Positions 1-64,000 of a stretch of 64,000 bases of DNA are shown piece by piece. Made by a program: the position numbers and the translations under genes. This DNA comes from a bacterium (GTDB taxonomy: Bacteria > Electryoneota > RPQS01). Numbering within the stretch: position 1 is the first letter of the stretch; every line of letters begins with the position of its first letter. The notes beneath the pieces are model-generated. The model saw only the letters and a program-made list of their open reading frames with translations, was not told the DNA's origin and made no database searches. Where the stretch lies: positions 1 through 64,000 of the forward strand of contig JAHDVH010000003.1 in the NCBI GenBank assembly GCA_023382385.1, given 5' to 3'.

Positions 1-965
<965 letters not shown>

Positions 966-1056
966 AAATATTACAACTGAATTTGTCCGAAAATTGAATT
1001 GTTCAGGGCCTTCTGACTAAGTTCCGGGCGGAACCTATCAGAATCGCACATTTCCT

Positions 1057-1070
1057 ATTGTCAAAGATCA
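1057..1070 (-). promoter_or_regulatory. boxA-like antitermination element in rRNA leader
   Basis: On the minus strand the rRNA leader reads TGATCTTTGACAAT, close to the bacterial boxA consensus (TGCTCTTTAACA), about 90 bases before the 16S 5' end. Such elements recruit NusB/NusE for rRNA antitermination. Identification rests on motif and position only. Confidence 0.6.
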
Positions 1071-1102
1071 GGTTTAGCGCTTGTTGCCCTACGGGGTGCA
1101 GA

Positions 1103-1123
1103 ACGCCGGGCAGGACCCGGCGT
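1103..1123 (-). other. GC-rich hairpin in rRNA leader
   Basis: ACGCCGGG and CCCGGCGT form a perfect 8-bp stem around a 5-base loop, lying between the rRNA promoter and boxA. No U-tract follows on either strand, so it does not look like a terminator. It is probably a leader structure or part of pre-rRNA folding. Confidence 0.5.
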
Positions 1124-1154
1124 ATTTGACCGACCGTAATTTCAAGCAGGCCCT

Positions 1155-1183
1155 AATATAACCTCCTTCAGATTCTCAGTCAA
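1155..1183 (-). promoter_or_regulatory. rRNA operon promoter (sigma70-type)
   Basis: The minus strand has TTGACT (1183-1178), a 17-base spacer and TATATT (1160-1155). This is a near-consensus housekeeping promoter about 190 bases upstream of the 16S 5' end. An AT-rich stretch at 1200-1255 lies just upstream, where an UP element would sit. Expected start near 1148. Confidence 0.8.
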
Positions 1184-1338
1184 GTTGACAAAATAATCCA
1201 AATTGTCGTCAGAATGCATGTTAAATTTATAATAAATAATATTTTATAGATTTCCTGTGCTACTTGCGTGTGTGACCCAGGAGGCATTCGAGGAGAATTC
1301 TTGACAGCAGATTCCTCCCATTTAGTCCTTTTTAGTCA

Positions 1339-1367
1339 TTGCCTGTCCGCTGAAACTGTTGTAAATT
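1339..1367 (+). promoter_or_regulatory. candidate promoter implying a near-leaderless mRNA
   Basis: TTGCCT, a 17-base spacer and TAAATT end only seven bases before the ATG at 1375. No Shine-Dalgarno sequence precedes that ATG. If the promoter is real, transcription would start at or next to the start codon. Confidence 0.4.
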
Positions 1368-1374
1368 CCAATAC

Positions 1375-2205
1375 ATGAGAATTCTCTTCTGCCTTCTTTT
1401 AGCCGGCTCAGTCAGTTTTGCCCGAATGCTGGAGCCGGTGATTTCGCCCCGTGCGACTGGAATGGCCGGTGCGATCGTGGCCTCTCCTTTAGACCCAACC
1501 TCGGTCCTGCATAATCCGGCAGCTCTTTCGGCCCTGCAACAGATGGGGTCGGACATGAGTTTTGGAACACGAGTCGGCGGAACCGACCGATGGTTGTGGG
1601 CTTATGCAAATCCGATGTCTGATGAAGGCAGCCGTTTCGGATTCGGTGCGTATGCGGATGGACAGACACAGCCTGCAGACACCAAGTTCCTGGTGCCGTT
1701 TATCTCCGCATCATGGCAACCCATGGGAAGGTTGTCGTTAGGCGCAATTGCGCACATCATTCGAGAAGTCGCGCGCAAGAATCAGGACGACTCAAAGTGG
1801 AGCAATTCAATCGATATCGGCCTGCTCACACCCGGTGAGAGAGTAAATTTTGGTGTGAATGTTCGAAATGCCTTCGGGGGAACTTCCGTCGTGACCAAGA
1901 CCCTGCAAGGCGGAGCGGCAGTTTGCTCTGACAATAAGAAGTTAAACATTGCGTATCAATGGGACGGTGATCTGCTGAATGGAGTCAAATACCGGTACAC
2001 CGCCTCACGGCTCGGGACTGAATACGTGCTTGGCAAAGTCGGGATTGCGCGTGCAGGTTATGTCTGGTCTGATGTGCATCGCGTCACGTTTGGCACAGCA
2101 TTCGGGATGATGGACGGTGGCTCGCTGATTCAGCTCGGCTGCTCGCTGCCGACCAAAGGAAAGGCTCCGACTGAATGGAGCGTAGGATTGTCATATCGCA
2201 TTTAG
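1375..2205 (+). CDS. PorV/PorQ-like outer-membrane beta-barrel protein
   Basis: The 276-residue protein has a short signal peptide (residues 1-16) and then the family hallmark 'RATGMAGAIVA...DPTSVLHNPAAL', which matches the G-x-G-A/NPAGL block at the N-terminus of PorV, PorQ and related FadL-like barrels. The rest alternates hydrophobic and polar residues with glycine and aromatics, as expected of outer-membrane strands. PorV proteins shuttle type IX secretion cargo; this one is shorter than typical PorV (about 390 residues), so it may instead be a PorQ-like or unclassified relative. It lies 12 bases upstream of a subtilase bearing a type IX-style tail, which suggests a functional link. The start lacks a ribosome-binding site. 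Confidence 0.65.
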   Translation: MRILFCLLLAGSVSFARMLEPVISPRATGMAGAIVASPLDPTSVLHNPAALSALQQMGSDMSFGTRVGGTDRWLWAYANPMSDEGSRFGFGAYADGQTQPADTKFLVPFISASWQPMGRLSLGAIAHIIREVARKNQDDSKWSNSIDIGLLTPGERVNFGVNVRNAFGGTSVVTKTLQGGAAVCSDNKKLNIAYQWDGDLLNGVKYRYTASRLGTEYVLGKVGIARAGYVWSDVHRVTFGTAFGMMDGGSLIQLGCSLPTKGKAPTEWSVGLSYRI

Positions 2206-2217
2206 AAAGGGTGTCGC

Positions 2218-3855
2218 GTGTTCCGCTGTATTCTGATTTCTACTTTACTTCTTGGATTGGCCTCTGACGCATGGTCAGACGCCACACGATACTGGGTTTT
2301 TTTCGCAGACAAGGCCATCGCGCCCGGACGTGAATATCGCGTGTTGGACGAAGCACGGGAGGCGCTTTCACCGCGAGCCTTAGAACGGCGCGCAAAGCAC
2401 GGGATTTTCGAACTCAGTTACGGCGACGTGCCGCTTCATCAGGCATATGTGCGACAAGTTGAGGCGACCGGCGCTACCCTGCGCAAGGCAAGCAGGTGGC
2501 TGAATGCTGTGAGCGTTGAAGCGACCAATGAGCAGATTGCGCGAATTGGCGAATTAGCATGCGTGAGCAGCGTGCGACGATTCACTCGGGCAGTGAGCCT
2601 CGAGATTCCAGCGAGAGTGGGACAATCTGCCTTGGACTCCATAGCCTACGGCCCGAGCTTCGCACAGAATGAGCTTTCGGGAGTGCCCGAACTTCATGCA
2701 CGCGGACTGAGCGGCAGCGGGGTGCTACTGTGTATGCTGGATACGGGCTTTCGTACGGAGCATGTTTCGCTGTCTGGGCTGAACTATCTGGCCATGCGCG
2801 ACTTCATCAACGGCGATTCGATTGTGCACAATGAAGAGGGGCAGGACACACCCGATCAACAGTCACACGGCACGGCGGTTCTATCGGCTGCGGCGGGTCT
2901 GGACAGCGGAAACATCGTCGGCCCAGCCTATGGGGCCTTGTGGATGCTTGCCAAGACGGAGTACGTTCCCACCGAGACTGAAGTTGAAGAGGACTACTAT
3001 GTCGCGGCTTTGGAGTGGGCTGACAGCGCGGGAGCGGACATCACATCTTCGAGCCTTGGGTATATTGACTGGTACGAGCAGTCGCAAATGGACGGGCAAA
3101 CGACGGTTGTCACGCAAGCCGTGAACGAAGCTCAACGCCGCGGGATATTGGTCGTGACTGCGCAGGGAAATGAGCGCGGTTCTGAATGGGGCACCGTGAT
3201 TGCACCTGCAGATGCCGACAGTATTCTTGCCGTAGGATCCACAGATTCTCTCGGTCAACTTTCCGGATTTTCATCCCCCGGCCCGACGGCCGATGGACGG
3301 ATCAAGCCCGACTGTTCCGCACAGGGTTCCAGCACGTATTGCGCAATGGGCTTCACAACCAATCAGTATTGGAGGCTGTCCGGAACATCTCTCGCAACGC
3401 CTATCGTGGCCGGAATCGCCGCGCTGGTCATGGAAGCGAATCCGGACTGGACTGCACAGCAGGTCAGGCAGGCACTTATGCAAACGGCTTCACAGTCAAC
3501 ACTGCCGGATAACGATCTCGGCTGGGGGATTGTCAATGGTCCCGCAGCGGCTGATTATGTCTTCTCCAGCGTGTCACCGCGTGCCGTACTACCGAGCGTG
3601 ATTGGACTAAGAGTTTTCCCGAATCCGGTGAACGGCATCGCGACACTCTCGTTGAATCTCGACCGCGCTCAGCTTGGCACAGTGGTTGTTTACAACATCC
3701 TCGGACGCGAAGTGCTTCACTTTGGCGAGCAACCTTACGGGTCGGGTGTCAATCTGCTGGCCATCCCTGCCGATCAATTGGCAAGCGGGAAGTATCTGGT
3801 CAAGTTCGCGGGCGATGCCGGAGTCGCGGCTACGTCTGTGGTTGTCTTGAAGTAG
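2218..3855 (+). CDS. secreted subtilisin-like serine protease with C-terminal sorting domain
   Basis: A 545-residue S8-family protease starting at GTG, with AAAGGG eight to ten bases upstream. Order: signal peptide (1-20), propeptide-like segment (about 24-130), peptidase domain with catalytic Asp175 (LDTG), His217 (SHGT) and Ser391 (SGTSLATP), then an approximately 80-residue tail beginning 'LRVFPNPVNG' and ending 'SGKYLVKF'. That tail is the type A sorting domain recognised by type IX secretion machinery in FCB bacteria. All three catalytic residues are intact, so activity on extracellular protein is expected. It probably shares a transcript with the PorV-like gene 12 bases upstream. Confidence 0.9.
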   Translation: MFRCILISTLLLGLASDAWSDATRYWVFFADKAIAPGREYRVLDEAREALSPRALERRAKHGIFELSYGDVPLHQAYVRQVEATGATLRKASRWLNAVSVEATNEQIARIGELACVSSVRRFTRAVSLEIPARVGQSALDSIAYGPSFAQNELSGVPELHARGLSGSGVLLCMLDTGFRTEHVSLSGLNYLAMRDFINGDSIVHNEEGQDTPDQQSHGTAVLSAAAGLDSGNIVGPAYGALWMLAKTEYVPTETEVEEDYYVAALEWADSAGADITSSSLGYIDWYEQSQMDGQTTVVTQAVNEAQRRGILVVTAQGNERGSEWGTVIAPADADSILAVGSTDSLGQLSGFSSPGPTADGRIKPDCSAQGSSTYCAMGFTTNQYWRLSGTSLATPIVAGIAALVMEANPDWTAQQVRQALMQTASQSTLPDNDLGWGIVNGPAAADYVFSSVSPRAVLPSVIGLRVFPNPVNGIATLSLNLDRAQLGTVVVYNILGREVLHFGEQPYGSGVNLLAIPADQLASGKYLVKFAGDAGVAATSVVVLK

Positions 3856-3891
3856 TCCTAATCCAGATCAGTCATCGTAAGGACGATAGGC

Positions 3892-4806
3892 TTGAAGACG
3901 TCACTCACTCGCTATGCCTGGTTGTCGATCGTCGCCGCAGTCGCAACGATCGGACTAAAAGGTGCGGCGTACTATTTGACCGGATCGGTCAGTTTGTTGT
4001 CAGACGCGCTTGAGTCGTTTGTGAATCTGGCGGGGGCGCTACTGGCACTCGTCATGCTGATTGTCGCGGCGAGACCTCCGGATGACGATCACGCATACGG
4101 GCACGGCAAGGCAGAATACTTTTCAAGCGGCGCCGAAGGCGCCATGATTTTAGTCGCCGCCGGCAGCATTGCGTTCGCGGCAATTCAACGTCTGATTCAT
4201 CCGCAGCCGCTTGAGCAGATCGGCATCGGTCTCTTCGTCACAGCCGTTGCCGCATTGATCAATCTGTTCGCGGCACTCGCCATACGAAGAGCCGCGCGTA
4301 AGTACGACTCTGTGACTTTGTCTGCGAATTCGAGACACCTGATGACGGACGTGTGGACGTCAACCGGCGTCATCGGTGCCGTCGCGGTCGTTGGCCTTAC
4401 CGGATGGCAGACACTTGATCCAATTGTCGCTTTGTTCGTTGCCGCGAACATCGTCCGTGAAGGCGTCCAAATTGTGCGCATTTCCATCTCAGGATTGATG
4501 GACAAGACCATCAGCCCCGAAGAGCTGCAAAAAGTTGAAGCTGTCCTGGACGGCTTCAACTCGGAACATGTCAGCTATCATGCACTTCGAACGCGTCAAG
4601 CCGGCCAACGCAGATTCGTGTCGGTTCACATCCTCGTCCCGGGGCAATGGTCAGTGCATCGCGGCCACGAACTGCTCGAGAGCATTGAGGAACAAATTCG
4701 ACGCACAATCCCCAATTCTACGGTACTGACTCATCTCGAATCGCTCGAGGATCCTGCTTCCTGGGAAGACATTGATCTCGATCGTGGAGGGCCGGCACGT
4801 CAGTAG
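3892..4806 (+). CDS. cation diffusion facilitator family transporter
   Basis: A 304-residue CDF efflux carrier for divalent metals (Zn, Fe, Mn or Co; the substrate cannot be told). It starts at TTG with AAGGACGAT upstream. About six membrane segments fill residues 8-210. The metal site in the second segment is 'SLLSDALES', followed by the typical '[11 protein letters not shown]' loop. A cytoplasmic ferredoxin-like dimerisation domain occupies the last 90 residues, with an 'HILVPG' strand and 'THLE' near the end. Its last seven bases overlap the convergent dehydrogenase gene. Confidence 0.88.
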
Positions 4807-5783
4807 CCGCGCTTTTTGTCCACCACATACAACAGCGGTATCCCGTTCAGATAACGGGTCAAGTTCTCAGCAAAAATCTCATGCACGCGGTGAGTGTATT
4901 CCGGAAAGTTCCCGGACACGTGCGGAGTCATGAATACGTTGGAAAGCGAAAAAAGTTCCGAGTCTTCAGGAAGTGGTTCCGTCGCGAAGACGTCCAATAG
5001 TGCGTAGGCTGGTTTTCCTTCTTTCAGTGCCGCAATCAAGTCTGCCTCGTCGACGATTGAACCCCTTGCCACGTTAACAAAGACGCTTCCTTCCTTCATG
5101 AGCGGGAACAACCGACGGTTAAAGAGGCCGCGCGTCTGTTTCGTTGCGGGAATCGTTAGAATCACCACGTCGTTTTGCTCAAGTCGTTCTTCGAGCAACT
5201 CCATGGGGAAGACATGAATATTCCCTTTGCGCTCAGACGTCGCAATTGCTTCGACTCTCATGCCTGCCGCGAGCAGCAGGTCGGCAATTCCTTTTCCCAC
5301 TTCTCCAAATCCCACCACCAGTGCGCTCTTGCCGGCAAGCGTATTTCGTTCGAGAGTAATCTTCTTCTTCTGGTTCTTCCAATTCCGCGTGTGGCGCCAC
5401 TGATCCGCATATTCGAAGCGCTGCGCCCAGTAAAGCAGCGCCCCCATCACCCATTCTGCCATCGGACGCGCGTGCAGGCCGCGGCTGTTCGTCAGGATGA
5501 CTTCGCTGTCGATCAGTTTCTGAAACAGGCTGTGATCAACACCCGCGCTGGTCAAATGCACCCACTTCAGCTTCGGCGCCGCTTCATATTGCTGCTGCGT
5601 GAACCGATGCGCAAGAAATACCTCTGCATCGGAAATCTTGACAATGGCATCTTCTTCAGACTCCGCAAAGATCACTTCTGCCGCATAGTCGCTTGCGCCA
5701 TCAACCGCCGCGGCCAATTCGCGCTGCCGTTCGGGGTTCTGCGAGGCGTAGGATACAATCTTAAGTTTCTCAGAAGTGGACAT
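4800..5783 (-). CDS. D-2-hydroxyacid dehydrogenase (NAD-dependent)
   Basis: A 327-residue member of the D-isomer specific 2-hydroxyacid dehydrogenase family. The Rossmann motif is '[11 protein letters not shown]' near residue 160. The catalytic triad is visible as Arg in '[10 protein letters not shown]', Glu in 'FATEPLPE' and His in 'TPHVSG'. The substrate is not predictable; 2-ketoacid or glyoxylate/hydroxypyruvate reduction is usual. It runs tail to tail into the CDF gene with a 7-base overlap and is divergent from the MFS gene, 74 bases away. Confidence 0.87.
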
Positions 5784-5835
5784 TATTGTGCTACCTGTCT
5801 CTCATTGTTTCTGCCGGCATATGCTCAACTGATTC

Positions 5836-5850
5836 TCCTCTGCAGGAGGA
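5836..5850 (+). promoter_or_regulatory. ribosome-binding site buried in a small hairpin
   Basis: TCCTC (5836-5840) and GAGGA (5846-5850) are perfectly complementary around TGCAG. The strong Shine-Dalgarno AGGAGGA of the MFS gene is therefore paired with an upstream anti-SD. This could damp or regulate translation initiation at the TTG at 5858. Confidence 0.45.
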
Positions 5851-5857
5851 TACTCGA

Positions 5858-7063
5858 TTGCTGAATCTTGAGAAGTTAATCCCCCGCGGAATTCGACCGT
5901 TGTGGGCCGCGGCGAACGTGTCACTTATCGGAGATTCGTTGCACGATGTGGCAATCCTCTGGTTGATCTACGACCTGACAGGTTCCTCGACTGCCACGGG
6001 ACTGCTCGGAATCGCGCGCTACCTGCCGTCCATTCTGCTGGGAGTGTTCGCAGGGGCCTGGGTGGACCGCGCTCCGCGCAAGAGTGTGTTGCTGTGGACA
6101 GACGCCGTGCGTGTCGCGTTGGTCGGCTGTCTTGCAGTGTTGACCGCGACCGAGTGGATTAACGTGCCAAGCCTCTACACTCTGGCGTTCGCCATCGCCG
6201 TCTGTACAATCTTTTTCAATCCGGCTCGCGACGCAATCGTTACTCAGCTTGTTCCGCGGGAGCAAATCGTTCGCGCGACGTCGGTTCTGCAAAGCAGCCT
6301 GGGGATTGCCTACTTCCTGGGGCCACTTGCGGCCGCACTCTGCCTCCCAATCATCGGATTGTCCGGTCTGTTTGCGGTCGATTCGCTTACCTATGCGGTG
6401 TCGTTCCTGTTTATTCTTGCGCTCAAACCTTCACAGAGCGTGAGTCCCGTACAGGAGTCAACGGCATGGTCGATGGTCAGGGAAGGACTCAACTTCGCGA
6501 GAAAGAATCCATTCATTTATGGTCTGCTGTGGGTGACGGCAGTTGACAACTTCTTCATCATGGGTCTGGCGATTGTCGGCACTCCGATCTATGTGCGCCT
6601 GCATCTCGGACTCGGTGCGGACGCGTATGCAATTCTGCAAAGTTGCTTCGCGCTTGGCATCCTGGTCGGCAGCGTCCTGATGCATCGTTTTGGTCACAGG
6701 CTGCCGCGCGGCCGAACTTTGCTCTGGGCGATTGTCTTTGACGGGTTCTCGTTCACTGTATTCTTTTTCACGAACGAGTTGTGGACGACAGCGTTGGGAT
6801 GGTTCATTCACAGTATCGGAATACCGTTCATACTAATCTCGCGCACATCGCTGGTACAGTCCGAAGTCCCGTCTGCCTTGCAGGGCCGAGTCTTCAGCCT
6901 TGTTCAACTCACTGTCGTGGGGCTGAGCGCAATCAGCTCTGGAATGGTCGGCGTTATGCTCGAAGCGGTGTCTCCTGCCGCACTCTTCCTGATCATGGGG
7001 ATAGCGGCAGGCTTGGTCGGAGCGCTCGGTTTCCTGAATCGCGACTTACGGGAACGAGTGTGA
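5858..7063 (+). CDS. major facilitator superfamily transporter (enterobactin-exporter-like MFS)
   Basis: An approximately 401-residue MFS protein with about twelve hydrophobic segments. The loop motif 'GAWVDRAPRKSVLL' between segments 2 and 3 is the MFS signature A (G-x-x-x-D-R-x-x-R-R/K). The overall pattern resembles the EntS/Bcr-type exporters of small molecules; the substrate is unknown. The TTG at 5858 is preferred because AGGAGGA lies seven bases before it. An upstream in-frame GTG at 5786 would add 24 poorly conserved residues and has no ribosome-binding site. Confidence 0.85.
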   Translation: MLNLEKLIPRGIRPLWAAANVSLIGDSLHDVAILWLIYDLTGSSTATGLLGIARYLPSILLGVFAGAWVDRAPRKSVLLWTDAVRVALVGCLAVLTATEWINVPSLYTLAFAIAVCTIFFNPARDAIVTQLVPREQIVRATSVLQSSLGIAYFLGPLAAALCLPIIGLSGLFAVDSLTYAVSFLFILALKPSQSVSPVQESTAWSMVREGLNFARKNPFIYGLLWVTAVDNFFIMGLAIVGTPIYVRLHLGLGADAYAILQSCFALGILVGSVLMHRFGHRLPRGRTLLWAIVFDGFSFTVFFFTNELWTTALGWFIHSIGIPFILISRTSLVQSEVPSALQGRVFSLVQLTVVGLSAISSGMVGVMLEAVSPAALFLIMGIAAGLVGALGFLNRDLRERV

Positions 7064-7077
7064 GTATCTCGAGTCAC

Positions 7078-9120
7078 TCAACCGTTGTTTTCTGCATGTG
7101 CCGCCTTTGATTCTGCGGTCGGGTTCATCGGTTTCAACAGGCTTAGTCCTGCCGCGAGTAGTAAGAGTCCGCCAATCAGCCAAGGCCAAGGCACCCAAGC
7201 CGCATCGTCGGATGCAGCCCAACCCTGTGCGGCAAACCATTCTTCGAAGCGAAACACAATCATGCTTGCGGCATTGTTGATGAAGTGCCCCAGAATCGCC
7301 GGGAAAATCGAACCCGTACGAACTGCAATAAAACCAAGCAAGATTCCAAGTGCAAATGTCGGGAGAAAGCGATATGGATTCAAGTGCAGTATCGCGAAGA
7401 TCAAAGCGACAACGAGTATTGCGGTCCACTTCCCTGATTCTCGATCGAGACCGCGCAGCATCAGCCCGCGACACAGGTGCTCTTCCACAACCGCTGGGAG
7501 CAAGGCAATGATCCCTAACGCGACCCAGAGCGGTTGATCCTCCAGCGCACCGAAGAGATCCGTGAATTGCTGCAGCAAGTCCTCCGGAAATGGAAAGAGC
7601 ATGTGCTGAAACGTGGCAAGCTCTATGGTTAGAATCCATCCTCCGGCTACGGCAATTGCAGAGGCAAGAAGATTGCGCACACCGGGTGGTGTCCAGCCAA
7701 ACGCGGCCACAGGATCGTATCCACCCTGATACACCCATAGAGCAGCGAGCAGGGCCAACGAAATCTGCACGACAAATACGCCCGAGAGTGGATTGTCGGC
7801 TTGTGCCATCCCCCCCACTCCTCCAACCACAATAATCGCTACGGCGGCAAGCAGGGCGACTGCGCCGCTGGACAGTCTCTTGCCCGGCTCCCGGACAGGT
7901 TTGCGAAAGGGTGTCCACTTTACGTCCTCGGCATGTCGGAACAGCACGCTCTCCCGATTGAATTGCAGCGTCACCCAGTGCAGCGAAAGCAAGGCAAGCC
8001 CGACGGTACTGGCGACAGTAACTCCGAGTTCAAGCCACGGAGTCTGACCTGCGAGCAACGCGCGAACGAGCAGCGAAATGTTTGCGATGGGTACGACCGC
8101 AAGGAGTGGAGTTAGCTCTATCCCCGGCACCATGGAGACCATGGCGGGCAGTATGCTGATGAATATCATGGGAGTCAGCAAGGCCTGCCCCTCTTTGTAA
8201 TTGCGAGCGGTAACGGCCACGGCAAGAGAAACACCCGCAAAGGTCACCGCGATGGGTATCATTACGACAAGTACCAATAACAGTGACGGCAGCGAGACAG
8301 AGAAGCTCATCCCGGCTGACTCTCCGAACATACGGAACGCATACATGGTCGTAAAGCCCATGCTCACGAGATTCAACAGCGCAGTGATAATCGCGGTCGT
8401 GACCGTAGCCAGAAATTTCCCATAGACTAATTGCCTGCGCGACGCAGGGCTGACCAAAAGGGTTTCCAGCGTGCCGCGCTCCTTCTCGCCAGCAGTCAAG
8501 TCAATCGCCGCATAGAACGCACCGCTGAGTGTCATGATTATCAAGAAGTATCCGAGAAACCTGCCCAGCGCCGATCCTGCTGCCTGTTGCTCCGTTGCCA
8601 CATCGACCGACTCGAAAGTCAACGGGTCCACGAACGACGAGTCCAGTCCGAATAACTGCAGTCTGCGGCCGACCACACCATCCTTGTACTTATCCACCGT
8701 GCGCTCAATGCGTTCGCGAATCATTTCTGAAAAGTCGCGGCTGCTCAGGTAGTTTACCTGCACGGACGCGTGGCCTCCTGACTCAATGCTGTCCAGGAAA
8801 CCAGGTGACAGAGAGAGTGCGGCATCGATTTCCCCTGCCCGCAGCTTCTCGACCCAGTTTGTGGAATCTGCAAGCTCAATTAAGCTGCCGGAGTCATCCG
8901 CAAACAAGTCACCCGGCAAGGATTCCGGTGTTAACAATGCAACCACTGCAGTCTGCTGCTTTAACTTACCCACTTGCAAAAGAGTGATCTGCATGATACC
9001 GATAAATATCAGCGGGTACATGAGCAGGGGCAACACTACCGTGACCATCAATGTGCGTCTATCACGGTAGATATCACGAAGCTCTTTTAGGAAGACTGTG
9101 CGGATCGGAGAAGGGGACAT
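7078..9120 (-). CDS. ABC-2 type permease fused to CPBP intramembrane protease
   Basis: A 680-residue polytopic fusion. Residues 1-390 are an ABC-2/NatB-type permease with a first membrane segment at 20-45, a large extracytoplasmic loop (about 50-175), and a membrane block beginning 'LSGAFYAAIDLTAGEKERGTLE', the cytoplasmic signature of this class. Residues 410-660 are a CPBP (CAAX/Abi) glutamic protease with 'EEHLCR' (EExxxR) and the downstream histidine motifs 'ILHLNPYRF' and 'ILGHFINN'. This fusion architecture is known, normally next to an ATPase gene, but no ATP-binding subunit lies beside it here. Confidence 0.88.
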   Translation of the reverse strand: MSPSPIRTVFLKELRDIYRDRRTLMVTVVLPLLMYPLIFIGIMQITLLQVGKLKQQTAVVALLTPESLPGDLFADDSGSLIELADSTNWVEKLRAGEIDAALSLSPGFLDSIESGGHASVQVNYLSSRDFSEMIRERIERTVDKYKDGVVGRRLQLFGLDSSFVDPLTFESVDVATEQQAAGSALGRFLGYFLIIMTLSGAFYAAIDLTAGEKERGTLETLLVSPASRRQLVYGKFLATVTTAIITALLNLVSMGFTTMYAFRMFGESAGMSFSVSLPSLLLVLVVMIPIAVTFAGVSLAVAVTARNYKEGQALLTPMIFISILPAMVSMVPGIELTPLLAVVPIANISLLVRALLAGQTPWLELGVTVASTVGLALLSLHWVTLQFNRESVLFRHAEDVKWTPFRKPVREPGKRLSSGAVALLAAVAIIVVGGVGGMAQADNPLSGVFVVQISLALLAALWVYQGGYDPVAAFGWTPPGVRNLLASAIAVAGGWILTIELATFQHMLFPFPEDLLQQFTDLFGALEDQPLWVALGIIALLPAVVEEHLCRGLMLRGLDRESGKWTAILVVALIFAILHLNPYRFLPTFALGILLGFIAVRTGSIFPAILGHFINNAASMIVFRFEEWFAAQGWAASDDAAWVPWPWLIGGLLLLAAGLSLLKPMNPTAESKAAHAENNG

Positions 9121-9172
9121 AATCGATTTGGCGCAGGGCGAAAGTGATTAGGGCAATTCTGACCTCTAATAT

Positions 9173-9205
9173 AAACAAAGCGGACGGTTAAACACAACCG
9201 CCCGC
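9173..9205 (-). terminator. rho-independent terminator after the Nudix gene
   Basis: On the minus strand a stem of ten positions (GCGGGCGGTT/AACCGTCCGC, one mismatch, six-base loop, 9205-9180) is followed by TTTGTTTATATT. It lies 21 bases after the Nudix stop. The TATATT at 9173-9168 could double as the -10 of the permease gene, with a weak -35 inside the hairpin. Confidence 0.65.
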
Positions 9206-9226
9206 GCCACTTGCCGATGGACCGGT

Positions 9227-9658
9227 TCAGGTCGCCAGTGCGTCTGCAATGATCTCGCGATGATCGAAGGCGATCTGCTCAGGCAAACTCGAGAGGTCGA
9301 ACCACCTTGCCTCTTGGGCGTCGTCGCCGGCTGATATCACACCCGCTACCTCTGCACGGAAAACGACTGTTAGTGTGTGAAAGCGCGGATCACGGCCAGG
9401 TTTTGAGTAAACGCCGACCAGACACAACGACTCGGCGCTTAAACCAGTTTCCTCTGATAACTCGCGGGCAGCGGCATCTTCCGCGGACTCGCCATAATCA
9501 ATAAACCCGCCCGGGAGTGCCCAGCCTTCCGGCGGGTTCTTTCGCAATATGAGCAGTACTTTCCCCTCCCTAACGACGACAACGTCGGCGGTGGGGAAGG
9601 GATTCTTGTAGGTCGAGATTTGGTGTCCGCACTGGGGACAGTAACTGGTGAGTTCCAT
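9227..9658 (-). CDS. Nudix hydrolase with N-terminal zinc ribbon
   Basis: A 143-residue Nudix pyrophosphohydrolase. The full Nudix box is present: 'GGFIDYGESAEDAAARELSEETGL' fits G-x5-E-x7-R-E-U-x-E-E-x-G-U. A short zinc-ribbon-like start ('YCPQCGHQ') precedes it, as in NudC-like and ADP-ribose pyrophosphatase-like members. It likely cleaves a nucleoside diphosphate derivative; the substrate is unknown. The ATG at 9658 is preferred to the GTG two codons earlier because GGAG sits five bases before the ATG. Confidence 0.88.
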   Translation of the reverse strand: MELTSYCPQCGHQISTYKNPFPTADVVVVREGKVLLILRKNPPEGWALPGGFIDYGESAEDAAARELSEETGLSAESLCLVGVYSKPGRDPRFHTLTVVFRAEVAGVISAGDDAQEARWFDLSSLPEQIAFDHREIIADALAT

Positions 9659-9666
9659 GTTCACTC

Positions 9667-9699
9667 CAAAATAAAAGGCTCGAGTGGTACCCGAGCCTT
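9667..9699 (-). terminator. rho-independent terminator after the PDZ gene
   Basis: The minus strand has AAGGCTCG (9699-9692), a nine-base loop, CGAGCCTT (9682-9675), then TTTTATTTT. The hairpin starts 22 bases after the stop of the double-PDZ gene and lies only a few bases before the Nudix start, so it separates the two units. Confidence 0.8.
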
Positions 9700-9720
9700 C
9701 CTTGCTACTTCAAGATTTCA

Positions 9721-10947
9721 TTATGCTTGTGAGATTACTTCAATAACCGGCGACCAAATGCTGGACATGCGTTCGCGCAGTTCGCTTTGCAGCCGCTTGA
9801 GTTCAGACTTCAGAACTTCCATCTCCTTTTTCAGCTCTTCCATCCCCAATTTGACTTTGCTTCGCAGGTCCTGGAAATTCCAATTCCACCAACTTTCGTC
9901 GCGGCTAATCGCGCGAGCCTCGCCATCCGAAATGAAGAATCTGGCACCGTCAGGGTGGATACGCAGGTCCATGTTGATTTGCGGGACCTTCTCCAGTTCC
10001 ACTCCAATTCCGTTAAGTTCCTGCTGCAGCTTTTCCATTTCTGCGGCAAGTTCTTTTGCCTCAGTCTCGCCAAAACCGAAATAGAAATTCTCCCCGTCGA
10101 CACCGGGAATGTCGCCGTAGAAATCCTTGCGATTTGTCAGGGTCACCGGAATGACCATAGGCTTTCCATCGCGGATAATGTGGAAGTCGATCGTCGCGTC
10201 CGGACTTGACTCACGGATTGCATCGCGAACATCGCCTTCATCCGACACGGCCTCTTGACCGACCTTGGTAATCACATCGCCCGCTTTCAGGCCAGCCTTT
10301 TCCGCCGGAGAGTTTTCCACAACTTCCGAAATCAGCGCCCCGCCTTCTACCTTGAAATACTTCTTGAGTCCGTCTGACAGTTCTTGAGTGACAACACCAG
10401 CGAATGCCGCAGACGACGGTTTCATTCCTTCCCAGCGAAACACGGGCGGCATAGGGGCGTCGTCGTTCCCCATTGAGAACCACCTCATGTCGCCGAATTC
10501 TCGCTCTTTGCCTTCAAGTTTGACTGCTGCTGAACGCTCATTGCCGCCCCGCTTATAGACAAGCGAGACTTCATCACCGGGCTTAAACTTATTTAGTTGC
10601 ACACGCAATTCCGCCGGACCAGTTAACTTCTGTCCATTGATGGACATCAGGATATCGTTAGACCGAAGTCCCGCCTTTTCCGCGGGTGACCCCCCCACGA
10701 CACTTTCGACCAAGACTCCCTGCCCGGTTTGGACTCCATAATCTGAAGCAATATCAGAAGTTACTTCCTCCGGGATAATGCCCAGAAAGGCACCATCCAC
10801 CTCTGACTTGGCGCTCTTTGCCAAAACGAGGGCACGTTCCTTGGCTGACAGGGCTTTGGCCTCCGCCTCTGTCTTGTCGCCAGCCCAGGCAAGGGAACCC
10901 AAAAGCAACACGCCAAGCAGAATCAGACTTGTTACTCGATAATACAT
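9721..10947 (-). CDS. exported protein with two PDZ domains and a coiled-coil tail
   Basis: A 408-residue protein with a clear signal peptide (residues 1-22, 'SLAWAGD' cleavage region). PDZ 1 covers about residues 52-140 ('GVLVESVVGGSPAEKAGLRSNDILMSING') and PDZ 2 about 180-265 ('SPAEKAGLKAGDVITKVG'). Both resemble DegP/HtrA PDZ domains, but no trypsin-like protease domain is present. Residues 285-320 and 365-400 are heptad-rich and charged, probably coiled coils. It is likely a periplasmic adaptor or chaperone-like factor. Start supported by AGGAG seven bases before the ATG. A terminator follows. Confidence 0.85.
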   Translation of the reverse strand: MYYRVTSLILLGVLLLGSLAWAGDKTEAEAKALSAKERALVLAKSAKSEVDGAFLGIIPEEVTSDIASDYGVQTGQGVLVESVVGGSPAEKAGLRSNDILMSINGQKLTGPAELRVQLNKFKPGDEVSLVYKRGGNERSAAVKLEGKEREFGDMRWFSMGNDDAPMPPVFRWEGMKPSSAAFAGVVTQELSDGLKKYFKVEGGALISEVVENSPAEKAGLKAGDVITKVGQEAVSDEGDVRDAIRESSPDATIDFHIIRDGKPMVIPVTLTNRKDFYGDIPGVDGENFYFGFGETEAKELAAEMEKLQQELNGIGVELEKVPQINMDLRIHPDGARFFISDGEARAISRDESWWNWNFQDLRSKVKLGMEELKKEMEVLKSELKRLQSELRERMSSIWSPVIEVISQA

Positions 10948-10967
10948 TCTTCTACTCCTAACCCTTC

Positions 10968-10980
10968 CGAGTTTAACTCG
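10968..10980. promoter_or_regulatory. palindrome upstream of the PDZ gene
   Basis: CGAGTT-T-AACTCG is a perfect 6+1+6 palindrome 20 bases upstream of the PDZ start codon and on the far side of its ribosome-binding site. It could be an operator or a 5' UTR hairpin; nothing distinguishes these. Confidence 0.35.
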
Positions 10981-11046
10981 AACTCCCCTCTCGTCACGAT
11001 TTTAACTACATGGCGGGGCCGTTCGTTCCGGACCCGATTATCATGC

Positions 11047-11075
11047 TTGCTTCACCAGGACGAATTACCTATACT
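11047..11075 (+). promoter_or_regulatory. sigma70-type promoter for the 11103 gene
   Basis: TTGCTT, a 17-base spacer and TATACT. The expected transcript start (about 11082) lies downstream of the first possible ATG at 11010, and so argues for the TTG start at 11103. Confidence 0.6.
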
Positions 11076-11102
11076 TTCGTGTTAACTTACTGGAGTTGCG
11101 GA

Positions 11103-11519
11103 TTGCAGATTTTGTTGCAAAACAGGCTGGATTTCTACACAGCCCTGATTCCCCGAATTCCCGATCCTTCCATGCGCGAGAGGATTTCGCGGATTGCCTC
11201 ACACAGGGGAGATTCTGTCCCCATTCCAACCCTTTCGTATGACGATAAGCTCTTAAAAGAACTGGCTTTACTCGACCCCCTTTGTAAGCCCGAGTTTGGT
11301 CGCAAGTGGGGGCGAACAACCCTGTCACTGGATGAAGCCTTAACCAGAGCTATCCGGTTCGAAGAGCTTATCATTTTGTCAGGACTGGAGCTTACGGCCA
11401 ATCCTCCCCTCGAGGGTCTCAAAGAGCTGGTAGATTTAGCCCGCGAGAGGCTCGGGCTTCTGATCATCCTCTCCGATGACTTGCGTTACCACAGAATCAG
11501 GCTCGTGGAAATGCCGTAA
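11103..11519 (+). CDS. uncharacterised 138-residue protein
   Basis: No family recognised. The predicted protein is soluble, without signal peptide or membrane segment, and leucine/arginine-rich with probable helices in its C-terminal half ('LEGLKELVDLARERLGL'). The start chosen is the TTG at 11103, which has GGAG seven bases upstream and lies about 20 bases into the predicted transcript. An ATG at 11010 opens a longer frame (169 residues) but lies before the promoter. It is followed after 29 bases by the FapA-like gene, probably on the same transcript, so a signalling or assembly role is possible but unproven. Confidence 0.6.
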   Translation: MQILLQNRLDFYTALIPRIPDPSMRERISRIASHRGDSVPIPTLSYDDKLLKELALLDPLCKPEFGRKWGRTTLSLDEALTRAIRFEELIILSGLELTANPPLEGLKELVDLARERLGLLIILSDDLRYHRIRLVEMP

Positions 11520-11548
11520 GAGGAGCGATGTTTGCGCCATGACCGCGC

Positions 11549-13135
11549 ATGGACCCCCGTCAGGTAACTCAGCTGGAAATCGGCGACCCGGAAACCCGAG
11601 TCCGCCTCGTTGCGCAGGGCAAGAATCTGTGGAAAGTTCGCATGCTTTTCCCGCGCGCTCGAGCGCACGAAATCCCTGAACAGCTCCGGCAAATCAAGGC
11701 GGACTTGGCAAGATCCTTCGGTGTTGCGGAGCATCGACTTCAGTATTACGAGATGATCTCGAAACGGAGAATGCGGCACGGGATCCTCGTGGAAATCCAG
11801 ATTCGCAGGCAAGAAGCCCCTGCCGGTGCGATGCGCATTCGATTCTTACCGAAGACTGCGCAGGACGGCACGGTTTTCTCAGATATGCGTGTGGTTGTGG
11901 ACTTGTTTCCGGTGGACGAATATGATTGTCCGTTGACGATTGAAACTGTTGACGCGAAGTTGCGCAGCGAAGGCGTGGATGTCAATCTGGTTCGCTGGCG
12001 ACTGGTCAGAGAGTTGGTGGATGACTGTGTCGAGAGACAATCCCCTATGTTTGAACAGGTCATTGCCGAAGGAGAGTTGCCGGACATCGGCATGTCATCA
12101 CGAACTTTCTACCACTGGTTCCCGCAGAGCGATCCAGCACACACAACGGCGTGGCTGGGACTGCGCAAGGTTGAACAGGGAGAAGGGTTCCTCGAACATC
12201 AGCCGGCTACCACCGGCTTGCACTCCGGCCGCAATATCTTCGGAAAGGAGCTGTCGCCCCGTCGGGGTACAAATACGCGACTTGTGAGGGGACCTGGTGT
12301 TAGTTCAGAGCAGACTGAGCGGAAAATGGTAGCCACGAAAGCCGGTGTCCTGTTCTTTCGCAGATCCTACGCTGATAAGAGACAAAAAGATTCTCCTTGT
12401 GCCGTGCCACACGTTTTGACTGCGGAAGTAATAAGGATTCGGGAATTGAAGGCTGTGGAAGCGCCGATGCAGAAGTGGGACGAGCCCGTCTGGATCTTGG
12501 GGACGTTGCCGAAAGGATCAGTCTTAACTGTAGCGGCTGATTGCGTCCTGCAAGGCGACATCTCAAGCGGGTGCCAGATTCAAGTCAGCGGAGACTTACG
12601 TGTCACAGGACATGTCGCCGATGCGACAATTGGAACAGGCGGGCACTTTTGTGTGCATGGCGACTTGCGAGGGGCGATCTGCGAAGTCGGATTGACCGCG
12701 CAGTTTATCGGCAGAGCGGTTGATTGCACTGTGTACGCGCGGGAGATTCTGGCGGACAAGATTGAAGGCGGAATTGCTGAAGCTTACCACCAGTTCTCGA
12801 ACAAGCACGAAGTCGTGGCGTTTAATCGGGAGAAGTTTCTTGCCGAACATCGTCGAGCCGGCGAGGAGGCACTAACCACTCTCCAAAGGCAAATGACCCG
12901 ACTGTATGAGATATTTGGGCCGGAAATCGTTCAGCAGGTCACAGACGATACTATTCAGATGAACCTGCTAAGATGGCTCAAACGACAAAAGGCACTCGGT
13001 ATCGGAACCTACTCTCATGCTCATGTGCAGGAATTCCGAACACTGCTGGAGGTTTTACCCGGACTTCGACGGGAATTAGCTTCAATCGCAGCAGGATTGC
13101 GGGAACCTGCACGTCCCGCTGACAAGCAAGGCTAA
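11549..13135 (+). CDS. FapA-like DUF342 protein
   Basis: A 528-residue protein. Residues about 120-260 contain the FapA N-terminal 'wing' region, including 'TGLHSGRNIFGKEL', which parallels the P-G-x-P-G-x-N-x-F-G block of the family. Residues about 330-420 look like short beta-solenoid coils ('GDISSGCQIQVSGDLRVTGHV'). The C-terminal 90 residues are helical. FapA proteins act in cell-surface or flagellar assembly and polar signalling, yet no flagellar genes are present. Between the previous stop and this ATG, GAGGAG precedes a four-codon frame (ATG 11528, stop 11540), and the ATG at 11549 has no ribosome-binding site of its own. Confidence 0.7.
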   Translation: MDPRQVTQLEIGDPETRVRLVAQGKNLWKVRMLFPRARAHEIPEQLRQIKADLARSFGVAEHRLQYYEMISKRRMRHGILVEIQIRRQEAPAGAMRIRFLPKTAQDGTVFSDMRVVVDLFPVDEYDCPLTIETVDAKLRSEGVDVNLVRWRLVRELVDDCVERQSPMFEQVIAEGELPDIGMSSRTFYHWFPQSDPAHTTAWLGLRKVEQGEGFLEHQPATTGLHSGRNIFGKELSPRRGTNTRLVRGPGVSSEQTERKMVATKAGVLFFRRSYADKRQKDSPCAVPHVLTAEVIRIRELKAVEAPMQKWDEPVWILGTLPKGSVLTVAADCVLQGDISSGCQIQVSGDLRVTGHVADATIGTGGHFCVHGDLRGAICEVGLTAQFIGRAVDCTVYAREILADKIEGGIAEAYHQFSNKHEVVAFNREKFLAEHRRAGEEALTTLQRQMTRLYEIFGPEIVQQVTDDTIQMNLLRWLKRQKALGIGTYSHAHVQEFRTLLEVLPGLRRELASIAAGLREPARPADKQG

Positions 13136-13154
13136 AAATGCCGCTACATGTTTC

Positions 13155-13219
13155 TTGCCAGGGGACAGCGCTGTCGCTATATTAAATATAGTGAAAACAT
13201 GTGAAGTGTATTTAATATA
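13155..13219 (+). promoter_or_regulatory. palindrome-rich regulated promoter of the phosphorelay operon
   Basis: TTGCCA (13155-13160), a 17-base spacer and TATATT (13178-13183). The spacer contains the perfect 12-base palindrome GACAGCGCTGTC (13164-13175). The -10 overlaps CTATATT-A-AATATAG (13177-13191), and its 11-base core TATATTAAATA recurs inverted at 13209-13219, 31 bases centre to centre, about three helical turns. This is the layout of a promoter under repressor or dimeric regulator control. The regulator is not identifiable. The transcript would reach the GTG at 13297. Confidence 0.6.
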
Positions 13220-13296
13220 CTACCAATCACTGATAATCGACATGATCCTCTGAGAAATTTGCTGTATTGGTGTATCCGTCGTTACATTAGGTCATT

Positions 13297-13986
13297 GTGA
13301 CAAGTCATGATGACGCTACAATATCGACGCAGCAACGCTCCGAATTCTTTGACCCGAGGCCTGTGGCTTCCCTGGTTGAGGTATTGCTGCACGAACTTTC
13401 GAATCCTGTTCAAGCTGCGAGGATGATGCTGAACCTGCTGCAGGCCGATGTTGGCAATAATACTGAATTGCGTTCGCGCCTGACTAAGCTGGACTTGGCT
13501 ATTGACCGTATCGCCATGGCCGTGCACAGTGTTCAATCCGTGAAAGAGGCCGCCTTACGAGCGCCTACTGGCGTCAACTGTGAGCAGGTGTTAAACGACT
13601 TGCGAAGTGAGTTTTCCGCGATCAGCGTGCCCGCGGAAATCGCTCCTTGTGAATCGGGACTGCCATTAGTCACGCTCCACGAAGGCGCAATACCAGTTCT
13701 GATTGCCCGCTGGGTGGCGGCAAACATGGCGGATTCATCCACCGTCCGAGTTCAGAACCGTTTTGCGGGCAAGCGTTGGACTTTCCAAGTGACACTGCGT
13801 GACGGACTGACAGACGCGGCGATGCGAGACCTTGGAGCAAACAGTGTCGCGGGATTTGCGGCGGCGATCTATCACTTTATGATCGTTGCGGGAGGAACGG
13901 CTTCAATAAAAGAAGATAGTCAAGGTGAGTTTGAATTGCATTTGAGCTTTGCGACATGGTCTGAATTTGTGGCTGGAACGGATTGA
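13297..13986 (+). CDS. ChpT-like histidine phosphotransferase / degenerate histidine kinase
   Basis: A 229-residue soluble protein starting at GTG with AGG five bases upstream. An H-box helix is visible at residues 26-46 with His32 in 'LLHELSNPVQAARMMLNLL', followed by a second helix, as in a DHp dimerisation/phosphoacceptor domain. The remaining 140 residues have the strand/helix pattern of a HATPase fold but lack a recognisable N box, G1 or G2 motif. That combination and the length match ChpT-type phosphotransferases, which relay phosphate and do not bind ATP. It is followed three bases later by the double-receiver gene, a logical partner. Assignment is by architecture and not by close similarity. 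Confidence 0.55.
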   Translation: MTSHDDATISTQQRSEFFDPRPVASLVEVLLHELSNPVQAARMMLNLLQADVGNNTELRSRLTKLDLAIDRIAMAVHSVQSVKEAALRAPTGVNCEQVLNDLRSEFSAISVPAEIAPCESGLPLVTLHEGAIPVLIARWVAANMADSSTVRVQNRFAGKRWTFQVTLRDGLTDAAMRDLGANSVAGFAAAIYHFMIVAGGTASIKEDSQGEFELHLSFATWSEFVAGTD

Positions 13987-13989
13987 CTT

Positions 13990-15072
13990 ATGACAGATAT
14001 GATACAAGTTTTGATTGTGGACGATGATCCGCTGGTACTGTCCGGTTTTCGCGAAATTCTCTCACGCGCAGGATATTCTGTGGTCGCCTGTTCATCAGGT
14101 CAGGCCGCCATAGACTTGCTCGCGGAGAAACGGTTCAGCGTCGTTCTCACAGACTTATTCATGCCCCGCGTATCAGGCATGGATGTCTTAAATGCCGCGC
14201 TCAGTGCCGACCCGGATAGCGTGGTCATCGTGGTGACCGGATTTGCCTCTGTACGTGGGGCAGTGGACGCACTGCGACGAGGCGCGGCTGACTACGTGAT
14301 AAAGCCCTGTGAGGATGATGAACTGCTGCACCGCATTCGAATAGGACTCGAGCGTGCCGAACTTAAGGCAGACCTGCGCTCGAAAGAGCTTGATGCTGAG
14401 AAGATGAAGGCCATCGCACAGACCGCCGTAACCGTAAACGATCAGATTAACACTCCGCTCAATGTCATCTTGAACAGTGCGGAATTCATTCGTTTGAAGC
14501 GCCTGCCGGACACGCTGGATGTCCAACAGTCGCTTGACTTCATCGTGCAGGAAGTTGCCAAGATCAAGTCCGTCATTCAAAAGCTTGCGACAGCCGCCAA
14601 CCCGTCTAAGACACGCGAGTACTCGGTCGGCAGTCACCGTATGATCGACATTGATTCTCCCCTCGTCGCAGTCACTTCAGCGTCGCGCGAGGAGTTGCGT
14701 AAGCAGAAGATTCTGGTTGTCGACGACGAGCAGTTTATGGTGCATACGCTGACGAAGCTTTTGGAAGTGTTGGGTTACGACGTCGTCACGGCTTTCGGCG
14801 GCCGCGAGGCATTTGAGAAGTATGCAGCCGAGCCTGTGGATCTTGTGGTTAGTGACGTCCACATGCCGGACATGAACGGCATTGAACTGATGACGTCAAT
14901 TAAGTCGCACAATCCTGAGTTTCCTGTGATTCTTGTTACCGGATACGGAGTCGAGGAGGCACGCAAGACTGCAGGGGAATATCGTGCCGACGGTTTCCTC
15001 GGAAAACCTTTTAGAATCGATGAATTGCGTCAAATGATTGAGAAAGCACTGCACAGCACCGCTGCTGCCTGA
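13990..15072 (+). CDS. receiver - pseudo-DHp - receiver protein
   Basis: A 360-residue protein with REC1 (residues 5-120; acidic pair Asp11/Asp12, phosphoacceptor Asp55, Thr83, Lys105 in 'YVIKP'), a helical linker and HisKA-like helix (about 140-200), and REC2 (240-357; Asp245/Asp246, phosphoacceptor Asp289, 'VTGYG', 'LGKPF'). In the HisKA-like helix the usual phospho-histidine position (H-E-I-N-N-P-L) reads 'NDQINTPLNVI', with Asp151 in place of His, so it should dimerise but not autophosphorylate. No DNA-binding or catalytic output is present. It sits between the ChpT-like and kinase genes in one operon. Confidence 0.85.
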   Translation: MTDMIQVLIVDDDPLVLSGFREILSRAGYSVVACSSGQAAIDLLAEKRFSVVLTDLFMPRVSGMDVLNAALSADPDSVVIVVTGFASVRGAVDALRRGAADYVIKPCEDDELLHRIRIGLERAELKADLRSKELDAEKMKAIAQTAVTVNDQINTPLNVILNSAEFIRLKRLPDTLDVQQSLDFIVQEVAKIKSVIQKLATAANPSKTREYSVGSHRMIDIDSPLVAVTSASREELRKQKILVVDDEQFMVHTLTKLLEVLGYDVVTAFGGREAFEKYAAEPVDLVVSDVHMPDMNGIELMTSIKSHNPEFPVILVTGYGVEEARKTAGEYRADGFLGKPFRIDELRQMIEKALHSTAAA

Positions 15073-15100
15073 GAAAACCGAACCGACAAGAGGAAAGAGT

Positions 15101-16711
15101 TTGAGATCGAAATTCCCCGAATTCGAGCGAAAGATATTGGTGATCGACGACGACGCGGTCATCTGCGAAGTGGCTGAAGCGATGTTGCACGAAGCCGGCT
15201 GGCGGGCCAAGCAAGCTTACACTCCAGAAGAGGCACTTGACAAGTCTGCGGGCGAATCATGGCCGGTGGTCCTCTGCGACGTACATTTGCCCGGGGACAA
15301 CGGAGAGCTGCTTCGCACTCTTCGTGAACGATTGCCACAGACGCAAGTGGTCATGATCACGGGCGACCCGACGATGACGAGTATCCGTCAGGCGATGCGA
15401 TCTGGGGCCTACGACTACTTGCCCAAACCGCTGCGTCGAGAGGAACTGTTACGGGTCACCGAGCTCGCCTTCGAACGCTATAAGCTAACTGTTGAGCGAG
15501 ATTTTCTTGAGCGAGAGAATGAGCGCTACCGCCAGCAGCTGGAAGAACTCGTTCAGAAGCGAACTGAGCAATTGCGTGAAACCGAGCTTCGCTACCGGAC
15601 TCTCTTTGATTTGGCCGTGGACGCGATAGTACTGGTATCCCTGAAGGATGGAACCGTTTCAGAACTCAATGGAACAGCATCACGACTACTGGGCGGGAAG
15701 TCTTTCGACCTGCAAGGCCGTTCAATCAGGGATTTCGTTGCGACACAATTGGACGAGTGCCTGGCGAACGGCAACGAAATTTCACGCAGAATCTGGCAGT
15801 TCCCGAAACTCGAGTTGCGAGGAGTTGATCGCGAGCAGCACGTGACTTCGGCAACCGTCAATCGCATCGAGTTAGAGGGCGAGACTTATCTGCAGATTGT
15901 AGCTCGTCAATTCACCGACCTTACGGAATTGGTACAGCGCTCGGAAATCATGGAAACCGAGTTGATGAATGAGCAGCGGCTGGCGGCGATTGGATTGTTG
16001 GCCAGCGGTGTGGCACACAACATCAATACACCGCTAATGGGAATTTACGGGTTGGCACAGGTCATTAAGATGAAGCATCCAGAGATACAAGATGTTGACG
16101 GAGTCATTGCACAAGTAGAGCGCATCAACGGCATTGTGCGCAATCTCATGTGGAAAAGCCGACAGGAGCAGGAGTCTGCCAAGCAGGACATTGATCTCAA
16201 TGTTTTGTTGCAGGAAGAGCTGCGTTTTCTGGAGGCTGATATGGATTTCAAGCATAACGTTGAAAAAGTCTTTGAGTTTGCGTCCAACCTCCCCCCGATT
16301 TTCGGACGGTACAGTGACTTCTCGCAGTCGTTGACCAATATCATCCGCAATGCCCTGGATGCGATGTATGACTCTGAGTCAAAGCGGCTGCGTGTTACTA
16401 CCGCCACTGAGAACGGTAACATTGTGCTTACTGTTGAAGACTCCGGCAAGGGGATAGACCCTGACCACGTCCAGCGAATCTTTGAGCCATTCTTTACGAC
16501 CAAGCCTCCGATCAATGATACCGAGAACGGACAGCCTACGGGTACTGGACTCGGCTTGTCGACCGTGCAGAAGCTCTTGAATCCGTACGGCTGTACTTTT
16601 GATGTTCAAAGCACTCCAAATCATGGGACAAAGTTCACTGTTTACGTTCCAGTCGAGCCAAATCAGTTCCAAGAAGCGGAGTCCTCGAAGCTCGCAGAAT
16701 CTGATTCATAA
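15101..16711 (+). CDS. hybrid histidine kinase: receiver - PAS - HisKA - HATPase
   Basis: A 536-residue soluble kinase. REC covers about residues 10-125 (phosphoacceptor Asp60 in 'LCDVHLPGDN'), a coiled coil about 130-165, PAS about 165-285, HisKA with His306 in 'GVAHNINTPL', and HATPase with N box 'LTNIIRNALDAM', G1 'DSGKGI' and G2 'GTGLGLSTV'. All kinase motifs are intact. The TTG at 15101 is preferred: AAGAGG lies seven bases before it and it follows the previous stop by 28 bases. An earlier TTG at 15038 would overlap the double-receiver gene. With no membrane segment, the signal must be cytoplasmic. It is the likely phosphate source for the two upstream proteins. Confidence 0.88.
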   Translation: MRSKFPEFERKILVIDDDAVICEVAEAMLHEAGWRAKQAYTPEEALDKSAGESWPVVLCDVHLPGDNGELLRTLRERLPQTQVVMITGDPTMTSIRQAMRSGAYDYLPKPLRREELLRVTELAFERYKLTVERDFLERENERYRQQLEELVQKRTEQLRETELRYRTLFDLAVDAIVLVSLKDGTVSELNGTASRLLGGKSFDLQGRSIRDFVATQLDECLANGNEISRRIWQFPKLELRGVDREQHVTSATVNRIELEGETYLQIVARQFTDLTELVQRSEIMETELMNEQRLAAIGLLASGVAHNINTPLMGIYGLAQVIKMKHPEIQDVDGVIAQVERINGIVRNLMWKSRQEQESAKQDIDLNVLLQEELRFLEADMDFKHNVEKVFEFASNLPPIFGRYSDFSQSLTNIIRNALDAMYDSESKRLRVTTATENGNIVLTVEDSGKGIDPDHVQRIFEPFFTTKPPINDTENGQPTGTGLGLSTVQKLLNPYGCTFDVQSTPNHGTKFTVYVPVEPNQFQEAESSKLAESDS

Positions 16712-16735
16712 TAATCGTGCCATAGAAGGTTGACA

Positions 16736-16766
16736 AGAAGACCCGCTGAATTTCAGCGGGTCTTCT
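16736..16766. terminator. strong inverted repeat between convergent kinase and miaA genes
   Basis: AGAAGACCCGCTGAA and TTCAGCGGGTCTTCT form a perfect 15-bp inverted repeat with one central base. It is centred 40 bases after the kinase stop and includes the miaA stop codon. U-tracts are weak on both sides, so it is probably a bidirectional terminator of reduced strength or a 3'-end stabiliser. Confidence 0.6.
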
Positions 16767-17727
16767 CATTGGAAATCTTCACTCTTCCTGCAAAATCGTC
16801 GTAAATTCTTCGAGCGATTTCTTCAGGTGGTTCATCGAAGGCTCTCTCAACCCACACGGCTTGTGACTCGCGCCTGAACCAAGTCAGCTGACGTTTCACA
16901 TAGTGCCTGACGGCTTTCTGAATCTTGTCACGCATGTCCTCGAAACCGTATTCGCCGCGCAGGTAGGGTAACACTTCCTGGTATCCGTGCGTCCGCAACG
17001 CGTTGCAGTTGGACTCGTCAAATCCCTGCTGCAGCAACGCTCTTACTTCTTCAACAAGGCCTGACGCGAGCATGTCATCAACGCGACGATTCACCCGTTG
17101 ATAAGTGACTTCTCGATTGCCATGGAGAAAGTAAAGTCGATAGGGCACGGTCAGCGGCTTGGAGGACGCCTTGCGCAAGACACTGATTGTCTGGCCGGTC
17201 GCGCGCCATAGTCCAATTGCACGAAGAATCCTGTGATGATCAGACGCCTGCGTGCTTGCCGCGAAATCAGGATCAATGCCGCGCAATTCCTCCATCATCG
17301 CTTCCCGCCCTCGCTTCTCCCACTCTGCGCGAAGCGAATCATAATCTATCGTCGGCTCAACATCGCTGTCATAGAGTCCATCCTTCAAAGCTCGCAAATA
17401 GAGCATTGAACCGCCGACCACCACGGAGATGATTCCTCTTGCTGCATTACCGTCGATGATCTTCCGCGCCTCACGCGCAAAGTCGCCCGCCGTCCACCGG
17501 TCTCGCAATGACCGAGATGCAATGAAATGATGTGGAACCGCCTCGAGCTGCGCGGACGTCGGGGGCGCCGTGCCGATGCGCAGTTCACGATACACTTGAC
17601 GCGAGTCCGCGCTGAGTATCTCGGCGTTGAGCAACTGTGACAAGGGTATGCTTACATCCGTCTTGCCGGACGCGGTCGTGCCCGCAAGAATCAATACCGC
17701 CGGTTTCTGCTCAGCCTGTTCTGCCAA
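16753..17727 (-). CDS. miaA: tRNA dimethylallyltransferase
   Basis: A 324-residue enzyme that transfers a dimethylallyl group to A37 of tRNAs reading codons beginning with U. P-loop 'GTTASGKTDVS' (16-26), DSRQVYRE substrate motif (about 41-48), and the 'GGSMLYLRAL' block (about 105). Length is normal for the family. It is the last gene of a ten-gene minus-strand run and overlaps the end of mutL by 17 bases. The mutL-miaA neighbourhood is conserved in many bacteria. The stop codon lies inside the terminator-like inverted repeat. Confidence 0.95.
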   Translation of the reverse strand: MAEQAEQKPAVLILAGTTASGKTDVSIPLSQLLNAEILSADSRQVYRELRIGTAPPTSAQLEAVPHHFIASRSLRDRWTAGDFAREARKIIDGNAARGIISVVVGGSMLYLRALKDGLYDSDVEPTIDYDSLRAEWEKRGREAMMEELRGIDPDFAASTQASDHHRILRAIGLWRATGQTISVLRKASSKPLTVPYRLYFLHGNREVTYQRVNRRVDDMLASGLVEEVRALLQQGFDESNCNALRTHGYQEVLPYLRGEYGFEDMRDKIQKAVRHYVKRQLTWFRRESQAVWVERAFDEPPEEIARRIYDDFAGRVKISNEKTR

Positions 17728-19450
17728 ATCGATGATCCAACTCGCTGAGTTTTACCTCGATAAACGTCGGGCGACCATGCGGGCAGCTGGATGGCTGCTG
17801 AGTGCTGAACAGCTCATCGACCAATGCAGTCATCTCCTCAACCCTGAGTTCATCACCCGTGCGAATCGCGGCTTTGCACGCGAAGCCCGCAGCAAGTGAC
17901 TCGCGTGGGCCGAGGCGTGCACGACGAAACTCCTCATACTCGGAGATCGTCTCACGAAGCATGGATGCTTCGGACGCGTGCCTCAAACCTGCCGGCACGG
18001 CCTCAATGCTGTAGGCCCGCGGTCCGAAGTCGCGTACGACGAAACCGAATGCTCCAAGTTCTGTTTTTATTTCCTGAAAAGTCGCATCCTCTTCCGGACT
18101 GAGTTCGAGTAGGAGGGGAAACAAGAGCTGCTGCGAAGCAAAGGCGCGCTGATCAAAACTTCGTAAAGCGCGCTCATAGAGCACTCGCTCGTGCGCAGCG
18201 TGTTGATCGATGATGGCAAGCCCGGAACGGATTGGAGCGATAAGATATTTTGCGTGAACCTGGTAGATTTGCGGGCGAAGGCGAATAGTCGATGGCTGCT
18301 CCTGAGATCTCGACGCCGCGACGTTCTGCTCTTCACCTGAAGATCTTGCCGCAGAGTGTGACGGAGTAAACACCGGACCACCCAAATCTGTTCCAAAAAT
18401 GGTCGCGGTCGAAGGACTTGGCTTATGCTGCGTTGTGAAGTCTCTTATCTCGGTTAGTGCACTTTGCTGTCCCTTCAACGCTTCTCGCAGTGCCTCAAAA
18501 ACCGCAGCGTTCACCAGCCGCTCATCGGAAAAACGAACTTCACGTTTTGCCGGATGAACATTGACGTCCACAACGGAAGGGTCAAGCTCGATAAACAGCA
18601 CGTAGAACGGCCATTCGCCCTCGTCAATCCAATCGCGCAGCGCGCCTTTAATTACACCCGCTACAGACGTGCTTTGAAATGGCCGCCGATTCACATAAAG
18701 AAACTGATCGCCGCGACCGCGGCGATTAAGCTCTCGATTGCCCAATGCGCCCCGCACCCGCACACTCCGCAACTGGTGATCAACAGGCAGCAGTTTACCA
18801 TCAATAGCGGAACCGAATACATCACGTGCTCGCACGTCAAACTCACCCGCAGGCCACACGAACTGCAAGGATTCCCCATGGCGAAATGACCAGGACACCT
18901 CAGGGTAGGCCAGCGCGTAGGTTCTCAGCGTCCGAATGCAGTGTGACAGCTCTGTCGCATCAGCTTTCAGGAACTTTGCCCGTGCGGGAGTATTGAAGAA
19001 CAGCGAACGCACGCGAACCAATGTTCCACGTGGCGCTGACGTTGCCTCCTCTCTTGCAATATCACCACCAACAACATGTATACGGTGTGCAGCGGAAGAG
19101 ACTCCGTCGTATGAAATTATCTCAAATTCACAGACTGACGCAATGCTTGGCAGCGCTTCTCCGCGAAAGCCCAGCGTCGAGATTGCGAAGATGCTGGAAC
19201 CTGCCTCAAGTTTTGATGTTGCGTGACGCTCCAGTGACAGCAGCATATCGTCTCTTGACATGCCTACACCGTCATCACGCACGGCAATCAGCTCACGCCC
19301 GGACCCCTCAATGTCGATGTCGATCTTTCGAGCATCTGCGTCAAGCGCGTTGTCTATCAGCTCCCGCAAGACAGAAGCTGGACGTTCAATCACTTCGCCC
19401 GCGGCAATTTGATTGACCAACTGCTCGGGGAGTATGCGAATCTTAGCCAC
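17711..19450 (-). CDS. mutL: DNA mismatch repair protein MutL (endonuclease type)
   Basis: A 579-residue GHKL ATPase and mismatch-repair coordinator. The N-terminus 'AKIRILPEQLVNQIAAGEVIERPAS' with ATP motifs 'DNALDAD', 'DDGVGM' and 'TLGFRGEAL' is canonical. The C-terminal domain carries the nicking motif DQHA(x)2E(x)4E at Asp415, plus 'ACKAAIR', 'CPHGRP' and a terminal 'FGR', so this MutL should nick DNA itself. The GTG at 19450 is chosen because conservation begins there; the upstream open frame overlaps the cyclodeaminase gene. It overlaps that gene's stop by 8 bases. Confidence 0.96.
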   Translation of the reverse strand: MAKIRILPEQLVNQIAAGEVIERPASVLRELIDNALDADARKIDIDIEGSGRELIAVRDDGVGMSRDDMLLSLERHATSKLEAGSSIFAISTLGFRGEALPSIASVCEFEIISYDGVSSAAHRIHVVGGDIAREEATSAPRGTLVRVRSLFFNTPARAKFLKADATELSHCIRTLRTYALAYPEVSWSFRHGESLQFVWPAGEFDVRARDVFGSAIDGKLLPVDHQLRSVRVRGALGNRELNRRGRGDQFLYVNRRPFQSTSVAGVIKGALRDWIDEGEWPFYVLFIELDPSVVDVNVHPAKREVRFSDERLVNAAVFEALREALKGQQSALTEIRDFTTQHKPSPSTATIFGTDLGGPVFTPSHSAARSSGEEQNVAASRSQEQPSTIRLRPQIYQVHAKYLIAPIRSGLAIIDQHAAHERVLYERALRSFDQRAFASQQLLFPLLLELSPEEDATFQEIKTELGAFGFVVRDFGPRAYSIEAVPAGLRHASEASMLRETISEYEEFRRARLGPRESLAAGFACKAAIRTGDELRVEEMTALVDELFSTQQPSSCPHGRPTFIEVKLSELDHRFGRTG

Positions 19451-20096
19451 GTAGTTTTGTAGAGACGAAAGTTCGCAGTTCGTCCAGTATTTTCCGCGAT
19501 GCGCTCCGCGCTTCACGGACTTCAATACGAAGTTTGGCAGCCTCGTCATCCTCTCTTTCAAGCAAGTTGATGAGAACATTGTTTGCGGCACCCTCAAGCC
19601 CGGCGACCAACATTTCGGCACCGGTTGCTGCATCGGACAAGGTGTTAGGATTGCCATTTTGGATGACTATGCTTGCATCGCTAAGCGCTGCGAGACATTG
19701 CTGCATCGTCTGGCGAGGAACTTCTATCGTCGCCATAGTGGATTCTGCAATCTCGCGCGCCTTGAATTCCTTCTCTTCTGTGGTCGTTTCCGGCAATCGA
19801 TTTGCCACACGAAATCGATTAAAGGCCCAGGTGTCCAAGTCCACCTGCCTCGTTAATAAGTGGCGCAACGCGTCAATGCGGGTTTTGGTCGAAGTGAGTA
19901 CCTCGGTAACTGATTCAAAACCCTTTTTTCCTATCGTAAACTCACACACCATAACCAGAAGACCTGCACCGATTGCCCCGGAAAGTGCAGCAGCACTGCC
20001 ACCACCGGGAGCAGGGGATTTTGCGGCGATTTGCTCAACGAACCCGGCGACGGGTTGGTAGATCAGTTTGGAGGGCATATCCTTCATATTTGACAT
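19443..20096 (-). CDS. cyclodeaminase/cyclohydrolase family protein (FTCD C-terminal-like)
   Basis: A 217-residue all-helical protein with the family signature 'SPAPGGGSAAALSGAIGAGLL' near the N-terminus. Family members are formimidoyltetrahydrofolate cyclodeaminases or methenyl-THF cyclohydrolases (FchA). It begins two bases after the stop of the glutamate formimidoyltransferase gene; together they are the two halves of the bifunctional FTCD enzyme as separate polypeptides, so formimino-THF deamination to methenyl-THF is the best reading. No histidine-degradation genes are nearby. Confidence 0.82.
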   Translation of the reverse strand: MSNMKDMPSKLIYQPVAGFVEQIAAKSPAPGGGSAAALSGAIGAGLLVMVCEFTIGKKGFESVTEVLTSTKTRIDALRHLLTRQVDLDTWAFNRFRVANRLPETTTEEKEFKAREIAESTMATIEVPRQTMQQCLAALSDASIVIQNGNPNTLSDAATGAEMLVAGLEGAANNVLINLLEREDDEAAKLRIEVREARSASRKILDELRTFVSTKLRG

Positions 20097-20098
20097 TT

Positions 20099-21148
20099 CT
20101 AAGACTCCGATATCGCGTATTCAATCACTTTCTTCTTCAAATCAAATGGCCTAAAGGAAGAGAGTCCCAACCGTTGTTCTGCCAGTGCGGCCGCCTCTAA
20201 CTCCGATTTGGGTCGCGGCAGACCATCCCGCCAAATGTAGTACTCAGCAGCAAGCAGCAGCGCTTCGAGCGGTATTAGCCCGACAACTTCGGAACCGAAC
20301 ACCTCGACCTGCCTCTCTGCACTCTCATACTTGGTCTGCTCGTACGCAATGTGCGGTGATGTGATTAAGTAATTCGTCAGATTGATAGAGACTTGACAAA
20401 ATTCGTCCTCTTCCAGATAGACTCCCATCGCCTTGCAGTTCTGCAACGGGCCTGGGTGATGCACGGCTTTGCCGAGCGAATTCAGCACGGTCGCACCAGA
20501 CTTGTCCTTGAGCGGCCAACCGAGCTGTCGAATATGCAATGCAATGTCGTGCGCGAGATCAACATCTTTCGTGCGAAGATTGACATTGTAAGCCACCAGA
20601 AAGAAACGAGCTCCTGTTATCAAACAGCCGAACTTGGGGACAAACTTGTGTGGCCCGAAGTCCGGAATCCATTCTGGGCTTACCATCTTTTCCGCGAGAG
20701 CTTCGTATTCACCTTTGCGAATCTTCGCAAGATTGCTGCGATCTGGTCGCGTCGCAGCCGCCTCATAAAGGTATACGGGTATCCCGAGCTCATCTCCGAC
20801 CCGTTTGCCTAATTGACGTGACAATTCTGCGCAATCTGCCATAGTAATGTCCCGCACCGGAACGAAAGGCGCAACATCCACAGCGCCACTTCTCGGATGC
20901 TCGCCATGGTGGACGGTCATATCAATTTCCTCTGCAGCAGCTGCTGTCAGTCGAAATGTCGCCTCAACGCATGCTTGAGGTTCGCCAGCGAAGGTGATCA
21001 CACATCGATTGTAATCTCCGTTCGGATCTACGTCCAGTAGCTTCACTCCTCGAACTGCGGGGATCACGCTAACGATTCGATCGATTTTCGCGCGATCACG
21101 ACCTTCGGAAATGTTCGGCACACATTCAACGATTGGAGTACGGCTCAT
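20099..21148 (-). CDS. glutamate formimidoyltransferase
   Basis: A 349-residue protein matching the N-terminal and middle domains of FTCD ('ECVPNISEGRD', 'HHGEHPRSGAVDVAPFVPV', 'GCLITGARFFLVAYNVNL'). It transfers a formimino (or formyl) group between N-formiminoglutamate and tetrahydrofolate. His in the 'HHGEHPRSG' block is the family's catalytic region. The C-terminal approximately 45 residues extend beyond the minimal transferase. It is immediately upstream of its functional partner, the cyclodeaminase, with a 2-base gap. Confidence 0.9.
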   Translation of the reverse strand: MSRTPIVECVPNISEGRDRAKIDRIVSVIPAVRGVKLLDVDPNGDYNRCVITFAGEPQACVEATFRLTAAAAEEIDMTVHHGEHPRSGAVDVAPFVPVRDITMADCAELSRQLGKRVGDELGIPVYLYEAAATRPDRSNLAKIRKGEYEALAEKMVSPEWIPDFGPHKFVPKFGCLITGARFFLVAYNVNLRTKDVDLAHDIALHIRQLGWPLKDKSGATVLNSLGKAVHHPGPLQNCKAMGVYLEEDEFCQVSINLTNYLITSPHIAYEQTKYESAERQVEVFGSEVVGLIPLEALLLAAEYYIWRDGLPRPKSELEAAALAEQRLGLSSFRPFDLKKKVIEYAISES

Positions 21149-21154
21149 TTACCC

Positions 21155-22594
21155 TCACGTTCCCGCATTAGCGGCACGAAATACCGCACGAATAATATTG
21201 TCCTGAGTAGTTCTAACATAGTGTCGTGAGCAGCGATAGTTGTTGCAGATCATCGCGAAAGCCAGTTCCTTACCGTTGTCAAGCCCGATGTAGCCCGCGA
21301 GTGCCGAGACATTTGTCATCGTTCCCGTCTTTGCCCGGACTCTGCCGAACAGCACAGGTTCTGACAGCCGTCCACTCAGTGTTCCGTCCACGCCTGATTG
21401 TGCAAGTGAGGCTTCAAAAACAGTTCCCTGAGATGAAGCGGCCATTCTTATCAAAAGTGCCACGACTGCTTGCGCCGACATCAGGTTCTGGCGGGACAGC
21501 CCTGATCCGTCCTGAAGCGACAATTGGTCGCGATGGATGTTGCCATTTCGCGCGACATCCATGACATAACGTAAACCGGCTTCCGGTGATCCCTGTCCGC
21601 GCTTTACGGATCCGATTGCGGATAGCAGATACTCAGCAAGATAGTTGTCACTATCCTTGTTAATCATCGCCACAATCTCCGAGAGGGGCGGAGAAAGCCA
21701 TTCAATCAATTGAATTCCATTTGAGGGAACGGGTTCGCGCCTGACGAGAATTTGGCCGCTGACTTCAATACCTTTCCGCGCCAGCGCATCGCGCAAGGCC
21801 AGTCCAAAGTAGTGCGCAGGATTCTGAATCGGAAACCACAAGTATTGCGGCTTGTCACCACGCGCCATCACGCCCGAGATTTCCAGTTCATCGCGGCAGG
21901 GAGTGATGTTGTATTCAATCCAGCTCTCCTCCCCAGCCGTTGCAGTACTCACGTCGTTGATGATCTCTATTTGGGCGAATGGAGGCTCCAGCGTGACCAT
22001 CGCGGTATCTCCAACTGCCTTCCCCGGCTCGATTTTAACATGGCAGACGTTACTGTTGAACCCCACAGCATCAATTGCGGGGGCGAACCCTTCGCGCAGG
22101 TCGCCCATCTCCCAGACGGCGTTGCCGCACGTGTGCTGGTAATTTGCCGTATAGATGATGAGATCCCCGTTTACTCTCTTCAACCCCTTGCTCTGCAGTT
22201 CGCTTGCCAACTTGTTCAGAGCGGCTTGACCAAGATCCTTGCGCGCCTTAACTTGAAAAGATGCATCCCCCGCACAATCGACAAGAAGATTCCCATTCAA
22301 TCCGCCCTGCGGGTCAATTTGTCCCTGTGCAAGCACTTTAGTCTTGAATCGATGGTCTGCACCAAACGCCTCGAGTCCTGCAGCAGTCGTCCAAAGTTTC
22401 GTCACAGAAGCCGGAATCAACAACCGGTCCGCATCAGTGCTGACAAGTTCCCGTTTAGAGTCCATGTCAACAAAGAGGATGCTCCAGGACGAGCCGCGCA
22501 GCGGTTCAAGAGCAAGCAGTGAGTCAACCGACCGCGAAGTCTCTCCCGCACTCAAAGTTGATGCGAGAAGTTGAACCAGAACAAGAAGAGCCAT
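21155..22594 (-). CDS. dacB: D-alanyl-D-alanine carboxypeptidase/endopeptidase, PBP4 family
   Basis: An S13-family penicillin-binding protein of about 479 residues, exported to the periplasm to trim or cleave peptidoglycan cross-links. Active-site motifs: SxxK in 'PASVTKLW', SxN in 'KDSDNYLAEYLL' and KTG in 'RAKTGTMTNVSALAG'. The start is uncertain. The ATG at 22594 gives a hydrophobic signal sequence without a basic N-terminus. A CTG at 22627, with GAGG eight bases upstream, would give a better signal peptide ('SLLRLARLLAMALL...') but is a rare start codon. The frame continues upstream into xerD in a different phase. Confidence 0.9.
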   Translation of the reverse strand: MALLVLVQLLASTLSAGETSRSVDSLLALEPLRGSSWSILFVDMDSKRELVSTDADRLLIPASVTKLWTTAAGLEAFGADHRFKTKVLAQGQIDPQGGLNGNLLVDCAGDASFQVKARKDLGQAALNKLASELQSKGLKRVNGDLIIYTANYQHTCGNAVWEMGDLREGFAPAIDAVGFNSNVCHVKIEPGKAVGDTAMVTLEPPFAQIEIINDVSTATAGEESWIEYNITPCRDELEISGVMARGDKPQYLWFPIQNPAHYFGLALRDALARKGIEVSGQILVRREPVPSNGIQLIEWLSPPLSEIVAMINKDSDNYLAEYLLSAIGSVKRGQGSPEAGLRYVMDVARNGNIHRDQLSLQDGSGLSRQNLMSAQAVVALLIRMAASSQGTVFEASLAQSGVDGTLSGRLSEPVLFGRVRAKTGTMTNVSALAGYIGLDNGKELAFAMICNNYRCSRHYVRTTQDNIIRAVFRAANAGT

Positions 22595-22631
22595 CGCAAG
22601 GAGCCGGGCGAGACGAAGCAGACTCAGAAAT

Positions 22632-23588
22632 TTATCCTCGCGGGTGAAAGGTGCGAACGACTTCGGTAAGGTAGTCGCGGTCGAGGTGAGTGTAGATTTC
22701 AGTAGTGGATATTGAGGAGTGGCCAAGAAGTTCCTGCACGACGCGCAAGTCGGCGCCGCCTTCCAAAAGATGTGTTGCAAAACTATGTCGCAGCGTATGA
22801 GGGGTCAATTTGCCGGCATACCCCGCGATCGCGCACAGTCGCTTGAGCACCGCCGCGCAACCAAAGCGTGTCATTGGCAGCCCACGCTTGGTCAAGAAAA
22901 CGAAATCCCCCGACTTCTCAGGCAGAGCTACCGGCTTGCCGGTATCTGATTTGCCGCAGATGAATGGACGACCGCGAGTTAGATAGTCCCGAAGTGCTGA
23001 AGCAGCGCGCTTGCCAAATGGAACAATTCGCTCTTTGCCGCCCTTTCCGCGAATACGAACGACACTCTCTGCGAAGCTGACCTGCGTCACTCTGAGTCCA
23101 CTCAGCTCGGAAACCCGCAGACCGCATGAGTATGCCACTTCGATAAGAGCACGGTTTCGCAACGCTTCCGGTGCGTCGCCGTCTGTCGCGGACAACAGAG
23201 ACTCAATAACCTCAACGGACGCCAGCTTGGGCAGGGGACGACGGGTGACAATGCCTTTCAGTTCCTCCGCCGGACTGCGCTCTATCCTGTGTTCGCGCAC
23301 GCACCATTTATAGAAATTCCGTACAGATGCCAATCGCCGATTTACACTTCGCGGAGAATCGTTTCCTGTCAGCGCGTCAAACGCAGAAGTCAGTTCTTCC
23401 CGATCGGCCTGCAATAGCTTCACGCCAGATTCAGATAGGACAACCGCAAGACTTGACAGGTCGTATCTGTACGCGGAAATTGTGTTGGAAGACAGCTGGC
23501 GCTCGTACCGGCGCGCGCGCAACCAGTCCTCAATCAACTGGAGTTCCGTTGGATCAACCTCTGACAAACGGATTGTGGAGCTTTTCAT
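22632..23588 (-). CDS. xerD: XerC/XerD-type tyrosine recombinase
   Basis: A 318-residue site-specific recombinase. An N-terminal SAM-like core-binding domain (about 10-105) precedes a catalytic domain with Arg in 'SCGLRVSELSGL', Lys in 'IRGKGGKERIVPFG', 'HTLRHSFATHLL', 'LLGHSSISTTEIYTH' and the nucleophile Tyr in 'EIYTHLD'. The set matches chromosome-dimer-resolving Xer proteins, and the gene lies in a housekeeping operon, so it is not a phage integrase. XerC and XerD cannot be told apart here. The ATG at 23588 is chosen; it overlaps the MBL gene by 35 bases. Confidence 0.9.
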   Translation of the reverse strand: MKSSTIRLSEVDPTELQLIEDWLRARRYERQLSSNTISAYRYDLSSLAVVLSESGVKLLQADREELTSAFDALTGNDSPRSVNRRLASVRNFYKWCVREHRIERSPAEELKGIVTRRPLPKLASVEVIESLLSATDGDAPEALRNRALIEVAYSCGLRVSELSGLRVTQVSFAESVVRIRGKGGKERIVPFGKRAASALRDYLTRGRPFICGKSDTGKPVALPEKSGDFVFLTKRGLPMTRFGCAAVLKRLCAIAGYAGKLTPHTLRHSFATHLLEGGADLRVVQELLGHSSISTTEIYTHLDRDYLTEVVRTFHPRG

Positions 23589-24180
23589 GTCCGACGGTCG
23601 TGGTATCTCCGTGACCTGGATAGATGACTGTTTCCTCGGGAAGAGTGTAGATCTTCTCTCTGATTGCGCGATGGAGGGCTCGCTCGTCGGAGTCCGGAAA
23701 GTCCGTGCGGCCAATAGACTCTAAGAACAGGACGTCTCCGCCAATGAGCGAACCTTCGGAGTAAAAGGCCAGTGATCCCGGTGAATGCCCGGGCACATGG
23801 AACAGTTGAAATGTAACGTCCCCGCAAACCAAGCTCATCCCTTCGTCGAGCACTTCGTCGGCGTCAGGCGAGATCACCGGAAGACCCGTCCAAACCGATA
23901 GATTCAACTCCGGATTCGTCAACTTAGCGCGGTCCAGTGGGTGAATGCATAGCGGCACATTAAGTGCCGCCTTTGCGACGGAGTTTTCGGCGATATGGTC
24001 CACATGCCCGTGAGTGTTTACGATTCGTGTAATTCGCAACCCCTGATTCTGAATCCACCGCAGAAGGCTTTCGGTCTCCGCTCCGGGATCAAACCAAATG
24101 GCATCCTTTGTTCTCTCGCACCACGCGATGATCGTATTCATCTGATACGGCCCGACCGCGCGGCTTTCGACCCTCAACAT
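23554..24180 (-). CDS. metallo-beta-lactamase-fold hydrolase (glyoxalase II-like)
   Basis: A 208-residue MBL-fold protein with the zinc motif 'THGHVDH' (about 57-63), a second ligand in 'HVPGHSPGS', and 'YPGHGDTT' near the end. This small glyoxalase II-like class (YcbL type) hydrolyses thioesters such as S-lactoylglutathione analogues, though many members are uncharacterised. It overlaps rpe by 7 bases and xerD by 35 bases. Confidence 0.88.
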   Translation of the reverse strand: MLRVESRAVGPYQMNTIIAWCERTKDAIWFDPGAETESLLRWIQNQGLRITRIVNTHGHVDHIAENSVAKAALNVPLCIHPLDRAKLTNPELNLSVWTGLPVISPDADEVLDEGMSLVCGDVTFQLFHVPGHSPGSLAFYSEGSLIGGDVLFLESIGRTDFPDSDERALHRAIREKIYTLPEETVIYPGHGDTTTVGHEKLHNPFVRG

Positions 24181-24845
24181 CCCGCCGCCTTACGCAAGTC
24201 AAATACGTTCTTCCTGAAATCCCCTCGAAACAGAGCGCTGCCGGCAACCAACCGTTCGGCACCGGCCTCAACAACTGACGGCGCGGTCAGCGGATCAACG
24301 CCACCGTCCACCGAGATCATGAAGTCACCCTTTGTTTGCTGCCAGAGCCGTAAAGTCGCCAACTTCTCCAGCGCCAAGGGAAGAAACGTCTGTCCACCAA
24401 ATCCGGGATTCACACTCATGACAAGCACGATGTCAGCAATGTCGAGCACGTGTTCTATCGAGCTCACCGGAGTCGACGGGTTCACCGCAACTCCCGCACG
24501 GCAACCGAGCTCGCGAATGCGTGTCAGAGTACGGTGCAGATGAGGACTGACCTCAGAGTGGACAGTGATGGCGTCGGCACCCGCCTTCGCATAGGCTTCA
24601 ATGGAGTGTTCCGGCTTTTCGATCATCAGGTGCACGTCAAGCTCGAGCTTGGTGCAAGTTCTGATTTGCGAAATGATCGGGGGGCCAAAGGTGAGATTCG
24701 GGACGAAATGACCGTCCATCACATCGCAGTGCAGAACCGTCACCTGTTCTGATTCACACTTTCGAACTTCGTCCTCGAGATTCAGGAAGTCCGCAGACAG
24801 CAAGGACGGCGCAATGTGAATTTGATACTTTGGCTGCAAAGGCAT
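24174..24845 (-). CDS. rpe: ribulose-phosphate 3-epimerase
   Basis: A 223-residue TIM barrel that interconverts ribulose 5-phosphate and xylulose 5-phosphate in the pentose phosphate pathway. Diagnostic motifs are 'APSLLSADF', 'HCDVMDGHFVPNLTFGP', 'DVHLMI', 'VMSVNPGFGGQ' and 'ISVDGGV'. Metal and catalytic residues (His, Asp in the DVMDGHF and VDGG blocks) are all present. It overlaps the PASTA gene by one base. Confidence 0.96.
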   Translation of the reverse strand: MPLQPKYQIHIAPSLLSADFLNLEDEVRKCESEQVTVLHCDVMDGHFVPNLTFGPPIISQIRTCTKLELDVHLMIEKPEHSIEAYAKAGADAITVHSEVSPHLHRTLTRIRELGCRAGVAVNPSTPVSSIEHVLDIADIVLVMSVNPGFGGQTFLPLALEKLATLRLWQQTKGDFMISVDGGVDPLTAPSVVEAGAERLVAGSALFRGDFRKNVFDLRKAAGC

Positions 24846-25651
24846 TAGTTCGCTTCCGGATTTGCAGTACTTTCATTTGAATTGTCGGGTCCACTCTGAG
24901 GAACTGCGACAATCAATTCAACTTCTGTCATTTGTTCCACCTCGGTGCCGGACACGATGCTCTGCGCGATCACAGTACCCGCCGTAAACACATTCGTGTT
25001 CTTGCGCGTAACTTTGCCCAGCCGTAACCCTGATTCGAGCAACGCCTGACGTGCCTCATGCAGAGACAAATCCACCAGAGTTGGGACCACAATCGTCTGC
25101 GGACGCGGCCCAAGGGAGACAACCAACTGCACCGCCTCAACTCCGCGCACGGGCGTGCCGGGTTCTGGCCGCTGTTTGACTATCCCGCCCTTCGGGACGA
25201 TTGCTGAAAAATCGTAGCTAATCCCTGAAGGCGATATCAGCAAGCCTAAATTGCGGCATTCGATTTCTGCATCCCGTTGATCAAGACCAGTTAGGTCCGG
25301 AATGGCATTTATGCTCCCAGAACGTGACGGGACGATGTGAATTGTCCTGCCGGGTTTTGCAAAAGCGCCCGGAAGCGGCCGTTGTTCAAGCACAGTGCCT
25401 TCGGGCACATTCCCACCGATTTTCGCGGGTTCAACTTCGACTCGGAACCCCCCTTGCTCCGCAGTTCCGCGCGCTTCACCAATCGTCATGCCCTCAAGTT
25501 TTGGAACAGGCCTTTCGCTGCCATGACGAGTGTAAAGGGGCATGATGAGCCAGTCCGTCACCATGCCCGCAAAGAGTAACAACAAAAAAACCAGTAAGGT
25601 GCTTGCGCCGAGGATGCGCCACTTGCTCCCCGGCTGCGAGGCGGTAGGCAT
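24845..25651 (-). CDS. membrane-anchored protein with three PASTA domains
   Basis: A 268-residue protein with a short cytoplasmic N-terminus, one membrane segment (about 14-35), then three PASTA repeats (about 48-115, 116-186, 190-255), each with 'VP(K/D/T)L...G(M/L)..(G/R)(E/D)A' openings. PASTA domains bind peptidoglycan fragments. No kinase or transpeptidase domain is fused, unlike PrkC or PBP2x. A PASTA protein near rpe and rsmB recalls the rsmB-stp-prkC-rsgA-rpe neighbourhood of many bacteria with the kinase missing. It may help with wall sensing or scaffolding. Confidence 0.85.
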   Translation of the reverse strand: MPTASQPGSKWRILGASTLLVFLLLLFAGMVTDWLIMPLYTRHGSERPVPKLEGMTIGEARGTAEQGGFRVEVEPAKIGGNVPEGTVLEQRPLPGAFAKPGRTIHIVPSRSGSINAIPDLTGLDQRDAEIECRNLGLLISPSGISYDFSAIVPKGGIVKQRPEPGTPVRGVEAVQLVVSLGPRPQTIVVPTLVDLSLHEARQALLESGLRLGKVTRKNTNVFTAGTVIAQSIVSGTEVEQMTEVELIVAVPQSGPDNSNESTANPEAN

Positions 25652-25653
25652 AC

Positions 25654-27003
25654 TTAATGCTGCGACATGCGACGCAGTCGTGTCGCAAAGGCTCCGTCGG
25701 TTTCGTGTATGTGAGTAAATGTCTCGAGGTCACCATGTCCGCCGACTACGGACTCGGTTAGGAACCCGCGTGCATCTTCACGCAGAAAATCGGGATGCGT
25801 CTTCAAAAATGCTTGGACAATCTCGACATTTTCCGAAGGCAGGATGCTGCACGTCGAGTAGACTAATACTCCGCCGGGCTTGACCAGTTCTGCCGCATGA
25901 TCCAGGATTTCATGCTGTAAGGCGTGCTGGAGGCCAATGTGATGGCTCTTGCGGCGCCAGCGAAGGTCGGGCTGTTTCCGAAGCAAACCGGTGGCTGAAC
26001 AAGGGACGTCCGCGATGACCCGGTCATACTGCTCACCCGCGAACGTCGTCGCGTCCGCCTGAATCACCTGCACCTCTGTCGCGCCGACTCGAACAAGATT
26101 TTCTTGCAAACGCTGGAGTCTGTGACTGTCAACGTCCACCGCAGTCAGGCTTCCCTGACCTCGCATTTTTCGCCAAATCGCCAACGTTTTGCCTCCCGGC
26201 GCGGCACAAAGATCGAGAACTTTCTCGCCGGGCGCGGGATCAAGCAGAGCCGCAGCCAGACCCGCACTCTCATCCTGAACCGAAACTTTGCCTTCGTCCA
26301 GCCAACCCTGAACCAGCGGGAACGACGGAGCGTGCAGTCGGTAGTATCCGTCCAGAAACGGCGAATGTTCCCACTTCACCTCGTGTTCGTCAAGTTCCCT
26401 TTCAAAGTCCTCCGCCCCGTCCAAGTTCATTAGAAAGACTGTGATTGGCGGACGATGGTTAGCCACATCCAGCGCGCGTTCAGCCTCTTCCAGACCGAAC
26501 CGCTCGACTAATTCCCTGACAATCCAGCGAGGCGTTGAGTAGAGGAAAGACATACGCGCCAGATCGTCGGCTCCGTCGGGAGGTGTCGTCCAGCGCTCTC
26601 GCTCCCTTGCCAGCCGTCGCAAAATCGCATTGGTCAGCCCCCCCGCCTTCTTGCCCAATCTCTGAATGGCAAGCTCAACTGTTTGGCTGACGGCCGCATG
26701 GTCAGGTATCCGGTCCTGACCGTACAGCTGATAGGCCCCCATTCTCAGGAGAATCCGGGCAACCGGATCGGCACGACGGTAGTCACCATGAAACACGGGC
26801 GTCAGGATGCTGTCCAGCCGTCCTCGCCAGCGAATGGTGCCCCAGTAGAGGTCTGCGGCCAAAGCGCGGTCGCTGCCACGCAACTGTGAAGAGCCGAGGT
26901 GCTTAGACAGCACTTCGTCTGCATATTCTTCAGTCTTTTCCAGTTCTACCAGCGCGTCGGCCGCAACAACCCGCGCTGTGGATGCCGTTGTCCCCGTGGG
27001 CAT
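25654..27003 (-). CDS. rsmB: 16S rRNA (cytosine-C5)-methyltransferase RsmB
   Basis: A 449-residue protein: NusB-like RNA-binding domain (about 8-145), then a SAM-dependent methyltransferase ('LDLCAAPGGKT', 'ADVPCSATGLLRKQPD', 'YSTCSILPSENVEIV'). The two active-site cysteines are in the PCS and TCS motifs. It methylates C967 of 16S rRNA (E. coli numbering). The start has AAGGA seven bases before the ATG. It is the first gene of the ten-gene minus-strand run. Confidence 0.93.
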   Translation of the reverse strand: MPTGTTASTARVVAADALVELEKTEEYADEVLSKHLGSSQLRGSDRALAADLYWGTIRWRGRLDSILTPVFHGDYRRADPVARILLRMGAYQLYGQDRIPDHAAVSQTVELAIQRLGKKAGGLTNAILRRLARERERWTTPPDGADDLARMSFLYSTPRWIVRELVERFGLEEAERALDVANHRPPITVFLMNLDGAEDFERELDEHEVKWEHSPFLDGYYRLHAPSFPLVQGWLDEGKVSVQDESAGLAAALLDPAPGEKVLDLCAAPGGKTLAIWRKMRGQGSLTAVDVDSHRLQRLQENLVRVGATEVQVIQADATTFAGEQYDRVIADVPCSATGLLRKQPDLRWRRKSHHIGLQHALQHEILDHAAELVKPGGVLVYSTCSILPSENVEIVQAFLKTHPDFLREDARGFLTESVVGGHGDLETFTHIHETDGAFATRLRRMSQH

Positions 27004-27019
27004 TCGTGAATCCTTGTGA

Positions 27020-27048
27020 AATTAAGCAATTCTGTGACAGAAACGCAA
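27020..27048 (-). promoter_or_regulatory. weak candidate promoter for the rsmB-miaA run
   Basis: Minus strand TTGCGT (27048-27043), a 17-base spacer and TTAATT (27025-27020), 17 bases before the rsmB start codon. The -10 matches poorly; included because the 61-base divergent gap must hold this promoter or none. Confidence 0.3.
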
Positions 27049-27067
27049 GGCTGATGAAATCAGCGTG

Positions 27068-27096
27068 TTGACATCTCGATGGATTTTACGTTATTT
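27068..27096 (+). promoter_or_regulatory. promoter of the lpxL-waaF unit
   Basis: Perfect -35 TTGACA, a 17-base spacer and TTATTT. The GTG at 27065 would lie upstream of this promoter, so the ATG at 27107 is more likely the start. That would leave a leader of only a few bases. Confidence 0.45.
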
Positions 27097-27106
27097 AGAC
27101 TCCACT

Positions 27107-28000
27107 ATGCCACCGATTGGTTCCAAGCCTCCCAAACTCTCCCACCGAGTCCAGTATTTTGCCCTGCGTGGACTCGTCACCGTACTTGGGATTTTGCCAA
27201 GGCAGCTCAGGGGCGGATTCGGGGTGCTCCTGGGGAAAGTGGCGTACTACCTCGGTATTCGCAGAGCAGTCGTGGCGCAGAATTTACTGACTGCGTTCCT
27301 GACTTTGCCTCCAAAGGGCGTGCGAGCTGTGTCGCGCCATTGCTTTGAACATTTCGGCTGTGTGGCCACGAGCCTCGCGGCTCTGCCCAGCCTGACTCGA
27401 GATGATCTCGGAAAGTGGCTCTTCTTTGACGGGCTGGAAGAGCTGGATCGCGCCGTCGCAGGAGGCAAGGGCGGATTAGTTGTTTCGGGTCATCTTGGGA
27501 ATTGGGAAATTGTGGGAGCCATGTGCGGGCGTTTGGGGTATCCGGTTTCATTCGTCGTGACCACGCAAAGGAACAAACTGGTTGAGGCATGGTTGAACAA
27601 TGTTCGATCTAAATGCGGAGTGGAGATTATTCCGCGCAGAGATGCCCTTAAAGGCGTTCTGTCGGCCTTAAAACGGAATCGGCTGGTCGCTATCCTGATT
27701 GATCAGGATGCGCACGAGGATGGCGTGTTTGTGCCGTTCTTTGGCAAACTTAGTTCAACACCACGGGGACCCGCGATCTTTCACCAGCGCACCGGTGCTC
27801 CGCTGATCTTCATGTCCTCCCGGAGAATCTCACGAGAGCGTTACTGCTGCAGACTGAAAACAGTGAATGTTCCTGATGATTCCGACCAGACTCAAGTTAT
27901 GGCCCTGCTTACGCAAGAGCTGGAGACGGCTATTCGAGAAACACCTGAACAGTGGTTTTGGATGCACAAACGATGGAAAACGCACCCTCCCGCGTCCTGA
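27107..28000 (+). CDS. LpxL/HtrB-family lipid A acyltransferase
   Basis: An approximately 297-residue inner-membrane acyltransferase that adds a secondary acyl chain to lipid A. The catalytic HxxxxE motif is 'SGHLGNWEIVGAM'. Further family blocks are 'ILIDQDAHEDGVFVPFFGK' and the terminal 'EQWFWMHKRWKT'. It implies a Gram-negative envelope with lipopolysaccharide. ATG 27107 is preferred over GTG 27065 because the likely promoter occupies 27068-27096. The 3' end overlaps the glycosyltransferase gene by 28 bases. Confidence 0.9.
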   Translation: MPPIGSKPPKLSHRVQYFALRGLVTVLGILPRQLRGGFGVLLGKVAYYLGIRRAVVAQNLLTAFLTLPPKGVRAVSRHCFEHFGCVATSLAALPSLTRDDLGKWLFFDGLEELDRAVAGGKGGLVVSGHLGNWEIVGAMCGRLGYPVSFVVTTQRNKLVEAWLNNVRSKCGVEIIPRRDALKGVLSALKRNRLVAILIDQDAHEDGVFVPFFGKLSSTPRGPAIFHQRTGAPLIFMSSRRISRERYCCRLKTVNVPDDSDQTQVMALLTQELETAIRETPEQWFWMHKRWKTHPPAS

Positions 28001-28995
28001 TCATTGACACGGCGTGGCTGGGCGACGTGTTGTTCACGACCTCTTTAATCGGGGCCGTGCGCGCCAGTTGGCCAAAGTCTGTGATTCACTTCGTGACCGC
28101 TCCGCGTGCGCAGGAAATCGTGATGCACCACCCTGATCTGGAGCGCGTCTGGATTTACGACAAGCACGGGACGGAACGTGGCGCCGCAGGAATCAACAAA
28201 CTTGCAGGCCAACTGAACGAACAGACTTTCGACGTATGTTTGTGTGCGCATCCTTCGACTCGCTCGCGCATCCTCTGCTCTAAGCTTGAGATTCCCGTGC
28301 GCGTTGGGTACGAAGGCTTTGGAGCAGCGCGCGCATTCTCGCATGTCGTGAAGAATGATTTGGCTGTCAAGCCCGACCATGTGGAACGACGCCTTGACTT
28401 GTTGCGTGCCCTGACAGACGTTCGCGAGGTGCCTCCGCTGCGCGTCGGCATGACGGAAGAAGAATTGCAGTCTGCTTCGCGAGCGTTAGCCGAATGGCAC
28501 ATCGCAGAGCACGAGCGGCTGGCCTTGGTTCCCGGGTCGGCACGCCACACTAAGCAGTGGCCCGTCGAGAACTTCAAGACTCTTGCGGAGCGCTGGATTG
28601 ACTCCCGTTCGGGACGTTCCGTATTGGTCTTTCTGGGTCCGCGTGAGGCGGGTATGCGCGCAGAATTTGAGTCCGTGCGCTCAGGGAGCGTGAGGGTTGT
28701 GCAGACTTCACTGCGAGAGTGTGCCGCCCTACTCTCTGCGTGCCACGCCACAGTCGGGAACGATACAGGCGTCTCTTTTCTCGCTCTGGCCGCGCGCTGC
28801 CCCAAGACCATTGTGCTCTACGGCTCCACTCAAGTCAATTATACGTTTCATCCGCCGCACATGGCGCTATCGGCCGGTGTCCCGTGCTGCCTGCCGCGCA
28901 CCGGACACGGCGAGGCCATCTGCCGTTGGACTCACGGCGCGCCGTGGTGTATGAGCCGGATAGACGTGGAGCGGGTGCTTTCGCATTTGGTCTGA
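27973..28995 (+). CDS. glycosyltransferase family 9 (heptosyltransferase-like)
   Basis: An approximately 340-residue GT9 enzyme of the WaaC/WaaF type, which adds heptose to the lipopolysaccharide core. Typical blocks: N-terminal 'VLIIDTAWLGDVLFTTSL', the donor-site 'ALVPGSARHTKQWPVENF', and 'VGNDTGVSFLALAA' followed by 'YGSTQ'. ATG 27973 is preferred over the GTG at 27952 because homology begins there. Translationally coupled to the acyltransferase gene by overlap. Confidence 0.9.
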   Translation: MENAPSRVLIIDTAWLGDVLFTTSLIGAVRASWPKSVIHFVTAPRAQEIVMHHPDLERVWIYDKHGTERGAAGINKLAGQLNEQTFDVCLCAHPSTRSRILCSKLEIPVRVGYEGFGAARAFSHVVKNDLAVKPDHVERRLDLLRALTDVREVPPLRVGMTEEELQSASRALAEWHIAEHERLALVPGSARHTKQWPVENFKTLAERWIDSRSGRSVLVFLGPREAGMRAEFESVRSGSVRVVQTSLRECAALLSACHATVGNDTGVSFLALAARCPKTIVLYGSTQVNYTFHPPHMALSAGVPCCLPRTGHGEAICRWTHGAPWCMSRIDVERVLSHLV

Positions 28996-29005
28996 GTTGC
29001 AGTCA

Positions 29006-29047
29006 ACCAAAAAAACAAGAGTGCCGAAGCATTCACTTCGGCGCTCT
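29006..29047 (-). terminator. rho-independent terminator after the AAA gene
   Basis: Minus strand AGAGCGCCGAAG, loop TGAATG, CTTCGGCACTCT (one G-T pair), then TTGTTTTTTTGG. It begins 23 bases after the stop of the sigma54-type AAA gene. Read from the plus strand it also lies 23 bases after the glycosyltransferase stop, but no U-tract follows there. Confidence 0.8.
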
Positions 29048-29069
29048 GCTTTGTGAGTATGGCAATCCG

Positions 29070-29927
29070 CTACTGCACAGCTGTAGCAGATGCCGCCTGC
29101 GGTGCAGGAAGCAGTTTCTGCAGCAGATCCTTGACCAGCCCCTTGAGCGTCTGCGGCGATTCGATTTCGTCAAAGTGCGCCAGTAGCACGGCCGGGTCAA
29201 AGCGTCCTTCAGACAGCGCCATCACGCTTTCGACGTGATTCCGCAATTGCCGCGCATTCTCCGGCCACTCGACCCGCGTCAGCAGCTCCATGTAGTGATA
29301 GGGCACAGAAGGACGGCTGACACGCTCCCGCTCGGCGAAGTTCTGCAGAATGTCCTGCACGAGATATGGAATATCTGCGTTGCGCTCGGCCAGACTTGGC
29401 ATGCTCAGCACGTCGGAGGATATGGACTGATATAGCTCCTCTGAGAACATGCCGATTGACAGCTTCGCAGCCATCTCCCGGCTGTTCGCCGTGCACATGA
29501 TCCGCATATTCAATTTGAGTGTTTCACCCTTAGCGGTTCTGATTGCTCCGCTTGCGAAGGCATTCGCGAGCCGCTCTTGCGCGACAAGACTCAAGTCTTC
29601 GATGTTCCCGAATAGCAGTGTGCCGCCTTGTGCACGTTCGAAGACTCCGATTTCGCCCCGCAGAGATCCGACCAGCAACTGCTCCATGGATTCCGGCGTT
29701 AACCGCTCCACAGGCATGTGAACGAACGGAAGATTGGCTCTCTCCGAGCTGTTGTGAATCGCACGCGCCAGAAGCCGCTTACCTGTGCCTGCCTCGCCCA
29801 CGATCAGCACTGGAGTCGGTTTCTGCACGACGCGCTCGGCCTGTTCTGTCAGCCGGCGCATGGCCGCACTTCTGGCGACCAACGTGCCAATTGTGTAGCG
29901 GCTTTCCATCCAGTTTTTGATCTTCAT
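29070..29927 (-). CDS. degenerate sigma54-activator-like AAA+ protein
   Basis: A 285-residue protein with the fold signature of NtrC-type AAA+ domains: Walker A 'GEAGTGKR' (44-51), 'GVFERAQGGTL' (94-104), the 'FSEELYQSIS' region and a lid helix 'EWPENARQLRNHVES'. Three deviations are visible. The sigma54-contact GAFTGA loop is absent ('GSLRGEIGVFE'). The Walker B 'LFLDEI' reads 'LLFGNIE' (105-110), losing both acidic residues. No helix-turn-helix follows the AAA domain. It probably binds ATP without hydrolysing it and cannot act as a classical sigma54 activator. Start supported by GAGGA seven bases upstream. It follows the membrane-protein gene by 33 bases. Confidence 0.75.
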   Translation of the reverse strand: MKIKNWMESRYTIGTLVARSAAMRRLTEQAERVVQKPTPVLIVGEAGTGKRLLARAIHNSSERANLPFVHMPVERLTPESMEQLLVGSLRGEIGVFERAQGGTLLFGNIEDLSLVAQERLANAFASGAIRTAKGETLKLNMRIMCTANSREMAAKLSIGMFSEELYQSISSDVLSMPSLAERNADIPYLVQDILQNFAERERVSRPSVPYHYMELLTRVEWPENARQLRNHVESVMALSEGRFDPAVLLAHFDEIESPQTLKGLVKDLLQKLLPAPQAASATAVQ

Positions 29928-29960
29928 GTCATCATCCTCGATTCTGTCGAAGTCATCATG

Positions 29961-30932
29961 TTATTGCCCCATCCGCCGCGTGACCGGACTCGGCGTCCGG
30001 CGCACTCTCATTTGGGATGAGCCTGTCCCAAGGAATACCTTCTCCCCAACCTTTTCCGTATCAAAAAAAGTCCGTAAAATAAGGCGGTCAAACCTGCCAA
30101 TCCTCCGATCAATAGCAGGGTCATCAGATAGGCATTGGGACTCATAATAATCAGCTATGGTTTGTGACTTGAACTTGATTCTCAGGGCCAGACTGACGGC
30201 CATTCCCAAATTTGCGAAGAGGATCACCCATTGCGAAATCAACAAGAATACCGGCTCTTGAGTGGGCAGCAGTAACTCTGCCGTGTCTATGCTCAGCGCT
30301 AATCCCCAGCAAAACAAGAGCGAATCGGCAAATGCACCAATGGGACGGTCCGTTCGATACTTATGCACATAGAATGCCAGCAACATCAGCAGACTGTAGA
30401 TATTCAGAACCGTCGATGAAGTATTTATTCTTGAATAGTTTGCCGATAGATTCCCGGCGGTGTCCTGAACCAGCACTCGTAGTGGGTCCCAAATATAGGG
30501 GGAATACAACCATGCGGCTATCGTGAAAAGCGCCAGCCCTGCTATCGCAGAATGCACGATCCGGCGGCGCGGCCGCGAGAGATAAGCCACTGTGATACTG
30601 GTAATGGACCACGCTATCACCACATGCACCCCGATCAGGCTGATCGAAACGTAGGCCACGATGTCGGCATATTCCAACCCAAGCCAATACACCAGAACAT
30701 AGGCGGGCAAGGTCAGTGCGTTGAGGGCAAAATAGAGCCAGATGTAAAAGAAAACTCCTCGGTAGTGTTCCTCTTGCCGATAGGCGAGGAACCCGAGGAG
30801 TGAGGATAGCGCCAACAGCGCGAAGTTGCCGAGAATGCTGGAATTCCACATCCACTCCGGCGTCGCTGGGCTGAAAAGTGTCGCTGCCACCAAAGACAGC
30901 GTGAAGACGCTATAGAAAAAAAAAGCGGCCAT
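29961..30932 (-). CDS. unknown polytopic membrane protein (about eight membrane segments)
   Basis: Approximately 323 residues. Not recognised beyond a multi-pass inner-membrane protein. Hydrophobic segments near residues 2-20, 30-48, 58-88, 97-120, 130-150, 180-200, 208-230 and 240-262 are followed by a basic cytoplasmic tail of about 60 residues ('RRIGRFDRLILRTFF', 'RVRRTPSPVTRR'). The layout resembles the 7TM-type sensor half of some histidine kinases, but no kinase domain follows. The start is doubtful: the ATG at 30932 sits inside the terminator hairpin of the preceding gene, and codons 4-6 are its U-tract. Starts at the TTG/GTG pair near 30900 are alternatives. Confidence 0.6.
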   Translation of the reverse strand: MAAFFFYSVFTLSLVAATLFSPATPEWMWNSSILGNFALLALSSLLGFLAYRQEEHYRGVFFYIWLYFALNALTLPAYVLVYWLGLEYADIVAYVSISLIGVHVVIAWSITSITVAYLSRPRRRIVHSAIAGLALFTIAAWLYSPYIWDPLRVLVQDTAGNLSANYSRINTSSTVLNIYSLLMLLAFYVHKYRTDRPIGAFADSLLFCWGLALSIDTAELLLPTQEPVFLLISQWVILFANLGMAVSLALRIKFKSQTIADYYESQCLSDDPAIDRRIGRFDRLILRTFFDTEKVGEKVFLGTGSSQMRVRRTPSPVTRRMGQ

Positions 30933-30969
30933 TGGACTTCGGATGTGCAATCCGTAAGCCAATGGCCGC
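30916..30969 (-). terminator. strong terminator overlapping the start of the membrane-protein gene
   Basis: Minus strand GCGGCCATTGG (30969-30959) pairs perfectly with CCAATGGCCGC (30935-30925). An inner CGGAT/ATCCG stem extends the hairpin, and nine Ts (30924-30916) follow. It begins 20 bases after the stop of the repeat-peptide gene, an ideal intrinsic terminator. The ATG of the next open frame (30932) is in its 3' arm. Confidence 0.88.
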
Positions 30970-30989
30970 AAAAGCGCGACGGAGTATGT

Positions 30990-31223
30990 CTACTTCTTCG
31001 GCTGCGGCGGCAAAACCGGACTCAGGGCGTCAAGACCCTTTTTCGGCTGCGGCGGTAACACTGGGCTCAAAGCTTCGATGCCCTTCTTTGGCTGCGGAGG
31101 CAGAACCGGGCTCAGGGCTTCAATACCCTTCTTTGGTTGGGGGGGTAAAACAGGGCTCAAGGCAGCGTGGCTCGCGACAGCGAATACAGCTACGAGGAGA
31201 ACTGCTGTGAGAAGTTTCTTCAT
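30990..31223 (-). CDS. small secreted protein made of four proline-rich 15-residue repeats
   Basis: 77 residues: a textbook signal peptide (1-20, cut expected after 'ASHA') and a mature part that is almost wholly repeats of LSPVLPPQPKKG(I/L)(E/D)A, at 22-36, 37-51, 52-66 and a partial 67-77. No family recognised. The mature peptide is basic, proline-rich, without cysteine and probably unfolded. The start has GAGG eight bases before the ATG, and a strong terminator follows, so it is a free-standing transcript. Repeat DNA differs mainly at third positions, which argues that the protein is under selection. Confidence 0.82.
   Translation of the reverse strand: MKKLLTAVLLVAVFAVASHAALSPVLPPQPKKGIEALSPVLPPQPKKGIEALSPVLPPQPKKGLDALSPVLPPQPKK
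30993..31160 (-). repeat. 45-bp in-frame tandem repeat, 3.7 copies
   Basis: Three full 45-bp units and a 33-bp partial unit inside the small secreted protein. Between the two copies nearest the 3' end, ten of fifteen codons differ; eight changes are synonymous and two conservative (I/L, E/D). Confidence 0.9.
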
Positions 31224-31536
31224 TTCATGTTCCTCATGAATTTATCGTACCCACCTGTATCGTTGGCCCAAAATACAAATCCTATGGCTACCTGTCAACT
31301 ACCTCCAAGATTTCTGAAATTTTTTGTTGAAGTTGTTATACTCAATGAAAGTAAGGTTTTGCAGGACTTATTCACACATGTTGATAATTTTGAGGCACTT
31401 CCAAGAGGCATGATGACCCTCCCAAGCTTCAAATCTGCGGCACACCGGAGCAAAATCCTGTTACTTGTTTGATGCCTGCAAGTTGCTTACATTTAAGGTT
31501 CCGCAACGGGACATTGTCCGTCCAATTTCACGTTAA
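31224..31536. other. intergenic: divergent repeat-peptide and prfA upstream region
   Basis: 313 bases, AT-rich. On the plus strand it has an extended -10 element (TG-T-TATACT, 31334-31342) without a good -35, and the candidate prfA promoter at 31465-31493. Short open frames here have no ribosome-binding site. The repeat-peptide promoter must lie between 31224 and about 31290, but no convincing pair of hexamers was seen. Confidence 0.5.
31465..31493 (+). promoter_or_regulatory. candidate prfA promoter
   Basis: TTGTTT, a 17-base spacer and TACATT, giving a start near 31500 and a leader of about 37 bases. Both hexamers are imperfect. Confidence 0.35.
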
Positions 31537-32613
31537 ATGATTGATAAAATTAAAAATATCCTTCGCCGAGTCGATGAGATTGAAGCAAGACTGGCTGACC
31601 CTTTGATAGCCAGCTCTCAAACTGCGTCCACTCCACTATTGAAAGAGGCAAAAGAACTCGCTCCCATTGTGGAAAAGGGCCGCGAGTATCTTAGACTCGT
31701 TGATGAGATTTCTGGCGCGCGCGAGCTATCCCGCGGCAGCGACGCCGATATGCGCTCATTGGCCGAAGCAGAGCTCGACTCTCTCGAACAGCAGCTTACT
31801 CAGACCGAAGATGAGCTGCGCGCTTTGCTGCTTCCGCGTGACCCCGCCGATGAACGCAATGCCATACTTGAAATTCGCGCAGGAACCGGCGGAGAGGAAG
31901 CTGCACTCTTCGCAGGGGATCTCTTCCGGATGTACACGCGTTACTGCGAAACGCGGGGCTGGAAGTTCGATATTGCGTCCATGAGTGAAGCGGAGGCAGG
32001 CGGCATCAAGGAAGTTGTGGTCGAGATCCGTGGTAATGAAGTCTACGGTTTCTTGAAGTGGGAGAGCGGTGTGCATCGTGTTCAGCGCGTGCCGGTCACC
32101 GAGTCCCAAGGAAGGATTCACACCTCCGCAGCCTCAGTCGCGGTTTTGCCCGAGGCTGTCGAGACTGACTTGGAAATCAAGCCTAGTGAACTGAAGATAG
32201 ATGTCTATCGCTCCTCGGGAGCTGGCGGTCAGCACGTCAACACGACGGACTCCGCAGTACGCATAACACACTTGCCCACCGGCCTCGTTGTCGCCATTCA
32301 GGACGAACGATCGCAAATTAAGAATCGCGCGAAAGCCATGAAAGTACTGATGACTCGATTACTGGCAATCAAGCGGGAAGAGGAATCAGCCAAACTCTCC
32401 GCGGAGCGCAAGAGCATGATTGGCAGCGGCGACCGCTCTGAGAAGATTCGCACCTATAACTATCCGCAAAACCGCGTGACAGACCACCGGATCAACTTGA
32501 CACTCTATAAACTTGATCGAGTGATGGACGGCGACATCGGCGAGTTGATCGAAGGCTTGCGTCTCGCTGATCGCGCAGAGAAACTCAGCCGATCCGCCGA
32601 AAGTCTCGTATGA
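31537..32613 (+). CDS. prfA: peptide chain release factor 1
   Basis: A 358-residue class I release factor. The catalytic GGQ is in 'SSGAGGQHVNTTDSAVR'. The stop-codon-reading tripeptide is the RF1 type (P-V-T in 'QRVPVTESQGR') and not the RF2 SPF, so it recognises UAA and UAG. Length is normal. It opens a housekeeping run and overlaps prmC by four bases (ATGA), the usual coupling with the enzyme that methylates its GGQ. Confidence 0.97.
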   Translation: MIDKIKNILRRVDEIEARLADPLIASSQTASTPLLKEAKELAPIVEKGREYLRLVDEISGARELSRGSDADMRSLAEAELDSLEQQLTQTEDELRALLLPRDPADERNAILEIRAGTGGEEAALFAGDLFRMYTRYCETRGWKFDIASMSEAEAGGIKEVVVEIRGNEVYGFLKWESGVHRVQRVPVTESQGRIHTSAASVAVLPEAVETDLEIKPSELKIDVYRSSGAGGQHVNTTDSAVRITHLPTGLVVAIQDERSQIKNRAKAMKVLMTRLLAIKREEESAKLSAERKSMIGSGDRSEKIRTYNYPQNRVTDHRINLTLYKLDRVMDGDIGELIEGLRLADRAEKLSRSAESLV

Positions 32614-33467
32614 GCGAGAGCCGCAGGCTCATCGACCTCTTGACAGCGACCGGTGAATTCTTCAAGTCGAAGGGTATCGAGTCTCCGCGCCGAAATGCGG
32701 AGGCCCTTTTCGCAAAAGCTCTTAATGTTCCGCGCATCGAATTGTACGTCCAGCACGACAGACCGCTAAGAGATCCTGAGCTTTCTTCGTTGCGCGAGTT
32801 GATTCGCAGGCGTGCCAGACGCGAACCGCTCCAGTATATTCTCGGCCAAGTCGAATTCTGCGGCGCGAATATCTCGCTCTTTCCGGGCCTGTTGATCCCG
32901 CGTCCAGAGACTGAAGAGTTGGTGGCTGAACTGCAAAAGCAGATCCCTCAGGAAGCAACTGTGTTGGACATCGGATGCGGTTCCGGCTGTATTTCGGTCG
33001 CGCTTGCCGCTGGGACCAAGTCTGCAACGGTTACTGCTGTCGATGTGGATGCCGATGCGCTGAGACAAACGATGGCCAATGCACTGAATAACGGGGTAGC
33101 CGGAAACGTCTCGACTATCCATGCGGATCTTTTTGACGAGAGATTTTCGAGCATCTGCAATGGCCCATTTGACGTCGTTGTTTCAAATCCGCCGTATGTT
33201 CGTGAGGATGAGTGGCAGGCCCTGCAGCCGGAAGTGCGCGACTTTGAGCGCAAACCCGCGCTGGTCAGCGGTCCGACGGGCCTTGAATGCTATGTGCGGA
33301 TAGCGGAGTTGCTGCCAACTCTGCTTAAAACCAAAGGAACTCTTGGTTTGGAGTTTGGGTTTGACCAAGCTTCGCGAATCCGCGAGTTGTTCCAGCCTTT
33401 GCTTGGCTCGCTGACGATTCACCGAGATATGCAGGGGAAAGAGCGATTCCTCATCGGCAATCGCTAA
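32610..33467 (+). CDS. prmC: release factor glutamine N5-methyltransferase
   Basis: A 285-residue SAM-dependent methyltransferase that modifies the GGQ glutamine of release factors. SAM motif '[16 protein letters not shown]' and catalytic 'VVSNPPYV' are intact, preceded by an N-terminal helical domain for release-factor binding. It overlaps prfA by ATGA, as in many bacteria. Confidence 0.96.
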
Positions 33468-33495
33468 CCTGCTTTCCTGTTTCGCGACGATAACC

Positions 33496-35511
33496 GTGCA
33501 TACCAACGCTCTCATTCACGAAGCCAGTCCATATCTCCTCCAGCATGCGCACAATCCTGTCGACTGGTTGCCGTGGGGCGATAAGGCGTTTGAGAAGGCG
33601 CGCATCGAAAACAAACCGGTGTTCCTCTCAATTGGCTATGCGGCTTGCCATTGGTGTCATGTGATGGCTCACGAGTCTTTCGAGAATGACGAGATCGCCG
33701 CGCTCTTGAACGAACACTTCATCTCAATCAAGGTGGATCGTGAAGAGCGGCCCGACATTGATCATCACTATATGCAGGCTTTACAGCGGATGACCGGCTC
33801 AGGCGGCTGGCCCCTGTCAATCTTTTTGACTCCGGACCGCAAGCCATTTTACGCAGGAACCTATTGGCCGCTGGAAGCACGATATGGCCGCCCCGGATTC
33901 GTGGATGTATTGCGCGGTGTGATGGATGCGTGGAAGACCGAGCATGAATCCGTTGCCGTTTCTGCCGTAGCCCTGCACGACGCAATCCACGCAGTAGTTA
34001 CACCGCCGCCCTCGCAGGGCAAACTCACTCCTGAGCTCTTTGATAAGGCAGTGCGTGAGTCCAAACGGACTTTCGACTCCGATTACGGTGGTTTCTCACG
34101 CGCGCCGAAGTTTCCGCATGCGATGGAGCTTGCGATGCTTTTGCGATACTTCGCTCGAACTGGTGACGGTTCAGCCAAACACATGGTCGAGTTCACGCTC
34201 GACAATATGGCTCGCGGCGGCATTTTCGATCAGATCGGCGGCGGTTTCCATCGCTACTCCACAGACGAGAAATGGCTCGTCCCGCACTTTGAAAAAATGC
34301 TCTATGACAATGCGCTGCTGCTGAACGTCTATGCAGATGCTGCTCACTTGCTGTCTCGCCGGGATTTCGAGCTGGTCGCAAGTCGAACTTATGCGTGGGT
34401 CAGCGACGTGATGTGGCTTTCTGAAGGTGGTTTTGCCTCGTCCCTCGACGCAGATTCTGATGGCAAAGAAGGAACCTATTATCTTTGGACGCCCGACGAA
34501 GTTGCGGATGTCCTCGGGGACGCTGCCGACATTTACTGCCAACAGTTCGACATCACAAGCAGCGGCAATTTTGAAGGCAAGTCTATTCCGAATCAATTGG
34601 CCGCCAAGGTGCGTCTGGACAATTTGGTACAGACGGAGGACGAGTGGACGATGAGAGCGCACGAGCTCTTGCGCCAGAGGAGAAGTTTGCGGACTCCGCC
34701 CGCACGCGACGACAAAGCCCTTTGCGACTGGAACGGATTGATGATTTCGTCGGCGGTGCGGCAAGCGAAATCTCTTGAGACGGTCAGCGCAACGGCGCAT
34801 CGATTTCTGACACCGTTTGAGCGCGACGGTGAATTAGTCCATTCGTTCTTGGGTGAGCGCGAGTTACGCGTGCAACTCCTGTTGGACTACGCCGCGCTCG
34901 GCAACGGTTTGCTCGATCTGTTCTGTGCTACCGGTGAACTGCGCTGGTTCGATGGTGCTTACCGGCTTGCCGACGAAATTGAACGCCGCTTTGCAAAAGG
35001 CGACGGGCTCTACTACATGAGCGAGGAAAGTGTCGCCGGCGTCAGACCGCTGGACATCTATGACAGCGCTCTCCCTTCTGGGAATTCACTCTCCGGAAAT
35101 CTTTTCATCAAGCTCTTCTATCTTACCGGTGAAGAGCGCTTCAGAGAGCGGGCGGAGAGACAAATCAACGCGCAACTATCCTATCTCGAGCAAATGCCAA
35201 CCGTCTTCTCGCAGGCGCTCTTGACTGCCGAGTGGCTGATGTTCCCGCCGGAACAAGTGGTTGTTGTCTATCCTCGAGGTAAGCACACCGACTTCTTGAG
35301 CCTTCCGACTCACAATCGTCAGGTGATCCACGTATTTGACGACTTTGGCGCAAGGCTTGCTGAGGGGCATCCATTGGCCGGACTTCTGGCAGGCAAGACT
35401 CTCGCTAACGGCGTACCGACGATTTATCTTTGTCACAACTTCGTGTGCGAATCTCCTACGAACGACGTGTCGGCTGTCCTGAAGAAGATGAGCAGGCCGT
35501 GGCAGAACTAA
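33496..35511 (+). CDS. DUF255/YyaL-type protein with thioredoxin-like domain
   Basis: 671 residues. The N-terminal thioredoxin-like domain (about 1-165) begins '[19 protein letters not shown]' and contains '[14 protein letters not shown]' with Cys51 and Cys54. The rest is an (alpha/alpha)6-barrel-like region related to glycoside hydrolases and N-acylglucosamine 2-epimerase. The family (YyaL; SPATA20 in animals) is widespread but its function is unknown. It starts at GTG without a clear ribosome-binding site, 28 bases after prmC, and overlaps tgt by 13 bases. Confidence 0.9.
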
Positions 35512-36650
35512 CGCGGCACCCGTTCCGCGTATTGCTCGAGGATGCCTCCGGAAGCGGCGCACGCAGAGCCGTATTGTCAACTGAACACGGCGAGATTCAG
35601 ACTCCGCACTTCTTCCCCGTCGGTACGCTCGGCGTCGTCAAGACGATTTCGCCGCGCGAACTCGTTGAAGCCAATGTGCAGGCGATTCTCGCAAACAGCT
35701 ATCATCTCTATCTCCGTCCCGGACTCGACATTCTGAAGCAGGCGGGCGGGTTGCACAAATTCATGCGCTGGGAACGGCCGATCCTCACGGACTCCGGCGG
35801 ATTTCAAGTCTTCTCGCTCGCTGAAATTCGTAAAGTGCACAGTGACGGTGTGCGCTTCCAGTCCCATTTGGACGGCAGCTATCATGAGTTCACTCCCGAA
35901 TCGGTCGTGAACATTCAACGGCACATCGGCAGCGACATCATGATGGTGCTCGATCTGTGTCCACCCTATCCGTGCTCGCATGGACAGGCGGACGAATGGA
36001 ATCGGCTGACCGTTCAGTGGGCAAAGCAAGCGCTGGTTGCCGAAGCCGAGCAGCCACTTCTGTATGAACATCGGCAGAACCTCTGGGGCATTGTGCAAGG
36101 CTCGACCTATCCCGACTTGCGCAAAGAGTCCGCTGCGGCCCTTCTTGATCTGGATTTCCCCGGATATGCTATTGGCGGCATGGCAGTCGGCGAGCCGAAG
36201 AGCGTTTTTCACGATCTCGTTCCGTTCACGACCGAGCTGCTGCCGAATCACAAGCCGCGCTATCTGATGGGCGTGGGATTTCCCGAAGATCTGCTGCGCT
36301 GCGTGTCGTGGGGCATTGACTTCTTCGATTGTGTTCTACCCACAAGAAACGGACGTAACGGCTGTGCGTTCACGTGGAACGGGCGTGTGATCGTCAAAAC
36401 TGCACGCCACAAGCAGGAATTTCTGCCGCTCGATGAGCAATGTTCCTGTTATACGTGCACGACTTTCGACCGTGCCTACCTTCGTCATCTATTTGTGTGC
36501 GATGAAATGTTGAGCCTCAGGCTCATTTCTTTGCACAATGTCCACTTTTATCAAGACCTGATGCGGCAAATCCGCGTACATCTCGAGGCCGGCGACTTCT
36601 CTCCGTGGATGAATCGCGTGCTGCCGCAAATTGAACAAAGAGATTCCTAA
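35499..36650 (+). CDS. tgt: tRNA-guanine transglycosylase
   Basis: A 383-residue enzyme that exchanges guanine-34 for a queuine precursor in tRNAs with GUN anticodons. Substrate motif '[13 protein letters not shown]', nucleophile Asp in '[13 protein letters not shown]', and zinc site 'CSCYTC...HLFVCDE...SLHN'. The GTG at 35499 is preferred; the frame opens further upstream (TTG 35430), but that would overlap the previous gene by 82 bases and add non-conserved residues. tgt-yajC is a conserved neighbourhood. Confidence 0.95.
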
Positions 36651-36662
36651 ACCGGAGGCAAA

Positions 36663-36995
36663 ATGCCTGAATTCTCCCTCTCCCCTGTCTTCTTCACTCT
36701 GCTGCAAGCCGACGGCGCGCAGCAGCCCCCCAGCATGATTGGAACTCTGCTGCCCTTCGCGCTGATTATTGTCGTAATGTATTTCCTGATGATCCGCCCC
36801 CAGCAGAAGCGTCAGAAACAGCATGCCGCCATGCTTTCCGCACTCAAGAGCGGCGACGAAGTCGTCACATCGGGTGGCCTCTTCGGAACGATTGTCGGTA
36901 TCGACGACAAGGACGGCACGATGTGGCTGAAGATCGCCAATGACGTCAAAGTCAAAGTGGACCGATCCGCCGTGGCAAGAGTTACCTCTGTCTGA
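36663..36995 (+). CDS. yajC: preprotein translocase subunit YajC
   Basis: A 110-residue single-span inner-membrane protein. The membrane segment ('LPFALIIVVMYFLMI', about 27-43) is followed by the typical 'RPQQKRQKQH' and the YajC core 'LKSGDEVVTSGGLFGTIVGI'. It associates with SecDF. GGAGG lies six to eight bases before the ATG, and the gene is 12 bases after tgt. Confidence 0.95.
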   Translation: MPEFSLSPVFFTLLQADGAQQPPSMIGTLLPFALIIVVMYFLMIRPQQKRQKQHAAMLSALKSGDEVVTSGGLFGTIVGIDDKDGTMWLKIANDVKVKVDRSAVARVTSV

Positions 36996-37024
36996 AGTTA
37001 AGCGGCAGACACTGCAACGAAATC

Positions 37025-37567
37025 ATGGAAAAGCCATACGATGAGAATACCGCCGCGCATAAGGTGATCATTTACGGTCATCCTACTTTGCGCAGGCGTG
37101 CGGATGTGATTACGGAGTTCGATGACGAACTCCGCGCCTTTGCGCGCGAGATGTTTGCCACGATGGAAGAGTATGACGGCATCGGACTCGCCGCTCCGCA
37201 AGTGGATCGCTCGGTGCGGCTCCTCGTGGTCGGCGTGCCGGAAGAGGAAAGCGACGACAAGTTCTATATGGCTGTCGTGAATCCCGTGATTACCGAGTCC
37301 TCGGACTCGTGGGACTTTGAAGAAGGGTGTCTCTCTATCCCCGATATTCGCGACACCGTGACTCGGCCTTTGAACATCACGATGGAATATGACACGTTGA
37401 CCGGAGAGCACAAGACACTGAAAGCCTCAGGCATGCTTGCTCGGGTTCTCCAGCATGAGATTGATCATCTGAACGGCGTGCTTTTTATTGACCACCTCTC
37501 GCCCATACGGCGCGGATTACTGAACGGCAGATTGAAACGGCTTGAACGCGAATCGCAGGAGTCGTAG
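37025..37567 (+). CDS. def: peptide deformylase
   Basis: A 180-residue metalloenzyme that removes the N-formyl group from new proteins. All three family motifs are present: 'GIGLAAPQVD', 'EEGCLSIPD' and 'QHEIDHLNG' (the Cys and two His metal ligands, and Glu). Length is normal. Two bases separate it from fmt. Confidence 0.97.
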   Translation: MEKPYDENTAAHKVIIYGHPTLRRRADVITEFDDELRAFAREMFATMEEYDGIGLAAPQVDRSVRLLVVGVPEEESDDKFYMAVVNPVITESSDSWDFEEGCLSIPDIRDTVTRPLNITMEYDTLTGEHKTLKASGMLARVLQHEIDHLNGVLFIDHLSPIRRGLLNGRLKRLERESQES

Positions 37568-37569
37568 CC

Positions 37570-38493
37570 TTGCGCGTCGTCTTCTGCGGCAATCCGGAGT
37601 TCGCGCTGCCGACGCTCGAAGCATTGCTCGTGAGCCGGCATGACGTGGTGGCGGTAGTCACCAGCCCGGATCAGCCGCAGGGGCGTGGGCGCAGACTCGC
37701 ACCGATGCCGGTCAAGAGCTTCGCCGAACAGCGCGCACTGCGCGTTCTATCACCGGCGAAACTGAAAGACAAGGACTTTCTCGAATCGCTGCGTGAGTTA
37801 CGGCCCGATGCGCTCGTCGTTGTCGCGTTCCGCATTCTTCCGCGCGAGATGTTCTCGCTGCCACGCTGGGGAGCGCTGAATGTTCACCCAAGTCTTCTCC
37901 CGAAGTTTCGAGGTCCTGCTCCAATTCAGTGGACGCTCCTCAGGGGAGAAACAGAAACCGGCGTCACCATCATCCGCCTTACCGAAGAGATTGACGGCGG
38001 TGGAATGCTTGCGCAGCAGCGAACGCCCGTCCAGCCGTATGAGAACTTCGGTGCTCTGCATGATCGACTCTCAATCATGGGCGCAGGCATGCTGGTGGAG
38101 GTGTTAGATAAACTGGACGCGGGTGAGGCGGTTGAACCGCTTCCTCAGGATGACTCTCTTGCCACTCCGGCAAGAAAACTCAAGTCTGAGGATTTCCAGT
38201 TAGATTTCCGCCAGCCTGCACGAGATATTATCAACAAGATTCGCGCGCTAAGCCCAAGTCCTGGAGCCGTGGCACAATACGGGTATTATTCTGTAAAGGT
38301 GCTTGATGCGGAGGCCGACGGGGAAGTATCCCCCATGCAGCCCGGCCAAGTTAAGCACAATCAAGTAGCTATCTGGGTGGGAACAGCGGACGCACCGCTT
38401 CAGTTTAAGACTGTGAAACCGCCCGGCAAGCGTGAAATGAGCGTCGCCGACTATTTGCGCGGACGCCCGCAGTTGCCGGACTGCTTCTACTAA
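37570..38493 (+). CDS. fmt: methionyl-tRNA formyltransferase
   Basis: A 307-residue enzyme that formylates initiator Met-tRNA. N-terminal 'RVVFCGNPEFALPTLEALL' and the catalytic/folate region 'NVHPSLLPKFRGPAPIQWTLLRGE' with conserved Asn, His and a later Asp ('EEIDGG'). A C-terminal OB-like domain follows. The start is TTG two bases after the def stop; def-fmt is a classic pair. Confidence 0.96.
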   Translation: MRVVFCGNPEFALPTLEALLVSRHDVVAVVTSPDQPQGRGRRLAPMPVKSFAEQRALRVLSPAKLKDKDFLESLRELRPDALVVVAFRILPREMFSLPRWGALNVHPSLLPKFRGPAPIQWTLLRGETETGVTIIRLTEEIDGGGMLAQQRTPVQPYENFGALHDRLSIMGAGMLVEVLDKLDAGEAVEPLPQDDSLATPARKLKSEDFQLDFRQPARDIINKIRALSPSPGAVAQYGYYSVKVLDAEADGEVSPMQPGQVKHNQVAIWVGTADAPLQFKTVKPPGKREMSVADYLRGRPQLPDCFY

Positions 38494-38515
38494 CCATTGG
38501 AGACACACAAGACAC

Positions 38516-39205
38516 ATGTTCCCGTTCATGTTTGATTGGACGATGATTCTGATTCTTCCTGCCTTAGGGTTGGCCCTTTGGGCGCAGTCCAAGGTGAAGG
38601 GAACCTACCGCAAGTTCAGCGAAGTTCGGTCGCGCTTGGGCATGACTGGTCAGCAGGTCGCCCGCCGCATTCTCGATCAGAATGGTTTGCACGACGTGCC
38701 CGTCGAACCTGTTGCAGGTGAGCTGACGGATCACTATCACCCCGGTGAGCGCAAGATTCGCCTTTCGGAAGGCATCTACGGCTCTACCAGTTTGGCTGCT
38801 CTTGCGGTGGCCGCCCACGAAGTCGGACACGCGATTCAGCACAAGACCGGCTACCAGGCAATGACGTGGCGCGCCTCGCTGGTGCCTGTGGCCAACATTG
38901 GCAGCATGGCAGCCATACCGCTCTTCTTCATCGGGATGCTCGTGCCTGCGTTTACGTGGCTGATGGATTTGGGAATCATCTTCTTTGCCGGAGCAGTGCT
39001 CTTCCATTTGGTCACATTGCCAGTCGAGTTTGACGCGTCGCGCCGTGCCGTCGCCATTCTTGGTAACGGCAGCTTCTTGGCGCCCGATGAAGTTCAAGGG
39101 GCCAAGCGCGTGCTCGATGCTGCGGCTTGGACCTATGTCGCCGCCGCGACGATGGCTCTGCTGCAGATGGTTCGTCTGATTATCCTGCGCAACAGCCGTG
39201 AATAA
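38516..39205 (+). CDS. neutral zinc metallopeptidase (YugP family)
   Basis: 229 residues: an N-terminal membrane segment (about 6-22), a periplasmic or cytosolic face carrying 'HEVGHAIQH' (HExxH), two or three further membrane segments (about 125-165), the third zinc ligand region 'LPVEFDASRRA', and a C-terminal hydrophobic helix. It matches the Zn_peptidase_2/YugP family of membrane metallopeptidases, whose substrates are unknown. Last gene of the prfA run; a terminator follows. Confidence 0.9.
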   Translation: MFPFMFDWTMILILPALGLALWAQSKVKGTYRKFSEVRSRLGMTGQQVARRILDQNGLHDVPVEPVAGELTDHYHPGERKIRLSEGIYGSTSLAALAVAAHEVGHAIQHKTGYQAMTWRASLVPVANIGSMAAIPLFFIGMLVPAFTWLMDLGIIFFAGAVLFHLVTLPVEFDASRRAVAILGNGSFLAPDEVQGAKRVLDAAAWTYVAAATMALLQMVRLIILRNSRE

Positions 39206-39236
39206 GCTACGCCTTTTAGCTGCTTTCCTTTCAACA

Positions 39237-39270
39237 AAGCGCGTGCTCATCCGAGCACGCGCTTCTTTAT
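39237..39270 (+). terminator. rho-independent terminator of the prfA-YugP run
   Basis: AAGCGCGTGCTC, loop ATCC, GAGCACGCGCTT (12-bp perfect stem), then CTTTAT. It lies 31 bases after the metallopeptidase stop. Confidence 0.8.
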
Positions 39271-39435
39271 ATCCCCTTTTCTATCGGCTCTTCCTTGAAG
39301 GGATTCTGTCCCTCAAACGCCATTGGTAAGTCATCCTACTGGCGGCATATGCACCCCCCGCTCTTTCTTACCCTTCTTCTACCATGCGGACTGCGGCTGT
39401 AGCACAGATATCCTCTTACTAACCTCAATTTGCCC

Positions 39436-39494
39436 AAATGTTTACAACATTTTTACAAAAACTACTTGACTTTTCGTAAATATTGTATTATATT
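39436..39494 (+). promoter_or_regulatory. near-consensus orphan promoter with upstream palindrome
   Basis: TTGACT (39466-39471), a 17-base spacer and TATATT (39489-39494), one of the best promoters in the window. The perfect inverted repeat AAATGTT-TAC-AACATTT (39436-39452) ends 13 bases before the -35, a position suited to an activator. Transcription would start near 39501 and run into the antisense strand of the giant gene's 3' end. No sensible gene lies downstream on this strand. Confidence 0.6.
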
Positions 39495-39572
39495 AGCACC
39501 ATGTAACCGACAAGGCAAAAGTTGGCGAACTATCGTCAGCCCAAAACATCCGAAGCCTCACCACCACCCCCA

Positions 39573-39606
39573 CAAAAAGAAACGGCGACCCGTTGCCGAG
39601 CCGCCG
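39573..39606 (-). terminator. probable terminator of the giant exoprotein gene
   Basis: Minus strand CGGCG (39606-39602), a 14-base loop with some inner pairing, CGCCG (39587-39583), then TTTCTTTTTG. It starts 22 bases after the stop. The stem is short, hence moderate confidence. Confidence 0.5.
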
Positions 39607-39627
39607 CCCTAGACCTCAAAACTCCCG

Positions 39628-42600
39628 CTACTTCATCAACACCATCTTCTTCGTCTCCACAAAGCTCCCGCTTTCCAGACGATAGAGATACACTCCCGAC
39701 GGCAGCCCGCCAAAGTCCAGTCCAATCTCGTGCACACCCGCAGTCAATCGCTCTCCGCGTAGCGGGGCGGCAACTTCCTGACCCAACACATTGTAGATCC
39801 GTAATGTCGTAAGAGCAGCTTCCGGCAATTCAAATCGAACTTGCGTTGACGGATTGAACGGATTCGGATAATTCTGATACAGCTGGAATTCCATCGGCAT
39901 CGCCACAGGAGGCTCTTCCGCAGGAAGGGCGCGCACCAGTGTCAGCGGCAGGACAACCGAACTGTCCGTTGAGTTGTTCTGAACGATTATGTCCACCCGA
40001 TATTCGAGATCGCGCAGGTTCGTCGGATTCACCGTTACGGAGACATCGCGCGTGCTGTGCGGCAGCACGGACTGATTCAGCGGCGTAATCCCGATCCACG
40101 TCCGGTCAAACTTCAGTTGCCGCATCTCCAAGCGGTCGCCTTGCGAATTCTGGAATATGCCTCCAAATACTGTCAACATACTGTTCCAGTTCGACGTGAT
40201 GTCACATCCGCCCGCCCGATCACCCGCCTCGTCCACCAGCTCGCTCACGAACGACACCGCACCGGTAATCGGATGGATCTTACTGACCAGCGTCCCACCT
40301 TGCGGGGTCACGTGGAAGACATACAGCTTGTATCCGTCCGGATCCTCCGGATACCACGCCAGACCGTTCTTATAAAGAGAATTTTCAAACCGGTGTATCT
40401 GCTCGCCGTTGCGATTGATGCAATAGATCGCCGTGCTATAATCGGAAACCCAGAACTGATCCAATTGCGGATCGTAGGCGATGCAGCGCGCCGGACTGAC
40501 CTGTGAAACCGGAACCGTCGCCCGAATCGTTCCTGAATGGTCCACTCCCTGCAATTCATGCAAACCGTCCGTGCTGCCGTAGATATACTGCCCATCAAAC
40601 GCCAAATCGTAGTATCCAAACTGCGTTGTCGTGGGCTGTTCGACCGCTCCGGTATAATTGCCTTGCAAATCATAATAGTAGAAGTAATTGGGGCCCGTAG
40701 GACCGGAACCTCCACTGACCACCCAACGGTCCCCGTCAAATGCGCACCCGAGAATCTGCGCGTCACCCGTCGCCTGTGTCACATTGTTCTGCGAAAGCGT
40801 CGCCCACAGGCCGCGCTCGCCGTTTTCGGCGTGATACTCCGTCCGAATATGAAAGTCGAGCAGTCCGTTGCCGTCATTCTGAATGATGAACGTCTGCTCG
40901 AGCGGATCGCCCGGGAAGTGATACGTCAACTCGCCCACGGACAATTCGATTTCGGGATGCGTCAAGCTGAAATTCGCCAACTCTGTGCTGTCGATCTCGA
41001 CGACGAAGTTCTCATACGTGCCGTCGTTGAACCCGAATTTCGTCGCACGCAACGTATAGGTTCCGATTTCGACATCCACCATCACGTATTGACCCAATGC
41101 GTTCGTCACCGCGTAATCTTCCTCGCCGTCCAGCGTGATGGCGACTCCTTCCAGCGGCAACTCGGTCGCCGCATCGATCACAGTTCCGACAATTTGTCCC
41201 GTGGCAAAGCGCGCATCGGTAGTAATTGTAATTGCACGGTCATTGCCAATGCCGTTCGAGCCGGACGCATTCTGCAGCGCGAAGCGAAGCTGCAAACCGA
41301 CAAGGCTGCGCGGAGCCTGAATCCCGATCGTTTCGCCAGCCGTCTCCCAGTTGTCCTGATTGAGCGACTGCGCGTTGTCATACATAAAGATGATGATGCC
41401 GTTACCGTCGTTGGTTTGATAGTGCTGCGGGTCAAGCAGAATCACCTGAAAATCAATCGGTGAACTCTGCGCAAAAGCTCCGACTGCATTCCACTGAACA
41501 ATGAAACGATTGTTGGCTTGATCAAAATAATAGTAAACACCGTCGCCGGTTCCGTTCGTCTTCAAATCGTCCCAGAACGGTGCGAGCATGGCATCCGGCG
41601 CCTGAGTCCCCGGGATCGGATAATTTCGGAACATGTCCAAATGAGCCTGATCTCCAAATGCAGCCCAACCGTTTGAGCATATCGTCAAAGTGTCGTACGT
41701 TTCGCCGTAAAACGTGAAATCAAACGGCAGAGCGACCGCGTCGGAATTGGTTATTCCACTGGGTGACTGCTCACCCGGGTCGGCGCTGGCGCGCGTCAAT
41801 CGCGTGCCTATTGCGGCAATGTTCGTCCAATTGTAAGGACGGCTGAACTCATATTCCGTATCGATGTTATCATAGGCAAAATAACCGTAGGCGTCCGGTC
41901 CGGTCGGGTCGCTTTGCGACGCGATGCCGATGGGAATTGCAAGTCCCACCGAATCCACAAACCCCGCAGGCGTCTGGAGAATTACGACCATGTTCGCCAG
42001 ACTTCCGGGATAGGTTACGGAGTTTGCGCGCACTTCAAAATCCGTCACTCCGCTGGTGGCCGTGCCTCCGACCGCAATGTTGCCGAATGTTCCCGTGCCG
42101 TCTGTAATCGAAAGCAGACTGTAGCGCGAAACGAGCGTTGCCGAGACATTGTTCATCGCCAAGCCGCCAACGTTGCGTACTGTAATGCGCAGATTGGCGA
42201 CCTCACCGGGATCCAGGCGTCCGTTGTTGTTCCCACCAGAAATCGTGGAACTGACGTAAACCGCACTTCCAGCTTGAATGGTGACTTCCACAGTGCTGAA
42301 TGCCGTCCCGCTCGATGTGGTCACCTGAAACGTTAACTTAGCCGTTTCCAAATGCCGCATGCTATTTGACAAAGAGATGCGGAACGGCTGATTGCCAGCC
42401 GCCTGCTGACCGGATGCTATATTGGGATAGGTCGCGTTACCGTTGACTACGGTGACGTCCGGATTGTCGCACGTCAAGACTGCCGTCACAGAGCGGGCGG
42501 TATCGGCGATCCCGAAATTCCGCAGTGTGACGTTCAGGTCAATGGTCTCACCCGGATTCAGATTGCCGTCGTTATTGCCAGACGTTCCACCCTGCGCGTC

Positions 42601-44592
42601 GTCATCTACACTATAAGACTGCACAGTTACCATTTCGTTGGCGTTGACGCAAGCGATATCGGCAAGAAACGGTTTGTGATTGCGCTTCGATACGGTCAAC
42701 GTCATTGTGCCCGGCGTATTCACTGTCACGGGGATATCGGCAAAGCCGCCGGCGTCCGTAAAGGTTCTGGCGAACGTCTCGCCGTCCTTGATGATGACCA
42801 CCAGCGCATCCGCAATCGGAGCCTGAGTGGCCGCATTGACGACCTGTGGGCGCACCCGGCGTGCCCCGACGTTAACCGTTCCCGGATAAGTAACGCTCAT
42901 GACCACAGGAATATCCGTCCACATGGAGATCGCAGGATCGCCCATCAAGTTGTTCCACCATGCGAACTGGGCGCCGAAACCGCTTCCGGGGAACGAGCGC
43001 AACAGCTCGACTTTGGCTCCCGACAGCGCGGGGCCGATGTAACGAACGCCGAGATTCGCGATATTGTAAACTAAGCCACCGGCAACTGTGTTGTTAAACG
43101 GAACATGTGTATTGAACGTCGCAGTGCCGATTCCGCAGATTCCGCCTTTCGGCGATGTCACCGTGCCCGCCAACAGCCAAGACTCATTCAGGCCAAGCCC
43201 TTGATCAAAGTCACCTGAGCCGCAGGTAATTGTCAGTGCGACCGGCAATTTGGCAGACGGCGCCATCGCAGATGCGGCACTGTTGTCCATTTCGCCGACT
43301 ACGGTTCCTCTCCAGAGGAAATACGTCACGCCTTCAGTCAGACGCTCGCCAATCAGCGAATTGCTGACATTGTTGGAGTGCGTCGCGACCGTCGGATTCG
43401 TAATACCGGTGTAGTTGCGGAACATGTCCGCCGCCCAAAGCATCAGAATCTCGTTCGAGCTGACGTTGTTCGCCGTTCCGGCATACAGGAATGCGCGGGT
43501 AAACCACGACGGGTCATCCATGAACGGCGTGCGCTCATAGAGCATGATCTTATTGTGAATCTTGGCGAAGTCCGTCGAACTGTTGGCTGAAAGCCTGCCT
43601 ACCGAAATCTCTTCGTAGTCATCGTTGCCTTCAAGATCGGCGAAATAGTGATCATACTTGCCGCTCGGCCCCGTGTTCGTGGGAATCGCGAAATTGCCAT
43701 CGTGGTCACCCATGATGCAGGCATACTCCAGCGGCGGATTCCAATTCGCGTAGGCCGACTGAAGGAAGCTGCGAACCGATGCGGAGTTCCAGTTGTTGCG
43801 GGCTTCAATGGTCACCGTAAAGCCCAGCCGGCGACGCCAACTGGCTAAGGAATCAGCCCACTGAAGTCCAGTCGAGTTATCGCGGCAAAGAATGGCGTAA
43901 CTTCCCGGCGCGTAATCCACGTCGTCCAACGCGCTGTCGTCGAGATTTTCAATCAAGTGCTGATACATGGATGCCCACGCACCACTCGGCCGGCGTGTGC
44001 GATGAATCTCGTTATACCCAGGTGTGTCATTCGCAACCAGATCCACGGAAATATTGTCGTAGTAGCGCACCTGCCGCGTGACAGGATTAACCTGAACCGG
44101 ATACAGCGTAACCGTGACAACCCGAAAGTCGCGGAAGATAGCGGGCTCGCTCATCACTGCAATTGCGGGCGGATACCACGCGTCCACGCCGTAGACGGAC
44201 GGAGTCTTAAGTGGCGCGCCCCACGTGACCTGATCCTCGCGCCGCACGGGGACGGGATAGAAATCGCGGTCTTCAGTGAACTCGGCTGAATTGACCACTA
44301 ACTCGACCGATCCCGTATTCGGAATACGGTAAATGCGCGTCACGTGCGGAATCGCCGGATAGCCCTCATCCACTATGATCCGCTCACCGGGAATGTCCAC
44401 AGACGAATAGCGCTGCCCGTCGATGAGCGCGGAATGAACCTCAAACTCAGCATTCTCCCAGCGAATGGCCGTAAACTCCGGACCGAGCGTCGAAACGCTC
44501 AGATACGGAGAACCTTCCGCCGCGGCGAAAGCGACCGATGCGCTGACCAATATGAGTGTGAGAAGCGTGAACCGTGCAAAGATGCGATTCAT
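39628..44592 (-). CDS. giant secreted gingipain-like (C25) protein with sorting domain
   Basis: About 1,654 residues. Order: signal peptide (1-24), propeptide-like beta region, a C25 (gingipain) peptidase-like domain (about 240-560), several CARDB/Ig-like modules (about 590-930), a PA14/nidogen-like region, a carboxypeptidase-regulatory-like repeat ('GTVIDAATELPLEGVAI'), a beta-propeller-like stretch, and a C-terminal type A sorting domain ('YQNYPNPFNPST' to the end). The catalytic Cys457 is in 'TITCGSGDFD', but the Gly-His-Gly position reads 'FLWRGT' with Arg428, so classical activity is doubtful. The ATG at 44592 has GGAGGG four bases upstream; the frame opens 70 codons earlier without a signal peptide there. 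Confidence 0.85.
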   Translation of the reverse strand: MNRIFARFTLLTLILVSASVAFAAAEGSPYLSVSTLGPEFTAIRWENAEFEVHSALIDGQRYSSVDIPGERIIVDEGYPAIPHVTRIYRIPNTGSVELVVNSAEFTEDRDFYPVPVRREDQVTWGAPLKTPSVYGVDAWYPPAIAVMSEPAIFRDFRVVTVTLYPVQVNPVTRQVRYYDNISVDLVANDTPGYNEIHRTRRPSGAWASMYQHLIENLDDSALDDVDYAPGSYAILCRDNSTGLQWADSLASWRRRLGFTVTIEARNNWNSASVRSFLQSAYANWNPPLEYACIMGDHDGNFAIPTNTGPSGKYDHYFADLEGNDDYEEISVGRLSANSSTDFAKIHNKIMLYERTPFMDDPSWFTRAFLYAGTANNVSSNEILMLWAADMFRNYTGITNPTVATHSNNVSNSLIGERLTEGVTYFLWRGTVVGEMDNSAASAMAPSAKLPVALTITCGSGDFDQGLGLNESWLLAGTVTSPKGGICGIGTATFNTHVPFNNTVAGGLVYNIANLGVRYIGPALSGAKVELLRSFPGSGFGAQFAWWNNLMGDPAISMWTDIPVVMSVTYPGTVNVGARRVRPQVVNAATQAPIADALVVIIKDGETFARTFTDAGGFADIPVTVNTPGTMTLTVSKRNHKPFLADIACVNANEMVTVQSYSVDDDAQGGTSGNNDGNLNPGETIDLNVTLRNFGIADTARSVTAVLTCDNPDVTVVNGNATYPNIASGQQAAGNQPFRISLSNSMRHLETAKLTFQVTTSSGTAFSTVEVTIQAGSAVYVSSTISGGNNNGRLDPGEVANLRITVRNVGGLAMNNVSATLVSRYSLLSITDGTGTFGNIAVGGTATSGVTDFEVRANSVTYPGSLANMVVILQTPAGFVDSVGLAIPIGIASQSDPTGPDAYGYFAYDNIDTEYEFSRPYNWTNIAAIGTRLTRASADPGEQSPSGITNSDAVALPFDFTFYGETYDTLTICSNGWAAFGDQAHLDMFRNYPIPGTQAPDAMLAPFWDDLKTNGTGDGVYYYFDQANNRFIVQWNAVGAFAQSSPIDFQVILLDPQHYQTNDGNGIIIFMYDNAQSLNQDNWETAGETIGIQAPRSLVGLQLRFALQNASGSNGIGNDRAITITTDARFATGQIVGTVIDAATELPLEGVAITLDGEEDYAVTNALGQYVMVDVEIGTYTLRATKFGFNDGTYENFVVEIDSTELANFSLTHPEIELSVGELTYHFPGDPLEQTFIIQNDGNGLLDFHIRTEYHAENGERGLWATLSQNNVTQATGDAQILGCAFDGDRWVVSGGSGPTGPNYFYYYDLQGNYTGAVEQPTTTQFGYYDLAFDGQYIYGSTDGLHELQGVDHSGTIRATVPVSQVSPARCIAYDPQLDQFWVSDYSTAIYCINRNGEQIHRFENSLYKNGLAWYPEDPDGYKLYVFHVTPQGGTLVSKIHPITGAVSFVSELVDEAGDRAGGCDITSNWNSMLTVFGGIFQNSQGDRLEMRQLKFDRTWIGITPLNQSVLPHSTRDVSVTVNPTNLRDLEYRVDIIVQNNSTDSSVVLPLTLVRALPAEEPPVAMPMEFQLYQNYPNPFNPSTQVRFELPEAALTTLRIYNVLGQEVAAPLRGERLTAGVHEIGLDFGGLPSGVYLYRLESGSFVETKKMVLMK

Positions 44593-44640
44593 TGGACCCT
44601 CCGAATGCGGACGAACAAAGGTGGATTGGACTGACTGTGA

Positions 44641-44669
44641 AAAATAGACCGATTTTGTCAGGAATGCAA
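44641..44669 (-). promoter_or_regulatory. candidate promoter of the giant exoprotein gene
   Basis: Minus strand TTGCAT (44669-44664), a 17-base spacer and TATTTT (44646-44641). The start would be near 44634 and the leader about 42 bases, containing the GGAGGG ribosome-binding site. Confidence 0.45.
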
Positions 44670-44713
44670 CGGTTTTACTTGAGACTTGAATACTTGGCAA
44701 CGTGCTTTGCAAA

Positions 44714-44735
44714 TGCAGAAAATGCACATTCTGCA
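44714..44735. promoter_or_regulatory. inverted repeat upstream of the giant gene's promoter
   Basis: TGCAGAA, eight bases, TTCTGCA, a perfect 7-bp dyad about 45 bases upstream of the candidate -35 of the giant gene. A regulator-binding site is possible. Confidence 0.35.
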
Positions 44736-44906
44736 ACCAAGTCACATGGAAAAACCGCCACTTTTTGTGACGGCCATGACTTAGATTATTGTTAATTATC
44801 AATATAAAGAATGGTGCGCAAGGACCTGCGGGGGTGTCGAGTCGGGCTTAGTGCAAGTGCTATTCCGGGTTGGTTCTCTGCAAAAGAGGCATTATATTCT
44901 ATGGTG

Positions 44907-45656
44907 CTAAATCCAAAGGCCGCCATGCACATTGAGCACGGCGCCGGTCACGTAGGAGGCTTCCTCCGAGCACAGGTAAGCAGCGGCATTGGCAATGTCA
45001 GCGGGTGTGCCGATTTCGCCGAGCGGCACTTCGGACGGCATCCATTGCCGCATACGCGGAGTCATCGTGTCGTTTTCGATAAAACCCGGATTGACCACGT
45101 TTACGCGGATTCGCTTCGGTCCCAGCTCGCGGGCGAGCGTTTGCGCCAAGATAACTACTCCGGTCTTGGCAATGGAATAGGCACAAGCTACGTGCTGCGA
45201 TCCCACGCGCTCGGCGTTCGGTGAGCCAATAAACAGGATCGAACCTCCGTTCTCGGAGCGGTCTATTATGGGTACCGCGCGTTGGGTGACCCAAGCCGCA
45301 CTGAGCAGATTTCCGCGCAGCATGAGGTCCCACTCTTCCGCAGTCGTTTCGAGCACTGGTCTGACGATGAACGGCCCGGTATTGTTCACAAGAATATCCA
45401 GCCGTGCAAAAGTCTGGCTCATCTCCTCGAAGAGCTTATCAACGCCCTCTTCAGTGGAGACATCCGCACGAACGGCGAGGGCTCGCCTGCCGAGGCCTTC
45501 AATCCATTGAACGACTTCGCGCGCGGCATCTTCCCGCTCAAGATAGTTTATCACGACATCCGCGCCGCACTGCGCAAGCTTCAGAGCTATCCCGCGGCCG
45601 ATTCCGCGACTTCCGCCTGTCACCAAAGCGACTTTTCCGGTCAATTCATGGTTCAT
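44907..45656 (-). CDS. SDR-family oxidoreductase (FabG-like)
   Basis: A 249-residue classical short-chain dehydrogenase/reductase. Cofactor motif 'TGGSRGIGRGIA' (about 14-25, NADP-type with Arg), structural 'NNTGPF', catalytic Ser in 'LFIGSPN', and Tyr/Lys in 'YSIAK'. 'NPGFIENDTM' matches the family C-terminal half. A 3-oxoacyl-ACP reductase or related ketoreductase role is likely, but the substrate cannot be fixed from sequence. Its start codon overlaps the first codons of the divergent hydrolase gene, so its promoter would lie inside that gene. Confidence 0.85.
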   Translation of the reverse strand: MNHELTGKVALVTGGSRGIGRGIALKLAQCGADVVINYLEREDAAREVVQWIEGLGRRALAVRADVSTEEGVDKLFEEMSQTFARLDILVNNTGPFIVRPVLETTAEEWDLMLRGNLLSAAWVTQRAVPIIDRSENGGSILFIGSPNAERVGSQHVACAYSIAKTGVVILAQTLARELGPKRIRVNVVNPGFIENDTMTPRMRQWMPSEVPLGEIGTPADIANAAAYLCSEEASYVTGAVLNVHGGLWI

Positions 45657-47162
45657 GTTGCAATGCTATTTGTTGCGGGTTTGTTGATGCTGCTGTCCGG
45701 CATTATGCACGCACAGCCTGTGACTTTCGATACCACCGCCGTCACGGCGGCGGGAGACACGTGTGAGTTCTATGTGCAGATTCCGTCAAACTACGACCCC
45801 GCGCGTCCGCCGGCGATACTGGTCGGATGGCACGCGCTTGGTGGAAGCGAATACGAGATATTCGCGCACCTGTATGACGAACGATGCGAAGAACGTGGCT
45901 GGATTATCGCCAGCCATATGGGACCAAACGACCGGCATTGGAATACGCGACTGCCTCAACTGCACTGTCGTGCGATGCTGGAGTGGCTGGAAGAGCACTA
46001 CCCGTTTTCACGGGATTCCATCTATATGTGCGGCGGCTCCATGGGCGGAGCTGCAGGTCAGATTTGGCATAACAACAACTGCGCCTACGACGACTACCTG
46101 ATTGCAGCGACTGCAGGAGGATCGCAGATTCTTGATTGCCAGCTGCGGCAGGAGCAGTATTTGGCCAGCGGAGACACGAACCGCTCGATGCGTGCGGCAT
46201 TCGGGGGCTTTCCGTTTGAGTCCGACTCTGTCGCTTACGAATACCATCGGTATAGCGCGGTGTTCTTCGAAGACACTACGGAGTCCATGCATTTTAACTG
46301 TCTGACCGTTCCTGTCTGGAGCAGTTGGGGTGCCGATGAGTTCGAATGGTTCGCCTACGGCTATCCTGCGCTGGACTATGCGATATTGCGGAGATTCGGC
46401 GCGGAATCACACTTCGGACCGGCCGACTATTTCGGGCACGGCTTCAACATTCTGCCGAGTACGTCGGTCATGCACTGGTTCTCCACTTACAGTGCAAATC
46501 GCTTTCCCGACACCTTGTCGCTGGCGGCAGATGAGGGCGGAAGATATTACTATTGCGATGTGACGCTCGGAGAGCAGCCTTATACATTCGCCAGGTGGGA
46601 TGTCCGCAAAGACTCCGCGACAAAGCGACTCGATATTGCGCTGCTGCGGAATGTCGAGGAGCTGACAGTTCACTTCGTATTTCCGTGGCCAGCGCTCGAC
46701 ACGCTGCGCTGTGTATGGTCGCTGGAAGACAGTTTGACAGAAAGCGCGACGATTCGACTGACCGGATTCCCGTCGGCGGGGACGATTGCCATTGACGGGA
46801 CACCGGCGAGAGTTGTCAATTCTGAGGGCGAAGTTGAATTTGTGCTGAACGGGCGAGTCGAGATGGAATTGACTTTCCGCGCAACCGAAGTCCCCCCCAC
46901 TCCAATTCCTCAAGAACTTGCTTTGCTGCGTGCTTATCCTAATCCGTTCAACTCGTCGTTGACCGTGATAGTTTCCTGCGAGCGAGCGCGGCAGACTACT
47001 ATCGACTTCTATGACGTTCGCGGGCGACTGGCGAAGAGTTTTCCTGTGGCACTCGCGCCGGGAATTCGTTCGTTTACTCTCTCGCTATCCGAAATGTCAA
47101 CGGGACTCTATTTCACACGAATCGAGAACTCTGCGCCGCTAAAAGTCTTGCTAATACGTTAG
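45648..47162 (+). CDS. secreted alpha/beta hydrolase with C-terminal sorting domain
   Basis: Approximately 504 residues: signal peptide (1-27, 'SGIMHAQP'), an esterase/depolymerase-type alpha/beta-hydrolase domain (about 35-270) with nucleophile Ser131 in 'CGGSMGGAAG' and 'VGWHALGGSE' as the oxyanion region, a beta-rich linker, and an approximately 85-residue tail starting 'LLRAYPNPFNSS', the type A sorting signal. It probably cleaves an extracellular ester; the substrate is unknown. Start is ATG 45648 or ATG 45663, neither with a ribosome-binding site. The 3' end overlaps the M42 gene by four bases, tail to tail. Confidence 0.8.
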   Translation: MVHVAMLFVAGLLMLLSGIMHAQPVTFDTTAVTAAGDTCEFYVQIPSNYDPARPPAILVGWHALGGSEYEIFAHLYDERCEERGWIIASHMGPNDRHWNTRLPQLHCRAMLEWLEEHYPFSRDSIYMCGGSMGGAAGQIWHNNNCAYDDYLIAATAGGSQILDCQLRQEQYLASGDTNRSMRAAFGGFPFESDSVAYEYHRYSAVFFEDTTESMHFNCLTVPVWSSWGADEFEWFAYGYPALDYAILRRFGAESHFGPADYFGHGFNILPSTSVMHWFSTYSANRFPDTLSLAADEGGRYYYCDVTLGEQPYTFARWDVRKDSATKRLDIALLRNVEELTVHFVFPWPALDTLRCVWSLEDSLTESATIRLTGFPSAGTIAIDGTPARVVNSEGEVEFVLNGRVEMELTFRATEVPPTPIPQELALLRAYPNPFNSSLTVIVSCERARQTTIDFYDVRGRLAKSFPVALAPGIRSFTLSLSEMSTGLYFTRIENSAPLKVLLIR

Positions 47163-48223
47163 GCCAGTTCGTGAACACGCTCGACGACGCGCTTGGCAAG
47201 AGTCAGCGTCTGTTCGAAGTCGGGCCAGTAGAGCGTCGTGTTTGGTGAGTGGATGTAGCGGCAGGGGGTTGCAATACAGCCTGCCAATACCCCTGCGCGC
47301 GTGCCATGAATGGCGCCGGCGTTGGTGCCGCCGTAGATAGGCATCTTGAATTGATACGGAACGTTCGTTTCGCGCGCACAGTCGGTCATCAAATCGACCA
47401 TCCGGCGCGGCACGAGAACAGACTTATCGGCGATGGTTATGACCGGCCCTTTGCGTTGCGAACAGGGCCGTTTTTCTTCGGGAACGCCGGGGAAGTCGGA
47501 ACCGATGGTGCCTTCGAAAGCGACCGCAACGTGCGGGTCAATACCGAAAGCTGCGGGACCCGCTCCGCGCAGGCCTACTTCCTCGCTTGTTGCAAAGTTC
47601 GCGTAGACATCGAGGTCTGTTTTGATTTCACCATCAGCGAGTGCCTTAAGCAGACCGATGACCGTCAGGCAGCCTACGCGATCGTCAAAAGCTTTGCCTA
47701 CATAAATGTCGTCCCGCAGCTTCTGAAACGGATAGGCCAACGTGCCCGGGTCACCGACCGACGCACCCAATTCAGCGGCCTCTTCAGCTGAGTTCACACC
47801 GATGTCCACGAAGTAATCTTCGGCGACAATCGCCTTTTCGCGCTGAGCGGGCGGAAGCACATGCGGTGGAGTCATACCGATAATGCCGTGATAGAAACTG
47901 CCGTTGCGCGACTTGAAGGTCACGCGATGACCGGGAAACATGCGGTCGTCCCAGCCTCCGATAGCGGCAAATCTGACGAAACCATGCGAATCGATATGTC
48001 GCACCATAATTCCGATTTCGTCGGTGTGAGCGTCCAACATCAGTCGCCTGCCGTTCTTACCCGGCCTGAAGGCAATCAGATTGCCGAGCGCGTCCACACG
48101 AATTTCCTTCACCCACGGCTTGATCGTGCGGGAGATGAGATCGCGTACGTCGTCCTCAAAATTTGACGGCCCAAACGCGTTGGATAGTTGCTCAAGCAGA
48201 TTTACGTAATAGTCCTTGCTCAT
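47159..48223 (-). CDS. M42-family aminopeptidase
   Basis: A 354-residue cytosolic metallopeptidase of the glutamyl aminopeptidase/FrvX group, which form large dodecameric shells. Metal-ligand and catalytic blocks: 'LDAHTDEIG', 'AFDDRVGC', 'ATSEEVGLRGA', 'EGTIGSD' and 'YIHSPNT'. All are intact. It follows the repeat exoprotein gene by 11 bases and is the last gene of the gdhA run. Confidence 0.92.
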   Translation of the reverse strand: MSKDYYVNLLEQLSNAFGPSNFEDDVRDLISRTIKPWVKEIRVDALGNLIAFRPGKNGRRLMLDAHTDEIGIMVRHIDSHGFVRFAAIGGWDDRMFPGHRVTFKSRNGSFYHGIIGMTPPHVLPPAQREKAIVAEDYFVDIGVNSAEEAAELGASVGDPGTLAYPFQKLRDDIYVGKAFDDRVGCLTVIGLLKALADGEIKTDLDVYANFATSEEVGLRGAGPAAFGIDPHVAVAFEGTIGSDFPGVPEEKRPCSQRKGPVITIADKSVLVPRRMVDLMTDCARETNVPYQFKMPIYGGTNAGAIHGTRAGVLAGCIATPCRYIHSPNTTLYWPDFEQTLTLAKRVVERVHELA

Positions 48224-48234
48224 TGTTCATGCCT

Positions 48235-51072
48235 TTATGACTTGCCGCGGGCCTTGGCCTGCTTCCAGCGTGCCGCGAGAATTGGATCTTTGGTCGTTTC
48301 GTATTTCTTTTCAAACTTATCAAATGTCTTGGCATCCATGACCGCCGCTGCTGCCACGAGCGCGGCGCCCTGCACATTCGGTGCAGGATGCTCCAGATGC
48401 ATGCGCACGAAAGGAACGAGGTTCTTCACACTCTTCCTAAGAGCTTCGTCGCCGTTCCAGCGCGTCGCGAGCATTGGCACGGCCAGCAGGATTTGTTCTA
48501 TGTACTCCGTATCCCGAGTCACCGACGCCGCTCTTTGCAGTTCGGGCACAATTTGCGGCGACTGCTCCGCGAGCGCGTAGACAGCGGCACTGCGTACCGT
48601 ATAGACTGAATCAGTGAGCGCCTTGAAGATCGCATCGAAGCCCTGCGAGTCTCTCAGCTTGCCCAGTGCCACGATAGAAGAGAGCCGTTCGCGTTCAGAT
48701 TTGCTGTCGGCGAAATCATTCAGAACCGGAATAGCGGCCATGTAGCCGATCTCACCAAGGGCACGCAGGATCGATGGACGGAGTTCAGAGTAGCTTTCCT
48801 CCGCGAGTTTGGGTTCGAGCCAAGCGCCGGCACTTGCCGCCTTCATTTCGCTGACGATTGCCACTGCATTGCGACGTCCATCGAGATGCTTTCCTTCAAA
48901 GGCCGCGCGGAGATACGGAAGCGAACTGTCGGGAAAACTCTTGAACAATTCGGTCATTGCACGACGTTCAAGTGCGCTGTTCGTCGTAAGTTTGTTTTCG
49001 CCGACCCAACGCACGGCTCGAATGCCGATCGCGGAAAGCGCAAGGCGCGCACGACGGACTTTTTCGCGGTTGTCGGTGACTTCCCACTTCGAGGCATCCT
49101 CGAAAAGATCCTCTAAAGGACGGGTCGTATCCGACGGTACGAGGTCAACAGTAACATCCGCTTCACGCGGGCGCGTGCTGTCATAGGACACGTCCACGCC
49201 ATACCCGAAATGATCCCTGAACCAGACCGTTGAATCGGCACCTGAGTCATTGGTGTAAACGTCCTTTCCCTCGCCATCCACAAACAGCGCAAGATTCCCG
49301 AAGTTGCGCGCCGGTCGAGTGCCGCCTTGAGAGGCAGTCGGTTCGGTTACCGCATACAGGTCATTTCCCTGCACATCCACAAATAAGGCCGCGCTGTTAG
49401 TGATGGCCATTCCCTGCCCGCCGGATGCGGTGTAGTAGTCATCACCAGATCCATCGCAGAGGATTCCGACGGCGAGATCGTGCGCAGCGCCTTGACTTGG
49501 CCCGAAGCGTGCAGTATACCTGTCGTCTCCGGATACGTCTTCCAGCACTCCGCAGGCGAGGTGAATTCCTGACCCTTGCGCGTACTGCGTTGCGCTGTAG
49601 CTATCATTGCCACTTCCGTCAATCAGCGCGCCGAGCGAATACCAATAGCCGACACCTTGCGCATAGATCTCCGCATCATAAAAGTCGTTTCCGCTGAAAT
49701 CATGCAGGACTGCAATCCCTCCGCCGCCACGCGGACGAAAACCCATGGCGAATCCCTGCGACATCGAGCGGTAATCTTCGGGGCGCAGCGGTTCGTGCTT
49801 GATGAGGCCGCCTGCGCGGTACACATCGTTGCCTTCGCCGTCCACGAGGGACGCGAACGCATAAGTCGAAGCAAACGCCTGCCCGAAGCCCGCGCCGTCA
49901 TACAGGTCGCGGCCCTGCACGTCTGTAAAAAGTGAGATTCCGCAGACAGCGGCAGATTGCGAAAACCATCCCGCAGTGTAAAGATCATCGCCAGCGCCAT
50001 CATAAAGCAGCGAGACACCGCAGAACGACGCCGACTGTGAGAAGGCGCCGGCGCGATAGGTATCATCGCCTGAAAGGTCAACGAGAGCGGACAATCCCAT
50101 CACCGCGCTGGATTGCGAGAGCCACTCCGCAGGCGCGTAAAAGTCATTACCTGAGTAGTCCAATACGACCGAAGTCGAGTGCCGGATGCCACCGACAGCG
50201 GAAGCACAGCGGGCGAGGTATTGGTCGTCTCCACCGAGGTCAATGATCACGGAGAATTCCTCCGTGTAGCGATTCGCACCAGAACCTCCGACGACCCATC
50301 GACCAAGCGGAGTCTCCTGATAGAAGAGCACGTCGCCTTCCACGCCTGAGGGTTTTACTTTGGGAGGAACTACGGAAGAGAAATCCGGGGGGTTCTCGGC
50401 CATCAGCGCCACTCCGCGGAGCATCGCGTAGCCTGCAACCGACAAGGCATTGCGATTGACACGGGCCAGCAGCGTCAAAACACTATCGGAAGAGACATCT
50501 TGCGACGTGTCCGCTTCAATGCCAAACGCACGATACAGAGATCCTTTCAGGCTGTCATCCGCCGTGACATCCTCATCTTCAAACCAGAGCGGGATTGAGA
50601 GCAGGAGCGCCTGCCTCTGGTCGGGCGACAGCGAGTCGAAGGCCTGTTTGCGGTAGCCTTCAGCAAGTGTCAGAGCGCTGCTCAATGGTTCGAGGGGATT
50701 ACCTGAAGGCGCGTGGACTAACTGTGAATCAACGTCCGCATAAACCGCCTGCGGGACTCGAACATTGAGCATGGCCGCAAGGTCCGGGAATTTTGCAAAG
50801 TCCGAAAACTGACGCGGAGCAAAGCCCGAAGCCACGAACGCGACTTCCCGAGCGGCGAGCGGCGATGACAGTGCGTGGCGGATTGGATCGAGTAAGAATG
50901 TGTCGTCTTTTGCCCAGATGCGATCTGAATCGAATGCTGTTCGATCCAATCCGAATCTGTGCAAAGCATCGTCAATGAGCCGTTCCGGTTCCGCAGCAAG
51001 CGACAAAGAAGCTGAGAGCAGGGAGATTAGAATGAGGTGGATTGCCATGTGCGTTCCGCGCGTGATATTCAT
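48235..51072 (-). CDS. large exported protein with 12 DxxGxDxY repeats and HEAT-like repeats
   Basis: Approximately 945 residues. Order: signal peptide, an unrecognised helical domain (about 30-265), then twelve tandem units of about 23-45 residues (about 290-640), each with the core (V/L)xDxxGxDxYxA followed by a Q-S/G-x-A turn ('LLYDGAGDDLYTAGWFSQSA', 'ALIDGSGNDSYSATQYAQGS'), and a helical C-terminal part with HEAT/PBS-type repeats (about 700-930; 'ILRALGEIGYMAAIPVLNDFA'). The repeats recall calcium-binding RTX GGxGxDx motifs but are longer and carry an invariant Tyr; I know no named family. ATG 51072 overlaps the thiN stop region (TAATATG); ATG 51048 is the alternative. Confidence 0.8.
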   Translation of the reverse strand: MNITRGTHMAIHLILISLLSASLSLAAEPERLIDDALHRFGLDRTAFDSDRIWAKDDTFLLDPIRHALSSPLAAREVAFVASGFAPRQFSDFAKFPDLAAMLNVRVPQAVYADVDSQLVHAPSGNPLEPLSSALTLAEGYRKQAFDSLSPDQRQALLLSIPLWFEDEDVTADDSLKGSLYRAFGIEADTSQDVSSDSVLTLLARVNRNALSVAGYAMLRGVALMAENPPDFSSVVPPKVKPSGVEGDVLFYQETPLGRWVVGGSGANRYTEEFSVIIDLGGDDQYLARCASAVGGIRHSTSVVLDYSGNDFYAPAEWLSQSSAVMGLSALVDLSGDDTYRAGAFSQSASFCGVSLLYDGAGDDLYTAGWFSQSAAVCGISLFTDVQGRDLYDGAGFGQAFASTYAFASLVDGEGNDVYRAGGLIKHEPLRPEDYRSMSQGFAMGFRPRGGGGIAVLHDFSGNDFYDAEIYAQGVGYWYSLGALIDGSGNDSYSATQYAQGSGIHLACGVLEDVSGDDRYTARFGPSQGAAHDLAVGILCDGSGDDYYTASGGQGMAITNSAALFVDVQGNDLYAVTEPTASQGGTRPARNFGNLALFVDGEGKDVYTNDSGADSTVWFRDHFGYGVDVSYDSTRPREADVTVDLVPSDTTRPLEDLFEDASKWEVTDNREKVRRARLALSAIGIRAVRWVGENKLTTNSALERRAMTELFKSFPDSSLPYLRAAFEGKHLDGRRNAVAIVSEMKAASAGAWLEPKLAEESYSELRPSILRALGEIGYMAAIPVLNDFADSKSERERLSSIVALGKLRDSQGFDAIFKALTDSVYTVRSAAVYALAEQSPQIVPELQRAASVTRDTEYIEQILLAVPMLATRWNGDEALRKSVKNLVPFVRMHLEHPAPNVQGAALVAAAAVMDAKTFDKFEKKYETTKDPILAARWKQAKARGKS

Positions 51073-51073
51073 A

Positions 51074-51745
51074 TTATAAAACAGGAATGACGATGAGGGA
51101 CTTTCCGGATTGTTGACTGAACTTAAGCGGAGGCTTTGCCACTCTGTTCGAAAGGCTCTGATAAGCTCCAAGTTCGAGAGTGCGGTCCGTCAAAGGCCAT
51201 GCAGCACCGGTGAGACTACAATGCTCGGCGCGCGGGCATCCGAGCCACGACACCACGGCACCCTCCGGCAGATTCACCTTCCGTGACACTCTTCCACGCA
51301 TCGGCAAGCCGATTGCATTTGAGAATAGAAAGGTGATATCCAGCGCCGGAGTAGACAAAGCCTTGCTCACCGCATGCAGGAAGTGGTCAGGTCTGTCGCC
51401 GTCAACGCCGGCCAGCACAACAGATCGAAATTGCCGCGAACGACAATAGGCGAATGCTTTTTCGATATCTGAGCTGTTTTGATCCGGCACAGATTGAATT
51501 CGAGTGCCTGCGGTGCGTGCCCAGTTCAAATCTTTCAGCGTTGCGCTATCCAAGTCTCCGATCACTACATGCGGAGCGATCCTCAGCTTGTGAAAACGGC
51601 TGAGGCCCCCGTCAACTGCAATCAAACGACGGGCGCACTTCAAAGCGGTGCGGAGGAGCCTTGCGTGCGGCATGGCTCCTCCGGCAACCAGAAGTGCATC
51701 TATTTGCTGCGGAAGGATCGTTTCAATCCAACGGGCAAATGGCAC
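51074..51745 (-). CDS. thiN: thiamine diphosphokinase
   Basis: A 223-residue thiamine pyrophosphokinase that makes thiamine diphosphate from thiamine and ATP. Motifs: 'ALLVAGGAMPHARLL' N-terminal fold, 'AVDGGLSRF', 'VIGDLDSA', 'DQNSSDIEKA' and 'GVDGDRPDHFLHA'. It starts at GTG five bases after the gdhA stop with no clear ribosome-binding site, so translational coupling is likely. Confidence 0.92.
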   Translation of the reverse strand: MPFARWIETILPQQIDALLVAGGAMPHARLLRTALKCARRLIAVDGGLSRFHKLRIAPHVVIGDLDSATLKDLNWARTAGTRIQSVPDQNSSDIEKAFAYCRSRQFRSVVLAGVDGDRPDHFLHAVSKALSTPALDITFLFSNAIGLPMRGRVSRKVNLPEGAVVSWLGCPRAEHCSLTGAAWPLTDRTLELGAYQSLSNRVAKPPLKFSQQSGKSLIVIPVL

Positions 51746-51750
51746 GATGA

Positions 51751-53154
51751 TCAGGCGTACAATCCGCGCAGCTCGGACGCGATTGAGACTCTGCTGATTG
51801 CGACCATGAACGCCGCCACGCGCATCGAACAGTTATGCTGAAGGTAGGTGTCGTAGACGGCGTCAAACGCGGAGTTCATGGCGACTTCAAGCTCGTTATT
51901 CACCTGCTCCAGTGGCCAGTAGTAGCCCATACGGTTCTGCACCCACTCAAAGTAACTGACGATGACACCTCCGGCATTGCAGAGGATGTCAGGGATGATG
52001 AACGTGCCCTTCTTGTTCAGCACTTGATCGGCGTCGGAGTCGAGCGGTCCATTCGCACCTTCCGCGATGTAGCGCGCCTTGACTCGAGCCGCGTTCTTCT
52101 TTGTGATCACCAATTCCAAAGCACAGGGTGCAAGAACATCGACGTCGAGTTCGAGAAGATCATCAGGATTCGCCATCTTTTTAGCGAGCTTGGTCGAATC
52201 GAAAGACTTCAAACCGTGGTGCTTCTCGGCGTACTTCATAGCTTCGGTAATGTCGATGCCGTTGGGATTGTGATACGCCCCATATTGATCAGAGATCGCC
52301 ACAACCTTGCAGCCGTCCTGATGCAAGAGCAGAGCGGCGTTCCCCCCGACGTTTCCGAACCCCTGAACCGCTACGGTCAACCCTTCCATCTTCTCACTGT
52401 GTCCCGCAACTGCACGGCGCAGCGCGAACAGCAATCCTTTGGATGTCGCCATCACGCGACCGCGGCTTCCACCTATTTCGATCGGCTTCCCCGTCACCAC
52501 AGCACCGATGGTGTCGTGTTTGTGCATGGAATACGTGTCCATGAACCACGCCATGATCTGGGGGTTCGTATTCACATCCGGTGCAGGAACGTCGCGGTCA
52601 GGGCCGAACATGTCCTCAAGCTCCGCGAAATAGCGGCGTGACAGACGCTCCAATTCTCCCTTGGATAGTTGAGCGGGATCAACGATAATGCCGCCCTTGC
52701 CTCCGCCCATAGGAATATTCGCAACGGCGCATTTGAAAGTCATCCAAAATGCGAGTGCCTTTACTTCGTCCAAGTTTACATTAGGATGGTAACGTATTCC
52801 ACCTTTCGCAGGTCCACGAGCAATATTGTGCTGAACGCGAAACCCTGTGAATGTTTCAATTCTGCCATCGTCCATCCGGATCGGCAATGTAACTTCGATA
52901 CATTTGCGGGGTTGCTTGATCATCGCGGTCTGGCTCTTAGAGAGATTCAAGAGAGCGGCGGCCTCATCAAATTGTTTCATGGCATTTTCGAACGCAGATT
53001 GATGCTGAAGACCCTCGGTTCTGGGACTAAAGGCGCGGACAGCATCCATGCCTTGCAAGGCCTGACCAGACTTGACCATGTAAGTCTGGCCCTTCTTCTT
53101 GGCAGTTGATTTGGGTTTCTCGATGGTTTTCTTGGGAGTGTCTTTCTTCTTCAT
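51751..53154 (-). CDS. gdhA: glutamate dehydrogenase (Glu/Leu/Phe/Val family) with lysine-rich N-terminus
   Basis: A 467-residue amino-acid dehydrogenase. Catalytic Lys in 'IPMGGGKGGI', 'NIARGPAKGGIR' substrate region, cofactor fold 'AVQGFGNVGGNAA', and 'EGANGP'. NAD- or NADP-linked oxidative deamination of glutamate is most likely. The first 25 residues are unusual: eleven are Lys, with Thr and Pro ('MKKKDTPKKTIEKPKSTAKKK'), absent from ordinary GDHs. The start is supported by AGGA six bases upstream. First gene of the gdhA-thiN-repeat protein-M42 run. Confidence 0.9.
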   Translation of the reverse strand: MKKKDTPKKTIEKPKSTAKKKGQTYMVKSGQALQGMDAVRAFSPRTEGLQHQSAFENAMKQFDEAAALLNLSKSQTAMIKQPRKCIEVTLPIRMDDGRIETFTGFRVQHNIARGPAKGGIRYHPNVNLDEVKALAFWMTFKCAVANIPMGGGKGGIIVDPAQLSKGELERLSRRYFAELEDMFGPDRDVPAPDVNTNPQIMAWFMDTYSMHKHDTIGAVVTGKPIEIGGSRGRVMATSKGLLFALRRAVAGHSEKMEGLTVAVQGFGNVGGNAALLLHQDGCKVVAISDQYGAYHNPNGIDITEAMKYAEKHHGLKSFDSTKLAKKMANPDDLLELDVDVLAPCALELVITKKNAARVKARYIAEGANGPLDSDADQVLNKKGTFIIPDILCNAGGVIVSYFEWVQNRMGYYWPLEQVNNELEVAMNSAFDAVYDTYLQHNCSMRVAAFMVAISRVSIASELRGLYA

Positions 53155-53208
53155 GTCGATTCCTGTGGTTCGGAGACCAGGTAGAAAGTGAAAAGAATGT
53201 CGTTTGTG

Positions 53209-54006
53209 TTATATATCTCTTGATTCTATTCGAAAGTAGGCGAGCATCCCGCCGGCCAATTGACCATCCCGACGAAATGAGCTCCATCGACGATCGTTGT
53301 AGGTGTCCGGCGGTCGTTGGCAGAAGCGAGCGCACACGACACCCGCACGCAAGAGGTCGATGACAATTGCCGCAAAGATGTCAAGATGAGGTCGCCCGTT
53401 AAACGTGGCAACCACGCTGGGACCGAACTCGCCCGCAAAATCACCGGCAACATCTTTTCCGACCTCGTAGTTTCGGGTCCCAATCATGGGTCCTATGGCA
53501 ACGCGCAAGTCAGATGGCAAAACTGCGAGTTCATCTTTCATCAACGACACTGCACGCGCGGCGATTCCGGCAAGCGTTCCTCGCCAGCCGGAGTGTATTA
53601 ATCCTATGGCGCGTGAGGCAGGATCATAGAGGAAAATTGGCGCGCAGTCCGCATGAGAGGTTATCAGTGTTACGGAAGGATCGTTAGTAATGATTCCGTC
53701 CGCATCAGGGATTCTGGTGTCAGGGTTCAGAAAGCCAGAACCAACTTGTGACTGATCAACACGGAGAACGTGTGCGCTGTGGGTCTGTTCAAGAGTGATA
53801 CAAGTCTCTGGTTTTAGACCAACTCGAAGAGCCCAAGCTGTCCGCAAACGACATATTTCGTCTTGCTCTGCTCGGCCCCACCCGAGACTTCCGTCTGAAG
53901 TCTCGGAAATTCCACCAGTTACGCCAATCCAATCAAGAGGGAGTGCCCAACCTTGAGTTTGATTTTTTGGCTGGGTTTGGGTATCTTTTATGACCTCAGA
54001 ACTCAA
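53209..54006 (-). CDS. YfiH-type multicopper polyphenol oxidase/purine nucleoside phosphorylase-like protein
   Basis: A 265-residue member of the YfiH/LACC1 (DUF152) family. Diagnostic zinc/active-site blocks are 'TLEQTHSAHV', 'ITSHADCAPIFLYD', 'IHSGWRGT' and 'IGPMIGTRNYEV'. Family members act on purine nucleosides and also as peptidoglycan-editing factors; the role here is unsettled. The only sensible start is a TTG at 54006, without a ribosome-binding site, and it overlaps the divergent dehydrogenase upstream region. Confidence 0.85.
   Translation of the reverse strand: MSSEVIKDTQTQPKNQTQGWALPLDWIGVTGGISETSDGSLGWGRAEQDEICRLRTAWALRVGLKPETCITLEQTHSAHVLRVDQSQVGSGFLNPDTRIPDADGIITNDPSVTLITSHADCAPIFLYDPASRAIGLIHSGWRGTLAGIAARAVSLMKDELAVLPSDLRVAIGPMIGTRNYEVGKDVAGDFAGEFGPSVVATFNGRPHLDIFAAIVIDLLRAGVVCARFCQRPPDTYNDRRWSSFRRDGQLAGGMLAYFRIESRDI
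53959..53987 (+). promoter_or_regulatory. promoter of the glutaryl-CoA-dehydrogenase-like gene
   Basis: TTGATT, a 17-base spacer and TATCTT, giving a start near 53994 and a 23-base leader with AAGGAG at 54005. It lies inside the first codons of the divergent yfiH gene. Confidence 0.5.
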
Positions 54007-54016
54007 GGAGATGGAA

Positions 54017-55183
54017 ATGGCCTATCAGGCGCTGGATTACTATCATTTGGACGATTTGCTTACAGAAGAAGAGCGATTGACGCGCGACATGGTTCGCGAG
54101 TTTGTCACCGATAAGTTGATGCCTATCATCGAGCACTGCAATATTGAAGGGCGGTTTCCCAGTGAGCTCGTGAAACCAGCTGGTGAGCTTGGTCTGCTCG
54201 GCGCTCCGTACCCGGAGAAGTATGGTTGCGCGAATCTCGGTCCGATTGCATACGGCCTCATCAACCAAGAACTCGAACGTGGGGATTCGGGGCTGCGCTC
54301 ATTCGTCTCGGTGCAGACGAGTCTCGTCATGTATCCGATATTTGCTTTCGGAAGCGAGCAGCAGAAAGACTACTGGCTGCCGAAGCTTGGTTCAGGAGAA
54401 AAGATCGGTTGCTTTGGCTTGACGGAAGCAGACTTCGGTTCCAATCCGGGGGGAATGCTCACGCGTGCCGAAGACAAAGGCTCGTATTACCTGCTTAACG
54501 GCACCAAGGCGTGGATAACCAACGGGACAATTTCTGATGTCGCGATAGTCTGGGCCAAATTGGACGGCGTGATACGAGGGTTTCTCGTCGAGACGGACCG
54601 AAAGGGATTCTCCGCGCCGGAAATCAAGAACAAGTTCTCACTGAGAGCAAGTGTTACGTCCGACTTGATTCTGGAAGATGTCGAAGTCCCCAAGGAGAAC
54701 ATCCTGCCCGGAGTGCAGGGGCTTAAAGGTCCGCTATCCTGTCTTACGCAAGCGCGATATGGAATTGCCTGGGGCGCAGTAGGAGCCGCTATGGCAGTAT
54801 TCGACGAGACGCTTCAATACTCCAAGTCGCGGATCCAGTTCGACAAACCAATTGCAAGTTTTCAGCTCGTTCAGAATAAGCTCGCTTGGATGGCAACGGA
54901 GATTACCAAGAGCCAACTTCTTGCCTACCGCCTTGGTCAATTGAAGGCCTCCGGCAAACTTCGTCCTCAGCATGTCTCGATGGCGAAGCGTAATAACGTC
55001 GGGACGGCACTGGATATTGCGCGCGTGGGCCGTGACATCTTGGGCGCTAACGGAATTTCAAACGAGTATCAGACGTTCCGCCACATGGCAAATCTGGAAT
55101 CGGTAAATACGTACGAAGGAACGTTTGATATCCACACCCTGATCATCGGGGAGGACTTAACGGGCATCGCCGCCTACGCTTAG
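54017..55183 (+). CDS. acyl-CoA dehydrogenase, glutaryl-CoA dehydrogenase type
   Basis: A 388-residue flavoprotein with strong glutaryl-CoA dehydrogenase character: 'RSFVSVQTSLVMYPI' with Arg94 at the position of the human substrate-binding Arg94, 'GCFGLTEADFGSNPG', 'KFSLRASVTSDLI', 'QARYGIAWGA' and catalytic base Glu367 in 'NTYEGTFDIH'. It should oxidise glutaryl-CoA to crotonyl-CoA with electrons to ETF, serving lysine/tryptophan degradation. ATG 54017 is chosen for AAGGAG six bases upstream; the ATG at 53990 precedes the predicted transcript start. An ETF-quinone oxidoreductase gene lies 4 kb away. Confidence 0.88.
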   Translation: MAYQALDYYHLDDLLTEEERLTRDMVREFVTDKLMPIIEHCNIEGRFPSELVKPAGELGLLGAPYPEKYGCANLGPIAYGLINQELERGDSGLRSFVSVQTSLVMYPIFAFGSEQQKDYWLPKLGSGEKIGCFGLTEADFGSNPGGMLTRAEDKGSYYLLNGTKAWITNGTISDVAIVWAKLDGVIRGFLVETDRKGFSAPEIKNKFSLRASVTSDLILEDVEVPKENILPGVQGLKGPLSCLTQARYGIAWGAVGAAMAVFDETLQYSKSRIQFDKPIASFQLVQNKLAWMATEITKSQLLAYRLGQLKASGKLRPQHVSMAKRNNVGTALDIARVGRDILGANGISNEYQTFRHMANLESVNTYEGTFDIHTLIIGEDLTGIAAYA

Positions 55184-57045
55184 TCAGCAACAGGCTCGCG
55201 ATCCAATACCTGTATGACGTCGATCGCCATGTCAAACTTATTGAAGGGTGGCATGAGGTAAGCGCCCTGCACCATCTCTTTCGTGTCGAGCAAGAATCGT
55301 TGAGAAATCTCGACCCCGACTTTTGCCCCCTCGGTACCTGCGTTGCGCATGCGCTCGCGGATATCCGGGGGGACAAACATATCTGGGATTTCGTTATGAA
55401 TAAACTCGGCGTGCTTTGCAGAGCGCAACGGCATGATTCCGACAAAGATCGGGATGCTGGCGAATGCAGCGATACGGTTCATGAACTTGTCGAGAGTACG
55501 CGGGTCAAAGAGCGGCTGAGTGAATGCAAACTGTGCTCCTGAATCGATCTTTTGCTTAAATCGATCGTATTCGAGATCAAGCTTTGGAGAGGTAGGATTC
55601 ACGGCCACACCGAGCAGAAAATGAGTCGGCTCATCAAGGTCCCGCCCCGTCAAATCCTTTCCGTGATTCAGCTGCGTAACCATTCGGGATAGCCCGATGG
55701 AGTCCAACTCAAAGACCCCTTTCGCAAACGGATAATCGCCAACATTTGTGGGATCGCCGGTCACTGCCAAGATATTCAATACACCAAGCGTGTGTGCGCC
55801 AAGCAACTCAGATTGCAGACCAATTGCGTTTCGATCACGGCAAGACACGTGCAACAGGACATCCACACCGGCATCCCGACGGATCAGGTGCGCCATCGCC
55901 ACTGCGCTCATACGGGCGCGAGCAAGCGGAGAGTCCGCGACGTTGATCAAGTCCACTCCTGCCGCTTTCAGCCGCTGAGCATGGCGGATGAACGGTCCGG
56001 GATCGTAGCTACGCGGAGGGTCTATCTCGACCGAGATTTGAAATCTTTTGCCTAAATTGGCTCTGAACTCCGAAAAGGGCAATCCGCGATGCGGTCCCTT
56101 TACTCGTCCATCCTCCTCCGTGATATCGCCGTTGACATAAACATGAGCTTTGCCAGGTTTGCGGCCCTTGACCGCATCGGCAATTGCACGAATATGTTCG
56201 GGGGTCGTACCACAGCACCCGCCAATCAGGGACACTCCTGCATCAACGAATCTTGCGGCGTACTCTGCGAAGTACTGCGGCGACGCGAGATATAGATAGC
56301 GACCTCCGATAACCCGCGCATTACCCGCGTTAGGCTGTGCGCAGAGCGGGACTTCCGAGGACCCCATGCGTTCGATGACATCCAGCATCGGCTGCGGACC
56401 GACAGAACAGTTTGCTCCAATTACATCGGCGCCATACTCAACTAGGGCGCGCTTGACTTGCGAAGGCTTATCTCCAACGAGAGTCTTACCGTCTTCTGTG
56501 AAAGTCATGGTCGCGACGATCGGGAGGTCGCAGGATTCACGAATTGCCGCAATCGCCTCGCGCATTTCCAGCAGATTCGAAATCGTCTCAACGATGAACA
56601 AGTCGACTCCGCCTTCGAGCAGTCCCATGATCTGCTCGCGGAACGCCTCATGCGCCTGCTCTAAAGTCACTGGGCCAATCGGTTCCAACACGCGATCCAA
56701 CGGTCCGATCGATCCCGCAACGTAAATGGCGTCTCCTGCGGCTCGTCTGGCAATCTGCGCTCCTAATCGATTCAACAGGCGCGTCTTCTCGGCGAACCCG
56801 TGGTCGCCCAACTTGAACAGGTTTGCGCCGAAAGTGTTTGTTTCAATCACTTGTGCGCCGGCCGCGATGTAATCACGGTGAAGCTCTTCGACTATTTGCG
56901 GATGAGTCTCATTGAGTTCGTCAAAGCAGGAACGATGCGAGAAGCCATGCGAGTAGAGGCTCGTGCCGATCGCTCCATCGACAATCATGACCTCTTCCCG
57001 CAGTCTTTCCAACAGTTCCTGATTTCTACGTTGACTCACTTTCAC
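55180..57045 (-). CDS. bifunctional homocysteine S-methyltransferase / methylenetetrahydrofolate reductase
   Basis: A 621-residue fusion. The N-terminal homocysteine methyltransferase domain (about 1-295) has the zinc cysteines in 'VIGANCSVGP' and 'GGCCGTTPEHI', and 'DGAIGTSLY' at the start. The C-terminal MTHFR TIM barrel (about 320-610) has 'FQISVEIDPPRSYDP', 'AVTGDPTN' and 'FTQPLFDP'. It links one-carbon folate to methionine synthesis, as in the YitJ type. GTG start without a good ribosome-binding site. It overlaps the dehydrogenase gene by four bases, tail to tail. Confidence 0.93.
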   Translation of the reverse strand: MKVSQRRNQELLERLREEVMIVDGAIGTSLYSHGFSHRSCFDELNETHPQIVEELHRDYIAAGAQVIETNTFGANLFKLGDHGFAEKTRLLNRLGAQIARRAAGDAIYVAGSIGPLDRVLEPIGPVTLEQAHEAFREQIMGLLEGGVDLFIVETISNLLEMREAIAAIRESCDLPIVATMTFTEDGKTLVGDKPSQVKRALVEYGADVIGANCSVGPQPMLDVIERMGSSEVPLCAQPNAGNARVIGGRYLYLASPQYFAEYAARFVDAGVSLIGGCCGTTPEHIRAIADAVKGRKPGKAHVYVNGDITEEDGRVKGPHRGLPFSEFRANLGKRFQISVEIDPPRSYDPGPFIRHAQRLKAAGVDLINVADSPLARARMSAVAMAHLIRRDAGVDVLLHVSCRDRNAIGLQSELLGAHTLGVLNILAVTGDPTNVGDYPFAKGVFELDSIGLSRMVTQLNHGKDLTGRDLDEPTHFLLGVAVNPTSPKLDLEYDRFKQKIDSGAQFAFTQPLFDPRTLDKFMNRIAAFASIPIFVGIMPLRSAKHAEFIHNEIPDMFVPPDIRERMRNAGTEGAKVGVEISQRFLLDTKEMVQGAYLMPPFNKFDMAIDVIQVLDREPVAD

Positions 57046-57113
57046 TCACACTTACTTTTTCACAATTTCGGTTCCACGCGTCAAGAGCAATAGGGTAATC
57101 GAACACACATGCG

Positions 57114-57797
57114 CTAGGCTTGCGAAGATTCGCCGCCCTGCCTGGCCAAGAAAGACCAGGTAACGGACGCCAAAGCCGCCCCCGCCAACGGACCAATCAC
57201 GTAAACCCACCAGTCCACGAAGTCTCCGCTGATCACTGCAGAACCCAACCACCTCGCGGGATTCATCGCTGCACCACTGATCGGGCCTCCCATGAAAGTG
57301 CCTGCAATGACCGCCAATCCCACAAACAATCCACCGAGTTTTGGAGCACGTTTATCCACGATGGTTCCATAGACTGCTAAGACCAGCATAAATGTCAAGA
57401 CGATTTCCGTAATGGTCGCCATGCCCGCCGTTGCACTCTCTCCGACCGCAGTTATTCCGTAATTAACGGACGCAAGATCAAGTGGGGAAATCGCTTTGAC
57501 CAGCAACGAAGACGCGGCGACTGCACCGATACATTGTGCGACCACGTAGCCTATATAAGTCCCAACATTCATGTTTCCGGAGAGAAGCACGCCAAAACTG
57601 ACGGCCGGATTCAAATGGCCGCCGCTTATCGCCATCGTCACGGTGACCATAACACCGTACGTCAAACCATATGCCAAAGCGATGCCCGTCAGACCAAGAG
57701 CCCCGTTGGTAATGCTGTCAGCTGTAACCGCTCCTACGGCAATAAACACGATTGCAAAGGTTCCGACGAATTCGGCTAATAATGTACGATAATTCAT
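57114..57797 (-). CDS. aquaporin / MIP-family channel
   Basis: A 227-residue channel with six membrane segments and two NPA half-helices: 'SGGHLNPAVSFG' (about 60-70) and 'GAAMNPARWLG' (about 180). The selectivity-filter Arg follows the second NPA. Water (AqpZ-like) permeation is the likelier reading, but glycerol cannot be excluded. Overlaps the preceding MBL gene by ATGA. Confidence 0.93.
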   Translation of the reverse strand: MNYRTLLAEFVGTFAIVFIAVGAVTADSITNGALGLTGIALAYGLTYGVMVTVTMAISGGHLNPAVSFGVLLSGNMNVGTYIGYVVAQCIGAVAASSLLVKAISPLDLASVNYGITAVGESATAGMATITEIVLTFMLVLAVYGTIVDKRAPKLGGLFVGLAVIAGTFMGGPISGAAMNPARWLGSAVISGDFVDWWVYVIGPLAGAALASVTWSFLARQGGESSQA

Positions 57798-58666
57798 TGT
57801 TCGCTTCCAGACCAGAGGTCATCCAACGACCCTGATTGATCAATGGTTATTCTGTCCTTTGCATCCTTGGTAACCGTGATTGCCTCAATCTTCGGATCGT
57901 GTTCGAGAATGATAATCCAACGTTCACGCGCTGCACGCTCCAGCCAACGCGTTTTGTCGTTAAGCGTGGTCAGCGGGAACAAGTCATAGCCCATGATATA
58001 GGGCAACGGCACATGTGCCGCCATCGGGATCAAATCGGAAGGATAGAACACCGTTCTTGCGCGGTCAGTGATTCGCAGCATTTGGAGTGCCGGAGTATGG
58101 CCCGACGTCAAATGCAGATGCAAACCCGGAAAAAGTTCAATGTCGCCTTCGAGAAACTCAAGAAGACCTGCTTCCCGAACCGGCTCATAATTCGCATCTA
58201 TGTAACTGGCTCGATCGCGCGGATTGCGGGTGAGTCCGTGCTGATACTGCGCGCTCTGCACATAGTGCCTCGCATTGGGAAACAGCGGGTGGGCAGATCC
58301 GTCTCGCATCACTGTCGTTCCGCCGGCGTGATCGAAGTGAAGATGCGTATAAATTACGTCAGTCACTTGTTCCGGCGAAACATCGTGTCTGGCGAGTTCT
58401 TCAATCACACTTCCACGCGGAAAAGTCATCGCAAAAATTTCGCGAAACTTTTCATCATCTTTATCACCAATGCCGGCATCAACCAGAATGGTTCGTTTAG
58501 CGTCCCTAATCAATAGCACGCGTGTCGTCATCTCAATGCGATTACGCGCATCTGACGGGCATTGTTTCTCCCATAACGGCTTGGGTACGACACCAAACAT
58601 CGCACCGCCGTCCAGTTTGAAGTCTCCCGCGTTCAACGCTATAATCTCGTATCCAGCCAGCTTCAT
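57794..58666 (-). CDS. metallo-beta-lactamase-fold hydrolase (AHL-lactonase-like class)
   Basis: A 290-residue MBL-fold protein with 'THLHFDHAGG' (HxHxDH), 'TSGHTPALQM', 'YPSDLIP' and 'ILEHDPKI', the ligand set of the class that includes acyl-homoserine-lactone lactonases and many unassigned hydrolases. Lactonase activity is a guess. The ATG at 58666 overlaps the phosphatase stop (TAATG); an upstream in-frame ATG at 58708 is less likely. Confidence 0.88.
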   Translation of the reverse strand: MKLAGYEIIALNAGDFKLDGGAMFGVVPKPLWEKQCPSDARNRIEMTTRVLLIRDAKRTILVDAGIGDKDDEKFREIFAMTFPRGSVIEELARHDVSPEQVTDVIYTHLHFDHAGGTTVMRDGSAHPLFPNARHYVQSAQYQHGLTRNPRDRASYIDANYEPVREAGLLEFLEGDIELFPGLHLHLTSGHTPALQMLRITDRARTVFYPSDLIPMAAHVPLPYIMGYDLFPLTTLNDKTRWLERAARERWIIILEHDPKIEAITVTKDAKDRITIDQSGSLDDLWSGSEQ

Positions 58667-59403
58667 TAAGACATTTCCTCCAACTGTGGCCACGCTTCTC
58701 CGTTCCAAATGCGTCTCGGAGCATCCAAAACCATTTGCCGCGCTTTTGCATGACCGCAGATAACTGAAGCAGCATCAAGACCGGCCGCGAGACAGAAGTT
58801 CTGCCTGTCGTCATCATGCGCGTCACTTGCCAGAATCTCGATGTGTCCGGTCGCGATGATCTCTCGAGAGAGCTTCTGGATTGCGCTTCCAAACTGGCCG
58901 ACAAGCGACCCTGCATCCATGCTCAGGATTGCACCCTCGACCCTCAGCTGCCTAAGCTGCTGCTCGTTACGGCAGGCCAATGTATAACGTTCGTGGTGTG
59001 CGATCACGGGAATGACACCCCAGCGTTTCGCGGCTTTGACGACGTTCAGAATTACCTCGTAGGGGGTCTGCCGTGGAAATTCGAGCAAGAAGTACTTGCC
59101 TGTAGCGTTTAGCGTTGCGAATGGCAGCGCCAGTACTTCTCTTAAGCTTATGCCAAACATGATTTCAGCACCCAAACCAATCTCTACCGGTAACTGGAGC
59201 CGAGCAACTTCTGACTGCAGGTTGTTGAATCGCTGGTAAAACAGGTCATTGGCCTTTGAGTCGGACCGATCGTTGGCGTGAGGAGTACATAAGACGTGTG
59301 TGATGCCTTGAGAAACCGCACTCTCAAGCATGCGGATCGAAACGCGCAGGTCAGGCGCACCGTCGTCCACGGCAGGCAGAACGTGATTATGAATATCGTA
59401 CAC
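58666..59403 (-). CDS. PHP-family tyrosine-protein phosphatase (CpsB/YwqE type)
   Basis: A 245-residue PHP-domain protein. Metal-binding motifs 'DIHNHVLPAVDDGA', 'CTPHAND', 'VIAHHERY' and 'ILASDAHDDD' match the CpsB/CapC phosphotyrosine phosphatases that regulate capsule or exopolysaccharide export. No capsule genes or tyrosine kinase are in the window. It starts at GTG and overlaps the MBL gene by one base. Confidence 0.9.
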   Translation of the reverse strand: MYDIHNHVLPAVDDGAPDLRVSIRMLESAVSQGITHVLCTPHANDRSDSKANDLFYQRFNNLQSEVARLQLPVEIGLGAEIMFGISLREVLALPFATLNATGKYFLLEFPRQTPYEVILNVVKAAKRWGVIPVIAHHERYTLACRNEQQLRQLRVEGAILSMDAGSLVGQFGSAIQKLSREIIATGHIEILASDAHDDDRQNFCLAAGLDAASVICGHAKARQMVLDAPRRIWNGEAWPQLEEMS

Positions 59404-59408
59404 GCCGC

Positions 59409-61082
59409 TTAGAGATCCGAATACTCCGGCCCTCCGCCTCCTTCAGGCGGAACCCAGGTGATGATTTTGTACGGATCCATAATGTCGCATGTCTTACAGT
59501 GCACACAGTTCGATGCGTTAATCTGCAACTTCACGCCGCCGCGTTCTTCGTCGGCCACCATTTCGTAGACGTTCGCAGGACAGAAAAACTCGCAAGGATT
59601 TCCGAATTCTTCGCGGCACTTGGTGCGGCAGATTTCGGTATCCGCCACATGGAGATGGACAGGTTGATCCTCTTCGTGGAGCGTCTTGCTCTTGTAGACG
59701 TCTGAGAGTTTGTCGAATGTCAGTACGCGGTCAAACTCGCGAGCCCGTGAAGCAAGCACTTCATCGCGATTCTTTAAGCCGAGTTCCTTGACTTTCGACA
59801 TATGTGTGTGCGTTTCATCGGAGAGCAGCTTGGCCTTGAAGCCGCGGCCACTCGAGACAAATTGCGCCGCAACTTGAAACATTCCGCCAAAGAAACCGCT
59901 TTCAAACGCCTGATGAAAGTTGCGCACTTGCCAGAGTTCTTCCCTCACCCAACTGGCGTCCACGAGGTCTTTATAGATTCTCAGCGATGCCGACGAAGTA
60001 TCATCACGTTTGAGCGCATACAGAATTGATTCGGCGGCGAGCATTCCCGACTTGATGGCAAGGTGAATGCCCTTCAGGCGTTGAGAGTTCAGAAAACTTG
60101 CGCTGTCACCCGCGAGCAGCAGTCCGTCAGCATACAGCTTAGGCATTGAGAACCAGCCACCTTCGGGAATAGTTTTGGCACCGTAGCCCAACATTTTCCC
60201 GTCGCGAAGCAGCTCCTTTATCCACGGGTGCTGTTTGAATTTCTGGAAATTGTAGTGCGGATCGGTGTAAGGATTCCGATAGGCCAGATCGGTGACCAAT
60301 CCAATCGAGATGAGATTGTCTCTCATCGAGTAGATCCAACTGCCTCCGAACAATTGACCCAGAGGATATCCCAATGTGTGATAGACCGTACCACGAGTCG
60401 AGAGTGATTTGGGAAGTTCCCAGACTTCCTTGACTCCGAGCACGTAGGTTTGCGGCATCTCGCCGTGCAGGTTCAGCCGAGTTGTGGCTTCTTTGGTTAG
60501 CGACCCGCGGGTTCCTTCCGTGAGAACCGTGACACGCGACTCAATCAAGGCTCCGGGTTCGAATGAATTCTTCTGTTCGCCCTGCTTGTTTACTCCCTTG
60601 TCGCCGGTCTGCACACCAGAGACTCGCGTGCCATCGTAGGTCAGATGCTGGCCGGGTGTTTCAGTCGCAATCAGAATCTCTTCCGCTTCGCACAGTTCGC
60701 CAAGCCACTTCACCAGTCGATTTACGGACACGATTGGAAAGCCGTGATTGCGCAATGGGGGCGGCGTCCACGGAGCCTTGAATTTGCCGGTCTGAGTGAG
60801 GTAGTAGATACCTTCGTCTTCGACAAATCGCTCCACGGGAAAGTCACGTTCGCGCCAATCAGGAAGAAGCTCGTTCAGTGCGCGCGGGTCCATTACGGCG
60901 CCACTCAAGTTGTGTGCGCCGAGTTCGCGAGCCTTTTCGATGACCATGATCTCGATCTCGCCGGGGCCATTTCCACTGGCATTGGCTTGCTTGACGAGCT
61001 GCTTAAGGTGGTACGCGCACGCAAGACCGGCCGGACCCGCACCGACAATCAGAACATCTACTGGAAGAGTTTCACGTTGCAT
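59409..61082 (-). CDS. electron transfer flavoprotein-ubiquinone oxidoreductase
   Basis: A 557-residue ETF-QO: FAD-binding N-terminus 'DVLIVGAGPAGLACAYHL', 'GAHNLSGAVMDPRALNELLP', a quinone-binding middle part, 'LLAGDSASFLNSQRLKGIH', and a C-terminal 4Fe-4S domain with cysteines in 'CEFFCPANVYE' and 'NCVHCKTCDIMDPY'. It passes electrons from acyl-CoA dehydrogenases, via ETF, to quinone. ATG 61082 is chosen (GGGGGT upstream; it follows the pepA stop by one base). A frame extension to 61106 overlaps pepA. Confidence 0.94.
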   Translation of the reverse strand: MQRETLPVDVLIVGAGPAGLACAYHLKQLVKQANASGNGPGEIEIMVIEKARELGAHNLSGAVMDPRALNELLPDWRERDFPVERFVEDEGIYYLTQTGKFKAPWTPPPLRNHGFPIVSVNRLVKWLGELCEAEEILIATETPGQHLTYDGTRVSGVQTGDKGVNKQGEQKNSFEPGALIESRVTVLTEGTRGSLTKEATTRLNLHGEMPQTYVLGVKEVWELPKSLSTRGTVYHTLGYPLGQLFGGSWIYSMRDNLISIGLVTDLAYRNPYTDPHYNFQKFKQHPWIKELLRDGKMLGYGAKTIPEGGWFSMPKLYADGLLLAGDSASFLNSQRLKGIHLAIKSGMLAAESILYALKRDDTSSASLRIYKDLVDASWVREELWQVRNFHQAFESGFFGGMFQVAAQFVSSGRGFKAKLLSDETHTHMSKVKELGLKNRDEVLASRAREFDRVLTFDKLSDVYKSKTLHEEDQPVHLHVADTEICRTKCREEFGNPCEFFCPANVYEMVADEERGGVKLQINASNCVHCKTCDIMDPYKIITWVPPEGGGGPEYSDL

Positions 61083-61083
61083 C

Positions 61084-62565
61084 TTACACCCCCATCGCCA
61101 ACTCAATAAGCGTTTTTGTCGCAGTCCCGCTGGCGGTCATTCGCGGCGAGAGCGACGACGGAACGGCAGGGAATGCCGTTGGCGCAATGTCAATGTGCGC
61201 CCAAGGAGTGTCACCGACAAACTCCTGTAGAAATGCGGCAGCGCGGCAGGCGCCACCCCAGCGATCTGATCCGGCGTTCTTCAAGACAGCCGTTGCTCCC
61301 TTCATTTCCTCGCCATACTCTTCATAAAGCGGCATCGGCCACATACGATCAAAAGCCGCGTCCGCAGCAGCAATGACCTGCTTTGAGACTTGCTCAGAAT
61401 TTGAAAAGACCGCATCCGCGTGATTGCCAAGGGCGATCTTGGCCGCACCGGTCAGAGTCGCAATGTCCACAAGAAGATTCGGCTGATACTTGTCCACAAC
61501 GTAGGACAACGTGTCGGCGAGCACTAAGCGGCCTTCGGCATCGGTGTTGCCAATTTCGACTGTCTTGCCGTTGTAGGCGGTGTAGATATCCGAGGGGCGA
61601 TAGGCATTGCCGCCAATGGCATTTTCACACGCTCCAATGACCCCAAGCACGCGATGCTTCGGCTTGAGTCTGGCGATGCCATGCATCGCCGCAAGCACCG
61701 CAGCGGCTCCGCACATGTCGCTCTTCATCTCGTCCATCATCGTCACTTTGATGTTCAGTCCTCCGCTGTCGAAGACTAACCCTTTGCCGACAAAGGCAAT
61801 GGTTTTTTTCGCGCCACGAGGATGATAGTCCATCACAATCACACGAGGAGGCATTGCGCTGGCTTGGCCCACAGCAAGCAGAAGATTCATCCCGAGCTTC
61901 TGGAGCTGCGACCGCTCGAGTGTCGAGACTTTGACTCCCATTCGCGCAAGTTTGCGCGCCTCCGTCCGCAGGTAGTCTGTATTCACCACGTTTGCTGGAT
62001 GCGTGCCATAGTCGCGTGCAAGATTCTGAGATTCCGCGAGAATCTGAGCGAGCGCGATGGGTTTTACCGCCGCTTTCTGTCGCGCTGGCGTGGCAAAGTA
62101 GATACTGACTTGCGCGACCGAGTCCTGCTTCGACTTGGGCTTGTAATGATCAAAGCTCCAATGACCGAGGATCAAACCGTCCGTAATTGCGCGCGCAGTC
62201 TTCCCCGCGTCGAGATCTCCGCCGTAAGAGTTCGTACTGAAGAGCGCGAGATTCTTTGCCGAATTACTCTTTGCCGCGCGAATCACGGACCCAGCCGACA
62301 GTCGCAGGCGGCGCCACGTAAAGTCCTGTCGCGACCCAAGCCCTTGCAAAATGAGCAGCGGAGCCTGAGCACCATCACTAAAGTGCACGACTGTCTCTGT
62401 ATGCTTGCCCGAAAACCTCGACGCAGAAATCAGTTTTGCGAACGCTGAGACCGTGCGCCTGTCCAGCCCTGTGAGTTTCGGAGCCTTCAGCTCGTCGTCG
62501 AACAGACAGACCGCGATGGCATCGGTACGGCCCTTAAGCGCACCGGTTACGGGAGTAATCTTCAT
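61084..62565 (-). CDS. pepA: leucyl aminopeptidase (M17)
   Basis: A 493-residue cytosolic aminopeptidase. The dizinc catalytic domain has 'FVGKGLVFDSGGLNIK' and 'NTDAEGRLVLADTL', with Lys, Asp and Glu ligands intact, after an N-terminal alpha/beta domain. Starts by ATGA overlap with panD. Confidence 0.95.
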   Translation of the reverse strand: MKITPVTGALKGRTDAIAVCLFDDELKAPKLTGLDRRTVSAFAKLISASRFSGKHTETVVHFSDGAQAPLLILQGLGSRQDFTWRRLRLSAGSVIRAAKSNSAKNLALFSTNSYGGDLDAGKTARAITDGLILGHWSFDHYKPKSKQDSVAQVSIYFATPARQKAAVKPIALAQILAESQNLARDYGTHPANVVNTDYLRTEARKLARMGVKVSTLERSQLQKLGMNLLLAVGQASAMPPRVIVMDYHPRGAKKTIAFVGKGLVFDSGGLNIKVTMMDEMKSDMCGAAAVLAAMHGIARLKPKHRVLGVIGACENAIGGNAYRPSDIYTAYNGKTVEIGNTDAEGRLVLADTLSYVVDKYQPNLLVDIATLTGAAKIALGNHADAVFSNSEQVSKQVIAAADAAFDRMWPMPLYEEYGEEMKGATAVLKNAGSDRWGGACRAAAFLQEFVGDTPWAHIDIAPTAFPAVPSSLSPRMTASGTATKTLIELAMGV

Positions 62566-62942
62566 CTGGGCAATGCTCCCTTGTGCTCAATAACTCTGGA
62601 AATTTGGTTTCGATTGTCCACGAGGACAACTTTGGATCGATGTTTGGGAAGCTCTTCATCACTCACCTGAACATACGAGACAATAATCACTTTGTCACCC
62701 TGTTGTCCGAGGCGCGCAGCCGCTCCGTTCAGGCCGACTTTGCCTGAACCGCGTTTTGCAGGTATTGCGTATGTATCCAGACGCGCCCCGCTGGTGATAT
62801 TATAGACGTGAACGCGCTCATAGCAAGCGATGCCTGCCGCATCGAGCAAATCGCGGTCAATGGCACAACTGCCTTCGTAATCCAGCTTTGTTTCTGTCAG
62901 TGTTGCGGAGTGGATTTTTCCGCCGAGTATCTCGCGTAACAT
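62562..62942 (-). CDS. panD: aspartate 1-decarboxylase
   Basis: A 126-residue pyruvoyl enzyme that makes beta-alanine for pantothenate/CoA. Self-cleavage occurs at Gly-Ser in 'DYEGSCAIDRDLLDAAGI' (Ser25 with this start), with 'YERVHVYNITSGAR' and 'GAAARLGQQGDKVIIVSY' following. ATG 62942 matches the usual family N-terminus; GTG 62951 would add three residues and overlap the upstream stop. Confidence 0.95.
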   Translation of the reverse strand: MLREILGGKIHSATLTETKLDYEGSCAIDRDLLDAAGIACYERVHVYNITSGARLDTYAIPAKRGSGKVGLNGAAARLGQQGDKVIIVSYVQVSDEELPKHRSKVVLVDNRNQISRVIEHKGALPR

Positions 62943-62947
62943 TTCAC

Positions 62948-63925
62948 TCACCTACGATTTCCCGCCACACGTTCCCGTGCTGCGCGATATTCTGCCAACA
63001 TGCGATTCACGAGCGTCTCCACAGTCGGGACGTCATGAATTAGACTTGCTCCCATTCCCGCCTCGAATTGTCCCTCTTCCCAGTCTCCTTCGAAGATTCC
63101 GCGCTGCTCTCGCTTGCGACCAAGAAGCTCTTGCAGTTCCTCAGGCGTCGCACAGCGCTGTTCATACTCGATGCACTTAAGCGCGAACGGAGTCTTAATC
63201 ATTCTCGTCGGCCCAATCTTCTTAAGCGAGAGAATTGTGTCCGATTCTCCGGCATCCACGACAGCTTGTTTGTAGCGCTCACTTGACGAGGATTCCTTCG
63301 TAGCGGCGAAGCGTGTGCCGATCTGAACACCGTCCGCCCCTAAAGCAAGCGCAGAGAGGATTCCTCTGCCATCGACTATACCCCCGGCGGCAATCACCGG
63401 AATGTTCACCGCATCACGAACCTGCGGCACAAGTACGAACGTGGGGATTTCGTCCACTCCGTTATGACCGCCCGCCTCTGTTCCCTCGCAGACCACTGCA
63501 TCCACGCCGCGCTCTTCGGACTTCCTCGCAAGCTTTGCCGTTGGGACAACGTGAACAACCGTTGCGCCGGATTTCTTCAGAGTCTCGGTGTACAGCGCCG
63601 GATTGCCCGCAGAAGTGAAGACTATTTTCACCTCTTCGTCAAGGCAGACTTGAATCAGTTCCTTTACATCTCCGCGCAAGAGCGGAACGTTCACCGCAAA
63701 GGGAGTGTCCGCCGAGAGTGCTCTGCGCGCTTCGTGAATATGTTGGCGCAACAACTCGGGTTTCATTGATCCCGCGCCGATCATGCCAAGACATCCGGTC
63801 TTGGCAACTGCTACGCAGAGCTTCCAGCCGGACGTCCAGACCATGCCTGCCTGAATAATTGGGTGTTCAATCCCGAACAAATCAGTTATTCGGGAAGACG
63901 GCCATTGCAAGGAAAAGTCGCTCAT
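62948..63925 (-). CDS. NPD-family FMN-dependent oxidoreductase (nitronate monooxygenase / FabK-like)
   Basis: A 325-residue TIM-barrel flavoprotein. 'HPIIQAGMVWTSG', 'EGTEAGGHNGVDEIPTFVLVPQV', 'IPVIAAGGIVDGRGI' and 'ALGADGVQIGTRFAATKES' match the nitronate monooxygenase/enoyl-ACP reductase II superfamily, where FabK and NMO are hard to tell apart. The GGH motif with a central His is present. ATG 63925 is preferred over the upstream frame opening (63982). Confidence 0.87.
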   Translation of the reverse strand: MSDFSLQWPSSRITDLFGIEHPIIQAGMVWTSGWKLCVAVAKTGCLGMIGAGSMKPELLRQHIHEARRALSADTPFAVNVPLLRGDVKELIQVCLDEEVKIVFTSAGNPALYTETLKKSGATVVHVVPTAKLARKSEERGVDAVVCEGTEAGGHNGVDEIPTFVLVPQVRDAVNIPVIAAGGIVDGRGILSALALGADGVQIGTRFAATKESSSSERYKQAVVDAGESDTILSLKKIGPTRMIKTPFALKCIEYEQRCATPEELQELLGRKREQRGIFEGDWEEGQFEAGMGASLIHDVPTVETLVNRMLAEYRAARERVAGNRR

Positions 63926-63950
63926 CGTACCAAATGTCACAATAGCATAA

Positions 63951-63975
63951 GCCGCACGAATTTTCCTTCGTACGG
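63951..63975 (-). other. hairpin upstream of the NPD gene
   Basis: GCCGCACGAA, six bases, TTCGTACGGC pair with one mismatch. On the minus strand it is followed by a weak U-containing stretch, so it may be the terminator of a gene beyond the window edge or a leader structure. Confidence 0.35.
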
Positions 63976-64000
63976 CCCGCAAATTTCCGATATGACCGTT

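Follow-up and report, generated by a model that had tools for sequence, protein, structure and literature searches.

A proline-rich repeat peptide with a predicted signal peptide heads an operon conserved in one bacterial order

CutF of R. capsulatus and its relatives CruR and CopL are small proteins (<150 aa) with a Sec signal, encoded by the first gene of an operon; they carry a PP within the last 15 residues, in a C-terminal proline-rich motif near basic residues, and a short spacer behind them contains a stem-loop that shields the next translation start (PMC9973294). The Sec/YidC arrest peptides (SecM, VemP, MifM, ApcA, ApdA, ApdP) combine an N-terminal export signal with a conserved proline C-terminus, and secM is an upstream gene that controls a hairpin over the start region of the next gene. 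For arrest peptides that monitor export, a distance of >40 residues from the signal end to the arrest site has been used as a criterion (PMC7897499). In the attenuators mgtP of mgtCBR and mgtL of mgtA, a membrane-protein gene is preceded by a terminator-type hairpin and this, a short way ahead, by proline codons. In E. coli without EF-P, readthrough at an intrinsic terminator changes when ribosomes stall on polyproline upstream of it (PMC5021804). Multi-copy precursors such as yeast alpha-factor and insect apidaecin consist of a signal peptide and near-identical repeats with basic residues at the unit ends. Here we describe a locus that shares features with each of these groups. It lies in a 64,000-nucleotide stretch (contig JAHDVH010000003.1, positions 1 to 64,000), referred to as the window, and was compared with the corresponding loci of the same order.

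The peptide, its orthologues and its repeat units

The open reading frame at 30990-31223 (minus strand) encodes a 77-residue peptide, MKKLLTAVLLVAVFAVASHA|ALSPVLPPQPKKGIEALSPVLPPQPKKGIEALSPVLPPQPKKGLDALSPVLPPQPKK. Its first 20 residues (31164-31223, minus strand) were judged from the sequence to be a Sec-type signal peptide (MKK, a hydrophobic core and SHA|A), which predicts export. What follows consists only of LSPVLPPQPKKG(I/L)(E/D)A units, as the original prediction had stated. Tandem Repeats Finder returned a 45-bp array of 3.8 copies which, combined with codon comparison, placed the units at 31116-31160 (LSPVLPPQPKKGIEA), 31071-31115 (LSPVLPPQPKKGIEA) and 31026-31070 (LSPVLPPQPKKGLDA), all on the minus strand; of the four 15-residue repeats claimed, these three are complete, but the fourth (30993-31025, minus strand) is cut to 11 residues, LSPVLPPQPKK, and ends there at the stop codon. 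The mature peptide has 57 residues, a charge of +5 and 28% proline, which agrees with its description as a basic, proline-rich secreted peptide. A sigma70-type promoter (TTGACA-17-TATTTT; 31270-31298, minus strand) was predicted by a consensus scan about 47 bp upstream of the ATG, and a Shine-Dalgarno-like GAGGA was read at 31231-31235 (minus strand). Upstream of the peptide, each of the ten family genomes has a TTGAC(A/T)-N15-18-TATATT or similar element (with TATATT in eight of them), and GGAGG or GAGG stands before most orthologues; no sigma54 promoter was found upstream of the peptide. The promoter-like site, the ribosome binding site and the intact orthologues described below argue against a chance reading frame: the peptide gene is real and has long been conserved.

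A protein search first gave intact orthologues in the genomes G001 (68%) and G005 (52%). The others were located with the next gene, which encodes an eight-transmembrane (8-TM) protein, as the anchor, by the presence of a signal-peptide ORF with a like ending. Orthologous peptides occupy the same locus in 12 of the order's 13 genomes, among them that of the window, and ten of these 12 form one family; the absence or frameshifts in close relatives that would have spoken against the original prediction were not found. In the thirteenth genome, G006 (80% complete), neither the peptide nor prfA was found, and since prfA is missing there as well, the absence of the peptide is uninformative. All 12 N-termini are signal-peptide-like by sequence, the total length is 55-107 aa and the mature part comprises 32-87 residues.

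A proline-rich motif closes every member of this small set (n = 12), with PP within the last 15 residues and a final proline placed 2-3 residues ahead of the stop in each. The unit consensus is hydrophobic-Pro-hydrophobic-hydrophobic-Pro-Pro-x-Pro...Lys. The comparison of copy number across relatives that had been proposed gave 1 to 6 copies between species, half of the species having a single copy, and the number varies even within a genus (4 and 6 in g1, 1 and 3 in g7). The peptides end in LSPVLPPQPKK in the window (four copies), LTPVVPPQPGK in G001 (six), FTPVVPPQPKKK in G005 (four), GVIPIIPPR.. in G002 (four), GMVPVPPPPPPPK in G007 (three) and GILPVLPPPPPPPPSK in G008 (three); single copies end in GIVPVIPPGPPPKK (G003), ALIPVIPPGPPPKK (G009), GIIPIIPPVPGGK (G004) and AFNPYPPPPPPPPRK (G011).

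Searches of Pfam, NCBIfam and PHROGs gave no match to the peptide family, in agreement with the earlier statement that no family was known. Matches to PF13663 DUF4148 (E 0.05) and PDB 6kmo (E 0.011) were rejected as due to the signal peptide or composition, and a sub-cut-off match of a relative to ExtJ (E 7e-6) as one of the signal-peptide region. Two further candidates were discarded: the match G005:C200 (E 7e-5) is an unrelated CPPVNGGELED repeat, and the tandem SPQPxKGIE repeats at L003:5001-5310, found by a contig scan in an unrelated MAG, are a chance low-complexity match. An ORF of G005 with (A)TPACPPVNGGELED repeats (L030:1477-1788, plus strand) resembles a dispersed DNA repeat, not a relative.

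Synonymous changes account for 9/9, 7/9 and 9/11 of the codon differences between the full units, close to the eight of ten noted in the original prediction. Pooled over the 11-residue core, the window units differ by 0.82 per synonymous site (pS) and 0 per nonsynonymous site (pN), a comparison in which the choice of units by pattern favours a pN of 0 in the core. On the same footing, pN was 0 in G001, G005, G002 and G007 and 0.085 in G008, with pS between 0.27 and 0.80; in the four species having 4-6 units, pN of 0 went with pS of 0.66-0.82, and every internal unit was conserved like the last one. Among the units within a species none of the 11 core residues differs, and between species 2-3 of the 11 differ, in all copies. 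The mature peptides of the window and of G001 consist entirely of units and linkers. All units are clearly under purifying selection for their amino acids, and the protein sequence is maintained, as had been supposed. Codon divergence at identical residues is 0.58 within the gene and 0.50-0.59 between the orthologous genes of two genus members, against 0.66 for random choice; as the within-gene and between-orthologue values are both near saturation, the age of the units is not readable from them.

Partner genes and a possible ligand role

The operon has a conserved order: the peptide, an orphan 8-TM protein and an NtrC-type AAA protein. Of 386 genomes searched, 12 have the 8-TM protein, all of them within this order (12 of its 13 genomes), and the peptide gene accompanies it in every one, always first and at a distance of 53-71 nt. 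The AAA gene adjoins the 8-TM gene wherever the contig extends that far. This is an undescribed, order-restricted operon family.

The 8-TM protein (323 aa; 29961-30932, minus strand) has a predicted N-in/C-in topology, judged, like the signal peptide, from the sequence by hydropathy and positive-inside counts: loops predicted inside contain 2.4-2.8 K/R each and those outside 0.3-1.5, which places both termini inside. It had no match with a credible E-value in Pfam, NCBIfam or PDB and contains no kinase domain; as a single sequence it was modelled by AlphaFold2 with a mean pLDDT of 48, too low for the model to be of use. In the TM5-TM6 loop, on the predicted outer face, W-x-F-W-P-Y-x-W-x-P is kept in most members; taken together, the outer loops are not clearly richer in aromatic residues than the rest of the protein. 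Within the 3' part of the 8-TM gene, most orthologues have a hydrophobic ORF open in a different frame (L036:849-995, L037:1533-1679 and L041:1440-1646, all minus strand). It is probably a by-product of codon conservation in the main frame, and it was not found in the window, G000, G001 or G005.

The third gene (29070-29927, minus strand) encodes a 285-residue protein recognized by Pfam Sigma54_activat and AAA_lid_14. GAFTGA is absent from all ten orthologues aligned, and at the place of the canonical LFLDEI of Walker B the window protein has GGTLLFGNIED. The window's family has lost both the acidic Walker B residues and the helix-turn-helix (HTH), so that a normal transcriptional output is unlikely. 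The Fis-type HTH (HTH_8) is kept only in the two members from a sister family. There a divergent histidine kinase gene lies between the operon and prfA (L050:5100-6245 and L051:2639-3838, both plus strand); the N-terminal half of the kinase matches no Pfam family, and close relatives of the kinase turned up in the two sister-family genomes alone, with none in the window's family. The HTH-bearing AAA proteins and the adjoining kinase suggest a signalling ancestry from which the window's family diverged. The PEP-CTERM kinase PrsK was considered as a relative and rejected, as nothing in the order matched it over the cut-off. The pseudo-AAA protein of the window has been retained in its operon position despite its degeneration. 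Elsewhere in the window, between rpe-like and rsmB-like genes, 24845-25651 (minus strand) encodes a membrane-anchored protein that appears by eye to be a stand-alone PASTA-repeat protein without a kinase domain.

We tentatively favour the reading that an abundant, exported polyproline peptide is the ligand or partner of a scarce 8-TM protein. The peptide would be the promoter-proximal, and probably abundant, product of an envelope operon; it would be exported by Sec, and its proline-rich units would form polyproline-II segments outside the inner membrane, thus offering the 8-TM protein a one- to six-valent ligand or partner. The most plausible contact would be the aromatic TM5-TM6 loop, and the 8-TM protein would presumably relay its binding state to the NtrC-type AAA protein in the cytoplasm. 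The promoter before the peptide and the terminator-like hairpin after it are in keeping with strong expression of the first gene. The reading also draws on the constant pairing with the 8-TM gene, the equal conservation of all units, the copy number that varies within a genus, the outer position predicted for the aromatic loop and the signalling ancestry suggested by the sister family. Against it stand the fixing of the motif 2-3 residues from the stop, which a free ligand would not need, the buried start codon of the 8-TM gene, the degenerate AAA protein and the outer-loop aromatic density given above.

A predicted hairpin over the 8-TM start codon

The spacer between the first two genes was predicted to fold into a 19-bp hairpin, P2 (30925-30969, minus strand), with fold z values of -5.9 and -6.0. 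The ATG of the 8-TM gene (30930-30932) lies in its 3' arm. A run of nine T (30916-30924, minus strand) follows inside the first 8-TM codons and gives the whole the shape of an intrinsic terminator; a simple terminator scan did not pick it up. Among the ten family genomes, fold z is -3.4 or lower in nine, being weak in G004 and in the sister family. The predicted unpaired probability of the start codon is 0.00 in seven of the ten, the window included, and 0.14 in one; in G004 and G005, and likewise in both sister-family genomes, the codon is partly accessible. The outer stem covaries: in eight genomes five of its nine pairs have changed on both sides, and 95.8% of the cells can pair against 29-56% in slid versions. 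The covariation score was 0.60 compared with 0.31 in shuffles (0 of 500), in an alignment that was anchored on the start codon, had the arms joined by an artificial spacer and was made knowing the structure, so that the count leans toward structure, but in which, of the two arms, only the 3' one is coding. By prediction, then, the hairpin is a conserved terminator-like lock on the start codon, and it would keep the membrane protein scarce relative to the peptide. A match to Rfam isrG was rejected as chance (14.8 bits vs 100). This lineage may use start-codon hairpins of the kind seen at 30925-30969 as a general device of gene expression.

The original prediction was partly supported: a basic repeat peptide under selection, exported to judge by its signal peptide, stood, but the operon, the start-codon hairpin, the variation in copy number and the fixed C-terminal motif had been missed. 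The position of this motif raises an alternative of the CutF/SecM kind, in which the proline-rich, basic C-terminus would halt the ribosome close to the stop codon. Export, or the capacity for translating proline (EF-P), would set this pause, which in turn would decide between opening of the hairpin and termination; the free peptide would then be a by-product. The buried start codon also points to active control, and the precedents known for this are nascent-chain regulators. We consider this explanation possible, if doubtful. In silico, P2 pairing persists after deletion of the first 15 nt past the stop, and its base lies about 20-42 nt after the stop, which, given the usual size of a ribosome footprint, is beyond the reach of a ribosome paused at the last proline. 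In favour stand the CutF-like architecture (PMC9973294), the last proline within 2-3 residues of the stop in 12 of 12 orthologues, the start codon buried in eight of ten family genomes behind a covarying outer stem, and the finding that polyproline stalling can alter the readthrough of a downstream terminator (PMC5021804). Against it, the internal units are selected like the last one, yet only the last could pause a ribosome at the stop. PPP does not occur in the window species, G001, G002, G004 or G005, and there are no conserved Cys/His metal ligands (ten of 12 mature peptides have neither residue, G004 has a lone Cys and G002 a lone His). The stretch after the signal is only 32-33 residues long in G003, G004 and G009 and 34-37 in G011 and G012, below the >40 residues of the export-monitoring peptides (PMC7897499), which the window peptide with its 57 exceeds. 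The conserved internal repeats, the absent metal ligands and the very short orthologues make nascent-chain control less probable, but it stays the main rival.

Remaining explanations and comparison with described systems

A structural role in the envelope is decidedly improbable. The exported basic, proline-rich repeats would serve as a small scaffold attached to peptidoglycan, LPS or an outer-membrane protein, and the operon partners would share only the regulation of the peptide. The window peptide is indeed basic and rich in proline, and genes for a lipid A acyltransferase and a heptosyltransferase-family protein do adjoin the operon. With a mature charge that in eight of the 12 species is only 0 to +2, and a length down to 32 residues, the peptides would make a poor polymer-binding scaffold, however, and the co-occurrence with the 8-TM and AAA genes would be left unexplained. 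Very improbable indeed is an antimicrobial or signal pro-peptide, from which cleavage at Lys would free short proline-rich peptides acting on other cells as in insect apidaecin-type precursors: Lys/Arg does follow shortly after each proline run, the copy number varies from 1 to 6 and the unit endings resemble the PPxPR ends of proline-rich antimicrobials, but the peptide is conserved vertically at one locus with the same partners across the order, half of the species have a single copy, and no recognised exporter, immunity or modification gene was found beside it.

The ligand reading that we favour and nascent-chain control are not exclusive, since the synthesis of a ligand could also gate its receptor. 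The operon is a natural experiment: the copies of the proline motif number from 1 to 6, and the hairpin and orphan membrane gene behind them stay the same. It can tell whether the C-terminal proline motifs of small exported proteins are nascent-chain switches, secreted ligands or both. If nascent-chain control is true, CutF-type control reaches beyond metals; if ligand binding is true, there is a new family of 8-TM receptors and a role for pseudo-AAA proteins.

With the CutF-like sensors the locus shares a small first gene with an N-terminal signal (55-107 aa, 12 of 12), a C-terminal proline-rich motif near basic residues, and a short same-strand spacer of 53-71 nt with a stem-loop over the next start, buried in eight of ten family genomes. 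It differs from them in that the peptides have no metal-binding Cys/His, half of the species carry the motif in tandem and conserve every unit, the hairpin also has the shape of an intrinsic terminator, the next gene encodes an orphan 8-TM protein instead of a metal protein, and the shortest members have about 32 mature residues. The export signal and the conserved proline C-terminus recall the Sec/YidC arrest peptides, and the hairpin over the next start region recalls SecM in particular. Unlike in those systems, there is no RAPP/RAGP-type arrest sequence, the downstream gene is not sec or yidC (the 8-TM gene has no credible Pfam or NCBIfam match), and several members are too short to reach the translocon while paused. 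Like mgtP and mgtL, the locus has proline codons closely followed by a terminator-type hairpin and then a membrane-protein gene, but here the ORF encodes a signal peptide and a selected repeat protein, the proline codons are near background (CCG 0.54 vs 0.46), and no alternative antiterminator pairing was seen, P2 staying folded with the upstream segment removed. From the multi-copy precursors, whose layout of signal peptide, near-identical repeats and basic unit ends it shares, the family differs in being bacterial, in its common single-copy orthologues and in its tie to a membrane/AAA operon.

Sigma54 enhancer-binding proteins have GAFTGA, an intact Walker B and an HTH, all of which the third gene of the window lacks or has altered; compared with peptide-receptor two-component systems, which combine an exported peptide with a membrane histidine kinase as receptor and a response regulator, the 8-TM protein is without a kinase domain, and a separate histidine kinase gene adjoins the operon only in the sister family. 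It is unlikely, though conceivable, that all the parts combine into a new type of Gram-negative-type peptide-receptor system, in which tandemly amplified polyproline-II units would be bound by the aromatic extracytoplasmic loop of an orphan 8-TM receptor, this receptor would report to a pseudo-AAA protein, the hairpin would set the ratio of ligand to receptor as both terminator and start lock, and the nascent ligand might also pause at its own stop. Set beside the systems above, the locus looks like an undescribed regulated envelope system, so far seen in one bacterial order.
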